Below are positions 1 through 64,000 of a DNA stretch of 64,000 bases, one piece after another. The position numbers and the translations under genes are program-made. Location of the stretch: positions 1,240,001 to 1,304,000 of the forward strand of contig NZ_AP022570.1 of assembly GCF_010728325.1 (NCBI RefSeq), read 5' to 3'. The stretch comes from Mycolicibacterium poriferae (GTDB lineage Bacteria; Actinomycetota; Actinomycetes; Mycobacteriales; Mycobacteriaceae). Below the pieces are notes generated by a model. It made no database searches, had not been told where the DNA came from, and was given only the letters and a program-made list of their open reading frames with translations. Each line of letters begins with the position of its first letter. Position 1 is the stretch's first letter.

Positions 1-80
1 GGCGCAAGCGCATGTCGAAGAAGAAGCACCGCAAGCTGCTTCGTCGCACGCGGGTGCAGCGCAGAAAACTGGGCAAGTAG
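1..80 (+). CDS. Small ribosomal subunit protein bS22 (C-terminal part, truncated by window edge)
   Basis: Only the last 25 codons are inside the window, read from base 3 to the TAG ending at 80. They encode a very basic tail starting RKRMSKKKHRKLLRR and ending RKLGK. This matches the 33-residue mycobacterial protein of the Rv0500B type (AURKAIP1/COX24 domain), which was identified as a small-subunit ribosomal protein in mycobacterial ribosome structures. The tiny size, the extreme Lys/Arg content and the position just before the Rv0501-like gene support the call. The start codon is outside the window. Confidence 0.88.
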   Translation, partial: RKRMSKKKHRKLLRRTRVQRRKLGK

Positions 81-97
81 TCCGTTCGCCCGGCCGT

Positions 98-103
98 TAG
101 GCT
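98..103 (+). promoter_or_regulatory. Probable -10 box of a leaderless promoter
   Basis: TAGGCT fits the mycobacterial TANNNT -10 pattern and ends 6 nt before the ATG at 110, so transcription would start at or next to the initiation codon. It lies in the 29-bp gap after bS22, which suggests the epimerase-like gene has its own promoter. Confidence 0.45.
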
Positions 104-109
104 GACCGA

Positions 110-1219
110 ATGGATTCCGACGGTCGTCCCGGAGGCCGGTCTGTCGACGCGGACACTCCGGACGCCCGTGACCCGGTCGACTATCCGAAGGTCGTTCTGG
201 TCACCGGTGCCTGCCGATTCCTGGGCGGCTATCTGACCGCGCGACTGGCGCAGAATCCGCTGATCAATCATGTGATCGCGGTCGATGCGATCGCGCCGAG
301 CAAGGATCTGCTGCGCCGGATGGGGCGGGCCGAGTTCGTCCGCGCCGACATCCGCAATCCGTTCATCGCCAAGGTCATCCGCAACGGCGAGGTCGACACC
401 GTCGTGCACGCCGCCGCCGCGTCGTACGCCCCCCGCTCGGGTGGACGTGCCACGCTCAAGGAACTGAACGTGATGGGCGCCATCCAGCTGTTCGCGGCCT
501 GCCAGAAGGCGCCGTCGGTGCGCCGGGTGATCCTGAAGTCCACCTCTGAGGTGTACGGGTCCAGCGCCCGCGATCCAGTGCTGTTCGCCGAGAGCAGCAG
601 CCGGCGCAGGCCGCCCGGCGAGGGCTTCGCCCGCGACAGCATCGACATCGAGGGCTACGCGCGGGGGCTGGGCCGGCGCCGATCCGACATCGCGGTCACC
701 ATTCTGCGGCTGGCCAACATGATCGGTCCGGCGATGGACACGGCGCTGTCGCGCTACCTGGCGGGTCCCGTGGTGCCGACGGTCATCGGTCACGACGCCC
801 GGATACAGCTGCTGCACGAACAGGACGCGCTCGGGGCGCTGGAGCGGGCCACGATGGCCGGCAAGGCCGGCACCTTCAACGTGGGCGCGGCGGGCATCAT
901 CATGATGAGCCAGGCGATCCGCCGGGCCGGGCGCCTGGCGCTGCCCGTGCCGCGTTCGGCGCTGGTGGCCGTCGATTCGCTGTGGCGCGCCACCCGCAAC
1001 ACCGAACTGGACCGCGAGCAGCTCGACTACCTCAGCTACGGCCGGGTGATGGACACCACCCGCATGCGCACCGAGTTGGGCTACACCACCAAGTGGACGA
1101 CGGTGGAAGCGTTCGACGACTATGTGCGGGGCCGCGGACTGACACCCATCGTCGATCCGCTCTGGGTGCGCTCCGTGGAGGAACGCGCCGTGGCGGCGGC
1201 GCAGCGCTGGGGACGCTAG
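110..1219 (+). CDS. NAD-dependent epimerase/dehydratase family protein (Rv0501/GalE2-like, atypical SDR)
   Basis: A 369-residue extended-SDR protein. After about 27 disordered residues comes a beta strand and the nucleotide-binding loop TGACRFLGG (near residues 32-40). Around residue 143 the STSEVYG segment corresponds to the SSxxVYG motif of sugar epimerases. The expected YxxxK catalytic motif is altered: the aligned segment reads EGYARGLGR, so Tyr is kept but the Lys position is Leu. The name galE2 used for homologues is therefore doubtful, and a structural or non-redox role, or another substrate, is possible. The next gene is an acyltransferase 50 bp downstream in the same direction. The start is the only ATG that follows the -10-like TAGGCT directly. 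Family assignment is firm; substrate is unknown. Confidence 0.85.
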   Translation: MDSDGRPGGRSVDADTPDARDPVDYPKVVLVTGACRFLGGYLTARLAQNPLINHVIAVDAIAPSKDLLRRMGRAEFVRADIRNPFIAKVIRNGEVDTVVHAAAASYAPRSGGRATLKELNVMGAIQLFAACQKAPSVRRVILKSTSEVYGSSARDPVLFAESSSRRRPPGEGFARDSIDIEGYARGLGRRRSDIAVTILRLANMIGPAMDTALSRYLAGPVVPTVIGHDARIQLLHEQDALGALERATMAGKAGTFNVGAAGIIMMSQAIRRAGRLALPVPRSALVAVDSLWRATRNTELDREQLDYLSYGRVMDTTRMRTELGYTTKWTTVEAFDDYVRGRGLTPIVDPLWVRSVEERAVAAAQRWGR

Positions 1220-1269
1220 ACTCTTAGGCCGAAGCGGGTCCGGGGGGACTCTGGGAGAGGGTAACGACG

Positions 1270-2340
1270 GTGGCGGGTGAGCCGAAGGCGAAAGTTATTC
1301 CGCTGCACTCGAATTCGGGTCGAGGTGCGGCGCAGCGTCGTGCCGCGGCGCAGCGCGCTGACGCCGCGCGGCGGCACCCGTCGCTGTTGACCGACCCGAC
1401 CGGACGCGCTTCGGCCGAGGAGATCGCCGCGGTGGTCCGCGAGATCGACCAGCACCGGCCCGGATCCCCGGGCGCACCCGAGGGCGACACCACACCCACC
1501 GAGCTGGCCAAGCGTATCGCTGCGGCCGCCGACTTCCTGCGCAAGCGGATGATGGGTGACTACACCGTCGACGAGTTCGGCTTCGATCCGCACCTCAACG
1601 ACGCAATCTTTCTTCCTTTGCTGAGAGTCTTCTTCAACAACTGGTTCCGGGTCGAGGTCAGCGGCGTCGAGAACCTGCCGGAGACCGGTGCCGCGCTGGT
1701 CGTCGCCAACCACGCGGGCGTGCTGCCGTTCGACGGTCTGATGACGCAGGTCGCGGTGCGGGACAAGCACCCCGCCCACCGCGATCTGCGGCTGCTGGCC
1801 GCCGACATGGTGTTCGACATGCCGATGGTGGGCCAGGCCGCTCGCAAGGCCGGACACACGATGGCCTGCACCGACGACGCGCACCGGCTGCTGGCCGCCG
1901 GCGAGCTCACCGCAGTGTTCCCCGAGGGTTACAAGGGGCTCGGCAAGCACTTCAAGGACCGCTACAAGCTGCAGCGATTCGGCCGCGGCGGCTTCGTGTC
2001 GGCGGCACTGCGCAGCCGGGCGCCGATCGTGCCGTGTTCGATCGTCGGCTCCGAGGAGATCTACCCGATGGTCGCCGACGTCAAGTTGCTGGCGCGGCTG
2101 CTGGGACTGCCGTACTTCCCGGTGACCCCGTTGTTCCCGCTGGCCGGCCCGCTGGGCGTGGTGCCGCTGCCGTCGAAGTGGCACATCCAGTTCGGCGAGC
2201 CCATCGACACCGCCGACTACGACGAGTCCGCCGCCGAGGACCCGATGGTCACCTTCGAGCTGACCGACCAGGTGCGCGAGACCATCCAGCAGACGCTGTA
2301 CCAGCTGCTGGCCAACCGCCGCAACATGTTCCTGGGCTGA
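1270..2340 (+). CDS. Lysophospholipid acyltransferase family protein (PlsC-like, Rv0502 type)
   Basis: A 356-residue protein starting with GTG. The first 120 residues are charged and Ala-rich, with no clear family match. The PlsC/AGPAT domain follows: ANHAGVLPFD (near residue 150) is the catalytic HX4D block, here N-H-x4-P-F-D, and FPEGYKGLGK (near 219) is the substrate-binding FPEG block. Such enzymes move acyl groups onto glycerol-phosphate or related lipid acceptors at the membrane. The protein resembles Rv0502, whose exact acceptor is not established. It lies downstream of the epimerase-like gene and converges with the dehydratase-like gene, with a gap of only 6 bp. No terminator hairpin is apparent there. 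Confidence 0.85.
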   Translation: MAGEPKAKVIPLHSNSGRGAAQRRAAAQRADAARRHPSLLTDPTGRASAEEIAAVVREIDQHRPGSPGAPEGDTTPTELAKRIAAAADFLRKRMMGDYTVDEFGFDPHLNDAIFLPLLRVFFNNWFRVEVSGVENLPETGAALVVANHAGVLPFDGLMTQVAVRDKHPAHRDLRLLAADMVFDMPMVGQAARKAGHTMACTDDAHRLLAAGELTAVFPEGYKGLGKHFKDRYKLQRFGRGGFVSAALRSRAPIVPCSIVGSEEIYPMVADVKLLARLLGLPYFPVTPLFPLAGPLGVVPLPSKWHIQFGEPIDTADYDESAAEDPMVTFELTDQVRETIQQTLYQLLANRRNMFLG

Positions 2341-2346
2341 CGCCGG

Positions 2347-2877
2347 TTACTTTTGCCCAGCAACGAACTTCGACAGCGCGGCGGTGTCCCGCCCCGCCGC
2401 GATCTTGGCGGTCAGTTCGTCGGCCTCGGTATCGGACTCGGCCTCGCCCATGACGGTGACGATGCTGGTGATCACGGGCTCGCCGTTGTCGTCGGTGACC
2501 TCGCCGCGGATCTCGGTCAGCACCGCACCGTGTGACTCGGTCACCGAGTCGAGGTAGGAGTCGAACCACAGCTTGTCCCCGGCCAGGATGGGCCGGTGGA
2601 AGACCAGCTTCTGATCCCGGTGCAGCACCCGCTGCATGTTGATGGGCAGGTCGAACTGGTTGAAGATCTCCTGCTGGACCCGGCGGCCCGCCACCGCCAT
2701 GAACGTCAGCGAGGCGATCAGCGCGTCGTGGCCGCACTCTCGGGCCGCGTCCTCGGTGAAGTGCGCCGGATGGTCGTCCTTGACCGCGCGGGCGAACTCG
2801 CGGATCTTCTCGCGGTCGACCTCGAAGTAGTCGGGGTACCGGTAGTGGGTCCCGATGATGTTCTCAGCGATGCTCAA
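2347..2877 (-). CDS. FAS1-like / HadA-family (3R)-hydroxyacyl dehydratase-like protein (Rv0504c type)
   Basis: A 176-residue single hot-dog-fold protein of the MaoC_dehydrat_N (UPF0336) type, related to HadA and HadC, the substrate-binding subunits of mycobacterial FAS-II dehydratases. The central stretch with [17 protein letters not shown] and [14 protein letters not shown] is typical: an LHxxQ-like segment, then a gate-strand P-I-L-AGD. Homologues pair with a catalytic MaoC partner, and none is encoded next to it. The start used is TTG at 2877, because the protein begins [13 protein letters not shown] exactly as this family does and no ATG or GTG precedes it in frame. A role in acyl-chain elongation is likely from family knowledge; the partner and substrate are unknown. 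Confidence 0.8.
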
Positions 2878-2890
2878 TTCGGCGTCGTCC

Positions 2891-2943
2891 CGTCGTGTCG
2901 AAGTGGCCCGTCATGTTGAAGGGGCCGTCGTGTTGAAGTAGCC
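2891..2943. repeat. Three imperfect 17-18 bp tandem repeats in intergenic DNA
   Basis: The units CGTCGTGTCGAAGTGGCC, CGTCATGTTGAAGGGGC and CGTCGTGTTGAAGTAGCC follow each other directly between the divergently spaced reading frames 2877(-) and 2993(-). They sit upstream of the dehydratase-like gene, so they could lie in its leader or promoter. No function is evident. Confidence 0.6.
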
Positions 2944-2992
2944 GCGTCTCGAGGTGGCGCGAGCCTATCAGCGCCGGTCCGGCCGACCCCGG

Positions 2993-3883
2993 TCAACGTT
3001 CCTGCCGGCGCGACACCACCGCCGCGAGGGCGCCCCCGGCGGCGCCCAGAGCGAGCGCCGACGGCACCCCGATGCGGGCCGCCTTGCGTGCGGTCCGGAA
3101 ATCGCGGATCTCCCAGCCCCGCTGGCGGGCGATGTCGCGCAGGTCGGCGTCGGGGTTGATCGCCACCGCCGTGCCGACCAGCGACAGCATCGGCACGTCG
3201 TTGAAGCTGTCCGAATAGGCCGTGCAGCGGCGCAGGTTGAGACCTTCCCGGATCGCCAGCGACCGCACCGCGTGCGCCTTGCCGGTGCCGTGCAGGATGT
3301 CGCCCACCAGCCGTCCGGTGAACACCCCGTCCACCGACTCGGCGACCGTGCCCAGCGCACCGGTCAGACCCAGCCGGCGCGCGATCGTGTCCGCGAGCTC
3401 GAACGGGGTGGCCGTGACCAGCCACACCTGCTGGCCGGCGTCGAGGTGCATCTGCGCCAGCTCGCGCGTGCCGGGCCAGATCTTGTCGGCGATGATCTCG
3501 TCGTAGATCTCCTCGCCGAGCTCGACCAGCTCGGCGGTCGAGCGGCCCTCGATGAACGACAGCGCCTTGCGCCGGCCCGCGGCGACGTCCTCGCTGCTCT
3601 CCCGTCCGGTCAACTGGAACTTTGCCTGCGCGAGCGCGAAGCGGGCGAGGTCCTTGTAGGTGAAGTACTCGCGGGCGGCCAGCCCGCGGGCGAAGTGCAC
3701 CAGCGACGAGCCGTGCACCAGCGTGTTGTCGACGTCGAAAAACGCCGCGGCGGTCAGATCCGGCGGCGGCGGCGCGGGGGACTCGATCGGGAAGCTGTGC
3801 GTGTCGGCGGCGACGTCCGCGCTGGCCTCGCCGGCGAGCCGCTGCGCGTCGAACGCGATCTCAGGTCCACCGGTATCGGACAC
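2993..3883 (-). CDS. serB1: HAD-IB family phosphatase (SerB1-like)
   Basis: A 296-residue HAD hydrolase starting with GTG. Motif I is [13 protein letters not shown] (near residues 47-59), giving the DxDN(T) nucleophile and acid pair. Motif II is VTATPFEL and motif IV is [11 protein letters not shown], so the catalytic set is complete. The protein ends in a hydrophobic segment ([17 protein letters not shown]) followed by basic residues, consistent with a C-terminal membrane anchor. Homologues are called SerB1 (Rv0505c) or HAD-SF-IB hydrolases; true phosphoserine phosphatase activity is not proven for this branch. The M. tuberculosis neighbours mmpS2/mmpL2 are absent, and a glutaredoxin gene is directly divergent, only 39 bp away. 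Confidence 0.85.
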
Positions 3884-3922
3884 GGCTACAACATTAGGAC
3901 ACCTGGCGGGGATACTGGCGAG

Positions 3923-4177
3923 GTGGATCGACAGGTGCGGTTGCTGACCCGGGAAGGGTGCCCGATGTGTGCCACCGCGGCCGGCCGGCTCGACGAGCTG
4001 GCCGCCGAACTGGGGTTCTCCTGGACATCCACCGACGTCGACGCCGCCGCGGCGGCCGGGGATGCCGCGCTACGCGCCGAATACGGCGACCGTCTGCCGG
4101 TGGTGCTGCTCGACGGTGTCGAGCACAGCTACTGGGAGGTCGATGAGCAGCGACTGCGGGCCGACCTCGCCCGATGA
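3923..4177 (+). CDS. Glutaredoxin-like protein (Rv0508 type)
   Basis: An 84-residue thioredoxin-fold protein. The redox motif CPMC sits near the N-terminus (about residue 13), followed by an Ala-rich helix, a cis-Pro segment LPVVLLDG near residue 59, and the C-terminal helix. This is the compact NrdH/glutaredoxin-like form typical of actinobacteria. The start is GTG at 3923, the last in-frame candidate before the conserved [11 protein letters not shown] segment. The gene sits just upstream of hemA (86 bp), divergent from the SerB1-like gene. Placement beside hemA is conserved in mycobacteria, but no functional link is shown by the sequence. Confidence 0.85.
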
Positions 4178-4203
4178 GGACCCAGGAGAACGATCGAGCA
4201 AAT

Positions 4204-4233
4204 TTGGTAGCCCAGCTGGTTAACGACTACCTT
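4204..4233 (+). promoter_or_regulatory. Candidate promoter upstream of hemA
   Basis: TTGGTA (4204-4209) and TACCTT (4228-4233) are 18 bp apart and fit weak -35/-10 elements. GGTAG/CTACC also form short inverted arms. No Rex-type TTGTG-N8-CACAA site is present in the gap. A GGTGGTGAGG purine stretch precedes the hemA ATG. Confidence 0.28.
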
Positions 4234-4263
4234 TGGACACGTGCTTAGCGTGGTGGTGAGGCC

Positions 4264-5607
4264 ATGAGCGTGTTGCTTTTCGGCGTCTCGCACCGCAGCG
4301 CGCCGGTGTCGGTGCTGGAACGGCTGAGCACCGACGAATCCGACCAGGCCAAGATCCTCGATCGGGTGCTGCAGTCGTCACTGGTCACCGAGGCGATGGT
4401 GCTGTCGACCTGCAACCGGGTCGAGGTCTACGCCGTGGTCGAGGCCTTCCACGGTGGGCTCTCGGTCATCGGCAACGTGCTCTCCGACATCTCCGGGATG
4501 TCCCTGCAGGATCTCACCAAGTACGCCTACGTCCGGTACGCCGAAGCCGCCGTCGAGCACCTGTTCGCCGTGGCCAGTGGGCTGGACTCGGCCGTCATCG
4601 GTGAGCAGCAGGTCCTGGGCCAGGTGCGCCGCTCCTATGCGGCCGCCGAGGCCAACCAGACCGTCGGGCGCACGCTGCACGAACTGTCACAGCGCGCCCT
4701 GTCCGTGGGCAAGCGGGTGCATTCGGAGACCGGCATCGACTCCGCAGGGGCGTCGGTGGTGTCGGTCGCGCTGGGCATCGCCGAAGAGCGGCTGGGATCG
4801 CTGGTCGGCCGCAGCGCCGTCGTGGTGGGCGCCGGTTCGATGGGGGCGCTGGCCGCCCACCAGCTGATCCGCGCGGGCGTGGCCCGCATCCACGTGGTGA
4901 ACCGCACGCTGCCCCGGGCCACCCGGCTCGCCGAGATCATCCGCGGGCACGGTGCCGACGCCGAGGCGTTCCCGTTCGACCATCTACCGCCGCTGCTGTC
5001 CGATGCCGATGTCGTGGTCAGTTGCACCGGCGCGGTCCGCCCGGTCGTCTCGCTGGCCGATGTGCACCGCGGCATGGCCCACGTGCACACCCCCAAGAAG
5101 CTCGTGATCTGCGACCTCGGGATGCCGCGCGACGTGGACCCCGCGGTGGCCGGGCTGCCCGACGTGGTCGTCGTCGACATGGACCGCATCCAGCGTGAGC
5201 CGTCGGCGCGCGCCGCGGCCGCCGACGCCGACGCCGCCCGCGCCATCGTCGCCGCCGAGGTCGCCAGCTACCTGGCCGGTCAGCGGATGGCCGAGGTCAC
5301 CCCGACGGTCACCGCGTTGCGCCAGCGCGCCGCCGACGTCGTGGAAGCGGAGATGCTGCGGCTGGACAACCGGCTCCCCGGGCTGGACGCTGCGCATCGC
5401 GACGAGGTGGCCAACACGGTGCGCCGCGTCGTCGACAAGTTGCTGCACGCGCCCACGGTGCGGGTCAAGCAACTGGCGAGTGCGCCCGGCGGCGACAGCT
5501 ACGCCGAGGCGCTGCGCGAACTGTTCGAACTCGACCAGCAGGCCGTCGACGCGGTCGCTGCTGGCGAACTACCCCTGGTGGCAACCGATCTCGACAAGAC
5601 AGACTGA
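4264..5607 (+). CDS. hemA: Glutamyl-tRNA reductase
   Basis: A 447-residue enzyme that reduces glutamyl-tRNA(Glu) to glutamate-1-semialdehyde, the first step of the C5 tetrapyrrole pathway. The catalytic Cys is in [11 protein letters not shown] (near residue 50). The conserved substrate-binding stretch [23 protein letters not shown] is present. The NADPH Rossmann loop is [16 protein letters not shown], and the C-terminal dimerisation helices follow. Length is normal for actinobacteria. It heads the hemA-hemC-hemD-hemB run. The partner HemL, which uses its product, is encoded 14 kb downstream in this same window. Confidence 0.97.
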
Positions 5608-5644
5608 CCCCGCCGCGCCTGCAGGGCCGGCCGAAGGACATCAC

Positions 5645-6580
5645 GTGATCCGCATAGGCACCCGAGGCAGCCTGCTGGCCACCACCCAGGCCGGCGTCGT
5701 GCGCGACGCCCTCGTGGCCAACGGGCACGACGCCGAACTGGTGATCGTGTCCACCGCCGGTGACCGCTCCAGCGCGCCGATCGCCGAGATCGGCGTCGGG
5801 GTGTTCACCGCGGCGCTGCGCGAGGCCATCGCCGACAACACCGTCGACATGGCGGTGCACTCCTACAAAGATTTGCCCACCGCTCAGGATCCGCGGTTCG
5901 TGATTCCGGCGATCCCGGTGCGCGAGGACGCCCGTGACGCGTTGGTGGCCCGCGACGGACTGGTGCTCGGGGAGTTGCCGGCCGGCTCGGTGATCGGCAC
6001 CTCGTCCCCGCGGCGGGCGGCACAGCTTAAAGCACTGGGTCTCGGTTTGGAAATCCGCCCCCTACGAGGCAACCTAGATACCAGGTTGAACAGGGTAAGC
6101 AGCGGTGATCTCGACGCCGTCGTCGTGGCCCGGGCGGGTTTGGCTCGCATCGGACGTCTCGACGCGGTCACCGAGGCGCTGGAGCCGGTGCAGATGTTGC
6201 CGGCGCCGGCCCAAGGTGCGCTCGCGGTCGAGTGCCGTGCCGGCGACACCGAGCTCGCGGAACTGTTGGCGGAACTAGACGACGCCGACACCCGCGCAGC
6301 GGTCACCGCCGAGCGAACCTTGCTGGCCGAACTGGAGGCGGGTTGCTCCGCACCGGTGGGCGCGATTGCCGAGGTGGTCGAGTCGATCGATGAGGACGGC
6401 CGCGTCTTCGAAGAGCTGTCGCTGCGCGGCTGCGTGGCGACGCTAGACGGATCCGATGTGATCCGCGCGTCCGGAATCGGCGAACCCGGGCGGGCACGAG
6501 AGCTGGGGCTCTCGGTGGCCGCGGAGTTGTTCGAGCTGGGCGCGCGCGATCTGTTGGACGAACGCGGGAGAGACAGATGA
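5645..6580 (+). CDS. hemC: Porphobilinogen deaminase (hydroxymethylbilane synthase)
   Basis: A 311-residue enzyme that joins four porphobilinogens into hydroxymethylbilane. It starts at GTG 5645, giving the family's typical N-terminus [15 protein letters not shown]; longer in-frame upstream reading has no family match. The dipyrromethane cofactor is attached to the Cys in [11 protein letters not shown] (near residue 235). The Arg-rich substrate loop [11 protein letters not shown] and the HSYKDLPT segment are intact. Its TGA overlaps the hemD ATG (ATGA), indicating translational coupling. The 37-bp gap after hemA contains no visible terminator, so the genes are probably cotranscribed. Confidence 0.96.
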
Positions 6581-8274
6581 CTCGCCAGATGAGCATGCGG
6601 GGGCGTAAGGGCAAGCCCGGCCGCATCACTTTCGTCGGCTCCGGACCCGGGGACCCGGGTCTGTTGACCGCCCGAGCCCGCACCGTGCTGGCGCACGCCG
6701 CCCTGGTGTTCACCGATCCCGACGTACCCGAGGCGGTGCTGGGCCTCGTCGGCGCCGAACTGCCGCCGCAGTCGGGTCCGCTGCCGGAGGCGGCCACCAA
6801 GAGTGACAAGTCGGGCGGCACCGACCCGAGCGGGGCCGGCGCCGAGCAGACCGCTGATGCGGTCATCCCGGGCGGGCCCGACGTGCGCCCTGCCCTCGGT
6901 GACCCCGCCGAGGTCGCCAAGACACTGGCCAACGAGGCCAAGGCAGGCGCCGACGTCGTCCGCCTGGTCGCCGGTGACCCGCTGTCGGTGGACTCGGTGA
7001 TCACCGAGGTCAACGTGGTGGCCAAGACGCAACTGGTCTTCGAGATCGTGCCGGGCCTGCCCGACACCACAGCGGTGCCCACCTACGCGGGCCTGCCTCT
7101 GGGTTCGGCGCACACCGTGGCCGACGTCCGCGGCGACGTGGACTGGGCGGCGCTCGCCGCTGCTCCCGGGCCGCTGATCCTGCACGCGACGGCGTCGCAT
7201 CTGCCCGAGGCCGCGCGCACCCTGATCGAGTACGGGCTGGCCGACACCACGCCCACCGTGGTCACCGCCCACGGCACCACCTGCCAGCAGCGCTCGCTGG
7301 AGACGACGCTGGCCGGGCTGCTGGACAAGAACACGCTCGCTGCCGCGGCGACCGACACCCCGCCCGCCGGTCCGCTGGCCGGGCCGCTGGTCGTCACGAT
7401 CGGCCGCACCGTCACCAACCGGGCCAAGCTGAACTGGTGGGAGAGCCGCTCACTGTACGGCTGGACGGTGCTGGTGCCGCGCACCAAGGACCAGGCCGGC
7501 GAGATGAGCGATCGCCTGGTCGGCCACGGCGCCCTGCCCATCGAGGTGCCGACCATCGCGGTCGAGCCGCCCCGCAGCCCCGCCCAGATGGAAAGGGCCG
7601 TCAAGGGTTTGGTCGACGGACGCTTCCAATGGGTGGTGTTCACCTCCACCAACGCGGTGCGCGCGGTGTGGGAGAAGTTCAACGAGTTCGGGCTGGACGC
7701 GCGGGCGTTCTCCGGGGTGAAGATCGCCTGTGTCGGCCAGGCCACCGCCGATCGGGTGCGGGCCTTCGGTATCAACCCCGAGCTGGTGCCCACCGGCGAG
7801 CAGTCCTCGCTGGGGCTGCTCGATGAATTCCCGCCCTACGACGACATTTTCGATCCGGTGAACCGGGTGCTGTTGCCACGCGCCGACATCGCCACCGAGA
7901 CGCTGGCCGAGGGGCTGCGCGAACGCGGTTGGGAGATCGAGGACGTCACCGCCTACCGGACCGTGCGCGCGGCGCCGCCCCCGGCGCACACCCGCGAGAT
8001 GATCAAGACCGGCGGCTTCGACGCGGTCTGCTTCACCTCGAGCTCGACGGTGCGCAACCTGGTCGGGATCGCCGGGAAGCCGCACGCCCGCACGATCGTG
8101 GCGTGCATCGGGCCCAAGACCGCCGAGACCGCAGCCGAATTCGGGTTGCGCGTCGACGTGCAGCCGGAGGTCGCCGCGGTGGGCCCGCTGGTGGAGGCGC
8201 TGGCCGAGCACGCCGCGCGGCTGCGGGCCGAGGGGGCGTTGCCGCCGCCGCGGAAGAAGAGCCGCCGCCGCTGA
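6577..8274 (+). CDS. hemD: Fused uroporphyrinogen methyltransferase-like / uroporphyrinogen-III synthase
   Basis: A 565-residue two-domain protein, the usual size for mycobacterial HemD. The N-terminal half (about residues 15-270) resembles CobA/SUMT tetrapyrrole methyltransferases, with the start motif [16 protein letters not shown]. The segment after it is divergent and carries an Ala/Gly/Asp-rich insertion, so methyltransferase activity is uncertain. The C-terminal half (about 285-555), beginning at the [16 protein letters not shown] region, is the HEM4 fold that cyclises hydroxymethylbilane to uroporphyrinogen III. The tail is basic (KKSRRR). It overlaps hemC by 4 bp and precedes hemB by 17 bp. 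Confidence 0.93.
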
Positions 8275-8291
8275 TCGTAGGAGCTGGCGCC

Positions 8292-9272
8292 ATGTCCTTC
8301 CCACGTCACCGTCCCCGGCGGCTGCGCTCCACCCCGGCCATGCGGCGGTTGGTCGCCCAGACCTCGCTGGAGCCACGGCATCTGGTGCTGCCGATGTTCG
8401 TCGCCGACGGAGTATCGGAACCCCGGCCGATCGGCTCCATGCCGGGTGTGGTGCAGCACACCCGGGACTCGCTGCGCCGAGCTGCCGCCGACGCGGTGGC
8501 GGCCGGAGTCGGCGGACTCATGCTGTTCGGTGTGCCCTGCGATGAGCACAAGGACCCCATGGGTTCGGCCGGGACCGATCCCGGTGGAATCCTCAACGTC
8601 GCGCTGCGCGACCTGCGCGCCGACGTTGGCGACGCCACCGTGCTGATGGCCGACACCTGCCTCGACGAGTTCACCGACCACGGCCACTGCGGCGTCGTCG
8701 ACGCGTCGGGCCGGGTGGACAACGACGCGACGAATGACCGCTACGTCGAACTCGCTGTGGCACAAGCAGAATCGGGTGCGCACGTGGTCAGTCCGAGCGG
8801 CATGATGGACGGTCAGGTGGCCGCCATCCGTGACGGTCTGGACGCCGCCGGGTTCATCGACACCGCGATCCTGGCCTACGCGGCGAAGTTCGCGTCCGGT
8901 TTCTACGGGCCGTTCCGCGAGGCCGTGGCCTCGAGCCTGGAGGGTGACCGGCGCACCTATCAGCAGGAACCGGGCAACGCGCGCGAAGCGGTGCACGAGG
9001 TGGACCTCGACATCGAGGAGGGTGCCGACCTGGTGATGGTCAAGCCCGCGATGGCCTACCTCGACATCGTCCGGGCCGCGGCCGACATCTCACCGGTTCC
9101 CGTTGCCGCATACCAGGTTTCCGGCGAGTACGCGATGATCAGTGCCGCCGCGGCCAACGGCTGGATCGACCTGCGCACCGTGGCGCTGGAGTCGCTGACC
9201 GGAATCCGCCGCGCCGGCGCGGACATCGTGCTGACCTACTGGGCCGCCGAGGCGGCCCGATGGCTGTCGTGA
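8292..9272 (+). CDS. hemB: Delta-aminolevulinic acid dehydratase (porphobilinogen synthase)
   Basis: A 326-residue enzyme that condenses two aminolevulinates into porphobilinogen. The two Schiff-base lysines lie in YAAKFASGFYGPF (near residue 200) and LVMVKPAMAYLD (near 252). The metal-site segment reads TCLDEFTDHGHCG: the first and third Cys of the zinc site are kept but the middle Cys is Asp, so a Mg-type or mixed site is likely rather than classical zinc. The start ATG 8292 follows the hemD stop closely. The coding end overlaps the next gene's ATG by 13 bp. Confidence 0.96.
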   Translation: MSFPRHRPRRLRSTPAMRRLVAQTSLEPRHLVLPMFVADGVSEPRPIGSMPGVVQHTRDSLRRAAADAVAAGVGGLMLFGVPCDEHKDPMGSAGTDPGGILNVALRDLRADVGDATVLMADTCLDEFTDHGHCGVVDASGRVDNDATNDRYVELAVAQAESGAHVVSPSGMMDGQVAAIRDGLDAAGFIDTAILAYAAKFASGFYGPFREAVASSLEGDRRTYQQEPGNAREAVHEVDLDIEEGADLVMVKPAMAYLDIVRAAADISPVPVAAYQVSGEYAMISAAAANGWIDLRTVALESLTGIRRAGADIVLTYWAAEAARWLS

Positions 9273-9682
9273 CCGAGCCGAGCGCACCCCCGGCACGACC
9301 GGTCGACGTCGACACCGCGTTCTGGCTGTGGGTGGTGGCGCTGCCGCTGATGGTGGCCGGCTACGTCATCGACCTGCTCGCCGCCGACTCGCGCCCGGAC
9401 GGACTGGTGATCGCGATCTCGCTGGTGTTCGTCGCGGTTCTCGCCGCCGTGGTCGCGACGTTCCTGTTCTTGATGCGGCAGGGTTATCGCTGGGCGCGCA
9501 CACTGCTCACCGGTGGGGCACTCGCGTCGGTGGTGTACTCGACGATGAACCTGTTCACCGGACAGCGGGCGATGCCCGTCGAGATCGGCTATTCCGCAGC
9601 GGCGATCTTCGGTTCGGTGCTCCTGGCCGGCGGGGTGTACCTGCTGCACCGCAAGGATGCCCACGAGTTCTTCAACCGGTGA
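9260..9682 (+). CDS. Four-helix membrane protein of unknown function
   Basis: A 140-residue hydrophobic protein. After a short polar N-terminus, VDVDTAFWLWVVALPLMVAGYVIDLL is the first of four predicted membrane helices (about residues 16-38, 47-70, 78-98, 108-130). The C-terminus is charged (HRKDAHEFFNR). The start ATG lies inside the 3' end of hemB (13-bp overlap), so expression is probably coupled to the hem operon. It occupies the position of Rv0513 and resembles the next protein in its opening VD(T/I)AFWL motif and topology, suggesting an old duplication. No catalytic motif is visible. Confidence 0.75.
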   Translation: MAVVTEPSAPPARPVDVDTAFWLWVVALPLMVAGYVIDLLAADSRPDGLVIAISLVFVAVLAAVVATFLFLMRQGYRWARTLLTGGALASVVYSTMNLFTGQRAMPVEIGYSAAAIFGSVLLAGGVYLLHRKDAHEFFNR

Positions 9683-9687
9683 TTGGT

Positions 9688-9693
9688 TAGGCT
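9688..9693 (+). promoter_or_regulatory. Probable -10 box close to the next start
   Basis: TAGGCT ends 9 nt before the ATG at 9703, giving a leaderless or near-leaderless transcript for the following membrane-protein genes. Confidence 0.4.
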
Positions 9694-9702
9694 GACCCGA
9701 CC

Positions 9703-10152
9703 ATGACCCCATCGCCAGCGTCGTCGAACCGGCCCCGCGTCGTCGACATCGCGTTCTGGCTCCTCATCGGCGGGGCGACGATCATGATCGCCGGTGGCCT
9801 GATGGCGGTCTCGGCCACCTACGAGGCGGCACGCTCGGCGCTGCCCGACACCATCACCGACTCCGATGTGCGTAACTACCTGACGATCTACCGGATCAGT
9901 GGGGTCGGCGTCGCGATCGCCGCGGCGGTGTTGGCCTTCCTCGCCGGCCGGGCGCGGCGCGGGGACGCGCGGTTCCGGCGGGCCGTCTTCGGCCTCGTGT
10001 TCGCGATCCTGGTGGTGGTGCTGCTGTTGGCGATCGGCGTCGGGGTCGCGCAGCCGTTGGTGCTGCTCGCGCTGTTGCCGATGCTGGTCGGGGTGGCTCT
10101 GGCCGCCGGGCCGTCGGCGCGCGCCTGGTACGCCGAGGGCGGTCCGAGATGA
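9703..10152 (+). CDS. Four-helix membrane protein of unknown function (paralogue-like of preceding gene)
   Basis: A 149-residue hydrophobic protein with four likely membrane helices (about residues 17-37, 67-85, 96-116, 119-138). The N-terminal VVDIAFWLLIGGATIMIAGG mirrors the first helix of the upstream protein. A charged Arg-rich loop (GRARRGDARFRR) sits between helices 2 and 3. The stop overlaps the next ATG by 4 bp (ATGA). I recognise no named family, and a structural membrane role is all that can be inferred. Confidence 0.7.
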   Translation: MTPSPASSNRPRVVDIAFWLLIGGATIMIAGGLMAVSATYEAARSALPDTITDSDVRNYLTIYRISGVGVAIAAAVLAFLAGRARRGDARFRRAVFGLVFAILVVVLLLAIGVGVAQPLVLLALLPMLVGVALAAGPSARAWYAEGGPR

Positions 10153-10637
10153 GCGCGCCCGCCCCGTCGGAGGTCCTGTTCTACGAGCAGGGCGCCAGCT
10201 GGCTGTGGGTGCTGGCGGGCCCGCTGGCCGGGTTCGCGATGGCGATGATCCAGCTGTCGGCCGGCTACGGCATCCAGTGGGTGGTCCCCGGAATCTTCTT
10301 CGTGCTCGTCACGGTGTTCCTGGCGATCCAGGTCAAGGCGGCACGCATCCACACCTCGGTCGAGCTGACGGTCGACGAGCTGCGGCAGGGCACCGAGATC
10401 ACCCGCACCGACGAGATCGTGCGGATCTACCCGGAAGCCACCGGCGCCGAGACACCCAAATGGCAGTACGCGCGGGCGCTCGGCGAGCTCACCGGGGTGC
10501 CGCGGGGGCGCACCGGCATCGGGCTGCGGCTGACCAACGACCGCAGCGCACAGGCCTGGGCGCGCAAGCACCACCAGCTGCGGGCCGCGCTGACCAACCT
10601 GGTCGAGGAACGCATTCCGCCGGAGCCCTCCGCGTGA
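10149..10637 (+). CDS. DUF3093-family membrane protein
   Basis: A 162-residue protein with two adjacent membrane helices near the N-terminus (about residues 17-35 and 41-62). A soluble C-terminal domain follows, containing the family's ARALGELTGVPRGRTGIGLRLTN block and the AWARKHHQLRAAL segment. These match actinobacterial DUF3093 proteins, whose function is not known. It is coupled to both neighbours: 4 bp overlap upstream, and a GTGA overlap with the 76-codon gene downstream. Together with the preceding genes it forms a small membrane-protein operon behind hemB. Confidence 0.75.
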   Translation: MSAPAPSEVLFYEQGASWLWVLAGPLAGFAMAMIQLSAGYGIQWVVPGIFFVLVTVFLAIQVKAARIHTSVELTVDELRQGTEITRTDEIVRIYPEATGAETPKWQYARALGELTGVPRGRTGIGLRLTNDRSAQAWARKHHQLRAALTNLVEERIPPEPSA

Positions 10638-10864
10638 GGCGCCGTGCCGTGCTCGGGCTGCTCATCGCCGTGCTCGCCGCTGTCGGCTGCTTGTCGAGCT
10701 GGTTGGCGGCCGGCCGCGAGGTCGTCGTCGCGCCGGTGCTCGACGGTGAGCCGTCGACGATGTCGGCGGTGTACTACGCCCCGCTGCTGACGCTGTCGAT
10801 GCTGCTGGCCGCCGCGGCCGGCGTGCTGGCCGTGGTGTCGATCGCTTCCCTCCGCCGCCGCTGA
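10634..10864 (+). CDS. Small two-helix membrane protein (Rv0514-like position)
   Basis: A 76-residue protein read from GTG 10634, which overlaps the DUF3093 stop (GTGA). It begins MRRRAVLGLLIAVLAAVG, a basic start then a helix, has a short external loop with PVLDGEPSTMSAVYY, then a second helix (about residues 48-70), and ends in RRR. The topology suggests both ends are cytoplasmic. Rv0514, at the same place in M. tuberculosis, is also a small membrane protein. The function is unknown. Confidence 0.65.
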   Translation: MRRRAVLGLLIAVLAAVGCLSSWLAAGREVVVAPVLDGEPSTMSAVYYAPLLTLSMLLAAAAGVLAVVSIASLRRR

Positions 10865-10876
10865 TCCCCCTTGTGC

Positions 10877-10937
10877 CGCGAGAGTGCACAGGCGGTAGTT
10901 CTACCGGGCTCCGAGCTACAGGGAATGCACGTTCGCG
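10877..10937. repeat. Dispersed intergenic inverted-repeat element, copy 1 (degenerate left arm)
   Basis: The left arm (10877-10898) and right arm (10916-10937) are 22 bp each and pair at 15 of 22 positions around a 17-bp loop. The right arm, CTACAGGGAATGCACGTTCGCG, is nearly identical (21 of 22) to the right arm of the element at 40381-40443. The element lies between the small membrane-protein operon and the MpaB-like gene, and could act as a terminator or as a mobile palindromic repeat. Confidence 0.65.
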
Positions 10938-10983
10938 CACCCGGCGTTTGGTACAAAGTGCAGAATCTGTAACACTGTGTCTC

Positions 10984-11856
10984 ATGTCGGAGCTTGCTCA
11001 GCGACCCGCGCCCGCCGAACCCGCCCCCGACGCGCTGCCGCTCGGGCCCCAGTCGCTGGTCTGGCGCTGGTTCGGGGACAACCGGATGTATCTGATCGGA
11101 CCCCGGCCCGCCGTGCTGCAGAACATGCTGGCCGATCTCGGCCAGGGGGTCTACGACCACTCGACGTTCTTCGCCGACACCGCCGAGCGGTTGCGGCGCA
11201 CCATCCCGCCGATCTTCAACACCGTCTACGGCTCCGAGGACCAGAACGCCGGCACCCAGGTCCGCGACTTCCACCACCACGTCAGAGGTGATCTGCCCGG
11301 CACGGACGGCAAGCGCTACCACGCACTGGACCCGGACACCTACTTCTGGGCCCACGCCACCTTCGTCGAGCAGGTGCTGTATTTCGCCGACACGTTCGTC
11401 AAGCGGCTGACCGACTCCGAGAAGGAACAGATCTACCTGGAGTCGAAGACCTGGTACCGCCGCTACGGTGTCAGCGACCGCCCGATGCCGGCCACCTACG
11501 CCGAGTTCGAGCAGTACTGGGATCACATGATGGAGCAGGTCCTGGTGGCCCACCCCAGCGCGAAGTACGGCGTCGGTTACGTCACCAAGGGCTTCCCGAG
11601 GCCCAAGGCGGTGCATCCGCTGGTGTGGCGGCTGGTGGCGCCGGTGTTCAACCCGCTGGCCGCGTTCCTGACCACCGGCGGCCTGCCGCCGCGGGCGCGC
11701 CACTTGCTGCAGCTGCCGTGGACCGACCGCCAGGAGCGCCGCTACCAGCGGTTCGCCGCCTTCTGGCGGTCCGCTCCGGTCAACTGGCTCTGGGACCGGC
11801 TACCCATGCGGGTCCGCTACAGCGGATACGCGGTGAAGGGCTATGCCCGGTCCTGA
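10984..11856 (+). CDS. MpaB-type oxygenase (DUF2236) family protein
   Basis: A 290-residue protein of the DUF2236/oxygenase MpaB family, related to latex-clearing protein and fungal mycophenolic-acid MpaB. Members bind haem b through conserved His residues. Candidate family blocks are [20 protein letters not shown] near residue 32, [10 protein letters not shown] near 96, [20 protein letters not shown] near 122, and [11 protein letters not shown] near 174. There is no signal peptide, so it is probably cytosolic. A TetR gene overlaps its 3' end by 14 bp, suggesting a regulator-enzyme pair. Reading was started at ATG 10984 because the family begins shortly before LVWRWFG. The substrate is unknown. 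Confidence 0.85.
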
Positions 11857-12436
11857 CGCGTCCACCGAACTGATCCTCGACGCCGCCGTCGTCGAGTTCG
11901 AACGGCACGGCTTCCGCCGGGTCGCCCTCGACGACGTCGCGCGCCGGGCAGGAGTCAGTCGCACCACGATCTACCGCCGGTTCGCCAACAAGGACGAACT
12001 GGTCGGCGCGGTCATCGAGCGGGAGAACGTCCGGCTCTTCGCCGACATCGCCGCTGAACTCACAAGAGCTGCAACACAATCCAACTACTACGTCGAGGCG
12101 TTCACGCTGTCGATCCTGAAGTTCCGCAGCCACCGGGTGCTGCACCAGATGATCACCGACGAGCCCGGCGTGGTTCTGCAGCTGGCGGGTCGCTACCACC
12201 GCAAGGCCATCGAGAGGATGGCCGACGCCCTGCGGGTCATCTTCCCTCCCGGGTTCGCCGAGCGCATCGGGGCCCCGGCAGTCGACGAACTCGCCGACTG
12301 CATCCTGCGCTACGCCGCGATGGTGTTGCTGCTGCCCAGCGCGCAGCCCCTCGAGACCGCCGACGACATCCGGGCATTCGCGCGGCAGCACTTTCTGCCC
12401 AGCCTGCCCGCCGCATTGCGCTCGGTCGGGGTGTGA
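11843..12436 (+). CDS. TetR/AcrR family transcriptional regulator
   Basis: A 197-residue regulator. The N-terminal helix-turn-helix is clear: [43 protein letters not shown] (residues about 9-51). The C-terminal ligand-binding part is all-helical and has no specific family signature. The ATG lies within the MpaB-like gene (14-bp overlap), so the two are translationally coupled, and it probably controls its own operon. No palindromic operator could be picked out with confidence upstream of 10984 apart from the inverted-repeat element. Confidence 0.88.
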
Positions 12437-12477
12437 ACCGTGTTTTGCAGATCACAGTTTCGGGCAGTCCGCATCCC

Positions 12478-12744
12478 ATGGACGCTAACGAGACCTCCGA
12501 TCAGCAACTCACCGAGAAGCCCGAAGTCACCGAGGAACACAAGGAGAAGGCCCGAAAAGTGGCCGAGGCCAACCCCGACAACCAGCCGACGACGACCCTG
12601 CCGGGCACCGGCGGCACCGTCGCCGGAACGGCCGTCAGCGACTGGGTCGACGAGGAGGACAAGGGCAAGATCGAAACCAGCGCTGAAGAGGGCAATGTCG
12701 AGTACCGCAACACCGAGGAGTTCCGCAAGAAGCTCGACGAGTGA
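12478..12744 (+). CDS. Small acidic hydrophilic protein, unknown function
   Basis: An 88-residue, highly charged protein without hydrophobic helices: MDANETSDQQLTEKPEVTEE at the start, a central LPGTGGTVAGTAVSDWVDEED segment, and EYRNTEEFRKKLDE at the end. Composition suggests an intrinsically disordered cytosolic protein. An upstream in-frame GTG (12433) would add 15 hydrophobic-polar residues. I prefer ATG 12478 because the added residues do not look like the rest, although the GTG overlaps the TetR stop (GTGA) and cannot be excluded. The LPGTG string is internal and not followed by a membrane helix, so it is not a sortase signal. Confidence 0.6.
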   Translation: MDANETSDQQLTEKPEVTEEHKEKARKVAEANPDNQPTTTLPGTGGTVAGTAVSDWVDEEDKGKIETSAEEGNVEYRNTEEFRKKLDE

Positions 12745-12774
12745 GGCGCTCTCGCGGGTCGCCGCCGATCCACC

Positions 12775-12780
12775 TAGGCT
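12775..12780 (+). promoter_or_regulatory. Probable -10 box close to the next start
   Basis: TAGGCT ends 8 nt before the GTG at 12789, the same arrangement as at 98 and 26593. Confidence 0.4.
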
Positions 12781-12788
12781 GACTCGAC

Positions 12789-13289
12789 GTGAATGCCCTT
12801 GACCGGGTCGCGCCCGCGTTCATCGACATGGCCCACTCCATCGTCTGGGCGTCGGTGGCTACGGTGGACTCCGACGGCAAACCGCGCACCCGCATCCTGC
12901 ACCCGATCTGGGAGTGGGACGGCACTTATCTGTTCGGCTGGATCGCCACGGTGCCGACACCGCTCAAACGCGACCACGTGGCGGCCCACCCGTGGGTGTC
13001 GGTGAGCTACTGGACCACCAGCCACGACACGTGCGCCGCGGACTGCCTGGTCGAGTGGTACACCGACGACGACACCTGTTCGGCGGTGTGGCAGAAGTTC
13101 GCCTCCGCCCCGCAACCGGTGGGCTATGACCCGGCGATCATCCCGCAGTGGAAAGACGGCCCCACCGCCGAGCAGTTCGCCGCCCTGCGACTGGCCCCGT
13201 ACCGGCTCCGGGTGATGCCCGGCTCCATGCTGACCGCCGGCCGCGGCGAAGTTCTGACCTGGAACGACAGCAGTGGTCGCCGGGACTGA
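12789..13289 (+). CDS. Pyridoxamine 5'-phosphate oxidase family (FMN-binding split barrel) protein
   Basis: A 166-residue split-barrel flavin protein starting with GTG. The first strands, IVWASVATVDSDGKPRTRILHPIWEW, carry the usual PPOX opening (catalysis or cofactor contacts to FMN or F420). A middle GWIATVPTPLKRDHVAAHPWVSVSYW strand set follows. The C-terminus includes RLAPYRLRVMPGSML, typical of general-stress and F420-dependent members. It overlaps the P450 gene by 17 bp, so the two are likely cotranscribed. Cofactor and substrate cannot be told from sequence alone. Confidence 0.82.
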   Translation: MNALDRVAPAFIDMAHSIVWASVATVDSDGKPRTRILHPIWEWDGTYLFGWIATVPTPLKRDHVAAHPWVSVSYWTTSHDTCAADCLVEWYTDDDTCSAVWQKFASAPQPVGYDPAIIPQWKDGPTAEQFAALRLAPYRLRVMPGSMLTAGRGEVLTWNDSSGRRD

Positions 13290-14631
13290 TACCGCCGGCT
13301 TGACGCTGGCGCCGAAGAATCCGCTGCCGTATCGGCAGCTGTTGCGTCTAGTCCGGGCGCTGGACACCGGCCAGCTGGCCATCCGGGGCGCCGGCGGGCC
13401 CGTCACCCGGATCCAGGTGGCGCCGAAATGGCTGTTCCCGCCGTTCGTGGCGGTCTTCTCGCCCGAAGCCATCCGTGACGTCCTCGGCCGCAACGACGCG
13501 TTCTCCGAACGGTGCATCGTGCACGAGGAAGTGCGCGACATGGCCGGCGACAGCCTGTTCGTGCTGCCCAACGAGCCGTGGCGACCGCGCAAGCGGGCGT
13601 TGCAGCCGGTGTTCACCAAACACAACGTGCGTGCGTTCGGCGGCCACATGTCCCGGGCCGCCGAGCAGTTCACCGAGGCATGGTCGACCGGTGGCGAGGT
13701 GGACCTCGACCACGAGTGCCGGCGGCTGACCATGCAATCGCTGGGCCGCTCGGTGCTCGGCGTCGACCTCAACGACAACGCCGACACCATCGCCGAGCAC
13801 ATGCATGTCGCATCGTCGTACACCGCGGATCGGGCGCTGCGCCCGATCCGGGCCCCGCGCTGGCTTCCGACGCCGGCGCGCCGCCGCGCCGCCGCTGCCG
13901 TGCAGTCGATGCTGCAGATCGCCGCCGACATGCTCCAGGCCTGCCGTGCCGACCCGAGCCTGGACGCGCCGCTGGTCCGCGCGCTGATGGACGCCACCGA
14001 TCCGGAGACCGAGCAGGGCCTGTCCGACGAAGACATCTGCAACGATCTGCTGATCTTCATGCTCGCCGGGCACGACACCACGGCCACCGCTCTGACCTAT
14101 GCGTTGTGGGTGCTCGGACACCATCCCGAGGTGCAGGACCGGGTGGCAGCCGAGGCGGCGGCGCTGGGGGACCGCCGATTGGAACCCGCCGACGTGCCGT
14201 ACCTGACCTACACCACCCAGGTGTTCCACGAAGCGCTGCGGCTGTGTCCCCCTGCCGCCGGGGTGGGGCGGATGGCGGTGCGCGACATCGAGGTCGCCGG
14301 CCACCGCGTCGAGGCCGGCACGCTCATAGCCGTCGGAATCTATGCGCTGCACCGAGATCCGGCCATCTGGCCCGATCCGGACCGGTTCGACCCGGACCGG
14401 TTCAGTCCGCAGAACGTCAAAGCCCGCGACCGCTGGCACTACCTGCCGTTCGCCGGTGGTTCGCGCTCGTGCATCGGTGAGCACTTCGCCCGGCTGGAGA
14501 CCACGCTGGCGCTGGCGACGGTGGTACGAAGCCTGCGGGTGTCCTCGCGCGAGTCCGAATTCCCGGTCGACGTGCCGTTCACCACGGTGGCGCACGGGCC
14601 GATCCCAGCCCACGTGACCCCGCGGCGCTGA
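13273..14631 (+). CDS. Cytochrome P450
   Basis: A 452-residue soluble P450. The I-helix oxygen motif is AGHDTTATAL (near residue 265), the K-helix ExxR is EALRLCPP (near 321), and the haem-binding loop is FAGGSRSCIGEHF with the axial thiolate at about Cys400. The PERF-type region reads DRFDPDRFSP. All functional elements are intact. It starts with GTG inside the flavoprotein gene. Redox partners (ferredoxin, reductase) are not encoded nearby. The CYP family number is not assigned, because that needs identity comparison. Confidence 0.93.
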   Translation: MVAGTDTAGLTLAPKNPLPYRQLLRLVRALDTGQLAIRGAGGPVTRIQVAPKWLFPPFVAVFSPEAIRDVLGRNDAFSERCIVHEEVRDMAGDSLFVLPNEPWRPRKRALQPVFTKHNVRAFGGHMSRAAEQFTEAWSTGGEVDLDHECRRLTMQSLGRSVLGVDLNDNADTIAEHMHVASSYTADRALRPIRAPRWLPTPARRRAAAAVQSMLQIAADMLQACRADPSLDAPLVRALMDATDPETEQGLSDEDICNDLLIFMLAGHDTTATALTYALWVLGHHPEVQDRVAAEAAALGDRRLEPADVPYLTYTTQVFHEALRLCPPAAGVGRMAVRDIEVAGHRVEAGTLIAVGIYALHRDPAIWPDPDRFDPDRFSPQNVKARDRWHYLPFAGGSRSCIGEHFARLETTLALATVVRSLRVSSRESEFPVDVPFTTVAHGPIPAHVTPRR

Positions 14632-14668
14632 GCGTAATCTTCGCGGTCTCACCCCGACGCTAGGGCGG

Positions 14669-17293
14669 TCAGATCCGCTCGATGCCCGGCGCCACCCAGT
14701 CGCCCTCGAGCACCGCGTCCTGCGGAACATAGACGCGTAGGTAGACGCGGAAAGCGCCGTCCGGCACCGGGATCCAGTTGACTGTCGGGTCCTGCGGGTC
14801 CTCTTGGGAGAAGACGATGTCGATCGAACCGTCTTCCTGGTAGACCAGGTCGCCCGAGCCTGTGCTGCTGACGGCGTAGATCTCCTGCTCGTTGGGCACC
14901 AGGAATCCGTCGGAGTCGTACACGGTGATGGACCAGAACGCGTCGGCCGGCGGCTCCTGGCCGGGTTCGAAATGCAGCTGATAGGAGTGACGGCCGTTCA
15001 GTCGGCGCAGATTCTCGTCGAGGAATGCGGTGGCGTAATACGCCTCCTCGGGAGTGTTGGCACCCAGCCCGATCTTGGCCACCCCGGCCCGCAGCAGGTA
15101 GTCGGTTCCGTAGTCGCCGATCGCAGGATCCGGGGACGCCCACCCGTCGTTGCGCGCCGCCATGGCGTATTGAGCCACGCTCACCAGGGGACCCAGGAGC
15201 GCCGAGATCGTCCGCACAGCCGCCTGCGCGGCCCACTGCGACGCCGGGCTGAGATCGGCGTCAGAAACCTCCAGTCCGGGCCCGACTCCGACCCGGGCCA
15301 GCTCGGCGAGCTTGTCGGCATCGTCGGTGGGGGGCGGGCTGGCGACCATCGCCGCGCTGATCGCGTCGAGCGCGTCGATCCCGGTCGGCAGCGGCGCTGA
15401 GGTGGTGGTGTCGAAGTCCTCGATCGGATAGGTCGGCGGCTCGCCGGGCGCGGTGATGGTGTACTGGCGCATCAGCGCCACGGCTTCCTGCTGGTCGGCT
15501 TCGTCACCGGCGGCGGTTCTGCCCAGCAGCCAGATGTCGGCGTAGGGCACGACGATGGCCTCCGCATCGGGCGGGATCTCTCCTTGCGGGCCGTCCTCCC
15601 AGACGATTGCGTAACTCGCCGCCTCGGAACCCGTTGTCCGCGAACCGATATAGCCGACCACGTTGGTGTAGGGGTCCATCAGCTGGAAACCGAAGTAGCG
15701 GTCCGCCATGTCGGGATGCGACAGCACCACCGGTCCTTCGCTCAGGTCGAGGTAGGCCAGCGTGTAGAGGGTGTCCACGTTGGGTGCGACGACCAGACGC
15801 TGCTCGGGGTCGACGTAGCTGGTCAGGGCGATCAACGTGTTGGTGCCCGGGGCTTCGTCCTGCAGGCGCTCGGTTTCCAGCAGCGGGTAGCCGTAGAGGT
15901 AGGCCTGGGCGGCCAGCAAGGCCGCCTCGAGCGGTCGGGGTGGCGGGGCGATGCTCACATCTCCGAGCGAGGTCACGGTGACGTGGACGGTCACCGTCGG
16001 CGCCTTGAGAACACCAGCCAGGCCGAGCAGTCCGTAGTAGTGCGCCGGGTTGCCCACGGTGTCGTCGATCGTGACGGTGAACTGGTCGATCACCGCAGAC
16101 CCGTCCGGAACGTCGGGGACGTAGGTGAAGTTGCCGTCTTCGTCGACGACGACGGTGCCGTGGGTGGGGGTGCCGGTGACCGTATAGGTCAGCGAGTCGT
16201 CCTCGAAGTCGGTCGCATTCAGCTCGCCGATGACTGCGCCGTCGGGATTCAGTGTGGTCGCAGCGGTGGGGTCGGCGGCGGGCCGCTGGTTGTTCCGCTT
16301 GTACTGCGATTCGCGCACCACCAGCCACGCCGACGCCAGCAGGCGCGGCAGCGGCAACCCGGGCCCGGGCAGGTCGGTCGCCCATCGTCCCAGCCCCACC
16401 CAGGCCATGATGTCGGCGACGACACTCTTGTAGGTCACCAAAGGCGGGCTCGACACGGCGAGGGTCGTCGCCGGTGTGCTGGCTGCTGGCGGCGTGGTAG
16501 CCGGGTTCTGTTCGTCGTCAACGTTTTTCGACGACACTCGATCACGCAGTGGCTGCGGTTCAGACTCGGCGGACTCCTCGGACATGTGCAGCGTAGATCC
16601 CTGTGTGTCGATTGCGGTGTCTGAATCGTTGGTCTCGCCGGTGTTGGTCGAATCGTCTGTCCCGTCTGAGACTTCGGCCATGCGCGGCGCCGACCGCCGT
16701 TCGCGCTCGCTGCGCTGGTCGTGCTCTGCAGAGGCCTTCTCGTCGCCGGTCGAGGGGATGTCCTGCCTATCGGGGTCGGCGGCGGATTTCGGCGGCAGAT
16801 CGGAATCCGCCGGCAGAGTCGCATCGGACCCCGCCCCGTCGGTGTCGTCCTGGAGGTCGGCTGCGGCTGCGTCCTCGGCCTCGGCCTCGGCTGCGTCTGC
16901 GCCCTCGTCCTGATCTTCAGGCTCGGCTGCGCTCACTTCCTCGGACGCGACCTCGTCTGCGGCCTGCTTCTCCGAGAGGGTTTCGGTGTCCTCCGCGGCG
17001 CGCTCTCGTCGATTCGGCCGGGACCCCGACTGTTCGGAATCGCTCGACGACGGCGCGTCTGCGGCGCGGGGCCCGCGGGACCGGCCGGGCGCGGTGTCGC
17101 CGGTGGACGGACGCGATACCGAGCTCGCGGCACCCTCGGTGTCGTCGGGGGATGCCCAAGCGACCCCTTGGCCGCCGATCAGCGCACACGCCATGCCCGT
17201 GGCCACCGTCAACGCGGGCAGCCAGCGTGGCGCATCGCCGGTGCGGGGTGTGACGGTCCGCTGCACCGCAGCGGCGCTGTTCTCGGGTTTCAC
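14669..17293 (-). CDS. Large secreted protein: acidic linker, Ig/cadherin-like module, DUF1254 and DUF1214 domains
   Basis: An 874-residue GTG-start protein. The N-terminal basic region and helix (PALTVATGMACALIGGQGVAWA, about residues 28-48) form a signal peptide with a likely cut after AWA. Residues 50-280 are a disordered, very acidic Ser/Asp/Glu/Ala-rich stretch. A linker, IMAWVGLGRWATDLPGPGLP followed by YKRNNQRP, precedes a beta-sandwich repeat (about 350-455) with DDSLTYTVTGTPTHGTVVVD, a cadherin/VCBS-like signature. DUF1254 (about 470-600) and DUF1214 (about 760-870, FWSITVYDSDGFLVPN and the Tyr/Arg-rich end) follow. DUF1254/1214 proteins are cell-envelope proteins of unknown activity. 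It is divergent from a TetR gene and probably under its control. Confidence 0.82.
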   Translation of the reverse strand: MKPENSAAAVQRTVTPRTGDAPRWLPALTVATGMACALIGGQGVAWASPDDTEGAASSVSRPSTGDTAPGRSRGPRAADAPSSSDSEQSGSRPNRRERAAEDTETLSEKQAADEVASEEVSAAEPEDQDEGADAAEAEAEDAAAADLQDDTDGAGSDATLPADSDLPPKSAADPDRQDIPSTGDEKASAEHDQRSERERRSAPRMAEVSDGTDDSTNTGETNDSDTAIDTQGSTLHMSEESAESEPQPLRDRVSSKNVDDEQNPATTPPAASTPATTLAVSSPPLVTYKSVVADIMAWVGLGRWATDLPGPGLPLPRLLASAWLVVRESQYKRNNQRPAADPTAATTLNPDGAVIGELNATDFEDDSLTYTVTGTPTHGTVVVDEDGNFTYVPDVPDGSAVIDQFTVTIDDTVGNPAHYYGLLGLAGVLKAPTVTVHVTVTSLGDVSIAPPPRPLEAALLAAQAYLYGYPLLETERLQDEAPGTNTLIALTSYVDPEQRLVVAPNVDTLYTLAYLDLSEGPVVLSHPDMADRYFGFQLMDPYTNVVGYIGSRTTGSEAASYAIVWEDGPQGEIPPDAEAIVVPYADIWLLGRTAAGDEADQQEAVALMRQYTITAPGEPPTYPIEDFDTTTSAPLPTGIDALDAISAAMVASPPPTDDADKLAELARVGVGPGLEVSDADLSPASQWAAQAAVRTISALLGPLVSVAQYAMAARNDGWASPDPAIGDYGTDYLLRAGVAKIGLGANTPEEAYYATAFLDENLRRLNGRHSYQLHFEPGQEPPADAFWSITVYDSDGFLVPNEQEIYAVSSTGSGDLVYQEDGSIDIVFSQEDPQDPTVNWIPVPDGAFRVYLRVYVPQDAVLEGDWVAPGIERI

Positions 17294-17388
17294 TGTGGCG
17301 TGCCTTCCTCTTTACCGGGCGCCTCGATGCGGCGTGCTCGAATACGTGAGACGAGATGCGACGGCTGGCCGCCGGCTGACGAAAGGAA

Positions 17389-17410
17389 TTAGACATGCAT
17401 ACGTGTCTAA
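17389..17410. promoter_or_regulatory. Palindromic operator (TetR-type) in divergent intergenic region
   Basis: Perfect 7-bp arms TTAGACA and TGTCTAA are separated by 8 bp. TAGACA-spacer-TGTCTA is a common shape for TetR-family operators. The site lies between the divergent DUF1254/1214 gene and the TetR gene, so it probably controls both. Confidence 0.65.
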
Positions 17411-17464
17411 ACGCAACCATGTCGACCAACTGCCTCGCTGTCAGGTCGCTGAGCAGGGGGAAAC

Positions 17465-18130
17465 GTGCCCGAGTCTGAGCCCGGAGCGCAGCCGTTGCCG
17501 CGCGGACGGCACAAGCTCAGCAAGTCCGAGGTCCTCGAATCCCAGCGCCAGCGCCTGCTCGTCGCGATGGAGGAACTGGTCAACGAGAACGGATATGCCG
17601 GCGCCAGCGTGCCCAAGGTGGCCAAGCGGGCGCGCGTCACCGACCGGGCCTTCTATGCGTTGTTCGAGGACAAGGCGGCCTGCTTCATCGCCACCTGCGA
17701 ACGTCACGGGGATCAGCTTCGCGATCTCCTCGAGGCGTCCGTGCAACAGATCGAAGCCGCCGAGGACCCCATGGCGGCCTTCGACGCCGGGCTGCACATG
17801 TATCTGCAGTGGTGGATGGATCGGCCCGCCGGTGCCCGCGCATTCTTCGTCGACATCCTCGTCGTCGGCGACCGGGCCTTCGCCTCGCGCGACCGGCGCG
17901 CGAGCATGTTCGCCGATGCACTGCGCCGGATCGCGGTAGTACTGCGTCGCCGGGTCGGCATCGCCGGAGAACCGCAGGACATCGACGCGGTGGCTGCGGC
18001 CGCGCTGGCCAGCGAGCTCGTCGCGCGGTACGTACGGGCCGGTCGCGTCGCCGAACTACCGCTGCTGCATCCGGATCTGCGGCGGGTGCTGCTGCTGTTG
18101 CTGTTGGCGCCGGCGCAGGACGCCAACTGA
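17465..18130 (+). CDS. TetR/AcrR family transcriptional regulator
   Basis: A 221-residue regulator starting with GTG. The helix-turn-helix covers about residues 28-72, with VPKVAKRARVTDRAFYALFEDKAACF as its recognition part. The C-terminal domain is helical, with a long Ala/Leu-rich stretch at the end (LLLLLLAPAQD). A run of GGGGGAAA lies upstream as ribosome-binding region. It is transcribed away from the large secreted-protein gene with 171 bp between. The perfect inverted repeat at 17389-17410 is the obvious candidate operator, implying autoregulation and control of the divergent gene. Confidence 0.87.
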   Translation: MPESEPGAQPLPRGRHKLSKSEVLESQRQRLLVAMEELVNENGYAGASVPKVAKRARVTDRAFYALFEDKAACFIATCERHGDQLRDLLEASVQQIEAAEDPMAAFDAGLHMYLQWWMDRPAGARAFFVDILVVGDRAFASRDRRASMFADALRRIAVVLRRRVGIAGEPQDIDAVAAAALASELVARYVRAGRVAELPLLHPDLRRVLLLLLLAPAQDAN

Positions 18131-18152
18131 CTGCAGCCTGAAGGCCGGTCGC

Positions 18153-18308
18153 TCAGCCTCGGCGAGCGATCCACCACGCGACGACGCCGAGAAGGATCAC
18201 CACCGCGGCCGCGACGATCCACGCGGTGACGCCGCCGAAGCCCGCGCCGACACCGGCCACCCCGCCGGGCTCGGACTCGGCCACAACGAGCGAGATGCGA
18301 TGAGTCAT
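18153..18308 (-). CDS. 51-residue single-helix membrane protein
   Basis: A short reading frame with ATG at 18308 and TGA at 18153. The product begins MTHRISLVVAESEPGG, has one hydrophobic helix (about residues 28-47, AWIVAAAVVILLGVVAWWIA) and ends in RRG. A purine-rich stretch (GAGAGACAGAGG) precedes the ATG. The topology looks like a small type I/III membrane peptide. No family is recognised. It fills the space between two convergent/divergent genes and shows normal high-GC third positions. Confidence 0.5.
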   Translation of the reverse strand: MTHRISLVVAESEPGGVAGVGAGFGGVTAWIVAAAVVILLGVVAWWIARRG

Positions 18309-18367
18309 GTCCTCTGTCTCTCAGGTCGGGTCACCGTAGTCAAATGCCGGCCGACCCGTGCCAAGGG

Positions 18368-18757
18368 TCATCCCCGCCGCAGCAGCACCGCCGACTCGAA
18401 CGGCAGGCGGGTGAATACCGCACGCATCACCCCGGTGACCGCCGCAGCCGCCTCGTCGCGAGACACCACCTGAGGATCGGTGACCGGGAAGCTGCGGCCG
18501 TGGCGGCGCATCGTGCCCCCGCCGGCGGCGGTGATGTTCTTCAGCCAGTCCCGGTCCGGGCCGTAGGTCAGCAGGACAGCCACCCCGTCCTGGGTGCTGA
18601 ACACCGTCAGCGGGGTGCGGTACGGCCGCCCGGACCGGCGTCCGACGTGGGTGAGGATGCCCATGGTCGGCGCCCACCCCGCCCACATCCGCTGGATGGG
18701 GTTCGTCACGTGCCGATTGAACCGCGCCAGCCATTGCGGCAGTTGCATGCCATCCAT
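18368..18757 (-). CDS. Nitroreductase/deazaflavin-dependent oxidoreductase family protein (Ddn-like, DUF385)
   Basis: A 129-residue split-barrel protein. The family core THVGRRSGRPYRTPLTVF, then TYGPDRDWLKNITAAGG, matches F420-dependent Ddn/FDOR-B proteins, where GRKSG and W-x-KN contact the cofactor phosphate tail and deazaflavin. The start is taken as ATG 18757 because GAGGAG lies 6 nt upstream on this strand; a second in-frame ATG at 18748 is possible. It is head to head with a similar gene, and the two 5' ends overlap by about 11 bp. The substrate is unknown. Confidence 0.82.
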   Translation of the reverse strand: MDGMQLPQWLARFNRHVTNPIQRMWAGWAPTMGILTHVGRRSGRPYRTPLTVFSTQDGVAVLLTYGPDRDWLKNITAAGGGTMRRHGRSFPVTDPQVVSRDEAAAAVTGVMRAVFTRLPFESAVLLRRG

Positions 18758-19154
18758 CAAACTCCTCGGTGTGGCCTACCTCAAGCCGCCGTGGTTCACG
18801 GCCCGGGTGTTCAACCGGGTCGCGATGGCGACGGGGTTGAGCGGCACCCAGACGTTGACGGTCACCCGCCGCAGCGGAGGTCCGCAGCGCATCCCCGTCG
18901 TCGTCCCCGAGGTCGACGGGGTCAGGTATCTGGTGTCCACGCGCGGCGAGTCGGACTGGGTGAAGAATGTCCGCGCCCACCCGAACGTCGAGGTCAACGG
19001 CGCCCGCTACGTCGCCAACGAGGTCCCGGTCGAACACCGCGGCCGCATCCTGGCCGCCTACCGGCCACTGGCCGGCAAGGTGGTCGAGGGGTACTGGCGC
19101 AAATTGCCGGACGACGCCGACCACCCGGTCTTCGCGCTCACCCCGACCGTGTGA
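18747..19154 (+). CDS. Nitroreductase/deazaflavin-dependent oxidoreductase family protein (second, divergent copy)
   Basis: A 135-residue member of the same family: [20 protein letters not shown] is the cofactor-binding segment, and [21 protein letters not shown] is the W-V-KN-V-x-A-x-P block. The N-terminus ([19 protein letters not shown]) is the usual amphipathic helix. ATG 18747 lies inside the palindrome GCATGC and overlaps the opposite gene's 5' end. A GTG at 18771 is the other possible start, but neither has a good ribosome-binding site. It is 58 bp upstream of hemL. It is only moderately similar to its neighbour, so not a recent duplicate. Confidence 0.8.
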
Positions 19155-19212
19155 GCGCGCACCCACTACACCCTGTAGTGGACGAATTGGCGGTGGCTGG
19201 GACACTGGTGCC

Positions 19213-20517
19213 ATGAGCAGTACCGACATGTCGGCCAAGTTGTTCGCCGAGGCCTGTGACGTCATCCCGGGCGGGGTGAACTCGCCGGTGCGGGCCTTCG
19301 CTTCGGTGGGCGGCACCCCCCGGTTCATCACCTCGGCCAAGGGCTGCTGGCTGACCGACGCCGACGACAACCGCTACGTCGACCTGGTGTGCTCGTGGGG
19401 CCCGATGATCCTGGGTCACGCGCACCCCGCCGTCGTCGAGGCGGTGCAGCGGGTCGCCGTCGACGGGCTGTCGTTCGGCGCACCGACACCCTCGGAGTCC
19501 GAACTGGCCCGCGAGATCGTCGACCGGGTCGGCCCGGTCGAGAAACTGAGGCTGGTCAACTCCGGCACCGAAGCCACCATGAGCGCGATCCGGCTGGCCC
19601 GCGGGTACACCGGCCGGGCCAAGATCGTGAAGTTCGCCGGCTGCTATCACGGTCACAGCGACGCGTTGCTGGCCGACGCCGGCTCGGGGGTGGCCACGTT
19701 GGGGCTGCCCTCTTCGCCGGGGGTGACCGGCGCCGCAGCCGCCGACACCATCGTCGTGCCGTACAACAACGTGGCCGCCGTCGAGGACGTCTTCGACCGG
19801 TTCGGCGACGAGATCGCCTGCCTGATCACCGAGGCGAGCCCGGGCAACATGGGCGCGGTGCCGCCGCTGCCCGGCTTCAACGACGCGCTGCGCCGCATCA
19901 CCGCCGCGCACGGGGCCCTGCTGGTCGTCGACGAGGTGATGACCGGGTTCCGGGTCAGCCGATCGGGCTGGTACGGCCTGGAACCGGTCGAGGCCGACCT
20001 GTTCACGTTCGGCAAGGTGATGAGCGGCGGGCTGCCCGCGGCGGCGTTCGGCGGCCGCGCCGAGGTGATGGGGCGCCTGGCGCCGCTGGGTCCGGTGTAC
20101 CAGGCGGGCACGTTGTCCGGGAATCCGGTGGCGATGGCCGCCGGGCTGGCCACTCTGCGCGCCGCCGACGCCGACGTGTACGCCAAGCTCGACGCCAACG
20201 CCGACCGGCTCACCGGGCTCATCACAGAGGCGCTCACCTCCGCCGGTGTCGCTCATCGGATCTCGCGCGCGGGCAACATGTTCAGCGTGTTCTTCTCCGA
20301 CGAGCCGGTCGTCGACTTCGCCTCCGCGCGGGCCACCGACATCTGGCGCTTCCCAGCGTTCTTCCACGGGCTGCTCGACGCGGGCGTCTACGCACCGCCG
20401 AGCGCCTTCGAGGCGTGGTTCGTGTCGGCGGCGCTGGACGACGACGCGTTCGACCACATCGCCGCAGCGCTGCCGGGTGCCGCGCGCGCTGCGGCGCTGG
20501 CGACGGAGCCGGCATGA
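19213..20517 (+). CDS. hemL: Glutamate-1-semialdehyde 2,1-aminomutase
   Basis: A 434-residue PLP enzyme that converts glutamate-1-semialdehyde to 5-aminolevulinate, the step following HemA. The PLP lysine is in [19 protein letters not shown] (near residue 273), the substrate-binding start [10 protein letters not shown] is intact, and the gabaculine-region block VDEVMTGFR is present. The start is ATG 19213; upstream in-frame sequence lacks family similarity. The ATG of the phosphatase gene overlaps its TGA (ATGA). HemA, HemC, HemD and HemB are encoded 10-15 kb upstream, so the window carries the route from glutamyl-tRNA to uroporphyrinogen III. Confidence 0.97.
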
Positions 20518-21122
20518 CCGAACAGACGGTGGTGCACGTGATGCGCCACGGCGAGGTGCACAACCCGGACAAGATCCTCTACGGCCGCCTGCCCGACTAT
20601 CACCTCTCCGAGCGGGGTCGCGCCCAGGCGCAGGCCGTCGCCGACTGGCTGGCTGCCCGCGACATCACCCACGTGGTGGCCTCACCGCTCGAACGCGCCC
20701 AGGAGACCGCGGCGCCGATCGCGCAGCGGCACGGTCTGATGATCGGCACCGATGACGAACTGATCGAGTCCACCAACGTCTTCCAGGGCCAGCGGGTCTC
20801 GCCGGGCGACGGAGCGCTGCGCGACCCCCGCAACTGGTGGCATCTGCGCAACCCACGGACCCCGTCCTGGGGTGAGCCGTACCGTCAGATCGCCGCGCGG
20901 ATGACGCGCGCGGTGCTGCGGGCCCGGGCCGACGCCGCCGGGCACGAGGCCGTGTGTGTCAGCCACCAGTTGCCGGTCGAGACGCTGCGACGCGCGATGA
21001 CGGGCGCTGCGCTGCACCACTTCCCGACCAAACGGATGTGCAACCTGGCCTCGGTGACGTCGTTCTACTTCCACGACGACGCCTGCGTGGGGTGGGGGTA
21101 CGCGGAGTTGTTAGGGCAGTGA
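20514..21122 (+). CDS. Histidine phosphatase family protein (Rv0525 type)
   Basis: A 202-residue protein of the phosphoglycerate-mutase-like histidine phosphatase branch. The catalytic RHGE is in [11 protein letters not shown] (residues about 9-12). The second motif, [17 protein letters not shown], and a later [15 protein letters not shown], with the second catalytic His, complete the site. It is coupled to hemL (4-bp overlap), and its own stop overlaps the next GTG (GTGA). It sits between hemL and the cytochrome c biogenesis genes, as in M. tuberculosis. The physiological substrate is unknown. Confidence 0.88.
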
Positions 21123-21733
21123 GGTCGCCGGCGCCCCGCGGGCGCACGCTGGTCACGGCGTGCGTGGCTGTGGTGATGGCCGTGGCCGCGTTGACCGGCT
21201 GCTCCACCGGCAGCGACGCCGTCGCCCAGGGCGGCACGTTCGAGTTCGTCGCTCCCGGCGGGCAGACCGACATCTTCTACGACCCGCCCGCGGATCGGGG
21301 CCGGCCCGGCCCGCTGGCGGGACCGGATCTGATGGACACCGATCGCACCATCTCGCTCGACGACTTCGCCGGCAAGGTGGTCGTCATCAACGTATGGGGC
21401 CAGTGGTGTGCACCGTGTCGCACCGAGATCTCACAACTGCAGCAGGTGTACGAGGCGACCCGCGACCAGGGCGTCGCGTTCCTCGGGATCGACGTGCGGG
21501 ACAACAACATCGACGCGCCGCGTGACTTCGTCGTGGATCGCGGCGTGACGTTTCCGTCGATCTACGACCCGGCGATGCGCACGATGATCGCTTTCGGGGG
21601 GCGCTATCCCACCACGGTGATCCCGTCCACCGTCGTGCTCGACCGCCAGCACCGGGTCGCGGCGGTGTTCCTGCGGGAACTGCTCGCCGAGGACCTGCAG
21701 CCCGTCGTCGAACGCCTGGCGGCCGAGCAGTGA
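21119..21733 (+). CDS. TlpA-like thiol-disulfide oxidoreductase lipoprotein (Rv0526 type; CcsX-like)
   Basis: A 204-residue exported thioredoxin-fold protein. The N-terminus has a basic start, a hydrophobic helix and the lipobox LTGC (Cys near residue 27), so it is probably a lipoprotein on the outer face of the membrane. The redox motif WCAPC lies in NVWGQWCAPCRTEISQL (near residue 99), and the cis-Pro loop is TTVIPSTVVLD. In System II cytochrome c maturation such proteins keep the apocytochrome haem-binding cysteines reduced, using electrons from CcdA, which is the next gene (GTGA overlap). Confidence 0.9.
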   Translation: MRSPAPRGRTLVTACVAVVMAVAALTGCSTGSDAVAQGGTFEFVAPGGQTDIFYDPPADRGRPGPLAGPDLMDTDRTISLDDFAGKVVVINVWGQWCAPCRTEISQLQQVYEATRDQGVAFLGIDVRDNNIDAPRDFVVDRGVTFPSIYDPAMRTMIAFGGRYPTTVIPSTVVLDRQHRVAAVFLRELLAEDLQPVVERLAAEQ

Positions 21734-22521
21734 ACCCCGATCAGCTCGACCAACTGACCACCGGCGGTCCGCTGTTGCTGGCCGCGATGGTCAGTGTGCT
21801 GGCCGGGCTGGTGTCGTTCGCGTCGCCGTGCGTCGTTCCGCTGGTGCCGGGGTACCTGTCCTATCTCGCGGCGGTGGTCGGGGTGGACGGATCGGCCACC
21901 GCGCCGGCGGGCAGCCGGGTGGCGGTGCGGGGAGCGCGGCTGCGGGTGGCCGGGGCGGCGGCGCTGTTCGTGGCGGGCTTCACCGCGGTGTTCGTTCTCG
22001 GCACCGTCGCGGTGCTCGGCATGACGACCACTCTGATCACCAATCAGCTTCTGCTGCAACGTATCGGCGGTGTGGTCACGATCTTCATGGGTCTGGTATT
22101 CATCGGGCTGGTGCCCGCACTGCAGCGCGACACCCGGTTCGCGCCCCGTCAGTTCTCCACGCTGGGCGGGGCGCCGCTACTCGGCGCGGTGTTCGCGCTG
22201 GGCTGGACGCCGTGCCTGGGCCCCACGCTGACCGGCGTGATCGCGGTGGCCTCGGCCACCGAGGGCAGCAACGTCGCCCGCGGGGTGGCGCTGGTGCTGG
22301 CGTACTGCCTGGGGCTGGGCATCCCGTTCGTGTTGCTGGCCTTCGGTTCGGCGCGCGCGGTGTCCGGGCTGGGCTGGCTGCGCCGCCACACCCGCGCGAT
22401 CCAGGTGTTCGGCGGGGTGCTGCTGATCCTGGTCGGCGCGGCCCTGGTGAGCGGCCTGTGGAACGAGTTCGTGTCCTGGGTGCGCGACGCGTTCGTCTCC
22501 GACGTCAGGCTGCCGATCTGA
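21730..22521 (+). CDS. ccdA: Cytochrome c biogenesis protein CcdA (thiol-disulfide electron transporter)
   Basis: A 263-residue polytopic membrane protein with about six helices. The two redox cysteines are in FASPCVVPLVPGYLSYL (helix 1) and GWTPCLGPTLTG (helix 4), each followed by the typical P-x-x-P or L-G-P context. It passes electrons from cytosolic thioredoxin to the external TlpA-like protein. It starts with GTG overlapping the upstream stop, and its TGA overlaps the ATG of resB (TGATG). The four cytochrome genes are thus one coupled operon. The length is normal. Confidence 0.93.
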   Translation: MNPDQLDQLTTGGPLLLAAMVSVLAGLVSFASPCVVPLVPGYLSYLAAVVGVDGSATAPAGSRVAVRGARLRVAGAAALFVAGFTAVFVLGTVAVLGMTTTLITNQLLLQRIGGVVTIFMGLVFIGLVPALQRDTRFAPRQFSTLGGAPLLGAVFALGWTPCLGPTLTGVIAVASATEGSNVARGVALVLAYCLGLGIPFVLLAFGSARAVSGLGWLRRHTRAIQVFGGVLLILVGAALVSGLWNEFVSWVRDAFVSDVRLPI

Positions 22522-24188
22522 TGGCCCGGCCCGTCGCGCTGCTGCGCAGCACCTGGCGCACCCTGACCTCGATGGGCACCGCGCTGGTGCTGCTGTTCCT
22601 GTTGGCGCTGGCCGCCATTCCCGGTGCGCTGCTGCCGCAACGCAACCTCAACGAGGCCAAGGTCGCCGAATACATCGCCGAGCACCCCACGCTCGGACCG
22701 TGGCTGGACCGGGTGCAGGCCTTCGACGTGTTCTCCAGTTTCTGGTTCACGGCCATCTACGTGCTGCTGTTCATCTCGCTGGTGGGATGTCTGACCCCGC
22801 GGATGGTCGAGCACGTGCGCAGCCTGCGTGCCACGCCGGTGCCCGCGCCGCGCAACCTGGGCCGGCTGCCCAAGCACCACACCGGCGAGGTCGCCGGCGA
22901 AGCGGAGGACATCCCGGCGCTGGTCGGGGCCGCCGAGGGGGAGTTGCCGGGATGGCGCAAGGTCACCCGCCGAGAAGGCTCCGGGACCGGAGCCGCCCCG
23001 GCGGCGACATCTGGCACCGGAGCCGCCCCGGCGGCGACACCTGGTACGGAGATCTCCGCCGAGAAGGGGTATCTGCGCGAGTTCGGCAACATCGTCTTCC
23101 ACTTCTCGCTGCTGGGCCTGTTGGTCGCCATCGCCGCGGGCAAGATGTTCAGCTACGAGGGCAACGTCATCGTCGTCGCCGACGGCGGCCCCGGGTTCTG
23201 CTCGGCGTCACCGGCGGCCTTCGACTCGTTCCGCGCGGGTAACACCGTCGACGGCACGTCGCTGTACCCGATGTGCGTGCGGGTCAACGACTTCCAGGCC
23301 ACTTATCTGGATTCCGGGCAGGCCGTGTCCTATCAGGCCGACATCGAGTACCAGGCCGGTGACGACCTCGCCTCCGGCGGTTGGCAGCCGTACCTGCTGA
23401 AGGTCAACGAGCCGCTCCGTGTCGGCGGGGATCGCGTCTACCTGCAGGGACACGGATATGCGCCGACGTTCACCGTCACGTTCCCCGACGGCCAGACCCG
23501 CACGCAGACGCTGCAGTGGCGCCCCGACGACCAGATCACCATGCTGTCGTCGGGGGCGATGCGGTTCGACCCGCCGGGCGGCACCTACACCGACGAGTGG
23601 CAGCGCCGGCAGAACCAGATCGCCATCCAGGGCCTGTTCGCACCGACCGAGCAGCTCGACGGCACGCTGTTGTCCTCCAGCTTTCCCGCGATGAACGATC
23701 CGGCCGTCGCCGTGGACATCTACCGCGGTGACACCGGGCTGGACACGGGCCGGCCCCAGTCGCTGTTCTCGCTGGACCCCCGGATGATCGACCAGGGTCG
23801 GCTGACCAAGGTGGCCCGGGTCAACCTGCGCGAAGGTCAGGACACCCGCCTGGACGACGGGACGGTGGTGCGCTTCGACGGCGCGACGCCGTTCGTGAAC
23901 CTGCAGGTGTCCCACGATCCCGCCCAGATCTGGGTGTTGGTGTTCGCGATGACCATGATGGGCGGGCTGCTGGTGTCGCTCATCGTGCGACGTCGACGCG
24001 TCTGGCTGCGGCTGGTTCCAGGCCCGGAAGGTACGGTGAACGTCGAGTTCGGTGGTCTGGCCCGGACCGACAACTCCGGCTGGGGCGATGAGTTCGAGCG
24101 GCTGACGGAGCGTGTGCTGTCCGCCATGCAGTCGGCGGAGCGGGCCCGGCGTCCGGAACGGCTACAGAAGAAGGCAGAGCATCCATGA
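22521..24188 (+). CDS. resB: Cytochrome c biogenesis protein ResB (CcsB/Ccs1 subunit of haem lyase)
   Basis: A 555-residue ResB-family protein. N-terminal helices (STWRTLTSMGTALVLLFLLALAAIPGALLPQ and the FWFTAIYVLLFISLVGCL pair) are followed by a cytosolic linker. A third helix lies near residue 200 (VFHFSLLGLLVAIAAGK), then a large external domain, and a last helix near 480 (IWVLVFAMTMMGGLLVSLIV). ResB and CcsA/CcsB form the System II synthetase that delivers haem and attaches it to apocytochrome c. Oddly, the linker (about residues 155-175) contains a 10-residue duplication GTGAAPAATS/GTGAAPAATP encoded by a 30-bp tandem repeat. Confidence 0.92.
   Translation: MARPVALLRSTWRTLTSMGTALVLLFLLALAAIPGALLPQRNLNEAKVAEYIAEHPTLGPWLDRVQAFDVFSSFWFTAIYVLLFISLVGCLTPRMVEHVRSLRATPVPAPRNLGRLPKHHTGEVAGEAEDIPALVGAAEGELPGWRKVTRREGSGTGAAPAATSGTGAAPAATPGTEISAEKGYLREFGNIVFHFSLLGLLVAIAAGKMFSYEGNVIVVADGGPGFCSASPAAFDSFRAGNTVDGTSLYPMCVRVNDFQATYLDSGQAVSYQADIEYQAGDDLASGGWQPYLLKVNEPLRVGGDRVYLQGHGYAPTFTVTFPDGQTRTQTLQWRPDDQITMLSSGAMRFDPPGGTYTDEWQRRQNQIAIQGLFAPTEQLDGTLLSSSFPAMNDPAVAVDIYRGDTGLDTGRPQSLFSLDPRMIDQGRLTKVARVNLREGQDTRLDDGTVVRFDGATPFVNLQVSHDPAQIWVLVFAMTMMGGLLVSLIVRRRRVWLRLVPGPEGTVNVEFGGLARTDNSGWGDEFERLTERVLSAMQSAERARRPERLQKKAEHP
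22986..23045 (+). repeat. Two 30-bp tandem repeats inside resB
   Basis: The units 22986-23015 and 23016-23045 differ at only a few bases and add ten residues each to a cytosolic linker. The size is a multiple of three, so the frame is kept; the copy number is likely to vary between strains. Confidence 0.85.
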
Positions 24189-25165
24189 GCACCACCATCG
24201 ACCTCGGATTGGCCCGTTACTCCGACTGGGCGTTCACGTCGTCGGTGCTGGTCCTCGTCGGCGCGCTGCTGTTGTTGGCCGTCGAACTGGCCTACAGCCG
24301 TAGCCGCCGCAGCGAGTCCCGCGAACTCGTCACCGCGGGGTCCGGTTCGGTCACCCCGGACAGCGTCACCCCCGGTGTCGTCACCGACCCCCCGCGGCGT
24401 CCCTTCGACGAGCGGATCGGGACGTCCGGGGTGGCGCTGGTGTACGTCGGGATCGCGCTGCTGCTGGGTTGCATCGTCTTGCGCGGCCTGTCCACCTCGC
24501 GGGTGCCGTGGGGCAACATGTACGAGTTCATCAACCTGACCTGCTTCTGCGGTCTGGTCGCGGCCGCGGTCGTGCTGCGTCGGCCGCAGTACCGCTCGCT
24601 GTGGGTGTTCGTGCTGGTGCCGGTGCTGATCCTGCTGACGGTGTCCGGCAAGTGGCTCTACTCGCACGCCGCGCCGGTGATGCCCGCGCTGCAGTCGTAC
24701 TGGTTGCCCATCCACGTCTCGGTGGTCAGTCTGGGTTCGGGGGTGTTCCTGGTCGCGGGCGTGGCCAGCATCCTGTTCCTGGTGAAGATGTCCCGGCTGG
24801 GGCAGCCCGGACGCTCCGATCTGGCCGGCCGCATCGTGTCCAAGCTGCCGGATGCCCAGACGCTGGACCGGATCGCCTACCGGACAACGATCTTCGCGTT
24901 CCCGGTGTTCGGGTTCGGCGTGATCTTCGGCGCGATCTGGGCTGAGGAGGCCTGGGGTCGGTACTGGGGCTGGGACCCCAAGGAGACGGTCTCGTTCATC
25001 GCGTGGGTGGTGTACGCGGCCTACCTGCATGCGCGTTCCACGGCCGGATGGCGGGACCGCAAGGCGGCCTGGATCAACATCGTCGGCTTCGTCGCGATGG
25101 TGTTCAACCTGTTCTTCATCAATCTGGTGACCGTCGGTCTGCACTCCTACGCCGGGGTGGGCTGA
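24185..25165 (+). CDS. ccsB: c-type cytochrome biogenesis protein CcsB (CcsA-type haem-handling subunit)
   Basis: A 326-residue polytopic protein with eight predicted helices. It contains the tryptophan-rich haem-binding WWD-type motif in WAEEAWGRYWGWDPKETVSFIAW (near residue 255). Conserved external histidines lie in SHAAPVMPALQSYWLPIHV and the C-terminal LHSYAG. With ResB it exports haem and ligates it to apocytochromes such as those of the bcc-aa3 complex. The ATG overlaps the resB stop by 4 bp. M. tuberculosis annotation calls this gene ccsA; PGAP-style naming for actinobacteria is ccsB. Confidence 0.94.
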   Translation: MSTTIDLGLARYSDWAFTSSVLVLVGALLLLAVELAYSRSRRSESRELVTAGSGSVTPDSVTPGVVTDPPRRPFDERIGTSGVALVYVGIALLLGCIVLRGLSTSRVPWGNMYEFINLTCFCGLVAAAVVLRRPQYRSLWVFVLVPVLILLTVSGKWLYSHAAPVMPALQSYWLPIHVSVVSLGSGVFLVAGVASILFLVKMSRLGQPGRSDLAGRIVSKLPDAQTLDRIAYRTTIFAFPVFGFGVIFGAIWAEEAWGRYWGWDPKETVSFIAWVVYAAYLHARSTAGWRDRKAAWINIVGFVAMVFNLFFINLVTVGLHSYAGVG

Positions 25166-25188
25166 TCGACCGCACGAGGAGGCCGGGC

Positions 25189-26358
25189 GTGTCCGAGTTC
25201 CCAGCGTCTGGGCCGTCGGGCTCCGAGCTGTCAGGGGGGTTCCGCGCCCAGCAACGGTTCACCGATCCGATGGCGCCGGTCCCCGCCGAGTGGACGGCCC
25301 CCACCCCGCCGCAGGGTGTGCCGGCGCCGCCCGCCCCGGCACCTGAACTGCCGGAGACAGGTGCGGACCCGGCACCGTTTCTGGATCTGTCGACCGTGGC
25401 GTTGCTCGGCAAGGGCAGGCGGGGCCCGTCGGCGGGCTGGCGGAAATGGCTCTATGTGGCGTCCGGCCGGCTGATCGATCCCGGCGAAAGCCCCAAGGTC
25501 CTTCGCCACGACACCTTGCTGGCGCAGGCGCAGACCCCGCTGCGCGGCTGCTACCGGATCGCGGTGCTGTCGCAGAAGGGCGGGGTGGGCAAGACGACGA
25601 TCACCGCATCGCTGGGCGCCACGTTCGCCGCGGCCCGGGGCGACCGGGTGGTCGCGGTGGATGCCAACCCCGACCGGGGGACGCTCAACCAGAAGGTGCC
25701 GCTGCAGACGCCGGCCACCGTCCGGCACCTGCTGCGCGACGCCGAGGGCATTCACGCCTACAGCGACGTGCGGCGCTACACCTCCCAGGGGCCGAGCCGA
25801 CTGGAGGTACTCGCCTCCGAGAGCGACCCGGCTGTGTCGGAGGCATTCAGCTCCCAGGACTATCACGACACGCTGGAGGTCCTGGAGCGGTTCTACAGTC
25901 TGGTGCTCACCGATTGCGGCACCGGCATGCTGCACTCGGCGATGACGGCGGTGCTCGACCGCGCCGACGTGCTGCTGGTGATCAGCTCCGGCTCGGTCGA
26001 CGGGGCCCGCAGTGCCGCGGCGACGCTGGACTGGCTCGACGCGCACGGGCGTGAAGATCTGGTGCGCAACGCGATCGCGGTGGTCAACGGGGTGCGCGGG
26101 CGGCCGGGCCGGCGCGGCGCGACAGTCGATCTGGACAAGGTGGTCGACCACTTCAGCCGACGCTGCCGGTCGGTGCGTCAGGTGCCCTTCGACGCCCACC
26201 TCGAAGAGGGCGCCGAGATCAGTCTCGACCGGTTGAAGCCGGACACCCGCGACGCCCTGCTGGACTTGGCCGCGACGGTGGCACAAGGTTTTCCAGGTGC
26301 AGGGTTTCCAGGTGCAGGGCTTCCAGGGGCTGGACGCCCCCACGACACGGCGGGTTGA
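25189..26358 (+). CDS. MinD/ParA-like ATPase with proline-rich N-terminus (Rv0530 type)
   Basis: A 389-residue protein starting at GTG 25189 with GAGGAGG about 10 nt upstream. Residues 1-60 are Pro/Ala-rich (APPAPAPELPETGAD). After a linker comes the deviant Walker A loop SQKGGVGKTTITASLG (near residue 127), then VAVDANPDRGTLNQKV, and the LVLTDCGTGMLHSAM switch region. The layout (Pro-rich head, MinD-type SIMIBI ATPase) resembles EspI-like ATPases of ESX loci, but no ESX gene is nearby, so its role is open. The C-terminus carries three 5-residue GFPGA-type repeats. Confidence 0.85.
   Translation: MSEFPASGPSGSELSGGFRAQQRFTDPMAPVPAEWTAPTPPQGVPAPPAPAPELPETGADPAPFLDLSTVALLGKGRRGPSAGWRKWLYVASGRLIDPGESPKVLRHDTLLAQAQTPLRGCYRIAVLSQKGGVGKTTITASLGATFAAARGDRVVAVDANPDRGTLNQKVPLQTPATVRHLLRDAEGIHAYSDVRRYTSQGPSRLEVLASESDPAVSEAFSSQDYHDTLEVLERFYSLVLTDCGTGMLHSAMTAVLDRADVLLVISSGSVDGARSAAATLDWLDAHGREDLVRNAIAVVNGVRGRPGRRGATVDLDKVVDHFSRRCRSVRQVPFDAHLEEGAEISLDRLKPDTRDALLDLAATVAQGFPGAGFPGAGLPGAGRPHDTAG
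26287..26331 (+). repeat. Three 15-bp tandem repeats at the 3' end of the MinD-like gene
   Basis: The units at 26287, 26302 and 26317 encode GFPGA, GFPGA and GLPGA. They keep the frame and give the protein a short collagen-like tail. Confidence 0.85.
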
Positions 26359-26391
26359 GGGCCGCCGCGCGTTGTGCGCGGTCGCTTTCCG

Positions 26392-26556
26392 TCAGGACCG
26401 GGGTTGGTCGTCCCGCGGATTGATACGCCGCAGAAAGTCCGGATCGTCGTCGGGTCCGATCACCCGGGTACGTGGGCGGTTCGCCGCCGCCCGGGTGATC
26501 CGCCAGCCGACATACACCAGTACGGCCAGGACGAGAATCAGGAGTAGATACGCCAC
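26392..26556 (-). CDS. 54-residue single-helix membrane protein
   Basis: The start is GTG at 26556, preceded by a near-perfect ribosome-binding site (AGGAAGGAGG) 6 nt upstream. A longer TTG reading would place that site inside the coding region and is rejected. The protein has one N-terminal helix (AYLLLILVLAVLVYVGWRI) and a charged cytoplasmic tail with RVIGPDDDPDFLRRINPRDD. Conserved mycobacterial small proteins of this form are annotated near Rv0530. The function is unknown. It is convergent with the MinD-like gene and divergent from the DUF4229 gene. Confidence 0.7.
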   Translation of the reverse strand: MAYLLLILVLAVLVYVGWRITRAAANRPRTRVIGPDDDPDFLRRINPRDDQPRS

Positions 26557-26592
26557 TAAAAACCTCCTTCCTGTCAATATACGCGTCCTCGG

Positions 26593-26598
26593 TAGGCT
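26593..26598 (+). promoter_or_regulatory. Probable -10 box of a leaderless promoter
   Basis: TAGGCT ends exactly 6 nt before GTG 26605, as at 98-103. No Shine-Dalgarno sequence lies in between, so leaderless translation is likely. Confidence 0.48.
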
Positions 26599-26604
26599 CG
26601 GATC

Positions 26605-27051
26605 GTGTCTGACCGACAGCCTGGATCACGCCTGTTCATCGACGTTTTCACCTATGCCGCAGCGCGGCTTGCGCTGGTGGCTGCCGTCACGGCGGTGATC
26701 GTGGGTCTCGGGTATCTGATCGGAGTCGCCGTCCCGGTCGTGGTGGCCCTGCTTTTCGCGATCGTCATCGCGCTCCCGCTGGGTATGTGGGTGTTCACCC
26801 CGTTGCGGCGGCGGGCCACTGCCAGCATCGCCGTGGTGGACGAACGCCGCCGCCGCGACCGTGAGCAGCTTCGTGCGCGGCTGAGGGGCGAGGCTGCCGT
26901 CGATGAGGACCACGACGGCGGTGCCGTCGATCAGGCTGGGGGCGGTGCCGTCGATCGGGCTGGGGGCGGTGCCGTCGATCGGGCTGGGGGCGGTGCCGTC
27001 GATCGGGCTGGGGGCGGTGACGCCGACGGTGACGTCGCGCCGCGCAGCTGA
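26605..27051 (+). CDS. DUF4229-family membrane protein with octapeptide repeats (Rv0531 type)
   Basis: A 148-residue protein. Two membrane helices (about residues 16-40 and 43-65) form the DUF4229 core, followed by a basic helix with RRRDREQLRARLRG. The C-terminus is unusual: four consecutive eight-residue units of the type AVD(Q/R)AGGG encoded by 24-bp repeats, then a short acidic end. The start GTG directly follows a TAGGCT box. The function of DUF4229 proteins is unknown. The repeat tail is probably lineage-specific and variable in copy number. Confidence 0.8.
   Translation: MSDRQPGSRLFIDVFTYAAARLALVAAVTAVIVGLGYLIGVAVPVVVALLFAIVIALPLGMWVFTPLRRRATASIAVVDERRRRDREQLRARLRGEAAVDEDHDGGAVDQAGGGAVDRAGGGAVDRAGGGAVDRAGGGDADGDVAPRS
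26917..27012 (+). repeat. Four 24-bp tandem repeats in the DUF4229 gene
   Basis: The units begin at 26917, 26941, 26965 and 26989 and are identical except for one base in the first (CAG for CGG). Each encodes GAVD(Q/R)AGG in frame. Confidence 0.92.
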
Positions 27052-27174
27052 GCGCCCTGGGGCGTTCAGGCCGACGACCAGTAACGACGGCTGCCATGGC
27101 GATGCGGTTGCCACACCGCGGTCGGAACGTCCATGACCTGCATAGCGGAAATGTGATGTGGGTAACCCTCGGTG

Positions 27175-27552
27175 ATGGACAGCCAACAGGTCATGACGCG
27201 GGGGACGGCTGAGCGCAGCGCCGTCCGGTTGTACCGACGCTGGATCGACGAACTGTGGGCCGGGCAGCAGGTGGCCGCCGAACTCGTCTCCGACGATTTC
27301 GTGGGGCACTGGCCGACCCGAGACGTGCACGGCCCGGCCGAACTGCAGTCGATGGTGGACGAGACCCGCGCGATGTTTCGCGAGTTGGAGTTCTACGTCG
27401 ACGTCGACCCGTTCGCCAACGGCGACATGCTCGCGGCTCGGTGGATCGGCACGGGCGCCCGCGAGCGTGGGCCGGTGCTGTTCGCCGGCAACGACATCCT
27501 GCGCGTGCGAGACGGACGGATCGTCGAGTACTGGGCCTGTTCGTCGAGTTAA
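27175..27552 (+). CDS. SnoaL-like / NTF2-fold protein (ester cyclase family)
   Basis: A 125-residue single-domain alpha+beta cone protein: a first helix with AERSAVRLYRRWIDELWAG, then LVSDDFVGHWP, the helix ELQSMVDETRAMFRELEF, and final strands RGPVLFAGNDILRVRDGRIVEYWA. This order is typical of SnoaL-like polyketide cyclases and related enzymes. An in-frame GTG precedes the ATG by one codon. The stop overlaps the stop of the opposite gene in TTAA. No neighbouring biosynthetic genes indicate a substrate. Confidence 0.8.
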   Translation: MDSQQVMTRGTAERSAVRLYRRWIDELWAGQQVAAELVSDDFVGHWPTRDVHGPAELQSMVDETRAMFRELEFYVDVDPFANGDMLAARWIGTGARERGPVLFAGNDILRVRDGRIVEYWACSSS

Positions 27553-28265
27553 CCGGCGGCGTCGCGCAGTAGGCGGCGCAGCACCTCCATCGGGTCGCCC
27601 TCGGTGGGATCGAGTTGACGTGGCTGGGCTGGATCGTCGGTGCCGGGCGCGGGCGGCGGCGCAGCGGGAGGCGCCGCGGCGGCCGGCGGTGGGGCCACCG
27701 GCGGCGGCGGCGCGGCGGTGCCGAGGTTGCGCAGCTTGGCCTCGATCCGCGCGGCTGTCTCCGCGCGGATCGCACGTCGTTGCGGGTCGGTGTCCTGGTT
27801 TCCGGCGAAACACCCGGCGGGAGCGTCGGCCAGCACCTCCAGGGCGCTGAGGTACTGGTTGCGGGCGCTGTCGAGTCTCGCCTCCCAGGCGTCGATGTCA
27901 GCGCGCCGCTCGCGGACCAGCACGAGATTGATGCGGGCGGGACACGTCTGCGGTGGGTCGGTGCGCGCCAGCGCCTCGGAGAACCGGTCGTCGGCGACCT
28001 CGAGGCGGTCGTCGAGGACGGCCAGCGCGCCCGCCGCGAAGGGAGCGTTGGCGGGTTCGATGACGTTGAACACCTGCAGGACGGTGACATCGTCGTCGAG
28101 CGCGCCGATGTCGCCGGAATCGTAATGGCGTTGCGCGGCGTTGCCGGCCACGACGACGGAGATGAGCTTCGCGGCGACCAACAACATGATCAGCGCCGGC
28201 GCGGCCGACAGCACGAGCAGGCGGCGCCGCAGCCTCAGCCGTGCGGGTGTCGGGGCGGGTGTCAT
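27549..28265 (-). CDS. Last gene of MoxR operon: membrane-anchored protein with Pro/Ala-rich tail
   Basis: A 238-residue protein. An N-terminal basic region and one helix (LLVLSAAPALIMLLVAAKLISVVV) anchor it. A soluble helical region of about 120 residues follows, with two Cys (QTCPARIN, AGCFAGN), probably outside the cell. It ends with a Pro/Ala-rich stretch (about residues 185-210) and a short acidic C-terminus. GTG 28268 is an alternative start one codon earlier. It follows the VWA-like gene closely and shares its final TTAA with the convergent SnoaL-like gene. I recognise no family; the context suggests a component of the MoxR/VWA system. Confidence 0.65.
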   Translation of the reverse strand: MTPAPTPARLRLRRRLLVLSAAPALIMLLVAAKLISVVVAGNAAQRHYDSGDIGALDDDVTVLQVFNVIEPANAPFAAGALAVLDDRLEVADDRFSEALARTDPPQTCPARINLVLVRERRADIDAWEARLDSARNQYLSALEVLADAPAGCFAGNQDTDPQRRAIRAETAARIEAKLRNLGTAAPPPPVAPPPAAAAPPAAPPPAPGTDDPAQPRQLDPTEGDPMEVLRRLLRDAAG

Positions 28266-28272
28266 CACGCGG

Positions 28273-29166
28273 TCACCGTCCCGCCCGGTCGCTCAGCCGG
28301 GTGCGGCGCAGATCCCGCACCGTCAAGCCGATCTCGATCAGCAGCAGCGCCGAGGCCAGCGACGTGAGCACCCAGTAGTACTCGGTGCGCGGTGGCGACT
28401 CGGTGAGGGTCGCGGCGTCCGCCGACCCGGTCTCGGCGGCCCGTACCGGGTCCCCGGCGGCGCGGTTGACGTAGGGCACGCCGAGCTGGTCTGAGATCGC
28501 CCGCAGCCGCGCGGCACCGTCGCCTGCGTCGTAGCCGAACACCGCGCCTCCGTCGACCGCTTCGGCGGCGAACTCGCTCTGCGGCGAGGTGGATTGTGCT
28601 GCCCCGGAACCGAAGTAGTACACCAACTCCTCGGCCTGCGGATACCGCTGTCGGGCGGCGATCAGCTGGTAGCGCAGCACATTGGCGGCCGCCGCCGCGT
28701 TGGCCTGGTCGGCCGCCGCGTTCGGGCCCACCGCTGGGGAGAGGGTGTCGACGAGGGGGCGCAGGCTCCAGGCGTCCCCGGACAGCGGCCAGGCCACCGC
28801 GGGTCGCGAGGTGAAGGTGATGACACCGAACCGGGCACCCTCGTGCGCGGCCATCAGCGCATCGATGTCCTCGCGGATGGCCGACATCCGGGTGGACCCC
28901 CCGACGTCGGCGATCGCGGAGTCCGCCGACAGGTCGACGACGAAGAACACGTTCGCCCCGGCATCGTCTGCGGTGGGTTCGGCGTCGACGCCCGGACGCG
29001 CTGCGGCCAACACGACCAGCATCAGCGCGCCGGTCGTCGCGGCCCAGCGCAGCACGCCCCACCGGCCCGACCGCGTCGCCGAGCGCAGCACCACCGCGCG
29101 CAGCGCGAGTATCACCACCGCAAGCGCGGCCAGCGCGACGGGGGGAAGCACCGGGTCGAACGTCAC
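28273..29166 (-). CDS. VWA-like membrane protein (BatA/BatB-like) of the MoxR operon
   Basis: A 297-residue protein starting with GTG 29166. It has two N-terminal helices (PPVALAALAVVILALRAVVL and WAATTGALMLVVLAAARP), an external von Willebrand factor A-like domain (residues about 70-240) and a last helix (YYWVLTSLASALLLIEIGLTV) before a basic end. This is the classic BatA/BatB topology. The metal-ion motif DxSxS is altered: the first strand reads FFVVDLSADSAIAD, with spacing unlike the canonical site. Metal binding is therefore doubtful. It overlaps the upstream gene by 4 bp. Confidence 0.78.
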   Translation of the reverse strand: MTFDPVLPPVALAALAVVILALRAVVLRSATRSGRWGVLRWAATTGALMLVVLAAARPGVDAEPTADDAGANVFFVVDLSADSAIADVGGSTRMSAIREDIDALMAAHEGARFGVITFTSRPAVAWPLSGDAWSLRPLVDTLSPAVGPNAAADQANAAAAANVLRYQLIAARQRYPQAEELVYYFGSGAAQSTSPQSEFAAEAVDGGAVFGYDAGDGAARLRAISDQLGVPYVNRAAGDPVRAAETGSADAATLTESPPRTEYYWVLTSLASALLLIEIGLTVRDLRRTRLSDRAGR

Positions 29167-30125
29167 CGCCGCACCGCCAGCAGCGAAATTCCGAGCAGAG
29201 CGGTCAGCATGAGCGCGGCGATCAGCACGACGACCGGGGCATCCGTGCGCTGTTCTTCGGCGCCGCGGGCTTGCTGCGCGGCGCGGATCTGGTCGAGTTG
29301 ACCGGTGACCGCGGCCGGGTCGTACCGCAGGAAGAGTCCGCCGGTCTGCTCGGCTGCGGCGGCCAGCGCGCCGGTCGGACGTCCGGCGGTGGCGAGGGCG
29401 TCGATGCGCACCCCGGCGTCGCGCGCCATGTCGGCGACCTGCGCGTCGGTGAACAGCGACGGACGATCGTCGCCCGGGGCCCGCAGTTCGCCCGGTCCGA
29501 GGTAGAGCACCGACCTGTCGGTCTCGCCGGCGGCGGGGAATCCCGGAAAGCCGTTGAGGCACAGCGCGAGGACATCGGCCACCGTCGGCGCGTAGTCGGT
29601 GTACTCGACGGGCACGGTCAGCGGCTGCGCCGGAGGTGGCGCCGACGGGTTCTGCGAGATCTGCGCGTAGTCCCCGAACCGCTCGGCGGCGAACTGGTAG
29701 TCACGCGTCAACGGGACCACCCGGCGGTTGGGGGAGGTCAGACCGATCCGGGTGACGCTGTAACTGCCGGCCTGACGGGCGAAGTAGCTCAGGAACCGGC
29801 CGGTGGCCTCGCTCGTCGCGGGCTCGGCGACGCACAGCATGATGTCCTCGCCGGAGTCGGCGTCCTGGGTCGTGGTGCTCGGGCGTGCGCTGGCCACCAC
29901 CGTGGCGCCGAACAGCACAACCAGGACGGCCAGCACCATCGCCGTCGAGCGGGTCCGCGCGGCCAGCACCGCGCGGTACTCGGGTAGCCGGGACAACCGG
30001 ATGGTGTTGGCCAGGGCCAGACCGTCGCCGGGGGAGCGTCTCGTCGGGATCAGCACGGCCAGCGCTACCGTCCCGAGCAGGCACAGCACGCCGAGTACCG
30101 CGACCGGCCACCACATCAGGGCCAT
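29163..30125 (-). CDS. Membrane protein of the MoxR operon (VWA-like fold without a metal site)
   Basis: A 320-residue protein with the same topology as the next gene: helices near residues 5-27 and 62-82, an external domain of about 210 residues, and a C-terminal helix (VVVLIAALMLTALLGISLLAV). The first strand of the external domain, IMLCVAEPATSEA, sits where VWA proteins have DxSxS but has no such residues. A paired degenerate VWA module is a reasonable reading, though I cannot prove the fold. The coding start ATG 30125 overlaps the upstream gene by 10 bp. Confidence 0.68.
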   Translation of the reverse strand: MALMWWPVAVLGVLCLLGTVALAVLIPTRRSPGDGLALANTIRLSRLPEYRAVLAARTRSTAMVLAVLVVLFGATVVASARPSTTTQDADSGEDIMLCVAEPATSEATGRFLSYFARQAGSYSVTRIGLTSPNRRVVPLTRDYQFAAERFGDYAQISQNPSAPPPAQPLTVPVEYTDYAPTVADVLALCLNGFPGFPAAGETDRSVLYLGPGELRAPGDDRPSLFTDAQVADMARDAGVRIDALATAGRPTGALAAAAEQTGGLFLRYDPAAVTGQLDQIRAAQQARGAEEQRTDAPVVVLIAALMLTALLGISLLAVRR

Positions 30126-30589
30126 GAGCGGATCAATTCTTCGGTCTGCTCACCGAGTTGGTCGACGTCGGTGGCCGAGGCGCGGTTGAACTGCGCGTCA
30201 CCGAGCGCGCTCAGCACCGGCGCCGCGGCGGCCAGCTCACCGTCGGCGACGGTGCGCAGCTGCATGTACTGGGCGCGCCGGCCGGTGGCCTGGTGCAGAA
30301 AGCTGCGAAGCGTGCGAGCAAGGGCGGCGCCGGCCGCCGTGTCGGACAGCTCGCCGCGTCGGTGCGAGTCGGTGATCCGGCGGACCGTGCGCGTGAAGCG
30401 GTGCCGCAACACCCGGGCGTGCAGGTTTCGCACGGCCGGGATGGTTCTGAGCCGGTGCGAGGGCAGAGTCGCCACGAAAACCGCGGCGTACCAGATGATC
30501 ACCGCAAGAATCAGGGCCAGTCCCAGCCACAACCACACCGCCGAATAGCCGGGCGGTCCGCTGACGAACTCCAGCAGGTCATCCGGCAC
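30116..30589 (-). CDS. Membrane-anchored protein of the MoxR operon (DUF4381-like position)
   Basis: A 157-residue protein. A single N-terminal helix (YSAVWLWLGLALILAVIIWYAAVFVAT) is followed by a basic cytosolic helical region with RHRFTRTVRRITDSHRRGELSD. Size, topology and order (after MoxR and DUF58, before VWA-type genes) match the DUF4381-type subunit of Bat/MoxR operons, but I see no decisive motif. It overlaps its neighbours on both sides (11 and 10 bp), so all are cotranscribed. Confidence 0.65.
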   Translation of the reverse strand: MPDDLLEFVSGPPGYSAVWLWLGLALILAVIIWYAAVFVATLPSHRLRTIPAVRNLHARVLRHRFTRTVRRITDSHRRGELSDTAAGAALARTLRSFLHQATGRRAQYMQLRTVADGELAAAAPVLSALGDAQFNRASATDVDQLGEQTEELIRSWP

Positions 30590-31445
30590 GCGACCACACC
30601 CCGGTCAGGTCCACGATCGCCCGGCGCAGATCCGCGCTGCCCGTGAGCGTGGCGTGCGCGATGGAGCGCGCGGTCAGGAACTCGGTGAGGCGTTGCGCGC
30701 GCGCCTGTTCGGCGCGGCGATACGCGGCGATGACCCGTCGGTCGCCCGCGGCCAGCGCGTGGACGGGCCGCCCGGTGGCGATGTCGAAGCCGCCGCGGTC
30801 CCCGGCGGCGGTCGCGGGCATGTCGGCGACCATCGCCCACATCAGGTCGTGGCGAGAACCCAGCCTGGCCGTCAGCTCGTCGAGACGGGCGTCGGGTTCG
30901 GGCTCGTCGGACACCACGACGATCAGCATCCGATGCCGGTAATGCGTTGCCACATAATCGAGTTGGCAGCAGATGTCGCTGGGGCCGCGGGCGGCCACGG
31001 CATGATCGTGGTAGTGGGTGAGGATGCGCTCGACCTGCGTCTCGCCACGACTGAGCCCGATGTTGAGGCTGCCGCGACCGTCGCCGTAGACCATGGCGAC
31101 CTGATCGCTGCGGCCCAGGGCGATCAGCCCGATCGCGCCCAGAATGTTCTCTGCGACCGTGCTCTTGCGCTCTCCCCCGGGAGCCAGCGCCGCCATGTTC
31201 TGCCCGGCATCGGCGACGAGCAGGATCTTGTGGTGTTTTTCGGTGACGAAGCGCTTGATCAGCACCGAACCCGACCGGGCCGAGGCCTTCCAGTCGATGT
31301 CGCGGACGTCGTCACCGGGCACGTAGGGCCGCAGCTCGTCGAATTCCATGCTGCGCGTGTGCAGCAACGCGTAGCGGCCACCGTCGAGCAGGCCGCGGGT
31401 GTCGGTGCCGAAGCGGCGCTTGACCGCGTTGAGGTGCTTACCCAC
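30579..31445 (-). CDS. DUF58 domain-containing protein
   Basis: A 288-residue cytosolic protein. The DUF58 signature is near residues 33-56: EFDELRPYVPGDDVRDIDWKASAR, followed by LIKRFVTEKHHKILLVADAG, the start of a VWA-like fold. The C-terminal part (RQ-rich helices) is typical. DUF58 proteins are regularly encoded next to MoxR ATPases and are thought to act with them in assembly or activation of metal-containing or envelope proteins. The MoxR gene is 12 bp upstream; the next gene overlaps by 11 bp. Confidence 0.9.
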   Translation of the reverse strand: MGKHLNAVKRRFGTDTRGLLDGGRYALLHTRSMEFDELRPYVPGDDVRDIDWKASARSGSVLIKRFVTEKHHKILLVADAGQNMAALAPGGERKSTVAENILGAIGLIALGRSDQVAMVYGDGRGSLNIGLSRGETQVERILTHYHDHAVAARGPSDICCQLDYVATHYRHRMLIVVVSDEPEPDARLDELTARLGSRHDLMWAMVADMPATAAGDRGGFDIATGRPVHALAAGDRRVIAAYRRAEQARAQRLTEFLTARSIAHATLTGSADLRRAIVDLTGVWSRAG

Positions 31446-31457
31446 CGGGGCCGCCGA

Positions 31458-32471
31458 TCAGGGCACCCGCACCGCGTCCAGCGCGGCGTCGATCACCACG
31501 GCCGGAGTGAGGCCGGCGCCGGCGGCTTCGAAGCCGAGGATCAGCCGGTGTTGCAGCACCCGGTGGGCGAGGTCGGCGATGTCACCGGGAATCACGTGCG
31601 CGCGCCCGGACAGCAGCGCCAGTGCCCGTGCCGCGGTGCACAGCGCGATGGTGGCGCGCGGGCTGGCGCCGTACTCCACCAGCCGCGCGACGTGCGCGGG
31701 CAGGTGTCTGGCGGGTTCCCGGGTGACCGCGACCAGATGGCTGGCGTAGAGCATCAGCTCGCGGCTGAGGTAGACGTCGGCGACGACGCGCTGCACCCGG
31801 CGGATGTCTTCGAGGGTGGCGACGGGCCGTGCGCGGTGTCCTTTGTCGTAGAGGCCGGCGTCGCGGCGGCTGAGGACCTCGACCTCCTGTTCCGGGGACG
31901 GGTAGCCGACGATGTCCTTGAGCAGGAAGCGGTCGGTCTGTGCCTCCGAGAGCGGGTAGGTGCCCTCCTGGTCGACCGGGTTCTGGGTGGCGATGACGAG
32001 AAACGGCTCGGGGATGGGGTAGACGGTGCCCGCGACCGTGGTCTGGCGTTCCTCCATCGCCTCGAGCATGGCGCTCTGGGTCTTGGCGCTGGACCGGTTG
32101 ATCTCGTCGAGCAGCACGATGTTGGCGTGCACCGGTCCGAGCTGGGTGACGAACGACGCCCGCGCGGCGTCATAGATCTGGGTGCCGACGATGTCGCTGG
32201 GCAGCAGATCGGGGGTGCACTGGATGCGCCGGAGCTCGCCGTCGATGGCGTCGGCGATCACCCGCGCGGCGGTCGTCTTGGCCAGTCCGGGCACGCTTTC
32301 GATGAGGATGTGGCCGCCGGCGAGCAATCCGATCAACAGCGATTCGCGCAGGTGCTCCTGCCCCACGACCTTGGCGGAGAACGCCTCGCTCAACGCCGCG
32401 ACGGTGCGCTGAGCAGCGCGGACGTCATCGTCGGACACCCCGGACGGGCGGGGGAGCGGCGCTGCGGTCAT
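31458..32471 (-). CDS. MoxR-family AAA+ ATPase
   Basis: A 337-residue AAA+ protein. Walker A is ESVPGLAKTTAARVIA (GxxGxxKT form, near residue 59), Walker B is NIVLLDEINRSSAKTQSAMLEAMEE (near 122), sensor 1 is VIATQNP, and the MoxR-specific LPSDIVG and YPLSEAQTDRF stretches are present. The C-terminal lid carries the SPRATIAL block. The start is ATG 32471; the upstream in-frame extension has no family match. It is the promoter-proximal gene of a five-gene operon with DUF58 and membrane VWA-like proteins. It is not one of the M. tuberculosis loci I recall for moxR1-3, judging by neighbours. Confidence 0.93.
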   Translation of the reverse strand: MTAAPLPRPSGVSDDDVRAAQRTVAALSEAFSAKVVGQEHLRESLLIGLLAGGHILIESVPGLAKTTAARVIADAIDGELRRIQCTPDLLPSDIVGTQIYDAARASFVTQLGPVHANIVLLDEINRSSAKTQSAMLEAMEERQTTVAGTVYPIPEPFLVIATQNPVDQEGTYPLSEAQTDRFLLKDIVGYPSPEQEVEVLSRRDAGLYDKGHRARPVATLEDIRRVQRVVADVYLSRELMLYASHLVAVTREPARHLPAHVARLVEYGASPRATIALCTAARALALLSGRAHVIPGDIADLAHRVLQHRLILGFEAAGAGLTPAVVIDAALDAVRVP

Positions 32472-32538
32472 CCGCGCTATGTACCACGCAGGTCGGGGGC
32501 GCAAACCGGGCACAGCGTCGTGCGGGGCGCCCGTCGGG

Positions 32539-33408
32539 TCAGGCCAGCGCCAGCGGTATCGCCACCGCGACCGCCCACACCAGCATCGTCAGCCCGGTGT
32601 CACGCAGCACCGGGATCAGCTCCCGGCCGCCCGAGCCCCGTCGCACCGGGGTCGCTGCGCGCACCGCCAGCGGCGCCGCCACCAGGCCGGCCGCGCACCA
32701 CGGGGTGGCGAACATCAGCACCAGCGTCAGCGCGAAGGGCAGCACGATCAGCGCCTGGAACAACAGCCGGGTGCGGGCATCCCCGAGCCGGACGGCCAGC
32801 GTGATCTTGCCGGTCTGGGCGTCGGTGGGGATGTCGCGCAGGTTGTTGGCCACCAGCACCGCCGAGGACAGACATCCGGTGGCGACTGCCAGCGTCACAC
32901 CGACCCCGTCGACGCGCAGTGCCTGCGTGTACTGGGTGCCCAGCACCGCGACCAGGCCGAAGAAGACGAACACCGCGATCTCGCCGAAGCCCAGATAGCC
33001 GTAGGGCCGGGAGCCGCCGGTATAGAGCCAGGCGCCCGCGATGCACACCGCGCCGACCGCGATCAGCCAGGGCGCCGACACCCACGCCAGCACCACCCCG
33101 GCCACAGCGCCCACGGCCAGCGCGAGGACCGCGGCCATCAGCACCGAGCGCGGCGCCGCGAGTCGTGAGCCGACCAGGCGCAGCGGGCCGGACCGCACGT
33201 CGTCGGTGCCGCGGATGCCGTCGGAGTAGTCGTTGGCGTAGTTGACCCCGACGATCATGCCGACCGCGACCAGCATCGCCAGCAGCGCTTTCCACCACGA
33301 CGCGGCGCCCAGCCAGGCCGCGGCGCCGGTCCCGGCGATCACCGGGGCGATCGCGTTCGGCAGCGTCCGGGGACGTGCTCCTTCGACCCACTGGGCAATG
33401 CTGGCCAC
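32539..33408 (-). CDS. menA: 1,4-dihydroxy-2-naphthoate polyprenyltransferase
   Basis: A 289-residue UbiA-family membrane enzyme that attaches the polyprenyl chain to dihydroxynaphthoate in menaquinone synthesis. The start is GTG 33408, giving the family N-terminus [21 protein letters not shown]. The first Mg-prenyl diphosphate motif is [12 protein letters not shown] (NDxxDxxxD form, near residue 69), and the second is [14 protein letters not shown] (near 193). About eight membrane helices are present. menE and menB are encoded 13-18 kb downstream in the same window, as in M. tuberculosis. It is transcribed toward the MoxR operon. Confidence 0.95.
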
Positions 33409-33421
33409 GCGGCTCAGTCTG

Positions 33422-36415
33422 TCATGGCCGGTGAAAGCCCCACCGAACCTCACGGGTGGTGGTCAGGTCGTAGGCGTCGCGCGACGCGGCCGGATCGGCG
33501 ACGAGCACCGTTCCCCAGTCGACCTCGGGGTGACCACGCAGCCTGCCGGACACCTCCTGCAGGTCTCCGTAGCGGGCCAGACCGGCGAAGGTGCCGCCGA
33601 TGGCCTGGTCGCGGTCCTCGAGGAAGAACGGCCGCGGCGACTCGATGACGGCGCCCGGAGTCTGCGCCACCCCGGCGGCCACCCGCGGAATGTCCCGGAT
33701 GCACGGGAACAGGAAGCCCTGCGGCCAGCTCAGCAGCACCGGGGAGCGTCCGGCCAGGAAGTCGTTGAGCGCGACCGCCGACCGCAGCCTGGGCCCGGTG
33801 AACGCCAGCCAGCCCCACGCGTCGGTCCGGTCGTCGAGCGCGGTGATCCGCACCCGGTCCGCACCGGCGGGGATCGCGTCGGCATCCACCCCGATCGACC
33901 GCCACAGCGGATGTGCCGGGTCCTCGCCCGGTGCGGGGCGGTCCACCGGGGCGCGGGTGCCCAGGACGGCACCGTCGGCGCCGCCGAACTCGAAGGCCAG
34001 CGCGTTGCCGTCGTCGGTGCGGCCGGCCACCGACACCGCCAGGCCTTGGCCCTCGATCAGCGGGGGCAGGGTGAACCACCTGGTCAGTACCGTCGCGGTG
34101 CCGTCGGCACCCTCGATGCCCGAGTCGGTGTCGTCGTCGGTGTCCTGATAGGTGCCCCACACGTAGGACGCGCTCGCCGTGCCGGGCGGATCCGGGGGCG
34201 GCGCGCCCGGCGGGAAGCCGCCGGGGACGTGGGAGCGGCCGTCGAGCGGATCGAGGACCACGCCATCGAGCAGCACCTCGACGTCGTCGGCGAGCCCGCA
34301 CACCCGCTCGCCGGTGAGCCGGTGCAGGTTGGCCAGCGCCAGTGACCCCTCGGCGCGGCGCAACGGCGCGGCGACGAAGGATCCGAGCAGCACCGCCACC
34401 GAGATCAGCGCGGCGGTGAGAACCACCGGTGCGGGCGCCCGGCGTCGGGCGAGCAGTGCCGCGACTACGGCGACAACCAGCCACACCAGCGGGTTGTCCA
34501 GCGGCACCCCGGCGGGCCGGATGGGCCCGTCCGCCCAGAGCACGTCGTACACCGTGGACTGCCACCACGCGTTGGGCCCGGTGAACGCCCACGCTGCCGC
34601 GGCGGTCGGCAGCGCCACCGCGGCCACCACCGCCCCGCGCCGCCCCGGCGGCTGCCGGCTGATCAGCACCACCGCCACGGTCAGGAACGCCGCCAGCACA
34701 CCCGCGGCCGCACCCAGGTGGTACGACCACTTCGACGGCACCACCGCGTAGGCGGCGGCGAGCAGCAGCACCACCACGGCCAGCCGCCGCGCCGAACGCT
34801 GCACCACCGTGCGGCCCGACCACGCCAGCCCGGCCACGACGGGCAGCATCGCCACCGCCAGCAGGGGAGCCAGCCGCTTGGGGGCGCTGCCCTGCTGATC
34901 GCCGCTGAGCAGGTTCGCCCAGCGTTCGGGTTCGGCGTACCAGGGCAGGTTCGGACCGAAGTCGCGATGCCAGTCGGTCGCCGTCACCAGTGCCGACCAG
35001 GTCTGGTCGGCGAAGATCAGCGTCACGCTCAGCGCCGCCACGCAGCACAGCAGCAGCACATCGGCGATCAGCGCCGCGCGCGACGTCGCGGCCCGGCGCA
35101 GTACCGACCACATCCTCGGCGCGAACACCGCCAGCGGCGCGGCGAGCAGCGCGGCGGTCGGGCTGATCGGCACCGTCACGGCGGCCACCAGCACGGTGAC
35201 GGCGACCCCGGCGCGGGTGCGGGCCCGCCATGCCAGCGCCAGCACCGCGCACAGTCCGAGCGCGACGTAGCTTTCCGGGCGGACCCCGAGGTTGAACGGC
35301 AGCCAGGCCGCCAGCAGCAGTACCGCGGCCGTGCCACGCACCCACGGCAGGCGGGCCGCCCCGGGCAGCGCGGCGGCCAGCACACCCCGGGTCAGCACGA
35401 ACCAGGTGGCCACCGCGAGCACCGTGCTCGGCAGCCGCAGCCACAGCGGGGCCAGGCTGATCTCGGTGAGCGGAGCCAACAGCTGCTGGCTCAACGCGAA
35501 CGGCACCTCCGGCGCGTTCCACCACCGGTAGTAGTTGCCGGCCTCCCCGGTGGCGGCCAGGTTGCGCGCGATCGTCGTCGCCCAGCCGTCGTCGACCGCC
35601 AGCGGCCCGATCACCGCCCAGCCGGCCAGCACGCCCACCACGGCCGCGTCGATCCACCACAGCCGGTCGGGCCGGGGCCTGCGAGGTCTGCGCGGGCGGC
35701 AACCGAGCAGCCACAGCGCGGCCAGCACCGCAACCACCTGCAGCGCGACCAGCACCAGCTTGACCGCGGTCGGGCTCGTCGCGAACGGGGTGACGACCCG
35801 CACGGTGACGCTCAATCCGTCTGCGGCGGGCAGCTCGGTGCGGAAGCCGAACACCTGCGGCACCGGGCCGGCCGCGCGGACGGTGATGCCGTCACCGCCG
35901 GTCACCGCCCAGCCGGCCGGCCCGGCGTGCAGCACCGCGGTGCACTGCGGGCCCGGTCCACCCGCGATCGGCAGCTGTATGTCGTCGGCGCGCAGGACCG
36001 CCCCGCCGGGGCCTGCGGTCACCGTCATGCCGTCGCCGGGCGGTCCGGTCGCCAGCACGGTGCGCGGTTCGCCCGCGGCGAGCGCCGAGCAGGGGATCTG
36101 GGCGGTCAGCTCCGCCGGCCGGTACGGCACCACCAGGGCCGTCGTCGAGCGTGCCGGCTGCCCGGCGGCCGGCCAGGACAGCGTGACGCTCTCGGTGAGC
36201 ACCGGGGCCGCCGGCAGCACGAGCGCGGCGAGGACGCCGCACGCGCCGACGAGCAGCGCGATCCAGACGGGCGGGCGGGGACGCAGGAGGAAACCTCTCG
36301 GATGGGCACAGACGGGCCGCGTGCAGCCTCTCAGCGATCGCCGGGGCAATCCAGTGTCGCGCGCTGCTGTCACAACACCGTCATCCGTGGCGGCTGCGCG
36401 CCGCCGGTACGCCAT
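33422..36415 (-). CDS. EmbA/B/C-like arabinosyltransferase (extra paralogue)
   Basis: A 997-residue GT-C glycosyltransferase, slightly shorter than EmbA/B/C (about 1,070-1,100). An Arg-rich N-terminus and helix (about 50-72) precede an external beta-sandwich (about 75-215). The catalytic Asp pair is in [14 protein letters not shown] (residues 275-277), followed by [20 protein letters not shown], the Emb-typical acceptor region, then [14 protein letters not shown]. About 12 membrane helices run to residue 690. The C-terminal carbohydrate-binding part includes [11 protein letters not shown] and [12 protein letters not shown]. Emb proteins use decaprenyl-phosphoryl-arabinose to build arabinogalactan and lipoarabinomannan. 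TTG 36424 is an alternative start. No emb, aft or ubiA-type partner is adjacent. Confidence 0.9.
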
Positions 36416-37208
36416 GAACCACAATGGGCGGATGCTGGGAGTGATCGGTGGTAGCGGTTTCTACACGTTCTTCGGTGCTGACGCCCGCGCCGTCAGCCTC
36501 GACACCCCCTACGGGCCGCCGAGCGCGCCGATCACCGTCGGCACCGTCGGTGACCACGAAGTGGCGTTCCTGCCGCGGCACGGCTCCAGCCACGAGTTCT
36601 CGCCGCACACCGTGCCGTACCGGGCCAACATGTGGGCGCTGCGCGCGCTGGGCGTGCGACGGATCTTCGGCCCGTGCGCGGTGGGCAGCCTCGATCCCGC
36701 ACTCGGCCCCGGCGCGATGGTGGTGCCGGATCAACTGGTCGACCGCACCTCGGGACGCTCGGACACGTACTTCGACTCCGGCGGCATCCACGTCGGGTTC
36801 GCCGACCCGTACTGCCCGACGCTGCGAGGTGCCGTCACCGGGCTGCCCGGCGTCGTGGACGGCGGCGCGATGGTGGTGATCCAGGGTCCGCGGTTCTCCA
36901 CCCGCGCGGAGAGCCGCTGGTTCGCCGATCAGGGTTTCCGCCTGATCAACATGACCGGATACCCGGAGGCGGTGCTGGCCCGGGAGCTCGAGATGTGTTA
37001 CGCGGCCATCGCTTTGGTCACCGATCTGGACGCCGGCATCGAATCGGGGGCCGGGGTGCGCGCGGTGGACGTGTTCGCCGAGTTCGAACGCAACCTCGGG
37101 CCGTTCAAGCAGCTGGTGCACGAGGCCATCGACGGCGTGCCCGCCGAGCGGGACTGCGAGCACTGTCTTGCCCATCAGGGCGTCGAGCTACCGTTCGATC
37201 TGCCGTGA
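36414..37208 (+). CDS. mtnP: S-methyl-5'-thioadenosine phosphorylase
   Basis: A 264-residue member of the trimeric PNP/MTAP family that splits methylthioadenosine into adenine and methylthioribose-1-phosphate. The phosphate loop GVIGGSGFY is at the start, FLPRHGSSHEFSPHTVPYRANMWAL is the substrate loop, and VVIQGPRFSTRAESRWF plus NMTGYPEAVLARELEMCYA bind base and ribose. ATG 36414 gives the NHNGRMLGVIGG N-terminus and a length equal to that recalled for Rv0535. ATG 36432 would also be possible. Its first codon overlaps the first codon of the opposite Emb-like gene (CATG). It is coupled to the downstream epimerase gene by GTGA. Confidence 0.94.
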   Translation: MNHNGRMLGVIGGSGFYTFFGADARAVSLDTPYGPPSAPITVGTVGDHEVAFLPRHGSSHEFSPHTVPYRANMWALRALGVRRIFGPCAVGSLDPALGPGAMVVPDQLVDRTSGRSDTYFDSGGIHVGFADPYCPTLRGAVTGLPGVVDGGAMVVIQGPRFSTRAESRWFADQGFRLINMTGYPEAVLARELEMCYAAIALVTDLDAGIESGAGVRAVDVFAEFERNLGPFKQLVHEAIDGVPAERDCEHCLAHQGVELPFDLP

Positions 37209-38245
37209 GGGTGCTGCTGACCGGCGCGGCCGGTTTCATCGGATCCCGCATCGGCGCACAGCTGTCCGCCGCCGGACACGAGGTGGTCGGGGTCGACGTG
37301 ATGCTGCCCGCCGCCCACGGTGACGGCGCCCAGCCGCCGCCGGACGTCCGGCTGCTCGACGTTCGCGACGCGGATGCTGTGGCCGAAGTGCTCCGCGGCG
37401 TCGACGTCGTCTGTCACCAGGCCGCCGTGGTGGGCGCCGGTGTCAACGCCGCCGACGCACCGTCCTACGGATCGCACAACGACTTCGCGACGACGGTGCT
37501 GCTGGCGCAGATGTACGCCGCGGGGTGCCGACGGCTGGTGCTGGCGTCGTCGATGGTGGTCTACGGGCAGGGCCGATACGGCTGCCCGCAGCACGGGATC
37601 GTCGATCCGGTGCCCCGTCGCCGCGCCGACCTCGATGCCGGGGTGTTCGACCACCGCTGCCCGGTCGGCGACGAGCCGGTCGACTGGGTGCTGGTCGACG
37701 AGGATGCCCCGCTGCGCCCGCGCAGCCTGTATGCCGCCAGCAAGGTCGCCCAGGAGCACTACGCGCTGGCGTGGGCCGAGTCGACGGGCGGATCGGTCGT
37801 CGCGCTGCGCTACCACAACGTCTACGGGCCGGGTATGCCACGCGACACCCCGTACTCGGGGGTGGCCGCGATCTTCCGGTCGTCGCTGGAAAAGGGCGAC
37901 GCACCAAAGGTTTTCGAGGACGGCGGCCAGATGCGTGACTTCGTGCACGTCGACGACATCGCCGCGGCCAACGTCGCAGCCACCGAGGCCACCGGGGCCG
38001 GCGCCGCCGGGTTCGACGCCTACAACGTGTGCTCGGGCAGGCCCGTGTCGATCCTCGACGTCGCCACCGCCCTGTGCGACGCGCGCGGCGGCATCAGCCC
38101 GGCGGTCACCGGGCAGTACCGCAGCGGCGACGTCCGCCACATCGTCGCCGATCCGGCGAAAGCGGCGCAGCGGCTGGGCTTCCGGGCGGCCGTCGACCCG
38201 GGCGCCGGGTTGCGCGAGTTCGCCGACGCGCCGCTGCGAGGCTGA
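37205..38245 (+). CDS. NAD-dependent epimerase/dehydratase (GalE3-like, Rv0536 type)
   Basis: A 346-residue extended SDR. The coenzyme loop is LLTGAAGFIGSRIG (residues about 4-17), the catalytic stretch ASSMVVYGQGRYG carries the Ser/Thr, and YAASKVAQEHYAL is an intact YxxxK motif. The substrate region RYHNVYGPGMP and the DFVHVDDIAAANVAA block are typical of sugar-nucleotide epimerases and dehydratases. A 40-residue insert with C-x-x-H and DHRCPVGDEPVDW lies between the Ser and Tyr motifs. It overlaps mtnP by 4 bp. The substrate is probably a UDP- or GDP-sugar but cannot be fixed. Confidence 0.9.
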   Translation: MRVLLTGAAGFIGSRIGAQLSAAGHEVVGVDVMLPAAHGDGAQPPPDVRLLDVRDADAVAEVLRGVDVVCHQAAVVGAGVNAADAPSYGSHNDFATTVLLAQMYAAGCRRLVLASSMVVYGQGRYGCPQHGIVDPVPRRRADLDAGVFDHRCPVGDEPVDWVLVDEDAPLRPRSLYAASKVAQEHYALAWAESTGGSVVALRYHNVYGPGMPRDTPYSGVAAIFRSSLEKGDAPKVFEDGGQMRDFVHVDDIAAANVAATEATGAGAAGFDAYNVCSGRPVSILDVATALCDARGGISPAVTGQYRSGDVRHIVADPAKAAQRLGFRAAVDPGAGLREFADAPLRG

Positions 38246-38260
38246 GGCGAGCGAAAGGCC

Positions 38261-39082
38261 GTGCGTCGCAAGGCGGTCATCGTCGGCACTATCGTCACCC
38301 TGGTGGTGTCGGGACTGCTCGGGTTGTTGTGGTCACAGCAGCGACGGCTGATCTACTTCCCGTCCGGCGGGCCGGTGCCGCCGGCGGCGACGGTGCTGCC
38401 CGGCGCGCGCGACGTCGTTCTGCACACCGCCGACGGTCTCGAACTGGGCGGCTGGTACCTGCCCGGCACCGGTGATGCGGCGGTGCTGGTGTTGCCCGGC
38501 AACGGCGGTGACCGGTCGATGCGCGCACCGCTGGCCGCAGGTCTGCACCGGATGGGCCTGTCGGTGCTGCTGGTCGACTACCGCGGCTACGGCGGCAACC
38601 CCGGAAAGCCCACCGAGGAGGGCCTGGCCATCGACGCCCGCGCCGCCCACGACTGGCTGACCGCGCAGCCGGAGGTCGACCGCGTCGTCTACTTCGGGGA
38701 GTCGCTGGGCGCCGCGGTCGCGGTCGGGCTGGCGATCGAGCGCCCGCCCGCCGCGCTGATCCTGCGTTCGCCGTTCACGTCGCTGCCCGACGTCGCCGGT
38801 GAGCACTACCCGTGGCTGCCGGTGGGCAAGCTGCTGATGGACCGCTACCCGTCGCTGCAGCGGATCCCGACGTTGCAGTCTCCGCTGCTCGTCATCGCCG
38901 GCGACGAGGACGACATCGTGCCGTGGTCGTTGAGTCGGCGACTCTACGAGGCGGCCCCCGAACCGAAGGAGTTCCTGACGGTGCCCGGTGCCGGACACAA
39001 CGATCCGGCGCTCGCGGACGGACCGCAGATGCTGACCGCCGTCGAACGTTTCCTGGCCACCCACGGCATCAGTGCACCGTGA
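38261..39082 (+). CDS. Membrane-anchored alpha/beta hydrolase (Bem46/ABHD-like)
   Basis: A 273-residue protein with one N-terminal helix (AVIVGTIVTLVVSGLLGLLW), then RRLIYFPSGGPVPPA, the standard opening of Bem46-like hydrolases. The nucleophile elbow is FGESLGAAVAVGLA (GxSxG, Ser near residue 149), the acid is in VIAGDEDDIVPWSLS, and the catalytic His is in PGAGHNDPAL. The oxyanion region is VLVLPGNGGDRSMRAPLA. It is likely a lipase or esterase at the cytoplasmic membrane. The start GTG 38261 lies 15 bp after the epimerase gene, so it may belong to the mtnP operon. Confidence 0.88.
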   Translation: MRRKAVIVGTIVTLVVSGLLGLLWSQQRRLIYFPSGGPVPPAATVLPGARDVVLHTADGLELGGWYLPGTGDAAVLVLPGNGGDRSMRAPLAAGLHRMGLSVLLVDYRGYGGNPGKPTEEGLAIDARAAHDWLTAQPEVDRVVYFGESLGAAVAVGLAIERPPAALILRSPFTSLPDVAGEHYPWLPVGKLLMDRYPSLQRIPTLQSPLLVIAGDEDDIVPWSLSRRLYEAAPEPKEFLTVPGAGHNDPALADGPQMLTAVERFLATHGISAP

Positions 39083-39180
39083 ACACCAGGTCGTCGTAGT
39101 GGAGACGAGCCAGGTGGCCCTTCCTGGTCCGGCAACCGCGCGGCTGCTCGGGCCGGGTGTTCGGGGGTTCCCGACCCTTG

Positions 39181-39194
39181 TTGACAGCTGTCAA
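39181..39194. promoter_or_regulatory. 14-bp perfect palindrome upstream of nitronate monooxygenase gene
   Basis: TTGACAGCTGTCAA reads the same on both strands and lies 15 bp before the ATG at 39210. A TAATAC stretch follows at 39196-39201. Its position over the promoter suggests a repressor operator, such as for a TetR or GntR-type protein. Confidence 0.5.
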
Positions 39195-39209
39195 GTAATA
39201 CTGATCCCC

Positions 39210-40331
39210 ATGACCTCTCAAGCGCTGTGTGAGCAGTACGGCATCGACTTCCCGCTCTTCGCGTTCAGCCACTGCCGCGACGTGGTGGCCGCGGTGACCA
39301 ACGCCGGCGGATTCGGCGTGCTGGGCGCCACGGCGTACACCCCCGAGCAGCTCGACCGTGAGCTGACGTGGATCGACGAGGCGGTCGGCGGCAAGCCCTA
39401 CGGGGTGGATCTGATCGTGCCGGCGAAGTTCGAGGGCAAGGGCGAGAAGCTGTCCGGCGCCGACCTGGCCGGCCGCATCCCGCAGACCTACCGCGATCTC
39501 GTCGACGACCTGCTGCGCAGCCACGACATCGAACCCGAGCCGGAGCGCCGCCTCGGCGGGGCGTCGCTGTCGGGGAACACCGGGCGTGAGCTGCTCGACG
39601 TCGCGCTGACCCACCCGGTGAAGCTCATCGCCAATGCGTTGGGGGTGCCGCCGGACTACATGATCGAGGCGGGCAAGGAACGTGGGATCCCCGTAGCGGC
39701 GCTGGTCGGCGCCAAGGAGCACGCCGTCAAGCAGGTCTCCGCGGGCGTTGACCTGATCGTCGCGCAGGGCACCGAGGCCGGCGGACACTGCGGCGAGGTC
39801 AGCACGCTGGTCGTCGTCCCGGAGGTTCTCGAGGCCGTCGACGGCGCGGTGCCGGTGCTCGCGGCGGGCGGCATCGTCACCGGTCGGCAGATGGCCGGGA
39901 TGGTGGCCATCGGTGCGGCCGGCGCGTGGACCGGGTCGGTGTGGCTGACCACCGAGGAAGCCGAGACCGCGCCGCACACGGTCGCCAAGATGCTGGCCGC
40001 GTCGTCGCGGGACACCGTGCGCTCGGCCGGACGCACCGGTAAGCCGTCGCGTCAGCTGGTCTCCGAGTGGACCGATGCCTGGCTGCCGCATTCGGGCGGA
40101 CACCAACCGCTTCCTCTTCCGCTGCAGTCCATGCTGTGCGAGCCGGTGATCCGCCGCATCGACGTGCTGGCCGCCCAGGGGCATGAAGGCGCCCAGGCGT
40201 TGGCGACGTACTTCGTCGGCCAGGGGGTGGGCTTGATGAACAAGGTGAAACCGGCCCGCGAGGTGGTGCGCGAGTTCATCGAGGACTATCTGGCCGCCGC
40301 CGACCGGCTGAGCAACTCACTGCCCGGCTGA
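39210..40331 (+). CDS. Nitronate monooxygenase (2-nitropropane dioxygenase family)
   Basis: A 373-residue TIM-barrel FMN protein. Key blocks: VVAAVTNAGGFGVLGATAY, where FMN binding begins; GVDLIVAQGTEAGGHCGEVST, the loop with the catalytic-region His of this family; and VPVLAAGGIVTGRQMAGMVAIGAAGAWTGSVWL, the phosphate-binding end. The first 20 residues follow the family directly from ATG 39210, and upstream in-frame sequence does not. Class I/II placement is uncertain. It may oxidise nitronates such as propionate-3-nitronate. It is convergent with the histidine-kinase gene, with a strong inverted repeat between them. Confidence 0.9.
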   Translation: MTSQALCEQYGIDFPLFAFSHCRDVVAAVTNAGGFGVLGATAYTPEQLDRELTWIDEAVGGKPYGVDLIVPAKFEGKGEKLSGADLAGRIPQTYRDLVDDLLRSHDIEPEPERRLGGASLSGNTGRELLDVALTHPVKLIANALGVPPDYMIEAGKERGIPVAALVGAKEHAVKQVSAGVDLIVAQGTEAGGHCGEVSTLVVVPEVLEAVDGAVPVLAAGGIVTGRQMAGMVAIGAAGAWTGSVWLTTEEAETAPHTVAKMLAASSRDTVRSAGRTGKPSRQLVSEWTDAWLPHSGGHQPLPLPLQSMLCEPVIRRIDVLAAQGHEGAQALATYFVGQGVGLMNKVKPAREVVREFIEDYLAAADRLSNSLPG

Positions 40332-40340
40332 CGCACCCCC

Positions 40341-40382
40341 GGCCGAGTTCCTTTAGCCGAGTTCCCCCGGCCGAGTTCCCCC
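40341..40382. repeat. Three short direct repeats of GCCGAGTTC type
   Basis: GGCCGAGTTCCTT, AGCCGAGTTCCCCC and GGCCGAGTTCCCCC follow one another with a spacing of about 14 bp directly before the inverted-repeat element, downstream of the nitronate monooxygenase stop. They have no evident coding role. Confidence 0.6.
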
Positions 40383-40443
40383 GCGAACGTGCATTCCCTG
40401 TAGCTCCCCACGCCCGACCGCTACAAGGAATGCACGTTCGCGG
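40381..40443. terminator. Long inverted repeat between convergent genes (bidirectional terminator or dispersed palindromic element, copy 2)
   Basis: The left arm 40381-40403 and right arm 40421-40443 are 23 bp each and pair at 22 of 23 positions, with a 17-bp loop. The arm core GCGAACGTGCATTCC is shared with 10877-10937. It sits between convergent genes ending at 40331 and 40452, a natural place for a bidirectional terminator, but it has no U-run. Confidence 0.65.
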
Positions 40444-40451
40444 CGCGCGTA

Positions 40452-41483
40452 CTAGTCGCCGGCCAGCGGCAGGCGCACCTCGAAGCGGGCCCCGGTGGGC
40501 AGGTTGTGCGCCGACAGCGTGCCGCGGTGGGCCTGCACTAGCCCGGCCGCGATCGCCAACCCCAGCCCCGAACCGCTGGGCAGCGACGAATCCGCACGCG
40601 GCACCCGGCTGTTGGAGCCCCGGTAGGCGACGTCGAACACCCGGGGCAGGTCGGCTTCGTCGATACCGACTCCGGTGTCGTCGACGCGGGCCCAGGCGCT
40701 GTTCTCGTCGGCACCCAGCGCCAGCTCGACGCTGCCGCCCTCGGGGGTGTGCGCGATGGCGTTGGCCACCAGGTTCGACAGCACCCGCACCAGCGCCCGG
40801 TCGCTGCCCACCACCCGCACCGGCTGGTCGGGCAGGTTCGCGCGCAGTACCACGCCGGCACGCTCGGCGGCGATGCGGTGCGCGGCCAGCACGTCGTCGA
40901 CCACCTCGTCGAGCGCCACCTTGTCGAATGACGGGGTGAGCGCGCCGGCGTTGATCTTCGACATCTCGAACAGGTCGTCGACCATCTCCGACAGCCGCAC
41001 CGATTCGTGCTCGATGTGTTTGGCGTGCACCTTGACCTCGTCGTCGGGCACCACGCCGTCGGCGATCGCCTCCGAGACCGCGCGGATGCCGGCCAGCGGA
41101 GTGCGCAGATCGTGGCTGACGAAGGCCACCAGCCGGCGCCGCGAATGCTCTGCCGAACGCTCGGAGTCGCGGATCTCGGCTTCCCACACCGTGCGTCTGG
41201 CCTGGTAGCGACCCAGCATCACCGCGGCGGGAATCGTCACGATCGAGACGATCACGAGCACCACCGCGATGCTCTCGAACGTCGAGGTGATCATGAATCC
41301 GCTGGCGCCCAGCACTCCGGTGAACGTCGCGATCACCGGGATCAGCACCAGCGCGACCATGCTCACCGCCAGCGACCAGGTTCGGGCCAGCCGGATCACG
41401 ACCCCGCCGATCAGCACCACCGGCACCGAGCAGGCCAGTGCCCAGCCGACCATCTCCCAGAAGTCAGCGCTTCCCATCCTCAC
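40452..41483 (-). CDS. Two-component sensor histidine kinase
   Basis: A membrane kinase of about 343 residues. Three to four N-terminal helices span about residues 10-110 (WALACSVPVVLIGGVVI, MVALVLIPVIATFTGVL, IAVVLVIVSIVTIPAAVM) with little external sequence, so it probably senses within the membrane. The HisKA box is LVAFVSHDLRTPLAGIRA, with the phospho-His near residue 150. N-box VLSNLVANAIAHTPEGG, G1 DDTGVGID and G2 GSGLGLAIAAGLV are intact. No HAMP domain is evident. GTG 41483 overlaps the regulator stop (4 bp); ATG 41477 is an equally possible start. The partner is the adjacent OmpR-type regulator. Confidence 0.9.
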   Translation of the reverse strand: MRMGSADFWEMVGWALACSVPVVLIGGVVIRLARTWSLAVSMVALVLIPVIATFTGVLGASGFMITSTFESIAVVLVIVSIVTIPAAVMLGRYQARRTVWEAEIRDSERSAEHSRRRLVAFVSHDLRTPLAGIRAVSEAIADGVVPDDEVKVHAKHIEHESVRLSEMVDDLFEMSKINAGALTPSFDKVALDEVVDDVLAAHRIAAERAGVVLRANLPDQPVRVVGSDRALVRVLSNLVANAIAHTPEGGSVELALGADENSAWARVDDTGVGIDEADLPRVFDVAYRGSNSRVPRADSSLPSGSGLGLAIAAGLVQAHRGTLSAHNLPTGARFEVRLPLAGD

Positions 41484-42175
41484 CGTCCGGTTGCCGGCCC
41501 GTCGGCGGCCCACATGTAGCCGCGGCCCCACACCGTCTGCACCCGATGGTGTTCGCCCAGTTTGGAGCGCAGCCGCTTGACGTGCACCGTCACGGTCGAC
41601 AGGTCCCCGAAGTCCCACCGCCACACCTGCTTGAGCAGGTCTTCGCGGGTGAAGACGGCGTCGGGATGGGTGAGGAAGAAGACCAGCAGGTCGAACTCCC
41701 GGTTGGTGAGGCTGATGCGCCGCCCCCGCACCGTCACGGCCCGCGAGGCCGTGGAGACCACCAGCTCACCGGCGGTGATGTCGCGGGGCAGCACATTCGA
41801 CGAGGCAGGCGCGCGCCGCAGCACCGAGCGCACCCGCAGGGCCAGCTCACGCGGCGAGAACGGCTTGGTCAGGTAGTCGTCGGCGCCGGCCTCCAGCCCG
41901 GCGATGCGGTCGTCCTCCTCGCCCAGCGCGGTCAGCAGGATCACCGGCACGCTGTACGCGCCGCCCTCCCGCAGCCGTCCGCACAGCGACAGGCCGTCCG
42001 GGCCGGGCATCATCACATCGAGGATCGCGACGTCGATGCGCTGCGAACACAGCAGCCGCAGCGCCTCGTTGCCGTCATGGGCGGTGGACACGTCGAGGCC
42101 GTCCCGTTCCAGGTAACGGCGGACGACATCGCGGACGACATCGTCGTCGTCGGCGATCAGCACTCGGGTCACCAC
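41480..42175 (-). CDS. OmpR/PhoB-family response regulator
   Basis: A 231-residue regulator starting with GTG. The receiver domain (1-120) has the acidic pocket IADDDD, the phospho-acceptor Asp in VAILDVMMPGPDG (near residue 53) and the Lys in DDYLTKPFSPRE. The C-terminal winged helix (about 130-225) includes LTNREFDLLVFFLTHPDAVFTREDLL and the recognition helix TVTVHVKRLRSKLG, with the wing VWGRGYMWA. It is transcribed with the kinase gene. The signal and regulon are unknown; the divergent glycosyltransferase gene starts about 110 bp away and may be a target. Confidence 0.92.
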   Translation of the reverse strand: MVTRVLIADDDDVVRDVVRRYLERDGLDVSTAHDGNEALRLLCSQRIDVAILDVMMPGPDGLSLCGRLREGGAYSVPVILLTALGEEDDRIAGLEAGADDYLTKPFSPRELALRVRSVLRRAPASSNVLPRDITAGELVVSTASRAVTVRGRRISLTNREFDLLVFFLTHPDAVFTREDLLKQVWRWDFGDLSTVTVHVKRLRSKLGEHHRVQTVWGRGYMWAADGPATGR

Positions 42176-42272
42176 TCCGAGGCTAGCGCGCCAACCCCGC
42201 GACCAGCGCCTTTGTTACGGAATTGTCAGGCTTGCACGTCGCCCGGTGGTCGCGGTGGGAAGAGCTCTGCAA

Positions 42273-42278
42273 TAGGTT
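42273..42278 (+). promoter_or_regulatory. Probable -10 box close to the glycosyltransferase start
   Basis: TAGGTT ends 8 nt before ATG 42287, in the divergent gap between response regulator and glycosyltransferase genes. It is of the same type as the TAGGCT boxes elsewhere in the window. Confidence 0.38.
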
Positions 42279-42286
42279 AGGTGGCT

Positions 42287-42952
42287 ATGTCTCAACGGCC
42301 TGACCGGCCTGTCACGGTGGTGCTGCCTTGCCTCAACGAGGCGGCGTCGCTTCCCGGAGTGCTCGCGGACCTCCCCGATGGGTACAGAGCACTCGTGGTC
42401 GACAACAACAGCACAGATGGAACCGCTGAGGTGGCCCGCAGGCACGGCGCCGAGGTGGTTGCCGAGAGCAGGCCCGGGTACGGCGCGGCCGTGCACGCCG
42501 GCGTGGTCGCGGCGACGACGCCGATCGTGGCGGTGCTCGACGCCGACGGGTCGCTGGACCCCCGCGAGCTGCCCGCCCTGGTCGACGACGTCGAGGGTGG
42601 CGCGGACATGGCGATCGGCCGGCGCCGGGCGGCGCCCGGGCTGAAGTGGCCGTGGCACGCCCGGCTGGGTACCGCGGCGGTGTGCTGGCGGCTGCGGACG
42701 CGGCACGGGCTGGCGGTCCACGACATCGCGCCGATGCGGGTGGCCCGCCGCGACGCGCTGCTGGCGCTCGGGGTCACCGACCGCCGGTCGGGTTATCCGC
42801 TTGAGCTGTTGGTGCGGGCGGCGCAAGCCGGGTGGACGGTGACCGAACGTGACGTCGTCTACGGCGCGCGGACCGGCGGGACGTCGAAGGTCAGTGGTTC
42901 GGTGAAGGGCAGTGCCATCGCCGCCTGGGACTTCTGGAAAGTGATCTCGTGA
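42287..42952 (+). CDS. Family 2 glycosyltransferase (dolichyl-phosphate-mannose-synthase-like, Rv0539 type)
   Basis: A 221-residue GT-A enzyme. VVLPCLNEAASLPGVLADLP opens the nucleotide-sugar fold, VVDNNSTDGTAEVA follows, and the metal-binding DxD is in VAVLDADGSLDPRELP (near residue 83). The acceptor region includes GLAVHDIAPMRVARRDALLALG and GYPLELLVRAAQAG. No membrane helix is present. GTG 42281 is an alternative start two codons earlier. It overlaps the DUF2064 gene (GTGA). As in M. tuberculosis, it heads a short glycan-related gene set. Confidence 0.88.
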   Translation: MSQRPDRPVTVVLPCLNEAASLPGVLADLPDGYRALVVDNNSTDGTAEVARRHGAEVVAESRPGYGAAVHAGVVAATTPIVAVLDADGSLDPRELPALVDDVEGGADMAIGRRRAAPGLKWPWHARLGTAAVCWRLRTRHGLAVHDIAPMRVARRDALLALGVTDRRSGYPLELLVRAAQAGWTVTERDVVYGARTGGTSKVSGSVKGSAIAAWDFWKVIS

Positions 42953-43614
42953 TCGAAGCGAGCGTTCTGGTCGTCGCCAAGGCGCCTGTCGCCGGACTGG
43001 CCAAGACGAGGCTGGCCGCCTCGGTGGGGGACGCGACCGCCGCCGACATCGCCGCGGCAGCCCTGCTCGACACCTTGGATGCCGTCGCCGCGACGCCCGT
43101 GACGGCCCGCGTGGTGGCGTTCTCCGGTGACCTGGACCAGGCGCACCGTGCGGACGAGATCCGTTCCCGGCTAGCGGATTTCGTCGTCATCGAACAGCGC
43201 GGGGCCGACTTCGCGGCGCGGTTGGCCAACGCTCACGCCGATACCGCGGCGGCGACGTCGCGGCTGCCCGTGGTGCAGGTCGGGATGGACACCCCGCAGG
43301 TCAGCGCCGAACTGCTGGGCCGGTGCGCGACGGGTCTGGCCACCGCCGATGCGGTGCTGGGCATGGCGCGCGACGGCGGCTGGTGGGTACTGGGTGTCAC
43401 CGATGCCGCTGCCGCCGAATGCCTGCGTGACGTGCCGATGTCGGCGCCCGACACCGGTGAGCTGACGTTGAAAGCCTTGCAGCACAGCGGACTCGGTGTA
43501 GAGCTGGTCGACGAGCTGACCGATGTGGACACCATCGACGACGTCGCCGCCGTGCGCGCGGCCTGTCCACCCGGGTCGCTGTTCCGCCGGGCCACCGAAG
43601 AGGCGGGGATCTGA
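42949..43614 (+). CDS. DUF2064 / TIGR04282-type GT-A glycosyltransferase-like protein (Rv0540 type)
   Basis: A 221-residue protein: SVLVVAKAPVAGLAKTRLAASVG is the nucleotide-diphosphate-sugar start of the family, LPVVQVGMDTPQVSAELLG corresponds to the GxD(S/T)P motif, and ARDGGWWVLGVT is the conserved D-G-G-x-W block. Related proteins act as nucleotidyl- or glycosyl-transferases in arsenosugar and other pathways. It overlaps both neighbours (GTGA and TGATG), so it is tightly coupled to the GT2 and methyltransferase genes. Confidence 0.85.
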   Translation: MIEASVLVVAKAPVAGLAKTRLAASVGDATAADIAAAALLDTLDAVAATPVTARVVAFSGDLDQAHRADEIRSRLADFVVIEQRGADFAARLANAHADTAAATSRLPVVQVGMDTPQVSAELLGRCATGLATADAVLGMARDGGWWVLGVTDAAAAECLRDVPMSAPDTGELTLKALQHSGLGVELVDELTDVDTIDDVAAVRAACPPGSLFRRATEEAGI

Positions 43615-44243
43615 TGTTCGGGCAGCTCTACGACCGCGCGCTCGGCGGGGAACGGTGCTGGGTGCGCCACGACGACGGCCGGGTGGGCCGGTTGCCGGTG
43701 GGCAGTTGGTTGGGCGGCCGCAGCGCCGACACCGTCTTCGACGAGGCCATCGTCGCCCTCTGCGAGGGGCCGACCATCGATTTGGGCTGCGGCCCTGGAC
43801 GTTTGGTGGCTCACCTGATCGAGCGCGGCGTTCCCGCCCTGGGGGTGGACGTGTCGGCGACCGCGATCGACCTGGCCCGCCGCAGCGGCGCCCCGGCGTT
43901 GCGCCGCGACGTCTTCGACCCGCTGCCCGGCACCGGACGCTGGCAGACCGTGCTGCTGGCCGACGGCAACGTCGGCCTCGGCGGTGACCCGGAGCGAATT
44001 CTGCGTCGCGCCGGTGAGCTGTTGCGCCGCGGCGGCCGATGTATCGCCGAATTCGACTCGGCGACAACGGGCATCAACGTCAGCTGGGTGCGGCTGGAAT
44101 CGCAGGAGACGATCGGCCCCTGGTTCCGCTGGGCGTCGGTGGGAATCGACTGCGTTCCCGCGCTCGCCGCCCGGGTGGGCTTGGCGGTGGCCGACGTTCA
44201 CCCCATCGGGCAGCGCGTCGTGGCCAGCCTGGTGACCCGCTGA
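43614..44243 (+). CDS. Class I SAM-dependent methyltransferase
   Basis: A 209-residue protein with motif I TIDLGCGPGRLVAHL (near residue 54), the acidic loop ALGVDVSATAIDLARR, and the motif IV region TVLLADGNVGLGGDPERIL. The C-terminal strands (VGLAVADVHPIGQRVVASLV) complete the Rossmann core. The residues before motif I (YDRALGGERCWVRHDDG) are not typical of a known group. It is coupled to the DUF2064 gene. Methylation of a sugar, lipid or glycan intermediate would fit the context but is not shown. Confidence 0.82.
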   Translation: MFGQLYDRALGGERCWVRHDDGRVGRLPVGSWLGGRSADTVFDEAIVALCEGPTIDLGCGPGRLVAHLIERGVPALGVDVSATAIDLARRSGAPALRRDVFDPLPGTGRWQTVLLADGNVGLGGDPERILRRAGELLRRGGRCIAEFDSATTGINVSWVRLESQETIGPWFRWASVGIDCVPALAARVGLAVADVHPIGQRVVASLVTR

Positions 44244-44246
44244 CCG

Positions 44247-45602
44247 CTACCAGTTGGTCAGGATGAAGTGGTTCAGGGCGAGCGCGCCGATGACGTTGAG
44301 CGCCAGCCAGAACCGCAGCGACGGGCGGGGCAGGAGTGCCGTGGCCGCCACCAGCCACACCGTGAACGGCAACCAGATCCGTTCCGTTTCGGCCTTGCTC
44401 AGCCGCGACAGGTCGGCGAACAGAATCGCCAACAGCGCAGCGAGCACCAGCAGGTGCAGCCCGGAGCGGCGTTTGAGGGCTTCGAGGTCGAACGTGCGGG
44501 CCAGTGCGGCGACGCTGCCCAACCCGATCGCGCACACGGTCGAGGCGAGGTTGGCCCACCCCCAGTACTGGAACGGCCGGTCGTTCGCGATGCCCTGCCA
44601 GTAGCGCTCCTGCACCAGCACGTAGCCGTCGAACCACCAGAACCCGGCCAGTGCGAACACTCCGACCACGGCCAGCGCGGCCAGGACCGCCGGTGCGAGC
44701 GCCGTCAGCGCGGCGCGCCAGGTCGCGGCGCTGATGAGCACGGCGACGGCAAGCAGTGCGATCAGCCCCAGGCCGTAGTTGAGGAAGATGCCCCAGCCGA
44801 GCAGCAGTCCAGCGCCCACCGCGGCCAGCCACGGCAGCCGCACCCGGGCGGTGACCGCCAGCGCCAGAAGTGTGATCCCCCACGCGGCGACCCCGGCGAA
44901 GTACCCGTCGGCGGACACCGCGATCCAGATCGCCGACGGTGCCACCGCGACGAACGGGGCGGCCGTGCGGGCGGCGTCCTCGTCGGCCAGTGCGCGCACG
45001 GTGACGACGATCGCGGCGGCGATGCTGGAGCCGACCAGCAGGCACAGCAGCCCGGCCCAGGCGCCGCCGCTCAGCCCGATCCGGTCGAGCCACACGAAGG
45101 TCAGCAGCGCCCCCGGCGGGTGCCCGGAGACGTGGGTGATCCACGAGTCCGGTTGGTAGTCGACGATCCGGTCGGCGAACGTGCGCACCGCCTCGCCGAC
45201 GTCGGTGACCGACGGTACCTGGCGCAGATACTCGTGGCGGGACTCGAGGCGGCCGGCGAAGCCACGCTGCCAGCCGTCGATCATCGCCAGGCTGAACGCC
45301 CACGCGCACGACGTCGCCCACGCCACCCACGGGAGCGCCCGCCACGGCAGCCGCCGGGCGAGGGTAGGACCCCACAGCACCGCGGCGACGCCGATCGCGA
45401 TCGCCGGGATGGTGCCCGGGCCGACGTGCGCGTTCCACCAGCCGAAGATCGGGGCGGTGTCGGCGAAGCTGCGGAAACGTTGGGGGGAGGCGTTGATCAG
45501 CGGGGTGACGATGCCGAGGTTCAGGCGCGGCACGACGAACGCCGCGACGACGAGCACCACGGCGGCGCTGACCGCCACCGCCTCTCTGCGACCGATTCGC
45601 AC
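44247..45602 (-). CDS. Polytopic membrane protein, GT-C-like (Rv0541c type)
   Basis: A 451-residue protein with about 11-12 helices, starting with GTG. A large first external loop contains FADTAPIFGWWNAHVGPGT and, later, VDYQPDSWITHVSGHPPGALLTFVWLD with an HPPG motif, a feature of bacterial polytopic lipid-linked glycosyltransferases. This supports, but does not prove, a GT-C function. It is convergent with the methyltransferase gene (3-bp gap) and completes a four-gene glycan-type cluster with 42287-44243. Upstream lie tandem palindromes. Confidence 0.78.
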   Translation of the reverse strand: MRIGRREAVAVSAAVVLVVAAFVVPRLNLGIVTPLINASPQRFRSFADTAPIFGWWNAHVGPGTIPAIAIGVAAVLWGPTLARRLPWRALPWVAWATSCAWAFSLAMIDGWQRGFAGRLESRHEYLRQVPSVTDVGEAVRTFADRIVDYQPDSWITHVSGHPPGALLTFVWLDRIGLSGGAWAGLLCLLVGSSIAAAIVVTVRALADEDAARTAAPFVAVAPSAIWIAVSADGYFAGVAAWGITLLALAVTARVRLPWLAAVGAGLLLGWGIFLNYGLGLIALLAVAVLISAATWRAALTALAPAVLAALAVVGVFALAGFWWFDGYVLVQERYWQGIANDRPFQYWGWANLASTVCAIGLGSVAALARTFDLEALKRRSGLHLLVLAALLAILFADLSRLSKAETERIWLPFTVWLVAATALLPRPSLRFWLALNVIGALALNHFILTNW

Positions 45603-45734
45603 CCCACCATCTTGGCCGAGCGCGCGCGTCGGCCCGCGACAGGCCGTCCGAATCTGTGCATTAAGGCGCGTTCGCCGCGTCGTCGGAGGGCTCTGACCAG
45701 CCTGCGGGGGCCGCCGTCAGGTCAGACATCGGTA

Positions 45735-45806
45735 ACGAGCGCGGGCGCTCAATAGAGCACGAGCGCGGGCGCTCGATACAGCACGAGCGCGGGCGCTCAA
45801 TACAAC
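45735..45806. repeat. Three 24-bp tandem repeats, each with a GAGCGC-GG-GCGCTC palindrome
   Basis: The units at 45735, 45759 and 45783 share ACGAGCGCGGGCGCTC and differ in the last 8 bp. Each forms a 6-bp-arm inverted repeat. The last unit contains the TGA stop of the reverse-strand flavoprotein gene, so the array lies at its 3' end and may act as terminator. Confidence 0.85.
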
Positions 45807-46411
45807 ATCGAGCGCATGTTCTCCTCGCTGAAGTAGCGCTCGAGCTCCTCGAGGCTCATGTCGGTGCGCATCGCCCTGGCCATCTGCGCGACGCTGGGCA
45901 CCGCCTCGGGATCCCAGCGCTGCGGGTCCCACGCGTCCGAGCGCAGAAACGCCTTCGCGCAGTGGAAGAACACCTCCTCGACGGCGATCTCCAGCGCCAG
46001 GATGGGGCGCTTGCCCTGCACGGCCATCGCGTCGAAGTAGTCGGCGTCGGACAGGATGCGGGCGCGGCCGTTGATCCGCAGTGTCTCACCGCGCCCGGGG
46101 ATGACGAACAGCGTCCCGACCTGCGGGCGCTGCAGAACGTTGAGGTAGCCGTCGACCCGCTTGTTGCCCGGCCGCTCGGGGATCGCGATGGTCAGGTCGT
46201 CGAGCACGTGCACGAAGCCGGGCGGATCCCCTTTGGGGGACACGTCGACGCGGCCCTGTGCGTCGGTGGTCGCGACGAATCCGAGCGGCGAGTGCGCCAG
46301 CCACAGCCGGTGCGCGCCCGACAACCGGTCGCTGACCTTCTTGGCCACCGCCTCGATCGGGTGCCCGACGATGGCACGAAGTTCGTCGACCGTGGTCACC
46401 TCGTTGCTCAT
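45797..46411 (-). CDS. Pyridoxamine 5'-phosphate oxidase family protein
   Basis: A 204-residue FMN-type split-barrel protein. Family blocks: HRLWLAHSPLGFVATTDAQGRVDVSPKGDPPGFV (near residues 34-66), NKRVDGYLNVLQRPQVGTLFVIPG, and the C-terminal helix with HCAKAFLRSDAW, as in DR2398/MSMEG_1021-type PPOX proteins. GATAAT lies 6 nt upstream of the ATG, a good -10 for leaderless transcription. The stop codon is inside a tandem palindrome. The substrate is unknown. Confidence 0.85.
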   Translation of the reverse strand: MSNEVTTVDELRAIVGHPIEAVAKKVSDRLSGAHRLWLAHSPLGFVATTDAQGRVDVSPKGDPPGFVHVLDDLTIAIPERPGNKRVDGYLNVLQRPQVGTLFVIPGRGETLRINGRARILSDADYFDAMAVQGKRPILALEIAVEEVFFHCAKAFLRSDAWDPQRWDPEAVPSVAQMARAMRTDMSLEELERYFSEENMRSMLY

Positions 46412-46450
46412 CGCCCGATTATCCGTCCGCCGGGGTGATCTGTGGGTTCT

Positions 46451-47593
46451 TCACCCCTCGGCCAGCCGGCGCAGCGCGCGGCGGTCCACCTTGCCGATGC
46501 CGCGCCGCGGCAGCGCGTCGAGGACATGCAGTTCGCGCGGGGTTGCGGTGCGGTCCAGAGTCTGGGCGGCGTGGGTGCGCAGCTCGTCCAGGGTCACGGC
46601 CGCGCCGGGTTCGAGCACGACGGCGGCCACCACGCGCTGGCCGAGCCGCTCGTCGGGCGCGCCGAACACCGCGCACTCGGCCACCGCCGGATGGCTCAGC
46701 ACCGCGGTCTCGACGAGGCCGGGCAGCACCGTCAGCCCGCCGGTACTGATCGCGTCGTCGGCGCGGCCGGCCACGGTGAGCACGCCGGCAGCGTCGACGG
46801 CGCCGACGTCGTCGGTGCGGAACCAGCCCGGTTCGGCGAACGGGTCCGGCGTGACCGGGTTGCGGTAGCCGGCCGCCACGGTCGGGCCGCCCAGCCAGAT
46901 CCGGGCATCGGCATCCACCCGCACCCGCACACCGAGCAGCGCGACGCCGTCGTAGACGCATCCGCCGGCCGTCTCGCTCATGCCGTAGGTCCGGATCACG
47001 CGGACACCGGCGGCGGCGGCGCGTTCGCCGACCGTCGCGGGCATCGGTCCGCCGCCGATCAGCACGGCGTCCAGGTCGGCGAGCGCTTCGGCGGCCCGGC
47101 GGTCGCGCAATGCCTTGTCCAGTTGGGCTGCCACCAGTGAGGCGTATCGCCGGCCCGAACCCAGCGCCGCGACCGCGCCGGGCAGCTCGGCGGGGTCGAA
47201 CGCCGGATCGAGGGCGACCGGTTCGGTGCCCGCGACGACGCTGCGGACCAGCACCTGGAACCCGGCCACGTGGTAGGCGGGCAGCGCGAGCAGCCAGCGG
47301 CCGCCGCCGCCGAGTCGCGTGTGGGTGGCGGTGGCGCTGGCGTGCAACGCCGCCGACGTCAGCTGTGCGCCCTTGGGGGTGCCGGTGGTTCCCGAGGTGG
47401 ACAACACCGCCGCGACGGCGTCGTCGATCTCGTCGCCGGCGCGCAACGCCGTTGTCAGCGCGGCGCTTTGGCCGGGGTCGTCGGCCGGCACCGGCAGCAC
47501 CGCGGCACCGCCGGAGAGGATGTCGTCGACGACGCTCAGCGCCGCGGTGGCGGCGGCACCTGACCGGATTTCGACGGGACGCAGAATGGCCAT
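46451..47593 (-). CDS. menE: o-succinylbenzoate-CoA ligase
   Basis: A 380-residue adenylate-forming enzyme that activates o-succinylbenzoate in menaquinone synthesis. The AMP loop is STSGTTGTPKGAQLT (near residue 66), the A5 motif is RTYGMSETAGGCVYDG, A8 is GRADDAISTGG, and the catalytic Lys is in RRGIGKVDRRAL near the end. The shortened N-terminal domain is normal for actinobacterial MenE. GGGAGG lies 9 nt upstream of the ATG. Together with menA and menB it places a menaquinone set in this window. Confidence 0.93.
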   Translation of the reverse strand: MAILRPVEIRSGAAATAALSVVDDILSGGAAVLPVPADDPGQSAALTTALRAGDEIDDAVAAVLSTSGTTGTPKGAQLTSAALHASATATHTRLGGGGRWLLALPAYHVAGFQVLVRSVVAGTEPVALDPAFDPAELPGAVAALGSGRRYASLVAAQLDKALRDRRAAEALADLDAVLIGGGPMPATVGERAAAAGVRVIRTYGMSETAGGCVYDGVALLGVRVRVDADARIWLGGPTVAAGYRNPVTPDPFAEPGWFRTDDVGAVDAAGVLTVAGRADDAISTGGLTVLPGLVETAVLSHPAVAECAVFGAPDERLGQRVVAAVVLEPGAAVTLDELRTHAAQTLDRTATPRELHVLDALPRRGIGKVDRRALRRLAEG

Positions 47594-47809
47594 GGTGGTG
47601 CCCTCCCGTCGCCGTCACGGAACCCGGCGGTCCCGCAGCGGCCGATGGTAGCCGAACCGGCTGGGCGGGCACCGGTCAATGCGGTCCTGCCGCCGGGTGA
47701 CGGGCCGGTGAACACCTCTCTCCTGTGACGTGAAGTGCCTCGTCGCAACGGTTTTCGACGTGGTAGAGCTCTGGCGGAATCCGTGTGCCCGGGTCAGAAT
47801 CAACACGCT

Positions 47810-48121
47810 ATGTCTTCGAAGGTCATCGACAAGGTGCTGGCCCTGCTGGCTCAGGGCTACCCGCAGGGCATCCCGCGGCAGGACTACTTCCCGCTGCTGG
47901 CGTTGCTGACCCGCTCGCTGGCCGAGGACGAGGTCGTGGCGATCGCGCAGATGGTGTTGCGCGGCAGCGGATCCGACGGGGACACCGACACGGCGTCGGT
48001 GCCGGAGATCCGGGCGGCCATCCACGTGGTGACCGAGACGGAGCTGACCGGCGAGGAGATCGATCGGGTCGCGGCTCGGCTGGCCGCAGCCGGCTGGCCA
48101 CTCGCAGCGCCTGCGCGCTGA
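47810..48121 (+). CDS. DUF3349-family protein (Rv0543c type)
   Basis: A 103-residue all-helical protein: a first helix KVIDKVLALLAQGYPQGIP, then RQDYFPLLALLTRSLAEDEVVAIAQMVL, a variable loop GSGSDGDTDTAS, and TETELTGEEIDRVAARLAAAGWPL. This matches DUF3349, for which mycobacterial structures exist but no function is known. ATG 47810 gives the family start; the upstream reading has no match. In M. tuberculosis the gene is on the same strand as menE, whereas here it is opposite, suggesting a local inversion. Between it and menE are 216 bp with no further gene seen. Confidence 0.82.
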   Translation: MSSKVIDKVLALLAQGYPQGIPRQDYFPLLALLTRSLAEDEVVAIAQMVLRGSGSDGDTDTASVPEIRAAIHVVTETELTGEEIDRVAARLAAAGWPLAAPAR

Positions 48122-48125
48122 ACTG

Positions 48126-48512
48126 TCAGCCTCGGGTGTCGCGGCGCAGCGGGTGATCGTCGGGCACCTGCACGAAGATGAGCGTCACGCCGTCGGGGTC
48201 GCTGACGTGCATCTCGTGCAGTCCCCATGGTTCGCGGCGGGCTTCCCGGGCGATGTGGACGCCGCGGTCGCGCAGCTCGTCCTGGGTGGCGGCGAGGTCG
48301 CGCACCTGTAACCACAGGGCACCGGGGAACGGCGGCGTCCCGGCGACGGGGCTGCCGTGTCCGGCGAGTTCGATCAGCGACTGTCCGGCGTAGAACACCG
48401 TGCCTCCGCCGTATTCGCGGGCGATCGCCAGGCCCAGCGCGTCCCGGTAGAACGTCAGGGTTTTCTGGTAGTCGGCCGGCCGGAGCAACACCCGGCTGGC
48501 CAGAATCTCCAT
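48126..48512 (-). CDS. VOC family (glyoxalase/dioxygenase-fold) protein
   Basis: A 128-residue protein with two beta-alpha-beta-beta-beta modules: SRVLLRPADYQKTLTFYRDALGLAI, then FYAGQSLIELAGH, ALWLQVRDLAATQDELRDRG, and LHEMHVSDPDGVTLIFVQ. The last block holds the usual DPDG-x-x-L/I metal-site strand with Glu/Gln-type ligands. The C-terminus is HPLRRDTRG. The specific reaction is not predictable. It converges on the DUF3349 gene with a 4-bp gap. Confidence 0.85.
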   Translation of the reverse strand: MEILASRVLLRPADYQKTLTFYRDALGLAIAREYGGGTVFYAGQSLIELAGHGSPVAGTPPFPGALWLQVRDLAATQDELRDRGVHIAREARREPWGLHEMHVSDPDGVTLIFVQVPDDHPLRRDTRG

Positions 48513-48541
48513 GCCGTCGTTCCTATCACGACCGGCCCGGG

Positions 48542-50077
48542 TCAACCGATCCGGCGGTCGGTTCCCGCCCAGTACGGCTCGCGGATCGCACGTTTGAGCA
48601 GCTTGCCGCTCGGGTTGCGGGGCAGCGACGCGACGAAGTCGACGCTCTTGGGCAGCTTGAATCCGCCCAGCCGGGTGCGGGCGTAGGCGATGACGTCCTC
48701 GGCGCTCAGCTCGGCACCGGGGCTGGCCACGATCACCGCCTTGACCGCCTCGCCCCACCGCTGGTCAGGCACCCCGATGACGGCGGCATCGGCGACCCCG
48801 GGATGGGTCATCAACACGTTCTCCACCTCGGCCGGGTACACGTTCTCACCACCGGAGACGATCATGTCTTTGAGCCGGTCGTGCAGGTAGAGGTAGCCGT
48901 CGTCGAGGTAGCCGGCGTCGCCGGTGCGCAACCACCCGTCGGGGCGGAGGGTGGCGGCGGTGGCGTCGGGGTTGTTCCAGTAGCCGAGCATGTTCTGCGC
49001 GGAGCGGGTCCACACCTCGCCCACGTCGCCCGGGGCGACGTCGGTGCCGTCGGGGCCCACGATGCGGAGCTGCACCCAGGGGTAGGGCTTGCCGCACGAG
49101 CGCAGCAGGTGGGTGACGTGGTCGGCGCCGTCGAGCTGGGTGACCGACCCTGTCGTCTCGGTCATGCCGTACACCTGGGCGAAGACGCTGCCGAAGCGGT
49201 CGATGCCGCGCAGCAGCACGTCGTCACTGATCGGGGAGGCGCCGTAGACCACGATCCGCAGGTCGGCGAAGTCGGTGTGCGCCGGATCGTCGCGTTCGAG
49301 AAGCGACGCGATGACGGCCGGCACCAGCAGCAGGTTGGTGACGCCGTGGCGCGCGACCGAGTCGAGGATCGCGGCGGGGTCGACGTCGCGCAGCACGACG
49401 ACGGCGCCGCCGTGCCACAGCCCGGCCAGCGCCCAGCCCGAGCCGGCCATGTGGAACAGCGGCATCACCGCCAGCGTGACCGCTTCGGCGTCCATCCGCC
49501 ACGGCCCCTGCACCCCGGCGCACTTGCAGCGGTAGTTGGCGTTGCCGAGCATCACCCCTTTGGGTGCGCCGGTGGTGCCGGAGGTGTACATCAGGAACAC
49601 CAGGTCGTCGGGGCCGGTCACCACCCCGGGGTCGCGGGCGGGGTGGCCGGCCACCCACGAATCGAAGGACGGCCAGCGGTCGTGCCCGCCGATCGCGACG
49701 ACGCCGGCCGCGAGACCGTCTTCGACGGCTTCCAGGTGCCCGACGAAGTCGGCGCCGACGATCACCAGGGCCGCGCCCGCGTCGTCGATGATCTGGCGCA
49801 TCTCCGGGGCGGCGAGTCGCCAGTTCACGGGCACCGCGACGGCCCCGAGCTTGGCCAGCCCGAACACGACGTCGAAGAATTCCGCGCCGTTGCGCTCGAC
49901 GAACGCGACCCGGTCGCCGAACCCCACGCCCGCCGCCGCCAACGCCTGCGCCACCCGGTTGGACCGCCGGTCGAGCTCGCCGAACGTGATGGTGTGGTCG
50001 CCGACGATCAACGCGGGCGCGTCCGGCCGGTCGCGGCCGTGGACGCGAACCACGTCGGCGAGCGTCGTGATGCCCAT
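48542..50077 (-). CDS. Acyl-CoA synthetase (FadD-type AMP-binding enzyme)
   Basis: A 511-residue ANL-superfamily ligase. P-loop MYTSGTTGAPKGVML (near residue 165), A5 VYGMTETTGSV, A7 WLRTGDAGYLDDGYLYLHDRLKDMIVSGGENVYPAEVE and the catalytic Lys in PRNPSGKLLKRAIRE are all present, so it should activate a carboxylic acid to its CoA thioester. The start is ATG 50077, 5 bp after the upstream SDR gene's stop. A longer reading runs into that gene and is not supported. The substrate is unknown; pairing with an SDR suggests a lipid or steroid-like acid. Confidence 0.88.
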   Translation of the reverse strand: MGITTLADVVRVHGRDRPDAPALIVGDHTITFGELDRRSNRVAQALAAAGVGFGDRVAFVERNGAEFFDVVFGLAKLGAVAVPVNWRLAAPEMRQIIDDAGAALVIVGADFVGHLEAVEDGLAAGVVAIGGHDRWPSFDSWVAGHPARDPGVVTGPDDLVFLMYTSGTTGAPKGVMLGNANYRCKCAGVQGPWRMDAEAVTLAVMPLFHMAGSGWALAGLWHGGAVVVLRDVDPAAILDSVARHGVTNLLLVPAVIASLLERDDPAHTDFADLRIVVYGASPISDDVLLRGIDRFGSVFAQVYGMTETTGSVTQLDGADHVTHLLRSCGKPYPWVQLRIVGPDGTDVAPGDVGEVWTRSAQNMLGYWNNPDATAATLRPDGWLRTGDAGYLDDGYLYLHDRLKDMIVSGGENVYPAEVENVLMTHPGVADAAVIGVPDQRWGEAVKAVIVASPGAELSAEDVIAYARTRLGGFKLPKSVDFVASLPRNPSGKLLKRAIREPYWAGTDRRIG

Positions 50078-50082
50078 GCCGG

Positions 50083-50970
50083 TCAGCTCTTGGGCTGCAT
50101 GCGCTGCCGCTTCATCAGCGTGTCGACGACCGCCGGCGCCACGCTGTTGACCGCGGCGGCGGTGACCGCGACGCGCGGGGCGATGCTGACGGGGCGGTGC
50201 CGGGCGGCGGTGACGATCCATCCGGCGGCTTCGTCCGCCGAGAGCCCCGGCAGCCCGTCGTAGGCCCGCGTCGGGGCGATCATCGGGGTTTTGACCAGCG
50301 GGTAGTACAGCGTTGTGGAGTGCACGCCGTCGTCGCCCCACTCGGTTTCGATGATGCGGCTGACCGACGACAGCGCGGCCTTGGAGGCGTTGTACACCCC
50401 GAACAGCGGCGGCGATTCGGTTTTGACGCCCCATGTGGCGACGTTGATGACGTGCCCGTCACCGCGTTCGCGCATCCCCGGGCACAGGCCGCGGATCAGC
50501 CGCAGCGGCCCGTAGTAGTTCAGCGCGATCGTGCGCTCGACGTCGTGCCAGCGTTCCAGCGATTCGGCCAGCGGGCGGCGGATGGAGCGTCCGGCGTTGT
50601 TGACCAGGATGTCGATGCCGCCGAGTTCGGCCTCGACGTCGGCGACGAGCCCGTCGACGGCGGCCATGTCGGCCAGGTCGCAGACGTGCGCGCTGGCCTG
50701 CCCGCCGCCGGCGCGGATGCGTTCGACGACGCCCTCGAGCAGGTCGCTGCGCCGCGCGACCACGACGACGACCGCGCCGCGGCGGGCCAGTTGCTCGGCG
50801 GCGGCCTCACCGATGCCCGACGACGCGCCGGTGATCAGCACCCGCTTGCCGGTCAGGTCGACCACCTCGCGGTTGGGCCGGTACTGCAGCAGCGTCGGAA
50901 GGATCGGGGGCCGCATGCCGGTCAGCACGACCTGCTCGGCCAGCCGCCGCAGCGGGTTTCTGCTCGTCAC
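50083..50970 (-). CDS. SDR family oxidoreductase (Rv0547c type)
   Basis: A 295-residue classical SDR with an N-terminal extension of about 40 residues. The cofactor loop is LITGASSGIGEAAAEQLA (TGxxxGxG, near residue 45), NNAGRS is present, and YNASKAALSSVSR carries the YxxxK pair. At the usual Ser position the sequence reads NVATWGV, with Thr-Trp instead of SS, so the catalytic Ser is replaced. A GAGAGGACG ribosome-binding site precedes the GTG start. It is followed closely by the FadD gene, probably in one operon. Confidence 0.88.
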   Translation of the reverse strand: MTSRNPLRRLAEQVVLTGMRPPILPTLLQYRPNREVVDLTGKRVLITGASSGIGEAAAEQLARRGAVVVVVARRSDLLEGVVERIRAGGGQASAHVCDLADMAAVDGLVADVEAELGGIDILVNNAGRSIRRPLAESLERWHDVERTIALNYYGPLRLIRGLCPGMRERGDGHVINVATWGVKTESPPLFGVYNASKAALSSVSRIIETEWGDDGVHSTTLYYPLVKTPMIAPTRAYDGLPGLSADEAAGWIVTAARHRPVSIAPRVAVTAAAVNSVAPAVVDTLMKRQRMQPKS

Positions 50971-51036
50971 GTCACGTCCTCTCGTGAATCGGGCGCGGAA
51001 CGCGACGCTCAGTGTCGCCGAACGCGCCGGATTCGC

Positions 51037-51954
51037 TCAGAAGTAGCGGGGGAACGGGGTCCAGTCGGGGTCGCGCTTCTCCAGGAACGCGTCGCGTCCT
51101 TCGACCGCCTCGTCGGTCATGTAGGCCAGCCGGGTGGCCTCGCCGGCGAACATCTGCTGGCCGACCAGGCCGTCGTCGAGCAGGTTGAACGCGTACTTGA
51201 GCATCCGGACGGCCTGCGGGGACTTGCCGTTGATCTCCGCCGCCCATTGCAGCGCAACGTTTTCCAGCTCGGCGTGGTCGACCACCTCGTTCACCGCGCC
51301 CATCGCGTGCATCTGCTCGGCGGTGTAGGCGCGACCCAGGAAGAAGATCTCGCGGGCGAACTTCTGCCCGGTCTGGCGGGCCAGGTAGGCGCTGCCGTAG
51401 CCGCCGTCGAAGCTGCCCACATCGGCGTCGGTCTGCTTGAACCGGGCGTGCTCGCGCGAGGCGAGCGTCAGGTCGCACACCACGTGCAGTGAATGCCCCC
51501 CACCGGCGGCCCAGCCGTTCACCAGGCAGATGACCGGCTTGGGCATGAACCGGATCAGGCGCTGGACCTCCAGGATGTGCAGCCGCCCGGCCCGCGCCGG
51601 GTCCACGGTCTCGGCGGTGTCCCCGGAGGCGTACTGGTAGCCGGACCGGCCGCGGATGCGTTGGTCGCCACCCGAGCAGAACGCCCAGCCACCGTCCTTC
51701 GGTGACGGCCCGTTGCCGGTCAGCAGCACCACCCCGACATCGGACGACATCCGCGCGTGGTCGAGCACCCGGTAGAGCTCGTCGACGGTGTGCGGGCGGA
51801 ACGCGTTACGCACCTCGGGCCGGTCGAAGGCGACCCGCACCGTCGGCCGGCGCGTCCCGTCGGCGACGTGGCGGTGGTAGGTGATGTCGGTCAGATCGTC
51901 GAAGCCGGCGACCGGTTCCCACCGGGCCGCGTCGAACGGGTTGCTCTCGCTCAC
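51037..51954 (-). CDS. menB: 1,4-dihydroxy-2-naphthoyl-CoA synthase
   Basis: A 305-residue crotonase-fold enzyme that cyclises o-succinylbenzoyl-CoA in menaquinone synthesis. Blocks include DITYHRHVADGTRRPTVRVAFDRPEVRNAF, the oxyanion loop FCSGGDQRIRG, the MenB-specific YQYASG segment, VNGWAAGGGHSLHVVCDLTLASREHARFKQ, and the C-terminal LEKRDPDWTPFPRYF that completes the neighbouring subunit's site. Start GTG 51954; length is normal for mycobacteria. Confidence 0.96.
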   Translation of the reverse strand: MSESNPFDAARWEPVAGFDDLTDITYHRHVADGTRRPTVRVAFDRPEVRNAFRPHTVDELYRVLDHARMSSDVGVVLLTGNGPSPKDGGWAFCSGGDQRIRGRSGYQYASGDTAETVDPARAGRLHILEVQRLIRFMPKPVICLVNGWAAGGGHSLHVVCDLTLASREHARFKQTDADVGSFDGGYGSAYLARQTGQKFAREIFFLGRAYTAEQMHAMGAVNEVVDHAELENVALQWAAEINGKSPQAVRMLKYAFNLLDDGLVGQQMFAGEATRLAYMTDEAVEGRDAFLEKRDPDWTPFPRYF

Positions 51955-51958
51955 GGGG

Positions 51959-52399
51959 TCAAACGTTATCGAAGCGGAACACCGAGCAGCGCCCGGCCAG
52001 TGCCTCGAACTCGTCGGGGTTCGGCCCGGTCACCAGTCCGGCGTTCTTCATGAACCCGACCCCGGTGGGGACGAGGACCGGGAACTGCCGCAGCAGGGGG
52101 CGGGCCTGCTCGGCGCTGAGCTCGACCATGCGCACCGGCTGACGCACCTTGCCGCGCACGAGGACGGCGTCGGGGTTGGCCTGGGCGTTGCGCACCCAGT
52201 CCGCGCCGGGAAAGCCGCCGACGACATAGCGGTGACCGTCGACCTCGAACGGCGTGATCGGTGTCGACCGTGGTTGCCCGGACTTGCGGCCGACGACCGT
52301 CAGCACCATCGGACCGTCCTTGATCAGGCCGAGCCGGGTCGCGGCCATCAGCACCTTGTTCATCGGTTTGAGCCACCACGGCGGCTTCGGGTCGGCCAT
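51959..52399 (-). CDS. Nitroreductase/deazaflavin-dependent oxidoreductase family protein (Ddn-like)
   Basis: A 146-residue FDOR-B/DUF385 protein, the third in this window. Cofactor segment VLTVVGRKSGQPRSTPITPFEVDGHRYVVGG and the GADWVRNAQANPDAVLVRGKV block are canonical, including the GRKSG loop and W-V-RN-x-x-A-x-P. The N-terminal amphipathic helix (WWLKPMNKVLMAATRLGLI) may dip into the membrane. It lies just upstream of menB (4-bp gap), so it may share a transcript. The cofactor is inferred from the family, not shown here. Confidence 0.87.
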   Translation of the reverse strand: MADPKPPWWLKPMNKVLMAATRLGLIKDGPMVLTVVGRKSGQPRSTPITPFEVDGHRYVVGGFPGADWVRNAQANPDAVLVRGKVRQPVRMVELSAEQARPLLRQFPVLVPTGVGFMKNAGLVTGPNPDEFEALAGRCSVFRFDNV

Positions 52400-52417
52400 A
52401 CCGCCGAACCTACGCGC

Positions 52418-53143
52418 TCAGACCTGCAGGCCGTGCGCCCACAGCGCGGCGATCAGCCCGTCGCGCCGCTCCCGGGTGGGCAGCGGGTCGACCAATGCGA
52501 AGCGGCACCCCAGCGCGCGGGCCCCGCCGTCGGCCTCGTCACTGTCCCCGACCATCAGGGCACGATCGGCGGCGACCCCGAGCCGGTCGAGAGCGGTCTG
52601 GAAGATCACCGGGTCCGGTTTGACGGCGCCGACCTCGAACGACAGCACGAACTCGTCGACGCCGCCGCCCAGTGGGTCGAACGCCGGCCGCAGATCGAAG
52701 GCGATGTTCGACACCACGGCGGTCGTGACGCCGCGCCGTCGCAGTCCGGCCAGCACGGGCCCGGTATCCGGGTAGGGCGTCCAGCAGGACGGGTCGATCA
52801 CGTGCGCGTAGAGCGCCTCCGCGTGATGGTGGGCCAGGCCGGATTCGCGCAGCACGTGCAGATACGCCTCCCGGTGCAGGTGCGGCGCGAGGTCGCGGTT
52901 CATCCAGGCCTCGAGCGCCTCGGGCGTCATCGACACCGACCGGCCGGTGGGCGCGGTGAGGCGGCGCATCAGCTCGGCCTGGACGTGTCCGTCGACCTCG
53001 CGGCTCTGCGCGGGGCTGAGGCTGCTGTCGAGCTCCATCCCGGCGAACCAGCTGTCGTCCTCCTCGAGCCGGAACAGCGTGCCGGAGAAGTCGAACAGCA
53101 CGGCCTCGATCGGCGGCGAGGTCTCGGGCCGGAGGTCAGTCAC
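52418..53143 (-). CDS. HAD-family hydrolase
   Basis: A 241-residue haloacid-dehalogenase-like protein starting with GTG. Motif I is VLFDFSGTLFRLEEDD: the first Asp is kept, and the second is replaced by Ser (DFSGT rather than DxDGT), as in a few HAD subgroups, which can alter phosphatase activity. Motif II is TAVVSNIAF, motif III Lys is in FEVGAVKPDPVIFQ, and motif IV is LMVGDSDEADGGARALG. A helical cap lies at about residues 25-110. The substrate is unknown. Confidence 0.87.
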   Translation of the reverse strand: MTDLRPETSPPIEAVLFDFSGTLFRLEEDDSWFAGMELDSSLSPAQSREVDGHVQAELMRRLTAPTGRSVSMTPEALEAWMNRDLAPHLHREAYLHVLRESGLAHHHAEALYAHVIDPSCWTPYPDTGPVLAGLRRRGVTTAVVSNIAFDLRPAFDPLGGGVDEFVLSFEVGAVKPDPVIFQTALDRLGVAADRALMVGDSDEADGGARALGCRFALVDPLPTRERRDGLIAALWAHGLQV

Positions 53144-53204
53144 GGGCGCTCACTCCTCCATCGTGCCAGGTGTGAAACATGCGCTGCGCGGCTACATAAG
53201 CCCC

Positions 53205-53966
53205 ATGACAGCGCCTGAATCGGCTCTGCGACAGACCGTGGTCGTGGTGCCGGCGCACAACGAGTTCGCGCATCTGCCGCAGTGCCTGCGCGCGTTGACC
53301 ACCGCCGCCCTGTGCACGCCCACCCCGGTGACGATCGTCGTGGTCCTGGATTCCTGCGACGACGGCAGCGAGCGCCTGGCCGCGCGCTACGGAACGGACG
53401 TGCACTTCGTCTCCCTCGACGCCGGCAACGTCGGTGCGGCGCGCGCCGCCGGGTTCGACTACGCGCGCTCGCTCGATGACTCGCTCGATGACGACGGCAG
53501 CGCGCCGGAGACGACCTGGTACGCCACCACCGACGCCGACAGCGTCGTCGACGCGGACTGGTTGTTGCGCATGACCGATCCGCAACGCCACGGCGGTGCC
53601 GACATGGTGCTGGGTGTGGTCCGGGTGCCCGTGTGGCGCAACTTCCCCGCCAAGGTGGCCCGCCGCTACCTGCGCGCTTATCGCGGCGACGGGGCCGGTC
53701 ACGATCACGTCCACGGCGCCAACATGGGTTTTCGCGCCGACGCGTACTGGCAGGTCGGTGGTTTCCGGGCGTTGGCCACCGGCGAGGATGTCGAACTCGT
53801 CAGCCGCTTCGAGGCCGCCGGGTTGCGGATCGATCGCGACGCGCAGCTGTCGGTGGCGACCTCGGACCGCCGAGAGGGCCGCGCGCCCAGCGGCTTCGCC
53901 CAGCACCTGCGCTCGCTGTCGGGGCCGGCGGGTAGCGACCGCAACGCGTCGGGGGCCGCGTCGTGA
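53205..53966 (+). CDS. Family 2 glycosyltransferase of a four-gene biosynthetic cluster
   Basis: A 253-residue GT-A enzyme. VVVVPAHNEFAHLPQCLRAL starts the fold, VVLDSCDDGSERLAARYG follows, the metal motif is DADSVVDADWL (near residue 108), the acceptor-side block is HGANMGFRADAYWQVGGF, and the catalytic-base region is TGEDVELVSRFEAAG. There are no membrane helices. The start is ATG 53205. Its TGA overlaps the next gene's GTG (4 bp). It is divergent from the HAD gene with a 61-bp gap, where the promoter must lie. Donor and acceptor are unknown; the cluster suggests an amino-sugar product. Confidence 0.87.
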   Translation: MTAPESALRQTVVVVPAHNEFAHLPQCLRALTTAALCTPTPVTIVVVLDSCDDGSERLAARYGTDVHFVSLDAGNVGAARAAGFDYARSLDDSLDDDGSAPETTWYATTDADSVVDADWLLRMTDPQRHGGADMVLGVVRVPVWRNFPAKVARRYLRAYRGDGAGHDHVHGANMGFRADAYWQVGGFRALATGEDVELVSRFEAAGLRIDRDAQLSVATSDRREGRAPSGFAQHLRSLSGPAGSDRNASGAAS

Positions 53967-54898
53967 GTGCCGGTGTGGTCAGGCAGTGGATCAAGTCGGG
54001 CGCACTGGATCTGCCGCTGCCCGGCGGGGGTTCCACCGCCACCCGGTGGCGGCGGCTGGCCGAGCTGGCCGAGACCGACGTGACCGCCGGGCGGCTCGCC
54101 GAAGCCCACCTCGACGCCGTGGCGATTTTGGCCGAGCTCGACGGACCGGCGCCGCAGCCCGGCCAGTGGTGGGGCGTATGGGCCGCCGAGTCCGGCAACG
54201 CGGTGCTGTCGGCACGCGAGCACGGCGCAGCGGCCACGCTCGACGGCACCAAGGTGTGGTGTTCGGGCGCGGCGTTGTGCACGCACGCGTTGGTGACCGC
54301 GAGGTTGCCCTCCGGGGAGCGGGCGCTGTTCGCCGTCGACCTGCATGCCCACGGCGTGCGGCCGTTGCCCAGCACGTGGCGCAACGCCGGGATGGCCGAA
54401 TCCGACACCCGCTCCGTGCAATTCACCTCGACCCCGGCGGTGCCGGTGGGACGGCCGGGCGAGTATCTCAGCAGGCCGGGATTCTGGCACGGGGCCGCCG
54501 GGGTGGCGGCCTGCTGGGTGGGCGGTGCCCGCGCCGTCGCCGCGCCGCTGTATGCGCGTGCCGCCGGTGCCGACGCGCACACGCTGGCCCACCTGGGTGC
54601 GGTGGACGCCGCGCTGGCCGCCGCCGACGCCACGTTGACAGCGGTGGCCGACGAGTTCGATGCGGACCCGTTGAACCGCAAGGGTCGTGCCGAGCTGCTG
54701 GCCCGCCGCGCCCGGGCCGTCGCCGAAACGGCGGTGGACGAAGCGCTCACGCGGACCGGACGCGCCCTGGGGCCCGGGCCGCTGTCCATGGACGGTGGGC
54801 ATGCCGCTCGGGTGGCCGACCTGTCGATCTACGTGCGGCAGAGCCACGCGGAGCGGGATCTCGCAAGACTGGGCGAACTGGCAGGGGCGACAGCGTGA
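53963..54898 (+). CDS. Acyl-CoA dehydrogenase-like protein (short form) in the cluster
   Basis: A 311-residue protein, clearly shorter than normal acyl-CoA dehydrogenases (about 380-400). The first 60 residues are only part of the usual N-terminal helical domain. The middle beta-domain is recognisable in AATLDGTKVWCSGAALCTHALVTARLPSGERALFAVDLHAHGVRPL. The C-terminal helical domain ends in RALGPGPLSMDGGHAARVADLSIYVRQSHAERDL. I cannot identify a catalytic Glu. It may use FAD on an acyl or acyl-carrier substrate, or have become a different enzyme. It is coupled to its neighbours by GTGA overlaps. Confidence 0.75.
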   Translation: MSAGVVRQWIKSGALDLPLPGGGSTATRWRRLAELAETDVTAGRLAEAHLDAVAILAELDGPAPQPGQWWGVWAAESGNAVLSAREHGAAATLDGTKVWCSGAALCTHALVTARLPSGERALFAVDLHAHGVRPLPSTWRNAGMAESDTRSVQFTSTPAVPVGRPGEYLSRPGFWHGAAGVAACWVGGARAVAAPLYARAAGADAHTLAHLGAVDAALAAADATLTAVADEFDADPLNRKGRAELLARRARAVAETAVDEALTRTGRALGPGPLSMDGGHAARVADLSIYVRQSHAERDLARLGELAGATA

Positions 54899-55662
54899 CA
54901 GCAGCGTTCCTGAGCAACTCGGCGCGCTTGGCGGCCCGGCCGTTGACCTGCGGGGGCACGCCGACGCACCAGTGGCTGAACGCCCGGCTGGACGCCTCGC
55001 CGCTGGACCTGAGCGATTGCCCGGAGATCGTGGTGGCCGGCGCACACCCCGACGACGAGACGCTGGGCTTCGGTGCGACGGCCTCGCAGCTCGCCGCCGC
55101 CGGGGTGCGGGTGCAGATCGTGTCGGCCAGCGACGGCGGCGCAGCGTATGCGAGTCAGTCTGTGCTGCAGCGGTATCGGCTGGAGCGCACCCGGCGCGCC
55201 GAACTGCACCGGGCAGCAAGGGTCCTCGGTGTCGCCGCGCCGATCTGCCTGGGATTGCCGGACGGTGAGATCGCCGGGCACGAGCAACGTCTGGCCGATC
55301 TGCTCACCGAGATTCTGGCCGCTAAGCCGCTCGGCACCTGGTGCGCGGCGACATGGCGCGGCGACGGTCATCCAGACCACGAGGCCGTGGGCCGGGCCGC
55401 GGCCGTGGCGGCCGGCCGTACCGGGGCGGTGCTGGTGGAGTACCCGGTGTGGATGTGGCACTGGGCTCGACCCGGCGACGACGCGGTGCCCTGGCAGCGC
55501 ATGTCCACCGCGCCGGTGGATGTGGCAGCCACCGAGCGGAAACGGTTGGCGGCCCAGAGCTTCCGTAGTCAGTTCCTGCCGCCGACGCATGACGATCCGC
55601 CCGTTCTGCCGCCCGCGGTGCTGCACCGGCTGCTGGCCGTCGGTGAGGTGGTCTTCCGCTGA
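54895..55662 (+). CDS. PIG-L/LmbE-family N-deacetylase in the cluster
   Basis: A 255-residue zinc deacetylase-like protein. The metal/catalytic motif AGAHPDDETLGFGAT (His51-Pro-Asp-Asp-Glu) and the second motif WRGDGHPDHEAVGRAA (near residue 155) are intact. VSASDGGAAYASQ and RYRLERTRRAELHRAARVLG are typical of the family, whose members (MshB, PIG-L) deacetylate N-acetylglucosaminyl compounds. There is no signal peptide. GTG 54895 overlaps the preceding stop, and its TGA overlaps a CTG that appears to start the next gene. It probably removes an acetyl group from a sugar made or transferred by the GT2. Confidence 0.9.
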   Translation: MTAAFLSNSARLAARPLTCGGTPTHQWLNARLDASPLDLSDCPEIVVAGAHPDDETLGFGATASQLAAAGVRVQIVSASDGGAAYASQSVLQRYRLERTRRAELHRAARVLGVAAPICLGLPDGEIAGHEQRLADLLTEILAAKPLGTWCAATWRGDGHPDHEAVGRAAAVAAGRTGAVLVEYPVWMWHWARPGDDAVPWQRMSTAPVDVAATERKRLAAQSFRSQFLPPTHDDPPVLPPAVLHRLLAVGEVVFR

Positions 55663-56282
55663 GTTCCCGGCTTCCCGACAGCTTCTTCGACCGCATGTAC
55701 GCGCAGGCGGCCGATCCCTGGCAGCTGCAGCATCGCTGGTACGAGCGGCGCAAGTACGCGATCACCACCGCCATGCTGCCCTATGAGCGGTACCGCAACA
55801 CCTTCGAACCCGGCTGCTCGGTCGGAGTGCTGACCGAGCAACTGGCCCGGCGTTGTGATCACGTCGTCAGCACTGATGTCAGCGTCGCCGCGTTGGATGC
55901 CACCCACGCGCGCCTGGTCGCCGCCGGGCTGCGCGACCGGGTCACGCTGATGCGTGGATCGCTCGATCAGCCCTGGCCGCCGGGGCCGTTCGATCTCGTG
56001 ATGCTGTCGGAGGTGTGCTACTACCTGCAGCCGGAAACCCTGCGCGCGGTGCTGGACCACGAGGTCCCGCGCCTCTCGGCGGCGGCCACGGTCGTCGCCG
56101 CGCACTGGCGCCATCGGGTCGAGGAATACCCGATGTCCGGGGACCGGGCCAACGAGATCATCGCCGCCACCGCGGGTCTGCATCACCTGGGCCGCTACCA
56201 GGACGCCGATGTCGTCATCGACGTGTTCGACCGCTCCGGCGCCGCGTCGGTGGCCGCCCGCACCGCGGTGCCGGGCGCTTAG
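55659..56282 (+). CDS. NodS-like SAM-dependent methyltransferase in the cluster (probable CTG start)
   Basis: A protein of about 207 residues. Motif I FEPGCSVGVLTEQLARRC, STDVSVAALDATHARL, and DLVMLSEVCYYLQPETLRAVL resemble NodS, the N-methyltransferase of Nod-factor synthesis. The conserved N-terminus LPDSFFDRMYAQAADPWQLQHRWYERRKY begins before the first ATG (55695), and the only in-frame opening after the upstream stop codon is CTG 55659, which overlaps the PIG-L stop in CTGA just as its neighbours overlap in GTGA. Start from ATG 55695 would lose 12 conserved-looking residues. It may N-methylate the amine exposed by PIG-L. Confidence 0.82.
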   Translation: MSSRLPDSFFDRMYAQAADPWQLQHRWYERRKYAITTAMLPYERYRNTFEPGCSVGVLTEQLARRCDHVVSTDVSVAALDATHARLVAAGLRDRVTLMRGSLDQPWPPGPFDLVMLSEVCYYLQPETLRAVLDHEVPRLSAAATVVAAHWRHRVEEYPMSGDRANEIIAATAGLHHLGRYQDADVVIDVFDRSGAASVAARTAVPGA

Positions 56283-57538
56283 CTGATCCTGGCGCGAGCG
56301 GCTTTGGCCGCCAGGACGTCTCGTTCCCGATCGTTGTCGGCCAGCGCCGCAGCGCGGTCGAACTCGTCGGCCGCCTCGGCGTGACGGCCCAGCCGCTGCA
56401 GCAGTTCGGCCCGCACACCCGGGAGCGCGGGCGAGCCGTCGAGTCCGTCGAGGTGATCGACGATGTCCAACGCTGCCCGCGGTCCGTTGTCGGGGTCGGC
56501 CATGGCCACCGCCACGGCTCGGTTCAGCGCCACGACCGGTGAAGTCGTCAGACCCAACAGCGCGTCATAGAGCATCACGATGCGGTGCCAGTCGGTGGCG
56601 GCGGTGCTCGGGGCGACGGCATGGCATTCGGCCAGCGCCGCCTGCAACGCGTAGGGCCCCCACCCGGAACCGCGGCGGTGCAGCGCTTGGGCTGCTGCGC
56701 CCAGGGCGGTCACGCCGCGTTGGATCTGTGCGCGGTCCCATCGCGTCCGGTCCTGGTTCTCGAGCACGATCGGCGCGCCCTCGGCGTCGACCCGGGCGCG
56801 CAACCGGGAGGACTGGAACTCCATCAACGCCACCAGCCCGTGCACCTCGGCCTCGTCCGGGGCCAGTGCGGCCAGCACCCGTCCCAACCGCAATGCCTCC
56901 GCACACAGATCCTCACGGAACCAGTGCCGGCCCGAGGACGCCGCATAGCCCTCGTTGAAGATCAGATAGATGACGCTGAGCACCGTGGACATCCGGCGCT
57001 GCCGGTCGGACCGGTCCGGTACCTCGAACGCCGCGCCGGACAGCGTCTTCTTGGCGCGGACGATGCGTTGAGCGACGGTCGACTTCGGGACGAGGAACGC
57101 CTTGGCGATCTCGTCGGTGCTCAGTCCGCCGACCACGCGCAGGGTCAGCGCCACCCGGCTCTCCGGGGTGAGTACGGGGTGAGCCGCCATGAACATCAAC
57201 CGCAGTACGTCGTCGTCGATGCGGTCGGGGTCCCACGCCTCGTCGACGTGGTCGGCCAACTCACGGGCCAGCAGCGCATACTTGGCGTCCAGGTTGTCCT
57301 GACGCCGCCATTGGTCGACGGCCTTGCGCTTGGCGACTGTCGTCAGCCAGGCGCCCGGATTGCGGGGGACCCCGGTCCGCGGCCACTGGTCGAGCGCGTC
57401 GACGAGGGCCTCCTGGGAGAGGTCTTCGGCGCGGCCGACATCGCCGACCGCGCGCGTCAAGGTGGCGACGATCTTGGCGGCCTCCATGCGCCACACCGCG
57501 GCCACCGTCTCGCGCACGTCGGTGGGGGACACGGCCAC
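56279..57538 (-). CDS. ECF sigma factor with C-terminal TPR-like extension (ECF42/DUF6596 type)
   Basis: A 419-residue sigma factor. Region 2 (about residues 15-85: VGDVGRAEDLSQEALVDALDQWP and NPGAWLTTVAKRKAVDQWRR) and region 4 (about 120-180: GGLSTDEIAKAFLVPKSTVAQRIVRAKKTL) are clear. The long C-terminal part (about 185-415), starting with YLIFNEGYAAS and ending in LGRHAEAADEFDRAAALADNDRERD, is the DUF6596/TPR-like extension that marks ECF42 and replaces an anti-sigma factor. Partners are usually DGPF/YCII-type genes, and one occurs at 61306-61725. Its stop overlaps that of the convergent methyltransferase gene (TTAG). Confidence 0.9.
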   Translation of the reverse strand: MAVSPTDVRETVAAVWRMEAAKIVATLTRAVGDVGRAEDLSQEALVDALDQWPRTGVPRNPGAWLTTVAKRKAVDQWRRQDNLDAKYALLARELADHVDEAWDPDRIDDDVLRLMFMAAHPVLTPESRVALTLRVVGGLSTDEIAKAFLVPKSTVAQRIVRAKKTLSGAAFEVPDRSDRQRRMSTVLSVIYLIFNEGYAASSGRHWFREDLCAEALRLGRVLAALAPDEAEVHGLVALMEFQSSRLRARVDAEGAPIVLENQDRTRWDRAQIQRGVTALGAAAQALHRRGSGWGPYALQAALAECHAVAPSTAATDWHRIVMLYDALLGLTTSPVVALNRAVAVAMADPDNGPRAALDIVDHLDGLDGSPALPGVRAELLQRLGRHAEAADEFDRAAALADNDRERDVLAAKAARARIS

Positions 57539-57562
57539 CCCGTCATTCTGCCCGCTTGCAGC

Positions 57563-58813
57563 TCAGACGAAGCGTGGCCGCCCCGCCAGCACCCCGGCCG
57601 CGATCTGCACGAGGTAGACGGCCAGGAACATCAGCCACGGCACCGTCCAGCCGTGGGACACGTCGTGCAGCAGCCCGAACAGGAACGGGCCGGTCCCGGC
57701 GATCAGATACCCGAGTCCCTGCGCCATCCCGGACAGCTGCGCGGTGTCGGTCGGCGTGCGGGCCCGCAGCGCGATGACGGTGAGCGCCATGGCGAAAGCG
57801 CCCATGCCTGCGCCGATCAGCACGCTCCACAGCACCGGATGCGCGGCCGGCGCCACCATCAGCCCGATCGCTCCGGCCACGCCCAGCACTCCGAGCCCGG
57901 CGATCGCGCCGCTCTGGCTGGTGCGGCGCGCGGCCAGCGGCGCGATCACCAGTGCCACCGGCACCCCGATCAGCGAGGTCAGCCCGACCAGCAGCCCGGC
58001 GTCCATCTTGTCCACGCCGTTGTCGATGAACACCTCGGGCAGCCAGCCCATCACGATGTAGGCCATGAACGCCTGGCAGCCGAAGAACAGGGTGACCGTC
58101 CAGGCCAACGGGTTGCGCAGAAGAGAGCGGCGTTGACCGCGGGGCATGGTCACCGGCGTCCAGGCGCTGCGGTGCCGACGCGCGGCCGGCACCCAGACCA
58201 CGAACGCGACGAAGGCGACCACCGCCCAGATCGCCAGCGCGCTGCGCCAGCCACCGAGAGGCTCCTCCAGGCCGGGAGTGACCGCCGAACCCAGCGCTCC
58301 GCCGCCCTGCAGCGCGGCGGTGTAGATGCCCGTCATCAGGCCGACCCGGGTGGGGAAGGAGCCTTTGATGACCACCGGAATCAGCACGTTGACCAGGGCG
58401 ATACCGGCGCACGCGACCAGTGTCGCGCCGATCACGAGGTGCGCGCCGTCGACGACCCGCACCGCGAGGCCGACGGTCAGCGCGACCATCGCGGCAGAGA
58501 CGGTGCGGCCCAGACCGATCCGCGACGACAACCACGGCGCAGCCAGCCCGGCCGCCGCGAAGCACAACGCGGGCAGGGTGGTCAACAGACCCGCCCACGT
58601 GGCGGTCACCCCCAGGTCGGTGCGCATGTCGCCGAGCAGCGGGGCGACGCTCGTGACGGCTGGGCGCAGATTCAACGCGGTCAGGATCACCGCCACGGCG
58701 AGCAGCGCGCCCCCGGCGATCGTCGGGGCCCGACCCGAGGCGGGCGAAGCGGCGTCGGCCGCGGTCGCCAGGCCGGCCGCCGGGGCGTCGATGTCGTGCT
58801 TCGGGCTGCTCAC
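57563..58813 (-). CDS. MFS transporter of the CynX/NimT type
   Basis: A 416-residue membrane protein with 12 predicted helices, starting with GTG 58813. It begins with a hydrophilic stretch, then LLAVAVILTALNLRPAVTSVAPLLGDMRTDLG, a signature of CynX/NimT-like (2-nitroimidazole or cyanate transporter) members. The loop-2 motif region reads APWLSSRIGLGRTVSAAMVALTVGL. It is divergent from a GntR-family gene with only 46 bp between, so this regulator probably controls it. The substrate is unknown. Confidence 0.88.
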   Translation of the reverse strand: MSSPKHDIDAPAAGLATAADAASPASGRAPTIAGGALLAVAVILTALNLRPAVTSVAPLLGDMRTDLGVTATWAGLLTTLPALCFAAAGLAAPWLSSRIGLGRTVSAAMVALTVGLAVRVVDGAHLVIGATLVACAGIALVNVLIPVVIKGSFPTRVGLMTGIYTAALQGGGALGSAVTPGLEEPLGGWRSALAIWAVVAFVAFVVWVPAARRHRSAWTPVTMPRGQRRSLLRNPLAWTVTLFFGCQAFMAYIVMGWLPEVFIDNGVDKMDAGLLVGLTSLIGVPVALVIAPLAARRTSQSGAIAGLGVLGVAGAIGLMVAPAAHPVLWSVLIGAGMGAFAMALTVIALRARTPTDTAQLSGMAQGLGYLIAGTGPFLFGLLHDVSHGWTVPWLMFLAVYLVQIAAGVLAGRPRFV

Positions 58814-58859
58814 CTTGCTAGAGTGCCATACATCCCATGATTGGACGAAAGGGTATGTT

Positions 58860-59531
58860 GTGCCGTTGAGCACTGCGCGCCGCACCGGGCTGGTCGACCA
58901 GGTCATCGACCAGCTGCGCCATGCAGTCGCCGTCGGGGAGTGGGCCGTCGGAGAGCGCATCCCCAACGAGGCCGTGCTGGTCGAAACACTGGGGGTGGGC
59001 CGCAACACCGTGCGCGAGGCTGTCCGTGCGTTGGCGCACGCCGGCCTGCTGGAGGTGCGCCAGGGGGACGGCACCTACGTCCGCGCCACGAGTGAGGTGT
59101 CGGGTGCGCTGCGCCGGCTCTGCGGCGCCGAACTGCGCGACGTCCTGCAGGTACGGCGCGGCCTGGAAGTCGAGGCCGCGCGGCTGGCTGCGGCGCACCG
59201 CACCGACGACGACCTCGCCGTCCTGCGTGAATTGCTGCTCCGCCGAGACGACTGCATGGCGACCGGCGACACCGACGAATTCGCCCGCGCCGATGCCGAA
59301 TTCCACCTCGCCGTGGTCGCGAGCTCACACAACGCGATGCTGCTCGAGCTCTACCGCGGGCTGATTGAGGCCATCACCGCCAGCGTCGCCACCACCCACG
59401 AGAAGCCCGTGGAGATCGTCGATCACGGCCTGTTGCTCGACCACATCGCGGCCGGCGACGTCGAGCAGGCGGCCCGCGCCGCAGGCGCGCTGCTCGACGG
59501 AATCCTGGCCGGCCTGGCGAGCGTCTGCTAG
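58860..59531 (+). CDS. GntR family transcriptional regulator (FadR subfamily)
   Basis: A 223-residue regulator starting with GTG 58860. The winged helix (residues about 10-70) contains VIDQLRHAVAVGEWAVGERIPNEAVLVETLGVGRNTVREAVRALAHAGLLEVRQGDGTYV. The C-terminal FCD domain has the metal-binding pattern EFARADAEFHLAVVASSHN with further His residues in EIVDHGLLLDHIAAGD. It is divergent from the MFS gene. The 46-bp gap holds a CATAC...GTATG pair of short arms that could be the operator. Its stop lies in the first unit of a tandem palindrome array. Confidence 0.88.
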   Translation: MPLSTARRTGLVDQVIDQLRHAVAVGEWAVGERIPNEAVLVETLGVGRNTVREAVRALAHAGLLEVRQGDGTYVRATSEVSGALRRLCGAELRDVLQVRRGLEVEAARLAAAHRTDDDLAVLRELLLRRDDCMATGDTDEFARADAEFHLAVVASSHNAMLLELYRGLIEAITASVATTHEKPVEIVDHGLLLDHIAAGDVEQAARAAGALLDGILAGLASVC

Positions 59532-59595
59532 CTCAGCCGACTCAAGCCAAACTGTCGGCTCAGCCGACCCCTGTAGAATTGTCGGCTCAGCCGAC
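59527..59595. repeat. Three 27-bp-spaced palindromes GTCGGCT-C-AGCCGAC (probable bidirectional terminator array)
   Basis: Perfect copies lie at 59554-59568 and 59581-59595, and a degenerate copy lies at 59527-59541, exactly 27 bp apart. Each has 7-bp arms around one base. The array spans the stops of both convergent genes (TAG at 59529-59531, TGA read from 59589-59587). Confidence 0.82.
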
Positions 59596-61194
59596 TGAAC
59601 GTCCCGCGCCTTCCCAGAACTGCTTCCGCACCGCCTTCTTGTCCGGCTTGCCCAACGCCGTGATCGGCACCGAATCGACGACGACCACCTGCTTGGGTGA
59701 CTGGACCGGGCCTTTCCGCTCCTTCACCGCGGCCTGGATCTCGGCGGTCATCGTCGCCACCGCGGCCTCGTCGGTCGCGGCGTCGGGACGCAGGACCACC
59801 ACCGCGGTCACCGCCTCACCCCACTTCTCGTCGGGCGTTCCGATCACACACACCTGGGCGACGGAGGGATGTTCGGCCACAACGTCTTCGACCTCGCGGG
59901 GGAAGACGTTGAACCCGCCGGTGACGATCATGTCCTTGGTGCGGTCGACGATGTAGTAGAAGCCGTCCTCGTCTTCGCGGGCCAGGTCTCCGGTGTGCAT
60001 CCAGCCGTCTTTGAAGGTCTCGGCCGTCGCGTCGGGCAGGTTCCAGTACCCGCCCGACAGCAGCGGACCCGACACGCAGATCTCGCCGACCTCACCCTGG
60101 GGCACCGGCTGGCCGTCGTCACCGAGCAGCGCCACCCGCGCGAACAGCGTCGGCCGCCCGCAGGAGGTCAGCCGCTTCTCGTCGTGGTCTTTCTTGGCCA
60201 GGTAGGTGATCACCATCGGGGCCTCGGACTGCCCGTAGTACTGCGCGAAGATGGGCCCGAACCGGCGGATCGCCTCCTTCAGCCGAACCGGGTTCATCGC
60301 CGACGCGCCGTAGTACACCGTCTCCAGCGACGACAGGTCGCGGGTGTGGGAGTCGGGATGGTCCATCAGCGCATAGATCATCGACGGCACCAGCATCGTC
60401 GCGGTGATCTTCTGCTCCTCGATCACCTTGAGCACCTCGGCCGGATCGAACTTGGTCATCACCCGCAGCTCGCCGCCCTTGACGATGACCGGGGTGAAGA
60501 ACGCCGCCCCGGCATGCGAGAGCGGGGTGCACATCAAGAACCGTGGGTTCTCCGGCCATTCCCACTCGGCCAGCTGCACGGTGGTCATCGTCGTGATCGA
60601 CTGCGTGGTCCCCATCACGCCCTTGGGCTTTCCGGTGGTGCCGCCGGTGTAGGTGAGTCCCCCGATGTGATCGAGCGGAAGGTCGGCCGCGGCCAGCGGC
60701 TTGGCCGGGTACTTCGCCGCCTCAGCTGTTAGATCCACCGCGGCCACCCCGCTGTCGGCGAGCTCCTGCGGGACGGGGCCGATGGTGAGCACCTGCTTGA
60801 GCGACGGCACCTTCTGCATCAATCCCAGCGCGCGCTCGACGAACATCGGCTGCGGATCGATGATCAGCGACGTCACCTCGGCATCGGAGAGCACGTAGGC
60901 GTGATCGTCCAGGGAGCCGAGCGGATGCAGCGCGGTGCGGCGATACCCCTGGGTCTGCCCCGCGCCGATGATCATCAGCACCTCGGGCCGGTTGAGTGAG
61001 AGCAGCCCGACCGCGGCACCGGTGCCGGCGCCGAGCGCCTCGAAGGCCTGGATGTACTGACTGATGCGGTCGGCCAGTTCACCGCCGGTCATCGTGGTGT
61101 CCCCGAGGAACAGCACCGGCTTGTCTTTGTGGCGCTTGAGCGCGCCGACGGTCAGGTGGCCGGAGTGCAACGGATGGCGCAGCAAGTCACTCAT
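59587..61194 (-). CDS. fadD8: Long-chain/sterol-type acyl-CoA synthetase (FadD8-like)
   Basis: A 535-residue ANL ligase. P-loop LTYTGGTTGKPKGVMG (near residue 188), A5 QYYGQSEAPMVITY, A7 WMHTGDLAREDEDGFYYIVDRTKDMIVTGGFNVFPREVE and the catalytic Lys region ITALGKPDKKAVRKQ are intact. The gene's position after menB and the YTGGTTG variant of the P-loop match M. tuberculosis FadD8. A KstR-type operator overlaps its -10 (TAGTCT, 8 nt before the ATG), so induction by cholesterol or related acyl-CoAs is likely. The exact substrate is not deducible. Confidence 0.85.
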   Translation of the reverse strand: MSDLLRHPLHSGHLTVGALKRHKDKPVLFLGDTTMTGGELADRISQYIQAFEALGAGTGAAVGLLSLNRPEVLMIIGAGQTQGYRRTALHPLGSLDDHAYVLSDAEVTSLIIDPQPMFVERALGLMQKVPSLKQVLTIGPVPQELADSGVAAVDLTAEAAKYPAKPLAAADLPLDHIGGLTYTGGTTGKPKGVMGTTQSITTMTTVQLAEWEWPENPRFLMCTPLSHAGAAFFTPVIVKGGELRVMTKFDPAEVLKVIEEQKITATMLVPSMIYALMDHPDSHTRDLSSLETVYYGASAMNPVRLKEAIRRFGPIFAQYYGQSEAPMVITYLAKKDHDEKRLTSCGRPTLFARVALLGDDGQPVPQGEVGEICVSGPLLSGGYWNLPDATAETFKDGWMHTGDLAREDEDGFYYIVDRTKDMIVTGGFNVFPREVEDVVAEHPSVAQVCVIGTPDEKWGEAVTAVVVLRPDAATDEAAVATMTAEIQAAVKERKGPVQSPKQVVVVDSVPITALGKPDKKAVRKQFWEGAGRSVG

Positions 61195-61205
61195 GGCCTA
61201 CAGAC

Positions 61206-61219
61206 TAGAACGTGTTCCA
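61206..61219. promoter_or_regulatory. KstR-type operator upstream of the FadD8-like gene
   Basis: TAGAACGTGTTCCA fits the KstR consensus TNNAACNNGTTNNA at every fixed position. It overlaps the probable -10 box TAGTCT (61208-61203 on the reverse strand) of the acyl-CoA synthetase gene, so KstR would block initiation. Confidence 0.75.
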
Positions 61220-61305
61220 ATTACAGTCATCGAGTGCTCGCAAATTGACGACTCCGGCGTGGAAGTCGCTCGTCAACGCGACTTCCACGCCGAATCGTCG
61301 GCGCA

Positions 61306-61725
61306 CTACTTCCAGACGCCCTCTTTCTTCCACCGCAGCTCTTTCTGGACCCATTCGTTGTCCTGAGGGAACTCCTCGGTCTCGGTGATGCGGCGCACCT
61401 CGAGTCGTGCACCGGGGCCCAACGGGCACTTCACCGCCCACTGCTTGGCCTCCTCGATCGACGACACCGCCACCACCCAGAACCCGTTGAACAGCTCTTT
61501 GGCTTCGGTGTACGGACCATCGGTCACGACCGGGGTCTCGGAGTCGAAGTCGACGACGAAGCCGTCTTCCGGCCCGGCCAGGCCCTCGCCGGCCAGCAGC
61601 ACGCCGGCCTTGATCAACTCCTCGTTGAAGCGGCCCATCGCCGCGATCACGTCCTCGAAGTCGACGTTCGCCATCGCTTCCTCCGCCGCGGGAGTCGAGC
61701 GCAGGATCAGCATGTAGCGGGTCAT
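61306..61725 (-). CDS. DGPF/YCII-family (YciI-like) protein
   Basis: A 139-residue single-domain protein: MTRYMLILRSTPAAEEAM is the family's first strand and loop, ETPVVTDGPYTEAKELFNGFWVVAVSSIEEA holds the DGP(F/Y) motif that names the family, and KCPLGPGARLEVRRI is the last strand. A strong ribosome-binding site (AGAAGGAGAG) precedes ATG 61725. Such proteins are the usual neighbours and targets of ECF42 sigma factors, and one is encoded four genes away. Biochemical function is unknown. Confidence 0.88.
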   Translation of the reverse strand: MTRYMLILRSTPAAEEAMANVDFEDVIAAMGRFNEELIKAGVLLAGEGLAGPEDGFVVDFDSETPVVTDGPYTEAKELFNGFWVVAVSSIEEAKQWAVKCPLGPGARLEVRRITETEEFPQDNEWVQKELRWKKEGVWK

Positions 61726-61802
61726 CGTGTCTCTCCTTCTGTTTCGGGAAGGGGCCCGTACCAGTGTCGCGCCGGACCGTTCCGGGGGCCCACGTCTACC
61801 CG

Positions 61803-61828
61803 TCGAACGGCGTCGGCAGGAATCGACA
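61803..61828 (-). promoter_or_regulatory. Candidate ECF42-type promoter for the DGPF gene
   Basis: On the reverse strand TGTCGA (61828-61823) is followed after 17 bp by CGA (61805-61803), the -35/-10 pattern recalled for ECF42-dependent promoters. It lies about 78 bp before the DGPF start. Confidence 0.5.
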
Positions 61829-61971
61829 CGACCCGCCTGAGAATTTTCGGCAATCTTTGCCACATCGAGAAGTTAATGTGCATACTCATCTCCGACGGAT
61901 GGTTGAGATGGCGTTGGGGCGTCGGAAAGGTATTTGTCGCTGACGTCATTGATGCCCGACGGACGTCGATA

Positions 61972-61987
61972 TCCTGCACTAGCAGGA
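61972..61987. promoter_or_regulatory. Inverted repeat upstream of the yrbE/mce operon
   Basis: TCCTGC and GCAGGA are perfect 6-bp arms around ACTA, 45 bp before the yrbE ATG. A repressor site is plausible. No KstR-type box was found in this gap. Confidence 0.42.
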
Positions 61988-62032
61988 GCCAGAGAGATCG
62001 CCGATGCTGCCGACATGCCGAGCAATAAGTAA

Positions 62033-62917
62033 ATGACGATTCAACAGAACGCGTGTCCTTCTGGGGAACCTTCGAAGGGCACGGCACCCGACGCAGGCGT
62101 GCAGCAGATCACCGACTGGGCCGGCGGCTACGTCTCGCGGCACCCGCTGGCGTCGCTGACGACGGTCGGAGACCAGTTCGTCCTCGGCGTGCGGACCATC
62201 CAGTATCTCATCATCGACCTGCTGACCGGGCGCTTCCAATGGCAGGAATTCATCCGGCAGGGCGCTTTCATGGCGGGCACCGTGGTGCTGCCGACCGTGC
62301 TGGTGGCGCTGCCGATCGGCGTGACGCTGTCGATCCAGTTCGCGTTGCTGGCCGGTCAGGTCGGCGCCACGTCGCTCGCCGGTGCCGCGAGCGGACTGGC
62401 GGTGATCCGGCAGGCGGCGTCGCTGACGGCGGCGATCCTGATGGCCGCCGCCGTGGGCTCGGCGATCACCGCCGATCTCGGATCGCGCAAGATGCGCGAG
62501 GAAACCGACGCCATGGAGGTGATGGGGGTGTCGGTGGTGCGCCGACTCGTCGTCCCCCGGTTCGCGGCCGCGGTGATGGTCGGTGTCGCGCTCACCGGTG
62601 TCGTCTGCTTCGTCGGTTTCCTGGCGAGCTATCTGTTCAACGTGTACTTCCAGAACGGCGCGCCGGGCAGCTTCGTGGCCACCTTCGCCGCCTTCGCCAC
62701 GACGGGGGACATGATCGTCGCGCTGGTCAAGGCGGTCGTGTTCGGGGCCATCGTCGCCGTGGTGTCCTGTCAGAAAGGAATGTCGACCAAGGGTGGTCCG
62801 ACCGGGGTGGCGAACTCGGTCAACGCCGCCGTCGTCGAATCGATCCTGGTGCTGATGGTGGTCAACGTCGCGATCAGCCAGCTCTACATCATGATGTTCC
62901 CGCGGGTGGGGCTGTAG
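62033..62917 (+). CDS. MlaE-type ABC transporter permease YrbEA of an mce operon
   Basis: A 294-residue permease, the first gene of an mce locus. Helices include FMAGTVVLPTVLVALPIGVTLSI, AASGLAVIRQAASLTAAILMAAAVGSAI and MVGVALTGVVCFVGFLASYLF. The MlaE signature region is DLGSRKMREETDAMEVMGVSVVRRLVVPRFAA, a coupling-helix EExDAmxxmGv block, followed later by KGGPTGVANSVNAAVVES. With YrbEB and MlkA-type ATPase it would energise Mce-dependent lipid uptake. Which mce type (1, 2, 3 or other) it is cannot be fixed from this gene alone. Confidence 0.92.
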   Translation: MTIQQNACPSGEPSKGTAPDAGVQQITDWAGGYVSRHPLASLTTVGDQFVLGVRTIQYLIIDLLTGRFQWQEFIRQGAFMAGTVVLPTVLVALPIGVTLSIQFALLAGQVGATSLAGAASGLAVIRQAASLTAAILMAAAVGSAITADLGSRKMREETDAMEVMGVSVVRRLVVPRFAAAVMVGVALTGVVCFVGFLASYLFNVYFQNGAPGSFVATFAAFATTGDMIVALVKAVVFGAIVAVVSCQKGMSTKGGPTGVANSVNAAVVESILVLMVVNVAISQLYIMMFPRVGL

Positions 62918-62921
62918 ACCG

Positions 62922-63779
62922 ATGGCCGCATCCCAGTTCACCCCGGCCCTGTTCGCTCCGGCGCGAAAGCTCTACCAGCGCACCACCGGACCCATCGTGC
63001 GGCTCGGCCACATGCTGGTCTTCTTCGGCCGCGCGATCGCCGGCATCCCCGTCGCGTTCACCCACTACCGCAAGGAGTTCGTCCGTCTGCTCTCCGACAT
63101 CGCTTGGGGCAACGGATCGTTGGTGGTGGGCGGTGGCACGGCGGGCGTGGCGATCGTGCTCGGTATCACTGTCGGCGCGCTGGTGGGGATCGAGGGCTAC
63201 AACTTTCTCGACCTGCTCGGGCTGGGGCCGGCGACCGGCATCATCTCGTCGTTGGTCAACACCCGTGAGCTCGCGCCGATCGCCGCGTCGCTGGCGTTCG
63301 CCACGCAGGCCGGTTGCCGTTTCACCGCTCAGCTCGGTTCGATGCGGATCGCCGAGGAGATCGACGCTCTGGATTCGCTGGGTATCCGGCCCATTCCGTA
63401 TCTGGTGACCACCCGCCTGATGGCCGCGACCGTGGCCGCGGTCCCCCTCTACGTCGCCTGCCTGGCGGTGAGCTACCTGACCACCCAGGTCGTCGTCACG
63501 ATCATCTCCGGCGGTTCGACCGGCTCCTATCTGCACTACTTCACGCTGATGCTGTCCGGGCAGGACATCGTGTACTCGATCATCAAGACCATCGTGTTCG
63601 TGTGGATCGCCTCAACGGTCCAGTGCTACTACGGTTTCTACGCCAGCGGCGGTCCGGTCGGGGTGGGCGTGGCCGCCGGCCACGCGATGCGGGCCAGCAT
63701 CACCGTGGTGATCATGGTCAACATGCTCCTGACGATGGCGCTGTGGTCGGTCGACTCCGGCGCGAGGTTCGGGGGCTGA
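62922..63779 (+). CDS. MlaE-type ABC transporter permease YrbEB of an mce operon
   Basis: A 285-residue permease partner of the previous gene. It has the same fold: GTAGVAIVLGITVGALVGIEGYNF, an ATQAGCRFTAQLGSMRIAEEIDALDSLGIRPIPYLVTTRLMAA coupling block (EExDAxxxxGi), and ASGGPVGVGVAAGHAMRASITVVIMVNMLLTMALW at the end. It starts 4 bp after the first permease gene and ends one base before the Mce gene, so all belong to one operon. Confidence 0.92.
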   Translation: MAASQFTPALFAPARKLYQRTTGPIVRLGHMLVFFGRAIAGIPVAFTHYRKEFVRLLSDIAWGNGSLVVGGGTAGVAIVLGITVGALVGIEGYNFLDLLGLGPATGIISSLVNTRELAPIAASLAFATQAGCRFTAQLGSMRIAEEIDALDSLGIRPIPYLVTTRLMAATVAAVPLYVACLAVSYLTTQVVVTIISGGSTGSYLHYFTLMLSGQDIVYSIIKTIVFVWIASTVQCYYGFYASGGPVGVGVAAGHAMRASITVVIMVNMLLTMALWSVDSGARFGG

Positions 63780-64000
63780 ATGGGCAATTCCTTCGAAACG
63801 GACGGCCGCGGCCCCTCCGACCGCCAGCTGCTGGCGGCCGGCATCGCGCTGGTGGCGGTGGCCACGGTGGTGACGGCGACACTGCTGGTGAAGGACACGG
63901 GTCGGCTCGACCCCTACGTGCGGGTGGTTGCCGACCTGGTCAACGTCGGCGACGGGCTGCCGCAACGCTCTGATGTGAAGTACCACGGCGTGCTCGTCGG
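63780..64000 (+). CDS. Mce family (MlaD-domain) protein, N-terminal part, cut by window edge
   Basis: The first 73 codons are visible. A short polar N-terminus (GNSFETDGRGPSDRQ) is followed by a signal-anchor helix (LLAAGIALVAVATVVTATLLV) and the beginning of the MlaD beta-barrel domain: DPYVRVVADLVNVGDGLPQRSDVKYHGVLVG. This is the standard start of an McesA-type substrate-binding protein that would form a hexameric lipid conduit. The ATG immediately follows the permease stop (TGAATG). Confidence 0.9.
   Translation, partial: MGNSFETDGRGPSDRQLLAAGIALVAVATVVTATLLVKDTGRLDPYVRVVADLVNVGDGLPQRSDVKYHGVLV

Follow-up and report, generated by a model that had tools for sequence, protein, structure and literature searches.

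A conserved, overlapping four-gene unit of Mycolicibacterium poriferae that may direct synthesis of an N-methylated, flavin-oxygenated amino-sugar glycoside

Gene Organization and Start Codons

The sequence analysed here (the window) is a stretch of 64,000 nucleotides from the genome of M. poriferae. Its forward strand carries, at positions 53205–56282, four genes in the order GT2, ACAD-like, PIG-L and NodS-like methyltransferase (MT), the coordinates of which were confirmed. The first gene (53205..53966, + strand) encodes a single-domain GT2 glycosyltransferase of 253 aa (PF00535, 61.5 bits; AF2 mean pLDDT 89.8), and the second (53963..54898, +), which begins with GTG, a 311 aa flavoprotein of the ACAD fold (PF02770, 33.9 bits; AF2 pLDDT 95.2) that we read as a group D-like flavin monooxygenase, TdsC/DszC being its nearest solved relatives by profile. 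The third (54895..55662, +) also has a GTG start and encodes a PIG-L (LmbE-type) deacetylase of 255 aa (PF02585, 87.9 bits), for which diacetylchitobiose deacetylase is the nearest solved protein (1.1e-20). The fourth (55659..56282, +) encodes a NodS-like SAM methyltransferase of 207 aa, counted from a CTG codon that lies in a conserved NTGA overlap; its score of 40.8 bits exceeds the PF05401 (NodS) cut-off of 24 bits. Searches of positions 53000–56500 with simple sigma-70 and terminator patterns found no promoters and no terminators.

The initial annotation claimed a 4 bp overlap at every junction, and this is borne out: GTGA joins the GT2 and ACAD-like genes (53963..53966, +), GTGA the ACAD-like and PIG-L genes (54895..54898, +), and CTGA the PIG-L and MT genes (55659..55662, +). 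Among the 22 nearest relatives (L009–L030), NTGA is kept in 21/21 at the first junction (L017 being without a GT2), and in 22/22 at both the second and the third, where CTG itself is present in 8/22. The third overlap requires CTG as the MT start, a 32 bp gap being present instead if the gene is counted from its first ATG (55695). The start codons of the MT in these relatives are GTG in nine, CTG in eight, ATG in three and TTG in two. Because the NTGA overlap is kept across the nearest relatives, the overlaps are, as judged from the sequences, not due to chance, and the predicted CTG start, which the relatives support, is credible.

The hallmark motifs are likewise intact, as had been claimed. 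In the GT2, TDAD contains the DxD motif (DAD, residues 110–112; 53532..53540, +), whose D110, A111, and D112 are invariant in 24 aligned rows. In the HPDDE motif of the PIG-L protein (residues 51–55; 55045..55059, +), H51, P52, D53, and D54 are invariant and E55 nearly so in 19 aligned rows, and in motif I of the MT (FEPGCSVG; 55803..55826, +), E50, C53, and G56 are invariant in 24 aligned rows.

Conservation and Distribution of the Four-Gene Unit

The proposal of a shared pathway had been made dependent upon the conserved co-occurrence of these genes elsewhere, and the co-occurrence observed is strong: within 4 kb of the ACAD-like gene, 53 of the 60 relatives fetched contain all four families (MT in 59, GT2 in 58, and PIG-L in 54). 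The unit was found again in Actinomycetota and Pseudomonadota, and, without PIG-L, in a MAG of the Dormibacterota. When the sampled genomes spanned two phyla, the 30 relatives from the actinobacterial phylum contain the MT in 27 cases (28 counting a fused copy), the GT2 in 26 and a deacetylase of any kind in 28, and the Pseudomonadota relatives contain the MT in 22/22, PIG-L in 18/22 and the GT2 in 16/22. The distance matrices of the families are also correlated (r 0.70–0.89, based upon 65 or 43 loci), a correlation that is confounded by shared ancestry. No recurrent extra partner was seen near 21 proteobacterial loci among the 25 of 127 families listed in a Pfam tally of 112 of 159 selected ORFs (ORFs of more than about 600 aa were among those left out); the commonest neighbours were MFS proteins (at most 5/112 ORFs) and FMN reductases (2/112). 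The co-occurrence supports the view that the four genes form a conserved unit whose function has not been explained.

The Glycosyltransferase

NodC, with which the initial annotation had suggested comparing the GT2, proved to be a poor model for it. The protein is short, its AF2 model (253 residues) has no helix above 15 residues, and NodC was not among its NCBIfam matches, all of which speak against a processive membrane chitin synthase of the NodC type. The fold search did not fix the sugar donor. A housekeeping role for the GT2 was rejected, since its next-best match in its own genome scores 44.9 bits compared with 284.2 bits and the presence of its ACAD-like partner is patchy (31 of the 296 actinobacterial-phylum genomes).

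The Deacetylase and Methyltransferase Steps

The third protein belongs to the PIG-L superfamily by both its PF02585 score and its HPDD(E) motif. It shares this fold and motif with the mycothiol (MshB/Mca) and bacillithiol (BshB) deacetylases, but scores far below their equivalog cut-offs: its best NCBIfam model is BshB1 (61 bits, cut-off 182.5), and the MshB and Mca models TIGR03445 and TIGR03446 give 31.5 and 26.2 bits (cut-offs 224 and 277). The genome encodes its true MshB (427 bits) and Mca (509 bits) elsewhere, in separate genes. The protein is thus not the MshB/Mca orthologue, and a mycothiol gene set, which the initial annotation had also dismissed, is rejected. A variant low-molecular-weight thiol pathway of the mycothiol or bacillithiol type would agree with the PIG-L family and with BshB1 as the best model, but it is very improbable, as the four genes include no cysteine ligase, the genome carries its own MshB and Mca, and the glycosyltransferase is a GT2 whereas those of MshA and BshA are GT4.

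The deacetylase of the unit is not of one type. Among the 30 relatives from the actinobacterial phylum, 17 have a CE4 protein, 11 a PIG-L protein, two have neither and none has both. The TFDDGP motif is present in 17/17 of the CE4 proteins, and all 11 of those scanned have NodB as their best NCBIfam model, with scores of 102.5–133.3 bits that all lie below the cut-off of 240; the NodB-best CE4 enzymes occur only in this distant branch, the window having PIG-L. A ferredoxin-reductase-like gene is present in 16/17 of the CE4 clusters. Two kinds of deacetylase therefore occupy the same cluster. In one relative (G085, locus L104), PIG-L and the MT are fused in one frame, and this fusion together with the two unrelated deacetylases suggests an order of pathway steps.

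The best named solved relative of the MT is NodS (3ofj, 6.5e-29; next 1.2e-13). Although the protein passes the broader Pfam NodS cut-off, it scores only 49 bits against the NodS equivalog, the cut-off for which is 300. According to PMC5080398, NodS methylation occurs only after NodB deacetylation. Alternatively, the MT and the deacetylase could work at different positions, for example if the MT methylates an oxygen or carbon of the acceptor while the amine stays bare or is otherwise used. This reading, for which the low equivalog score and the sharing of the NodS fold by many class I methyltransferases can be cited, is possible but doubtful in view of the fusion of the MT to PIG-L and of NodS being by far its nearest named structure.

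The ACAD-Like Flavoprotein

The match of the second protein to PF02770 is marginal (cut-off 33.3 bits), and no match to the C-terminal domain PF00441 was listed for it; 6/25 family members match that domain weakly (best 0.0081). We compared two columns, which we take to be the catalytic-Glu positions in the EGT loop and helix G of acyl-CoA dehydrogenases. Neither contains Glu in any of 40 family rows: Gln293, in the usual catalytic-Glu column, is present in 40/40, as is G177. His295 (Gln293 to His295; 54839..54847, +) is also found in all 40 rows, and it is lost in distant branches. In comparison, one Glu is held in these columns by each of nine canonical ACADs of the same genome, namely those that passed a motif filter among 12 loci fetched out of 74 PF00441 matches. 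TdsC or DszC was the top match of the family in three separate profile searches, and DnmZ, a nitrososynthase, and KijD3 are also among the profile matches. The fold search did not separate dehydrogenases from monooxygenases.

The protein is probably not an acyl-CoA dehydrogenase, because both catalytic-Glu positions are lost and its nearest solved relatives are flavin monooxygenases; its ACAD fold, its lack of the dehydrogenase Glu and the nearness in sequence of DszC/TdsC suggest that it belongs with the group D flavin monooxygenases. The initial annotation's proposal, in which a dehydrogenase supplies or modifies an acyl part of the amino sugar, was not upheld. The ACAD fold, the marginal PF02770 match and the presence of some true acyl-CoA dehydrogenases in the profile lists are in its favour, but it is unlikely given the missing Glu, the failure of the gene to appear among the genome's 74 PF00441 matches, and a unit with no acyltransferase, acyl-CoA ligase or ACP among its four genes. 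In PMC5481743, group D monooxygenases are stated to require a reductase, and some of them to N-hydroxylate.

Genomic Context and Published Expression

Catalase and trehalose genes are found near the unit more often than expected by chance in separately drawn genomes. Catalase and otsA were chosen after the first loci had been viewed and were then counted in the separate set, at two distances. Genome G296 is in both sets; otherwise, none of the 51 ACAD-like genes compared matches any of the 60 at >93% identity over more than 47 bases.

In Acinetobacter baumannii, the four genes of the unit, ACICU_02432–02435, marked as one operon, are down 31- to 62-fold in two colistin-dependent mutants, and otsA, otsB, and a catalase are among the 33 genes down >10-fold (PMC5660220). 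The same four gene types lie beside blsA (PMC6240043), and profile searches recover all four families in one A. baumannii record. No explanation of the unit was found in the open-access literature text, where the sections of PMC5660220 and PMC6240043 concerned list the genes; the drying-tolerance passages of PMC13232832 and PMC6181384 mention no acyl-CoA dehydrogenase, deacetylase, glycosyltransferase, or methyltransferase. The position of catalase and trehalose genes near the unit in some genomes, and their co-regulation with the unit in A. baumannii, suggest that it serves under stress of a general, oxidative or drying kind, a reading that the two papers make more likely.

A Proposed Pathway

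The four genes form one operon, and we give an even chance to the reading that it is translationally coupled and makes a small, cytosolic amino-sugar glycoside, N-methylated and flavin-oxygenated, which may be a stress metabolite. The GT2 would put a single N-acetylamino sugar on an acceptor, the N-acetyl group would be taken off by PIG-L, or by the NodB-like CE4 enzyme in the distant branch, and the freed amine would be methylated by the NodS-like enzyme. The ACAD-fold protein, acting as a flavin monooxygenase rather than an acyl-CoA dehydrogenase, would oxygenate an intermediate, perhaps at the amino nitrogen. The earlier suggestion of an N-modified amino-sugar product is retained to the extent that enzymes of these types would suit the transfer of a sugar, its N-deacetylation and the methylation of its nitrogen, whereas the acyl role of the ACAD-like protein is not.

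More tentatively, at least two phyla could share an unrecognised cytosolic amino-sugar glycoside that carries an N-methyl group and an oxygenated nitrogen (hydroxylamine- or nitrone-like) and guards against oxidative or drying stress together with catalase and trehalose. A Nod-like trio and a DszC/nitrososynthase-like flavoenzyme would make it, the deacetylase step having been filled twice by unrelated enzymes. The unit could conversely serve in salvage or breakdown of modified amino sugars or xenobiotics, the latter being frequent substrates of DszC-type monooxygenases according to PMC5481743. Such a route is hardly probable, as a glycosyltransferase is near in 58/60 clusters and the neighbour families listed (25 of 127, for 112 ORFs) include neither a glycoside hydrolase nor a sugar kinase.

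If the biosynthetic reading is true, a so far unexplained small-molecule pathway is common to soil and water bacteria and some opportunists, and genes annotated as acyl-CoA dehydrogenases would leave fatty-acid metabolism. Expression tables already list the genes of the unit, and a structure has been solved for a member of one of its enzyme families.

Comparison with Known Systems

The analogy with Nod-factor synthesis is strengthened by NodS as the nearest named structure of the MT and by the NodB-like CE4 branch. A GT2, an N-deacetylase and a NodS-type methyltransferase are common to nodBC/nodS and the window unit, and one distant branch uses a NodB-like CE4 deacetylase. In contrast to nodBC/nodS, the window unit has a short GT2, PIG-L stands in place of NodB outside the CE4 branch, and an ACAD-fold flavoprotein is added; compared with nodABC, there is no NodA among its four genes. 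We know of no rhizobium among the named hosts listed for the unit. By profile, 4isc, a solved methyltransferase whose function is unstated in its listing, belongs to the family of the window MT (1.4e-68).

Judged by gene type alone, ACICU_02432–02435 of A. baumannii are four consecutive counterparts of the window genes, and neither this set nor the one adjacent to blsA is given a function or pathway in the relevant sections of PMC5660220 and PMC6240043.

In comparison with the group D flavin monooxygenases (DszC/TdsC and the sugar nitrososynthases DnmZ, 3mxl, and KijD3), the ACAD-like protein has a shorter N-terminus and about 17–22% identity in structure alignments, and the window unit, unlike these reductase-dependent enzymes, is without a reductase gene. 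However, they have in common the ACAD fold and the absence of the acyl-CoA dehydrogenase Glu, the CSG motif (residues 100–102; 54260..54268, +) is common to DszC/TdsC and the window protein, and the reductase partner of these enzymes is mirrored by the reductase-like gene in the CE4 branch.

Organization of the four-gene unit

The initial annotation had placed four overlapping genes at positions 53205..56282 of the window, and all of them were found as described. These genes, all on the (+) strand, encode a GT2 glycosyltransferase (53205-53966), an acyl-CoA-dehydrogenase-fold (ACAD-like) flavoprotein (53963-54898), a PIG-L protein (54895-55662) and a NodS-like SAM methyltransferase (MT; 55659-56282), and the domain families detected in them were GT2, the middle domain only of the ACADs, PIG-L, and NodS, respectively. 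Upstream of the operon is a divergent HAD hydrolase gene, and downstream, convergent to it, is a gene for an ECF-type sigma factor with DUF6596 (56279-57538, (-) strand), with a YCII-domain gene (61306-61863, (-) strand) about 4 kb beyond the latter. The operon seems to stand alone.

The junction tetramers in the window are, in gene order, GTGA, GTGA, and CTGA, and the 4-bp PIG-L/MT overlap requires CTG as the MT start codon. As an in-frame NTG was always present inside the NTGA overlap at this junction in the 22 nearest relatives (loci L009-L030; GTG in nine, CTG in eight, ATG in three, and TTG in two), the CTG start predicted for the window MT is credible. The NTGA was also kept at the two other junctions (21/21 and 22/22 of the nearest relatives). 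CTG (window 55659-55661) is likewise the likely MT start in L009, L010, L012-L014, L017, L029, and L030, and these eight of the 22 relatives, with a conserved CTG in a stop-start overlap, form a natural set for studies of coupled CTG initiation.

Conservation and distribution of the unit

GTDB genome contigs were scanned once, the ACAD-like protein serving as the query, and this provided 60 loci selected by sequence closeness, the closest being from Mycobacterium sp. PO1 (ACAD-like protein 97% identical), followed by Mycolicibacterium. Within 4 kb of the ACAD-like gene, MT was present in 59 of these loci, GT2 in 58, PIG-L in 54, and all of them in 53. The order GT2-ACAD-PIGL-MT was observed in mycobacterial, Rhodococcus, Enemella, and Propionibacterium loci, while that in Pseudomonadota is mostly ACAD-PIGL-MT-GT2; further orders also occur. 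In one metagenome-derived locus (L040, 7896-8891) the ACAD-like gene lies in two separate open frames.

Because these loci had been picked by sequence closeness, two even draws of genomes were also made. The ACAD-like protein was detected (E 1e-25 or better) in 31/296 genomes from the window's own phylum, the window genome counted, and in 22/299 from the Acinetobacter phylum, and all 52 loci outside the window genome (30 actinobacterial-phylum and 22 proteobacterial) were read. Of the former, 27 have MT nearby (28 with the MT of L104, which is fused to PIG-L and was overlooked under a one-family-per-ORF rule), 26 have GT2, 28 have a deacetylase, and 24 have all three; the corresponding proteobacterial numbers were 22 for MT, 16 for GT2, 18 for PIG-L, and 15 for all three. 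In L163 and L164 the contig ends inside the locus. The ACAD-like gene of L111 has no partner genes, and PIG-L is its sole partner in L100, from the same genus as the window; L141 and L142 carry an additional PIG-L gene after the unit. In the window genome, the MT and GT2 profiles matched the cluster genes with 260 and 284 bits and their next-best matches with only 43 and 45 bits, indicating that the cluster is not built of generic paralogues. The operon is real and widely conserved.

Association with stress-related genes

Acinetobacter lwoffii-type loci have the catalase gene katE, the four-gene unit, an MFS gene, and the trehalose genes otsA/otsB in a row, and L034 (Propionibacterium) and L035 (Pollutimonas) each carry katE immediately 5' of the unit in the same orientation. 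Of the 60 loci, 12 have katE at a distance of up to 6 kb and 10 have otsA or otsB, and many of these are close Acinetobacter relatives. Across the two draws (53 genomes), catalase genes were nearby in three at up to 4 kb and five at up to 10 kb (expected 0.18 and 0.40), and otsA in two and three (expected 0.12 and 0.25), an excess that is clear but small. Neither gene was found within 4 kb of the window unit.

No explanation of the four-gene operon was found in those parts of the literature searched; the genes themselves appear in print (PMC5660220, PMC6240043). The tabulated A. baumannii genes ACICU_02432 (glycosyltransferase), 02433 (SAM-dependent methyltransferase), 02434 (LmbE), and 02435 (acyl-CoA dehydrogenase-related) are marked as a single operon, and two colistin-dependent mutants show them down by 31- to 62-fold (PMC5660220). 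As the A. baumannii record that was fetched carries all four families consecutively, this table very likely shows the present unit, the match being by gene types. The hypothetical genes numbered on either side, ACICU_02431 and ACICU_02436, also fall, the latter by 138- and 227-fold (Table 2 of PMC5660220), and the 33 genes down more than 10-fold include otsA, otsB, and catalase, located elsewhere than the unit (PMC5660220). This co-regulation hints at a role in stress, as a pointer rather than a test of it. The same four gene types also adjoin the photoreceptor gene blsA (PMC6240043).

The ACAD-like protein as a putative oxygenase

The suggestion that the ACAD-like protein supplies or alters an acyl part is not supported. 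Every one of nine canonical ACADs from the window genome (74 matches, of which 12 loci were fetched and three failed a motif filter) carries a Glu at one of the two alignment columns known to be catalytic, and in the ACAD-like family these columns are Gln (40/40) and Gly (40/40). The confident structure model agrees equally well with DszC/TdsC and with true dehydrogenases, and sequence discriminates between them better than fold. Against solved structures, the family profile ranked TdsC first (1.1e-10), then DszC and MsuC, with DnmZ (3e-4), a nitrososynthase (6.4e-4), and KijD3 (0.009) lower and some dehydrogenases interspersed. The profile of the branch accompanied by CE4 (NodB-like polysaccharide) deacetylases had identical leaders, plus DnmZ, XiaF, and a few proteins labelled acyl-CoA dehydrogenase, and that of a third, proteobacterial branch was led by DszC, with numerous dehydrogenases as well. 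In the printed alignments, the CSG of the family aligns with that of DszC/TdsC. Group D monooxygenases combine an ACAD fold with reduced flavin supplied by a reductase, and some of them N-hydroxylate (PMC5481743). Based upon the DszC/TdsC-leaning profiles, the CSG, the lost catalytic Glu, and these traits, the protein is probably an oxygenase, which by analogy with DnmZ and KijD3 may N-oxygenate an amino sugar.

Deacetylation and methylation of a putative amino sugar

Across the actinobacterial-phylum loci, the deacetylase slot holds two DEACETYLASES, plus one fusion. No PIG-L is nearby in 17/30, where a polysaccharide deacetylase precedes the ACAD-like gene; 11 have PIG-L, two neither, and none both. 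The motif TFDDGP is present in 17/17 CE4 proteins, PF01522 in the three scanned for it, and among the NCBIfam models NodB scored highest for each of the 11 of the 17 that were scanned (102.5-133.3 bits, below the cut-off of 240). Of the 17 CE4 loci, 16 have a ferredoxin-reductase-like gene after MT; in the 15 whose GT2 was seen, it sits between these two genes. Outside this branch, the genome of L045 also carries L162, a second copy in which an ACAD-MT pair adjoins a ferredoxin-reductase-like gene with a Reductase_C domain. That two unrelated enzymes occupy one slot gives good grounds for regarding the step as a deacetylation, for which an N-acetylamino sugar would be the simplest substrate.

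The solved structures nearest to the window PIG-L are diacetylchitobiose deacetylases (1.1e-20), with BshB and MshB behind, and this genome has two further PIG-L genes, MshB with 427 bits (cut-off 224) and Mca with 509 bits (cut-off 277). The MT family includes the solved methyltransferase 4isc (1.4e-68), after which NodS follows at 6.5e-29 and the next structure at 1.2e-13. The GT2 model (mean pLDDT 89.8) matches numerous GT2 structures, those of GlcNAc and other transferases among them, and thus fixes neither donor nor acceptor. The proposal of an N-modified amino-sugar product is upheld, and is now stronger than before. The novelty lies in the combination and distribution of the genes, the enzyme families themselves being known. 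In L104 (genome G085; ORF 6630-8570), PIG-L and the NodS-like MT share a single frame, about seven residues apart, a fusion that fits a deacetylation step with methylation coming next; the order in Nod-factor synthesis is likewise deacetylation first and N-methylation after (PMC5080398).
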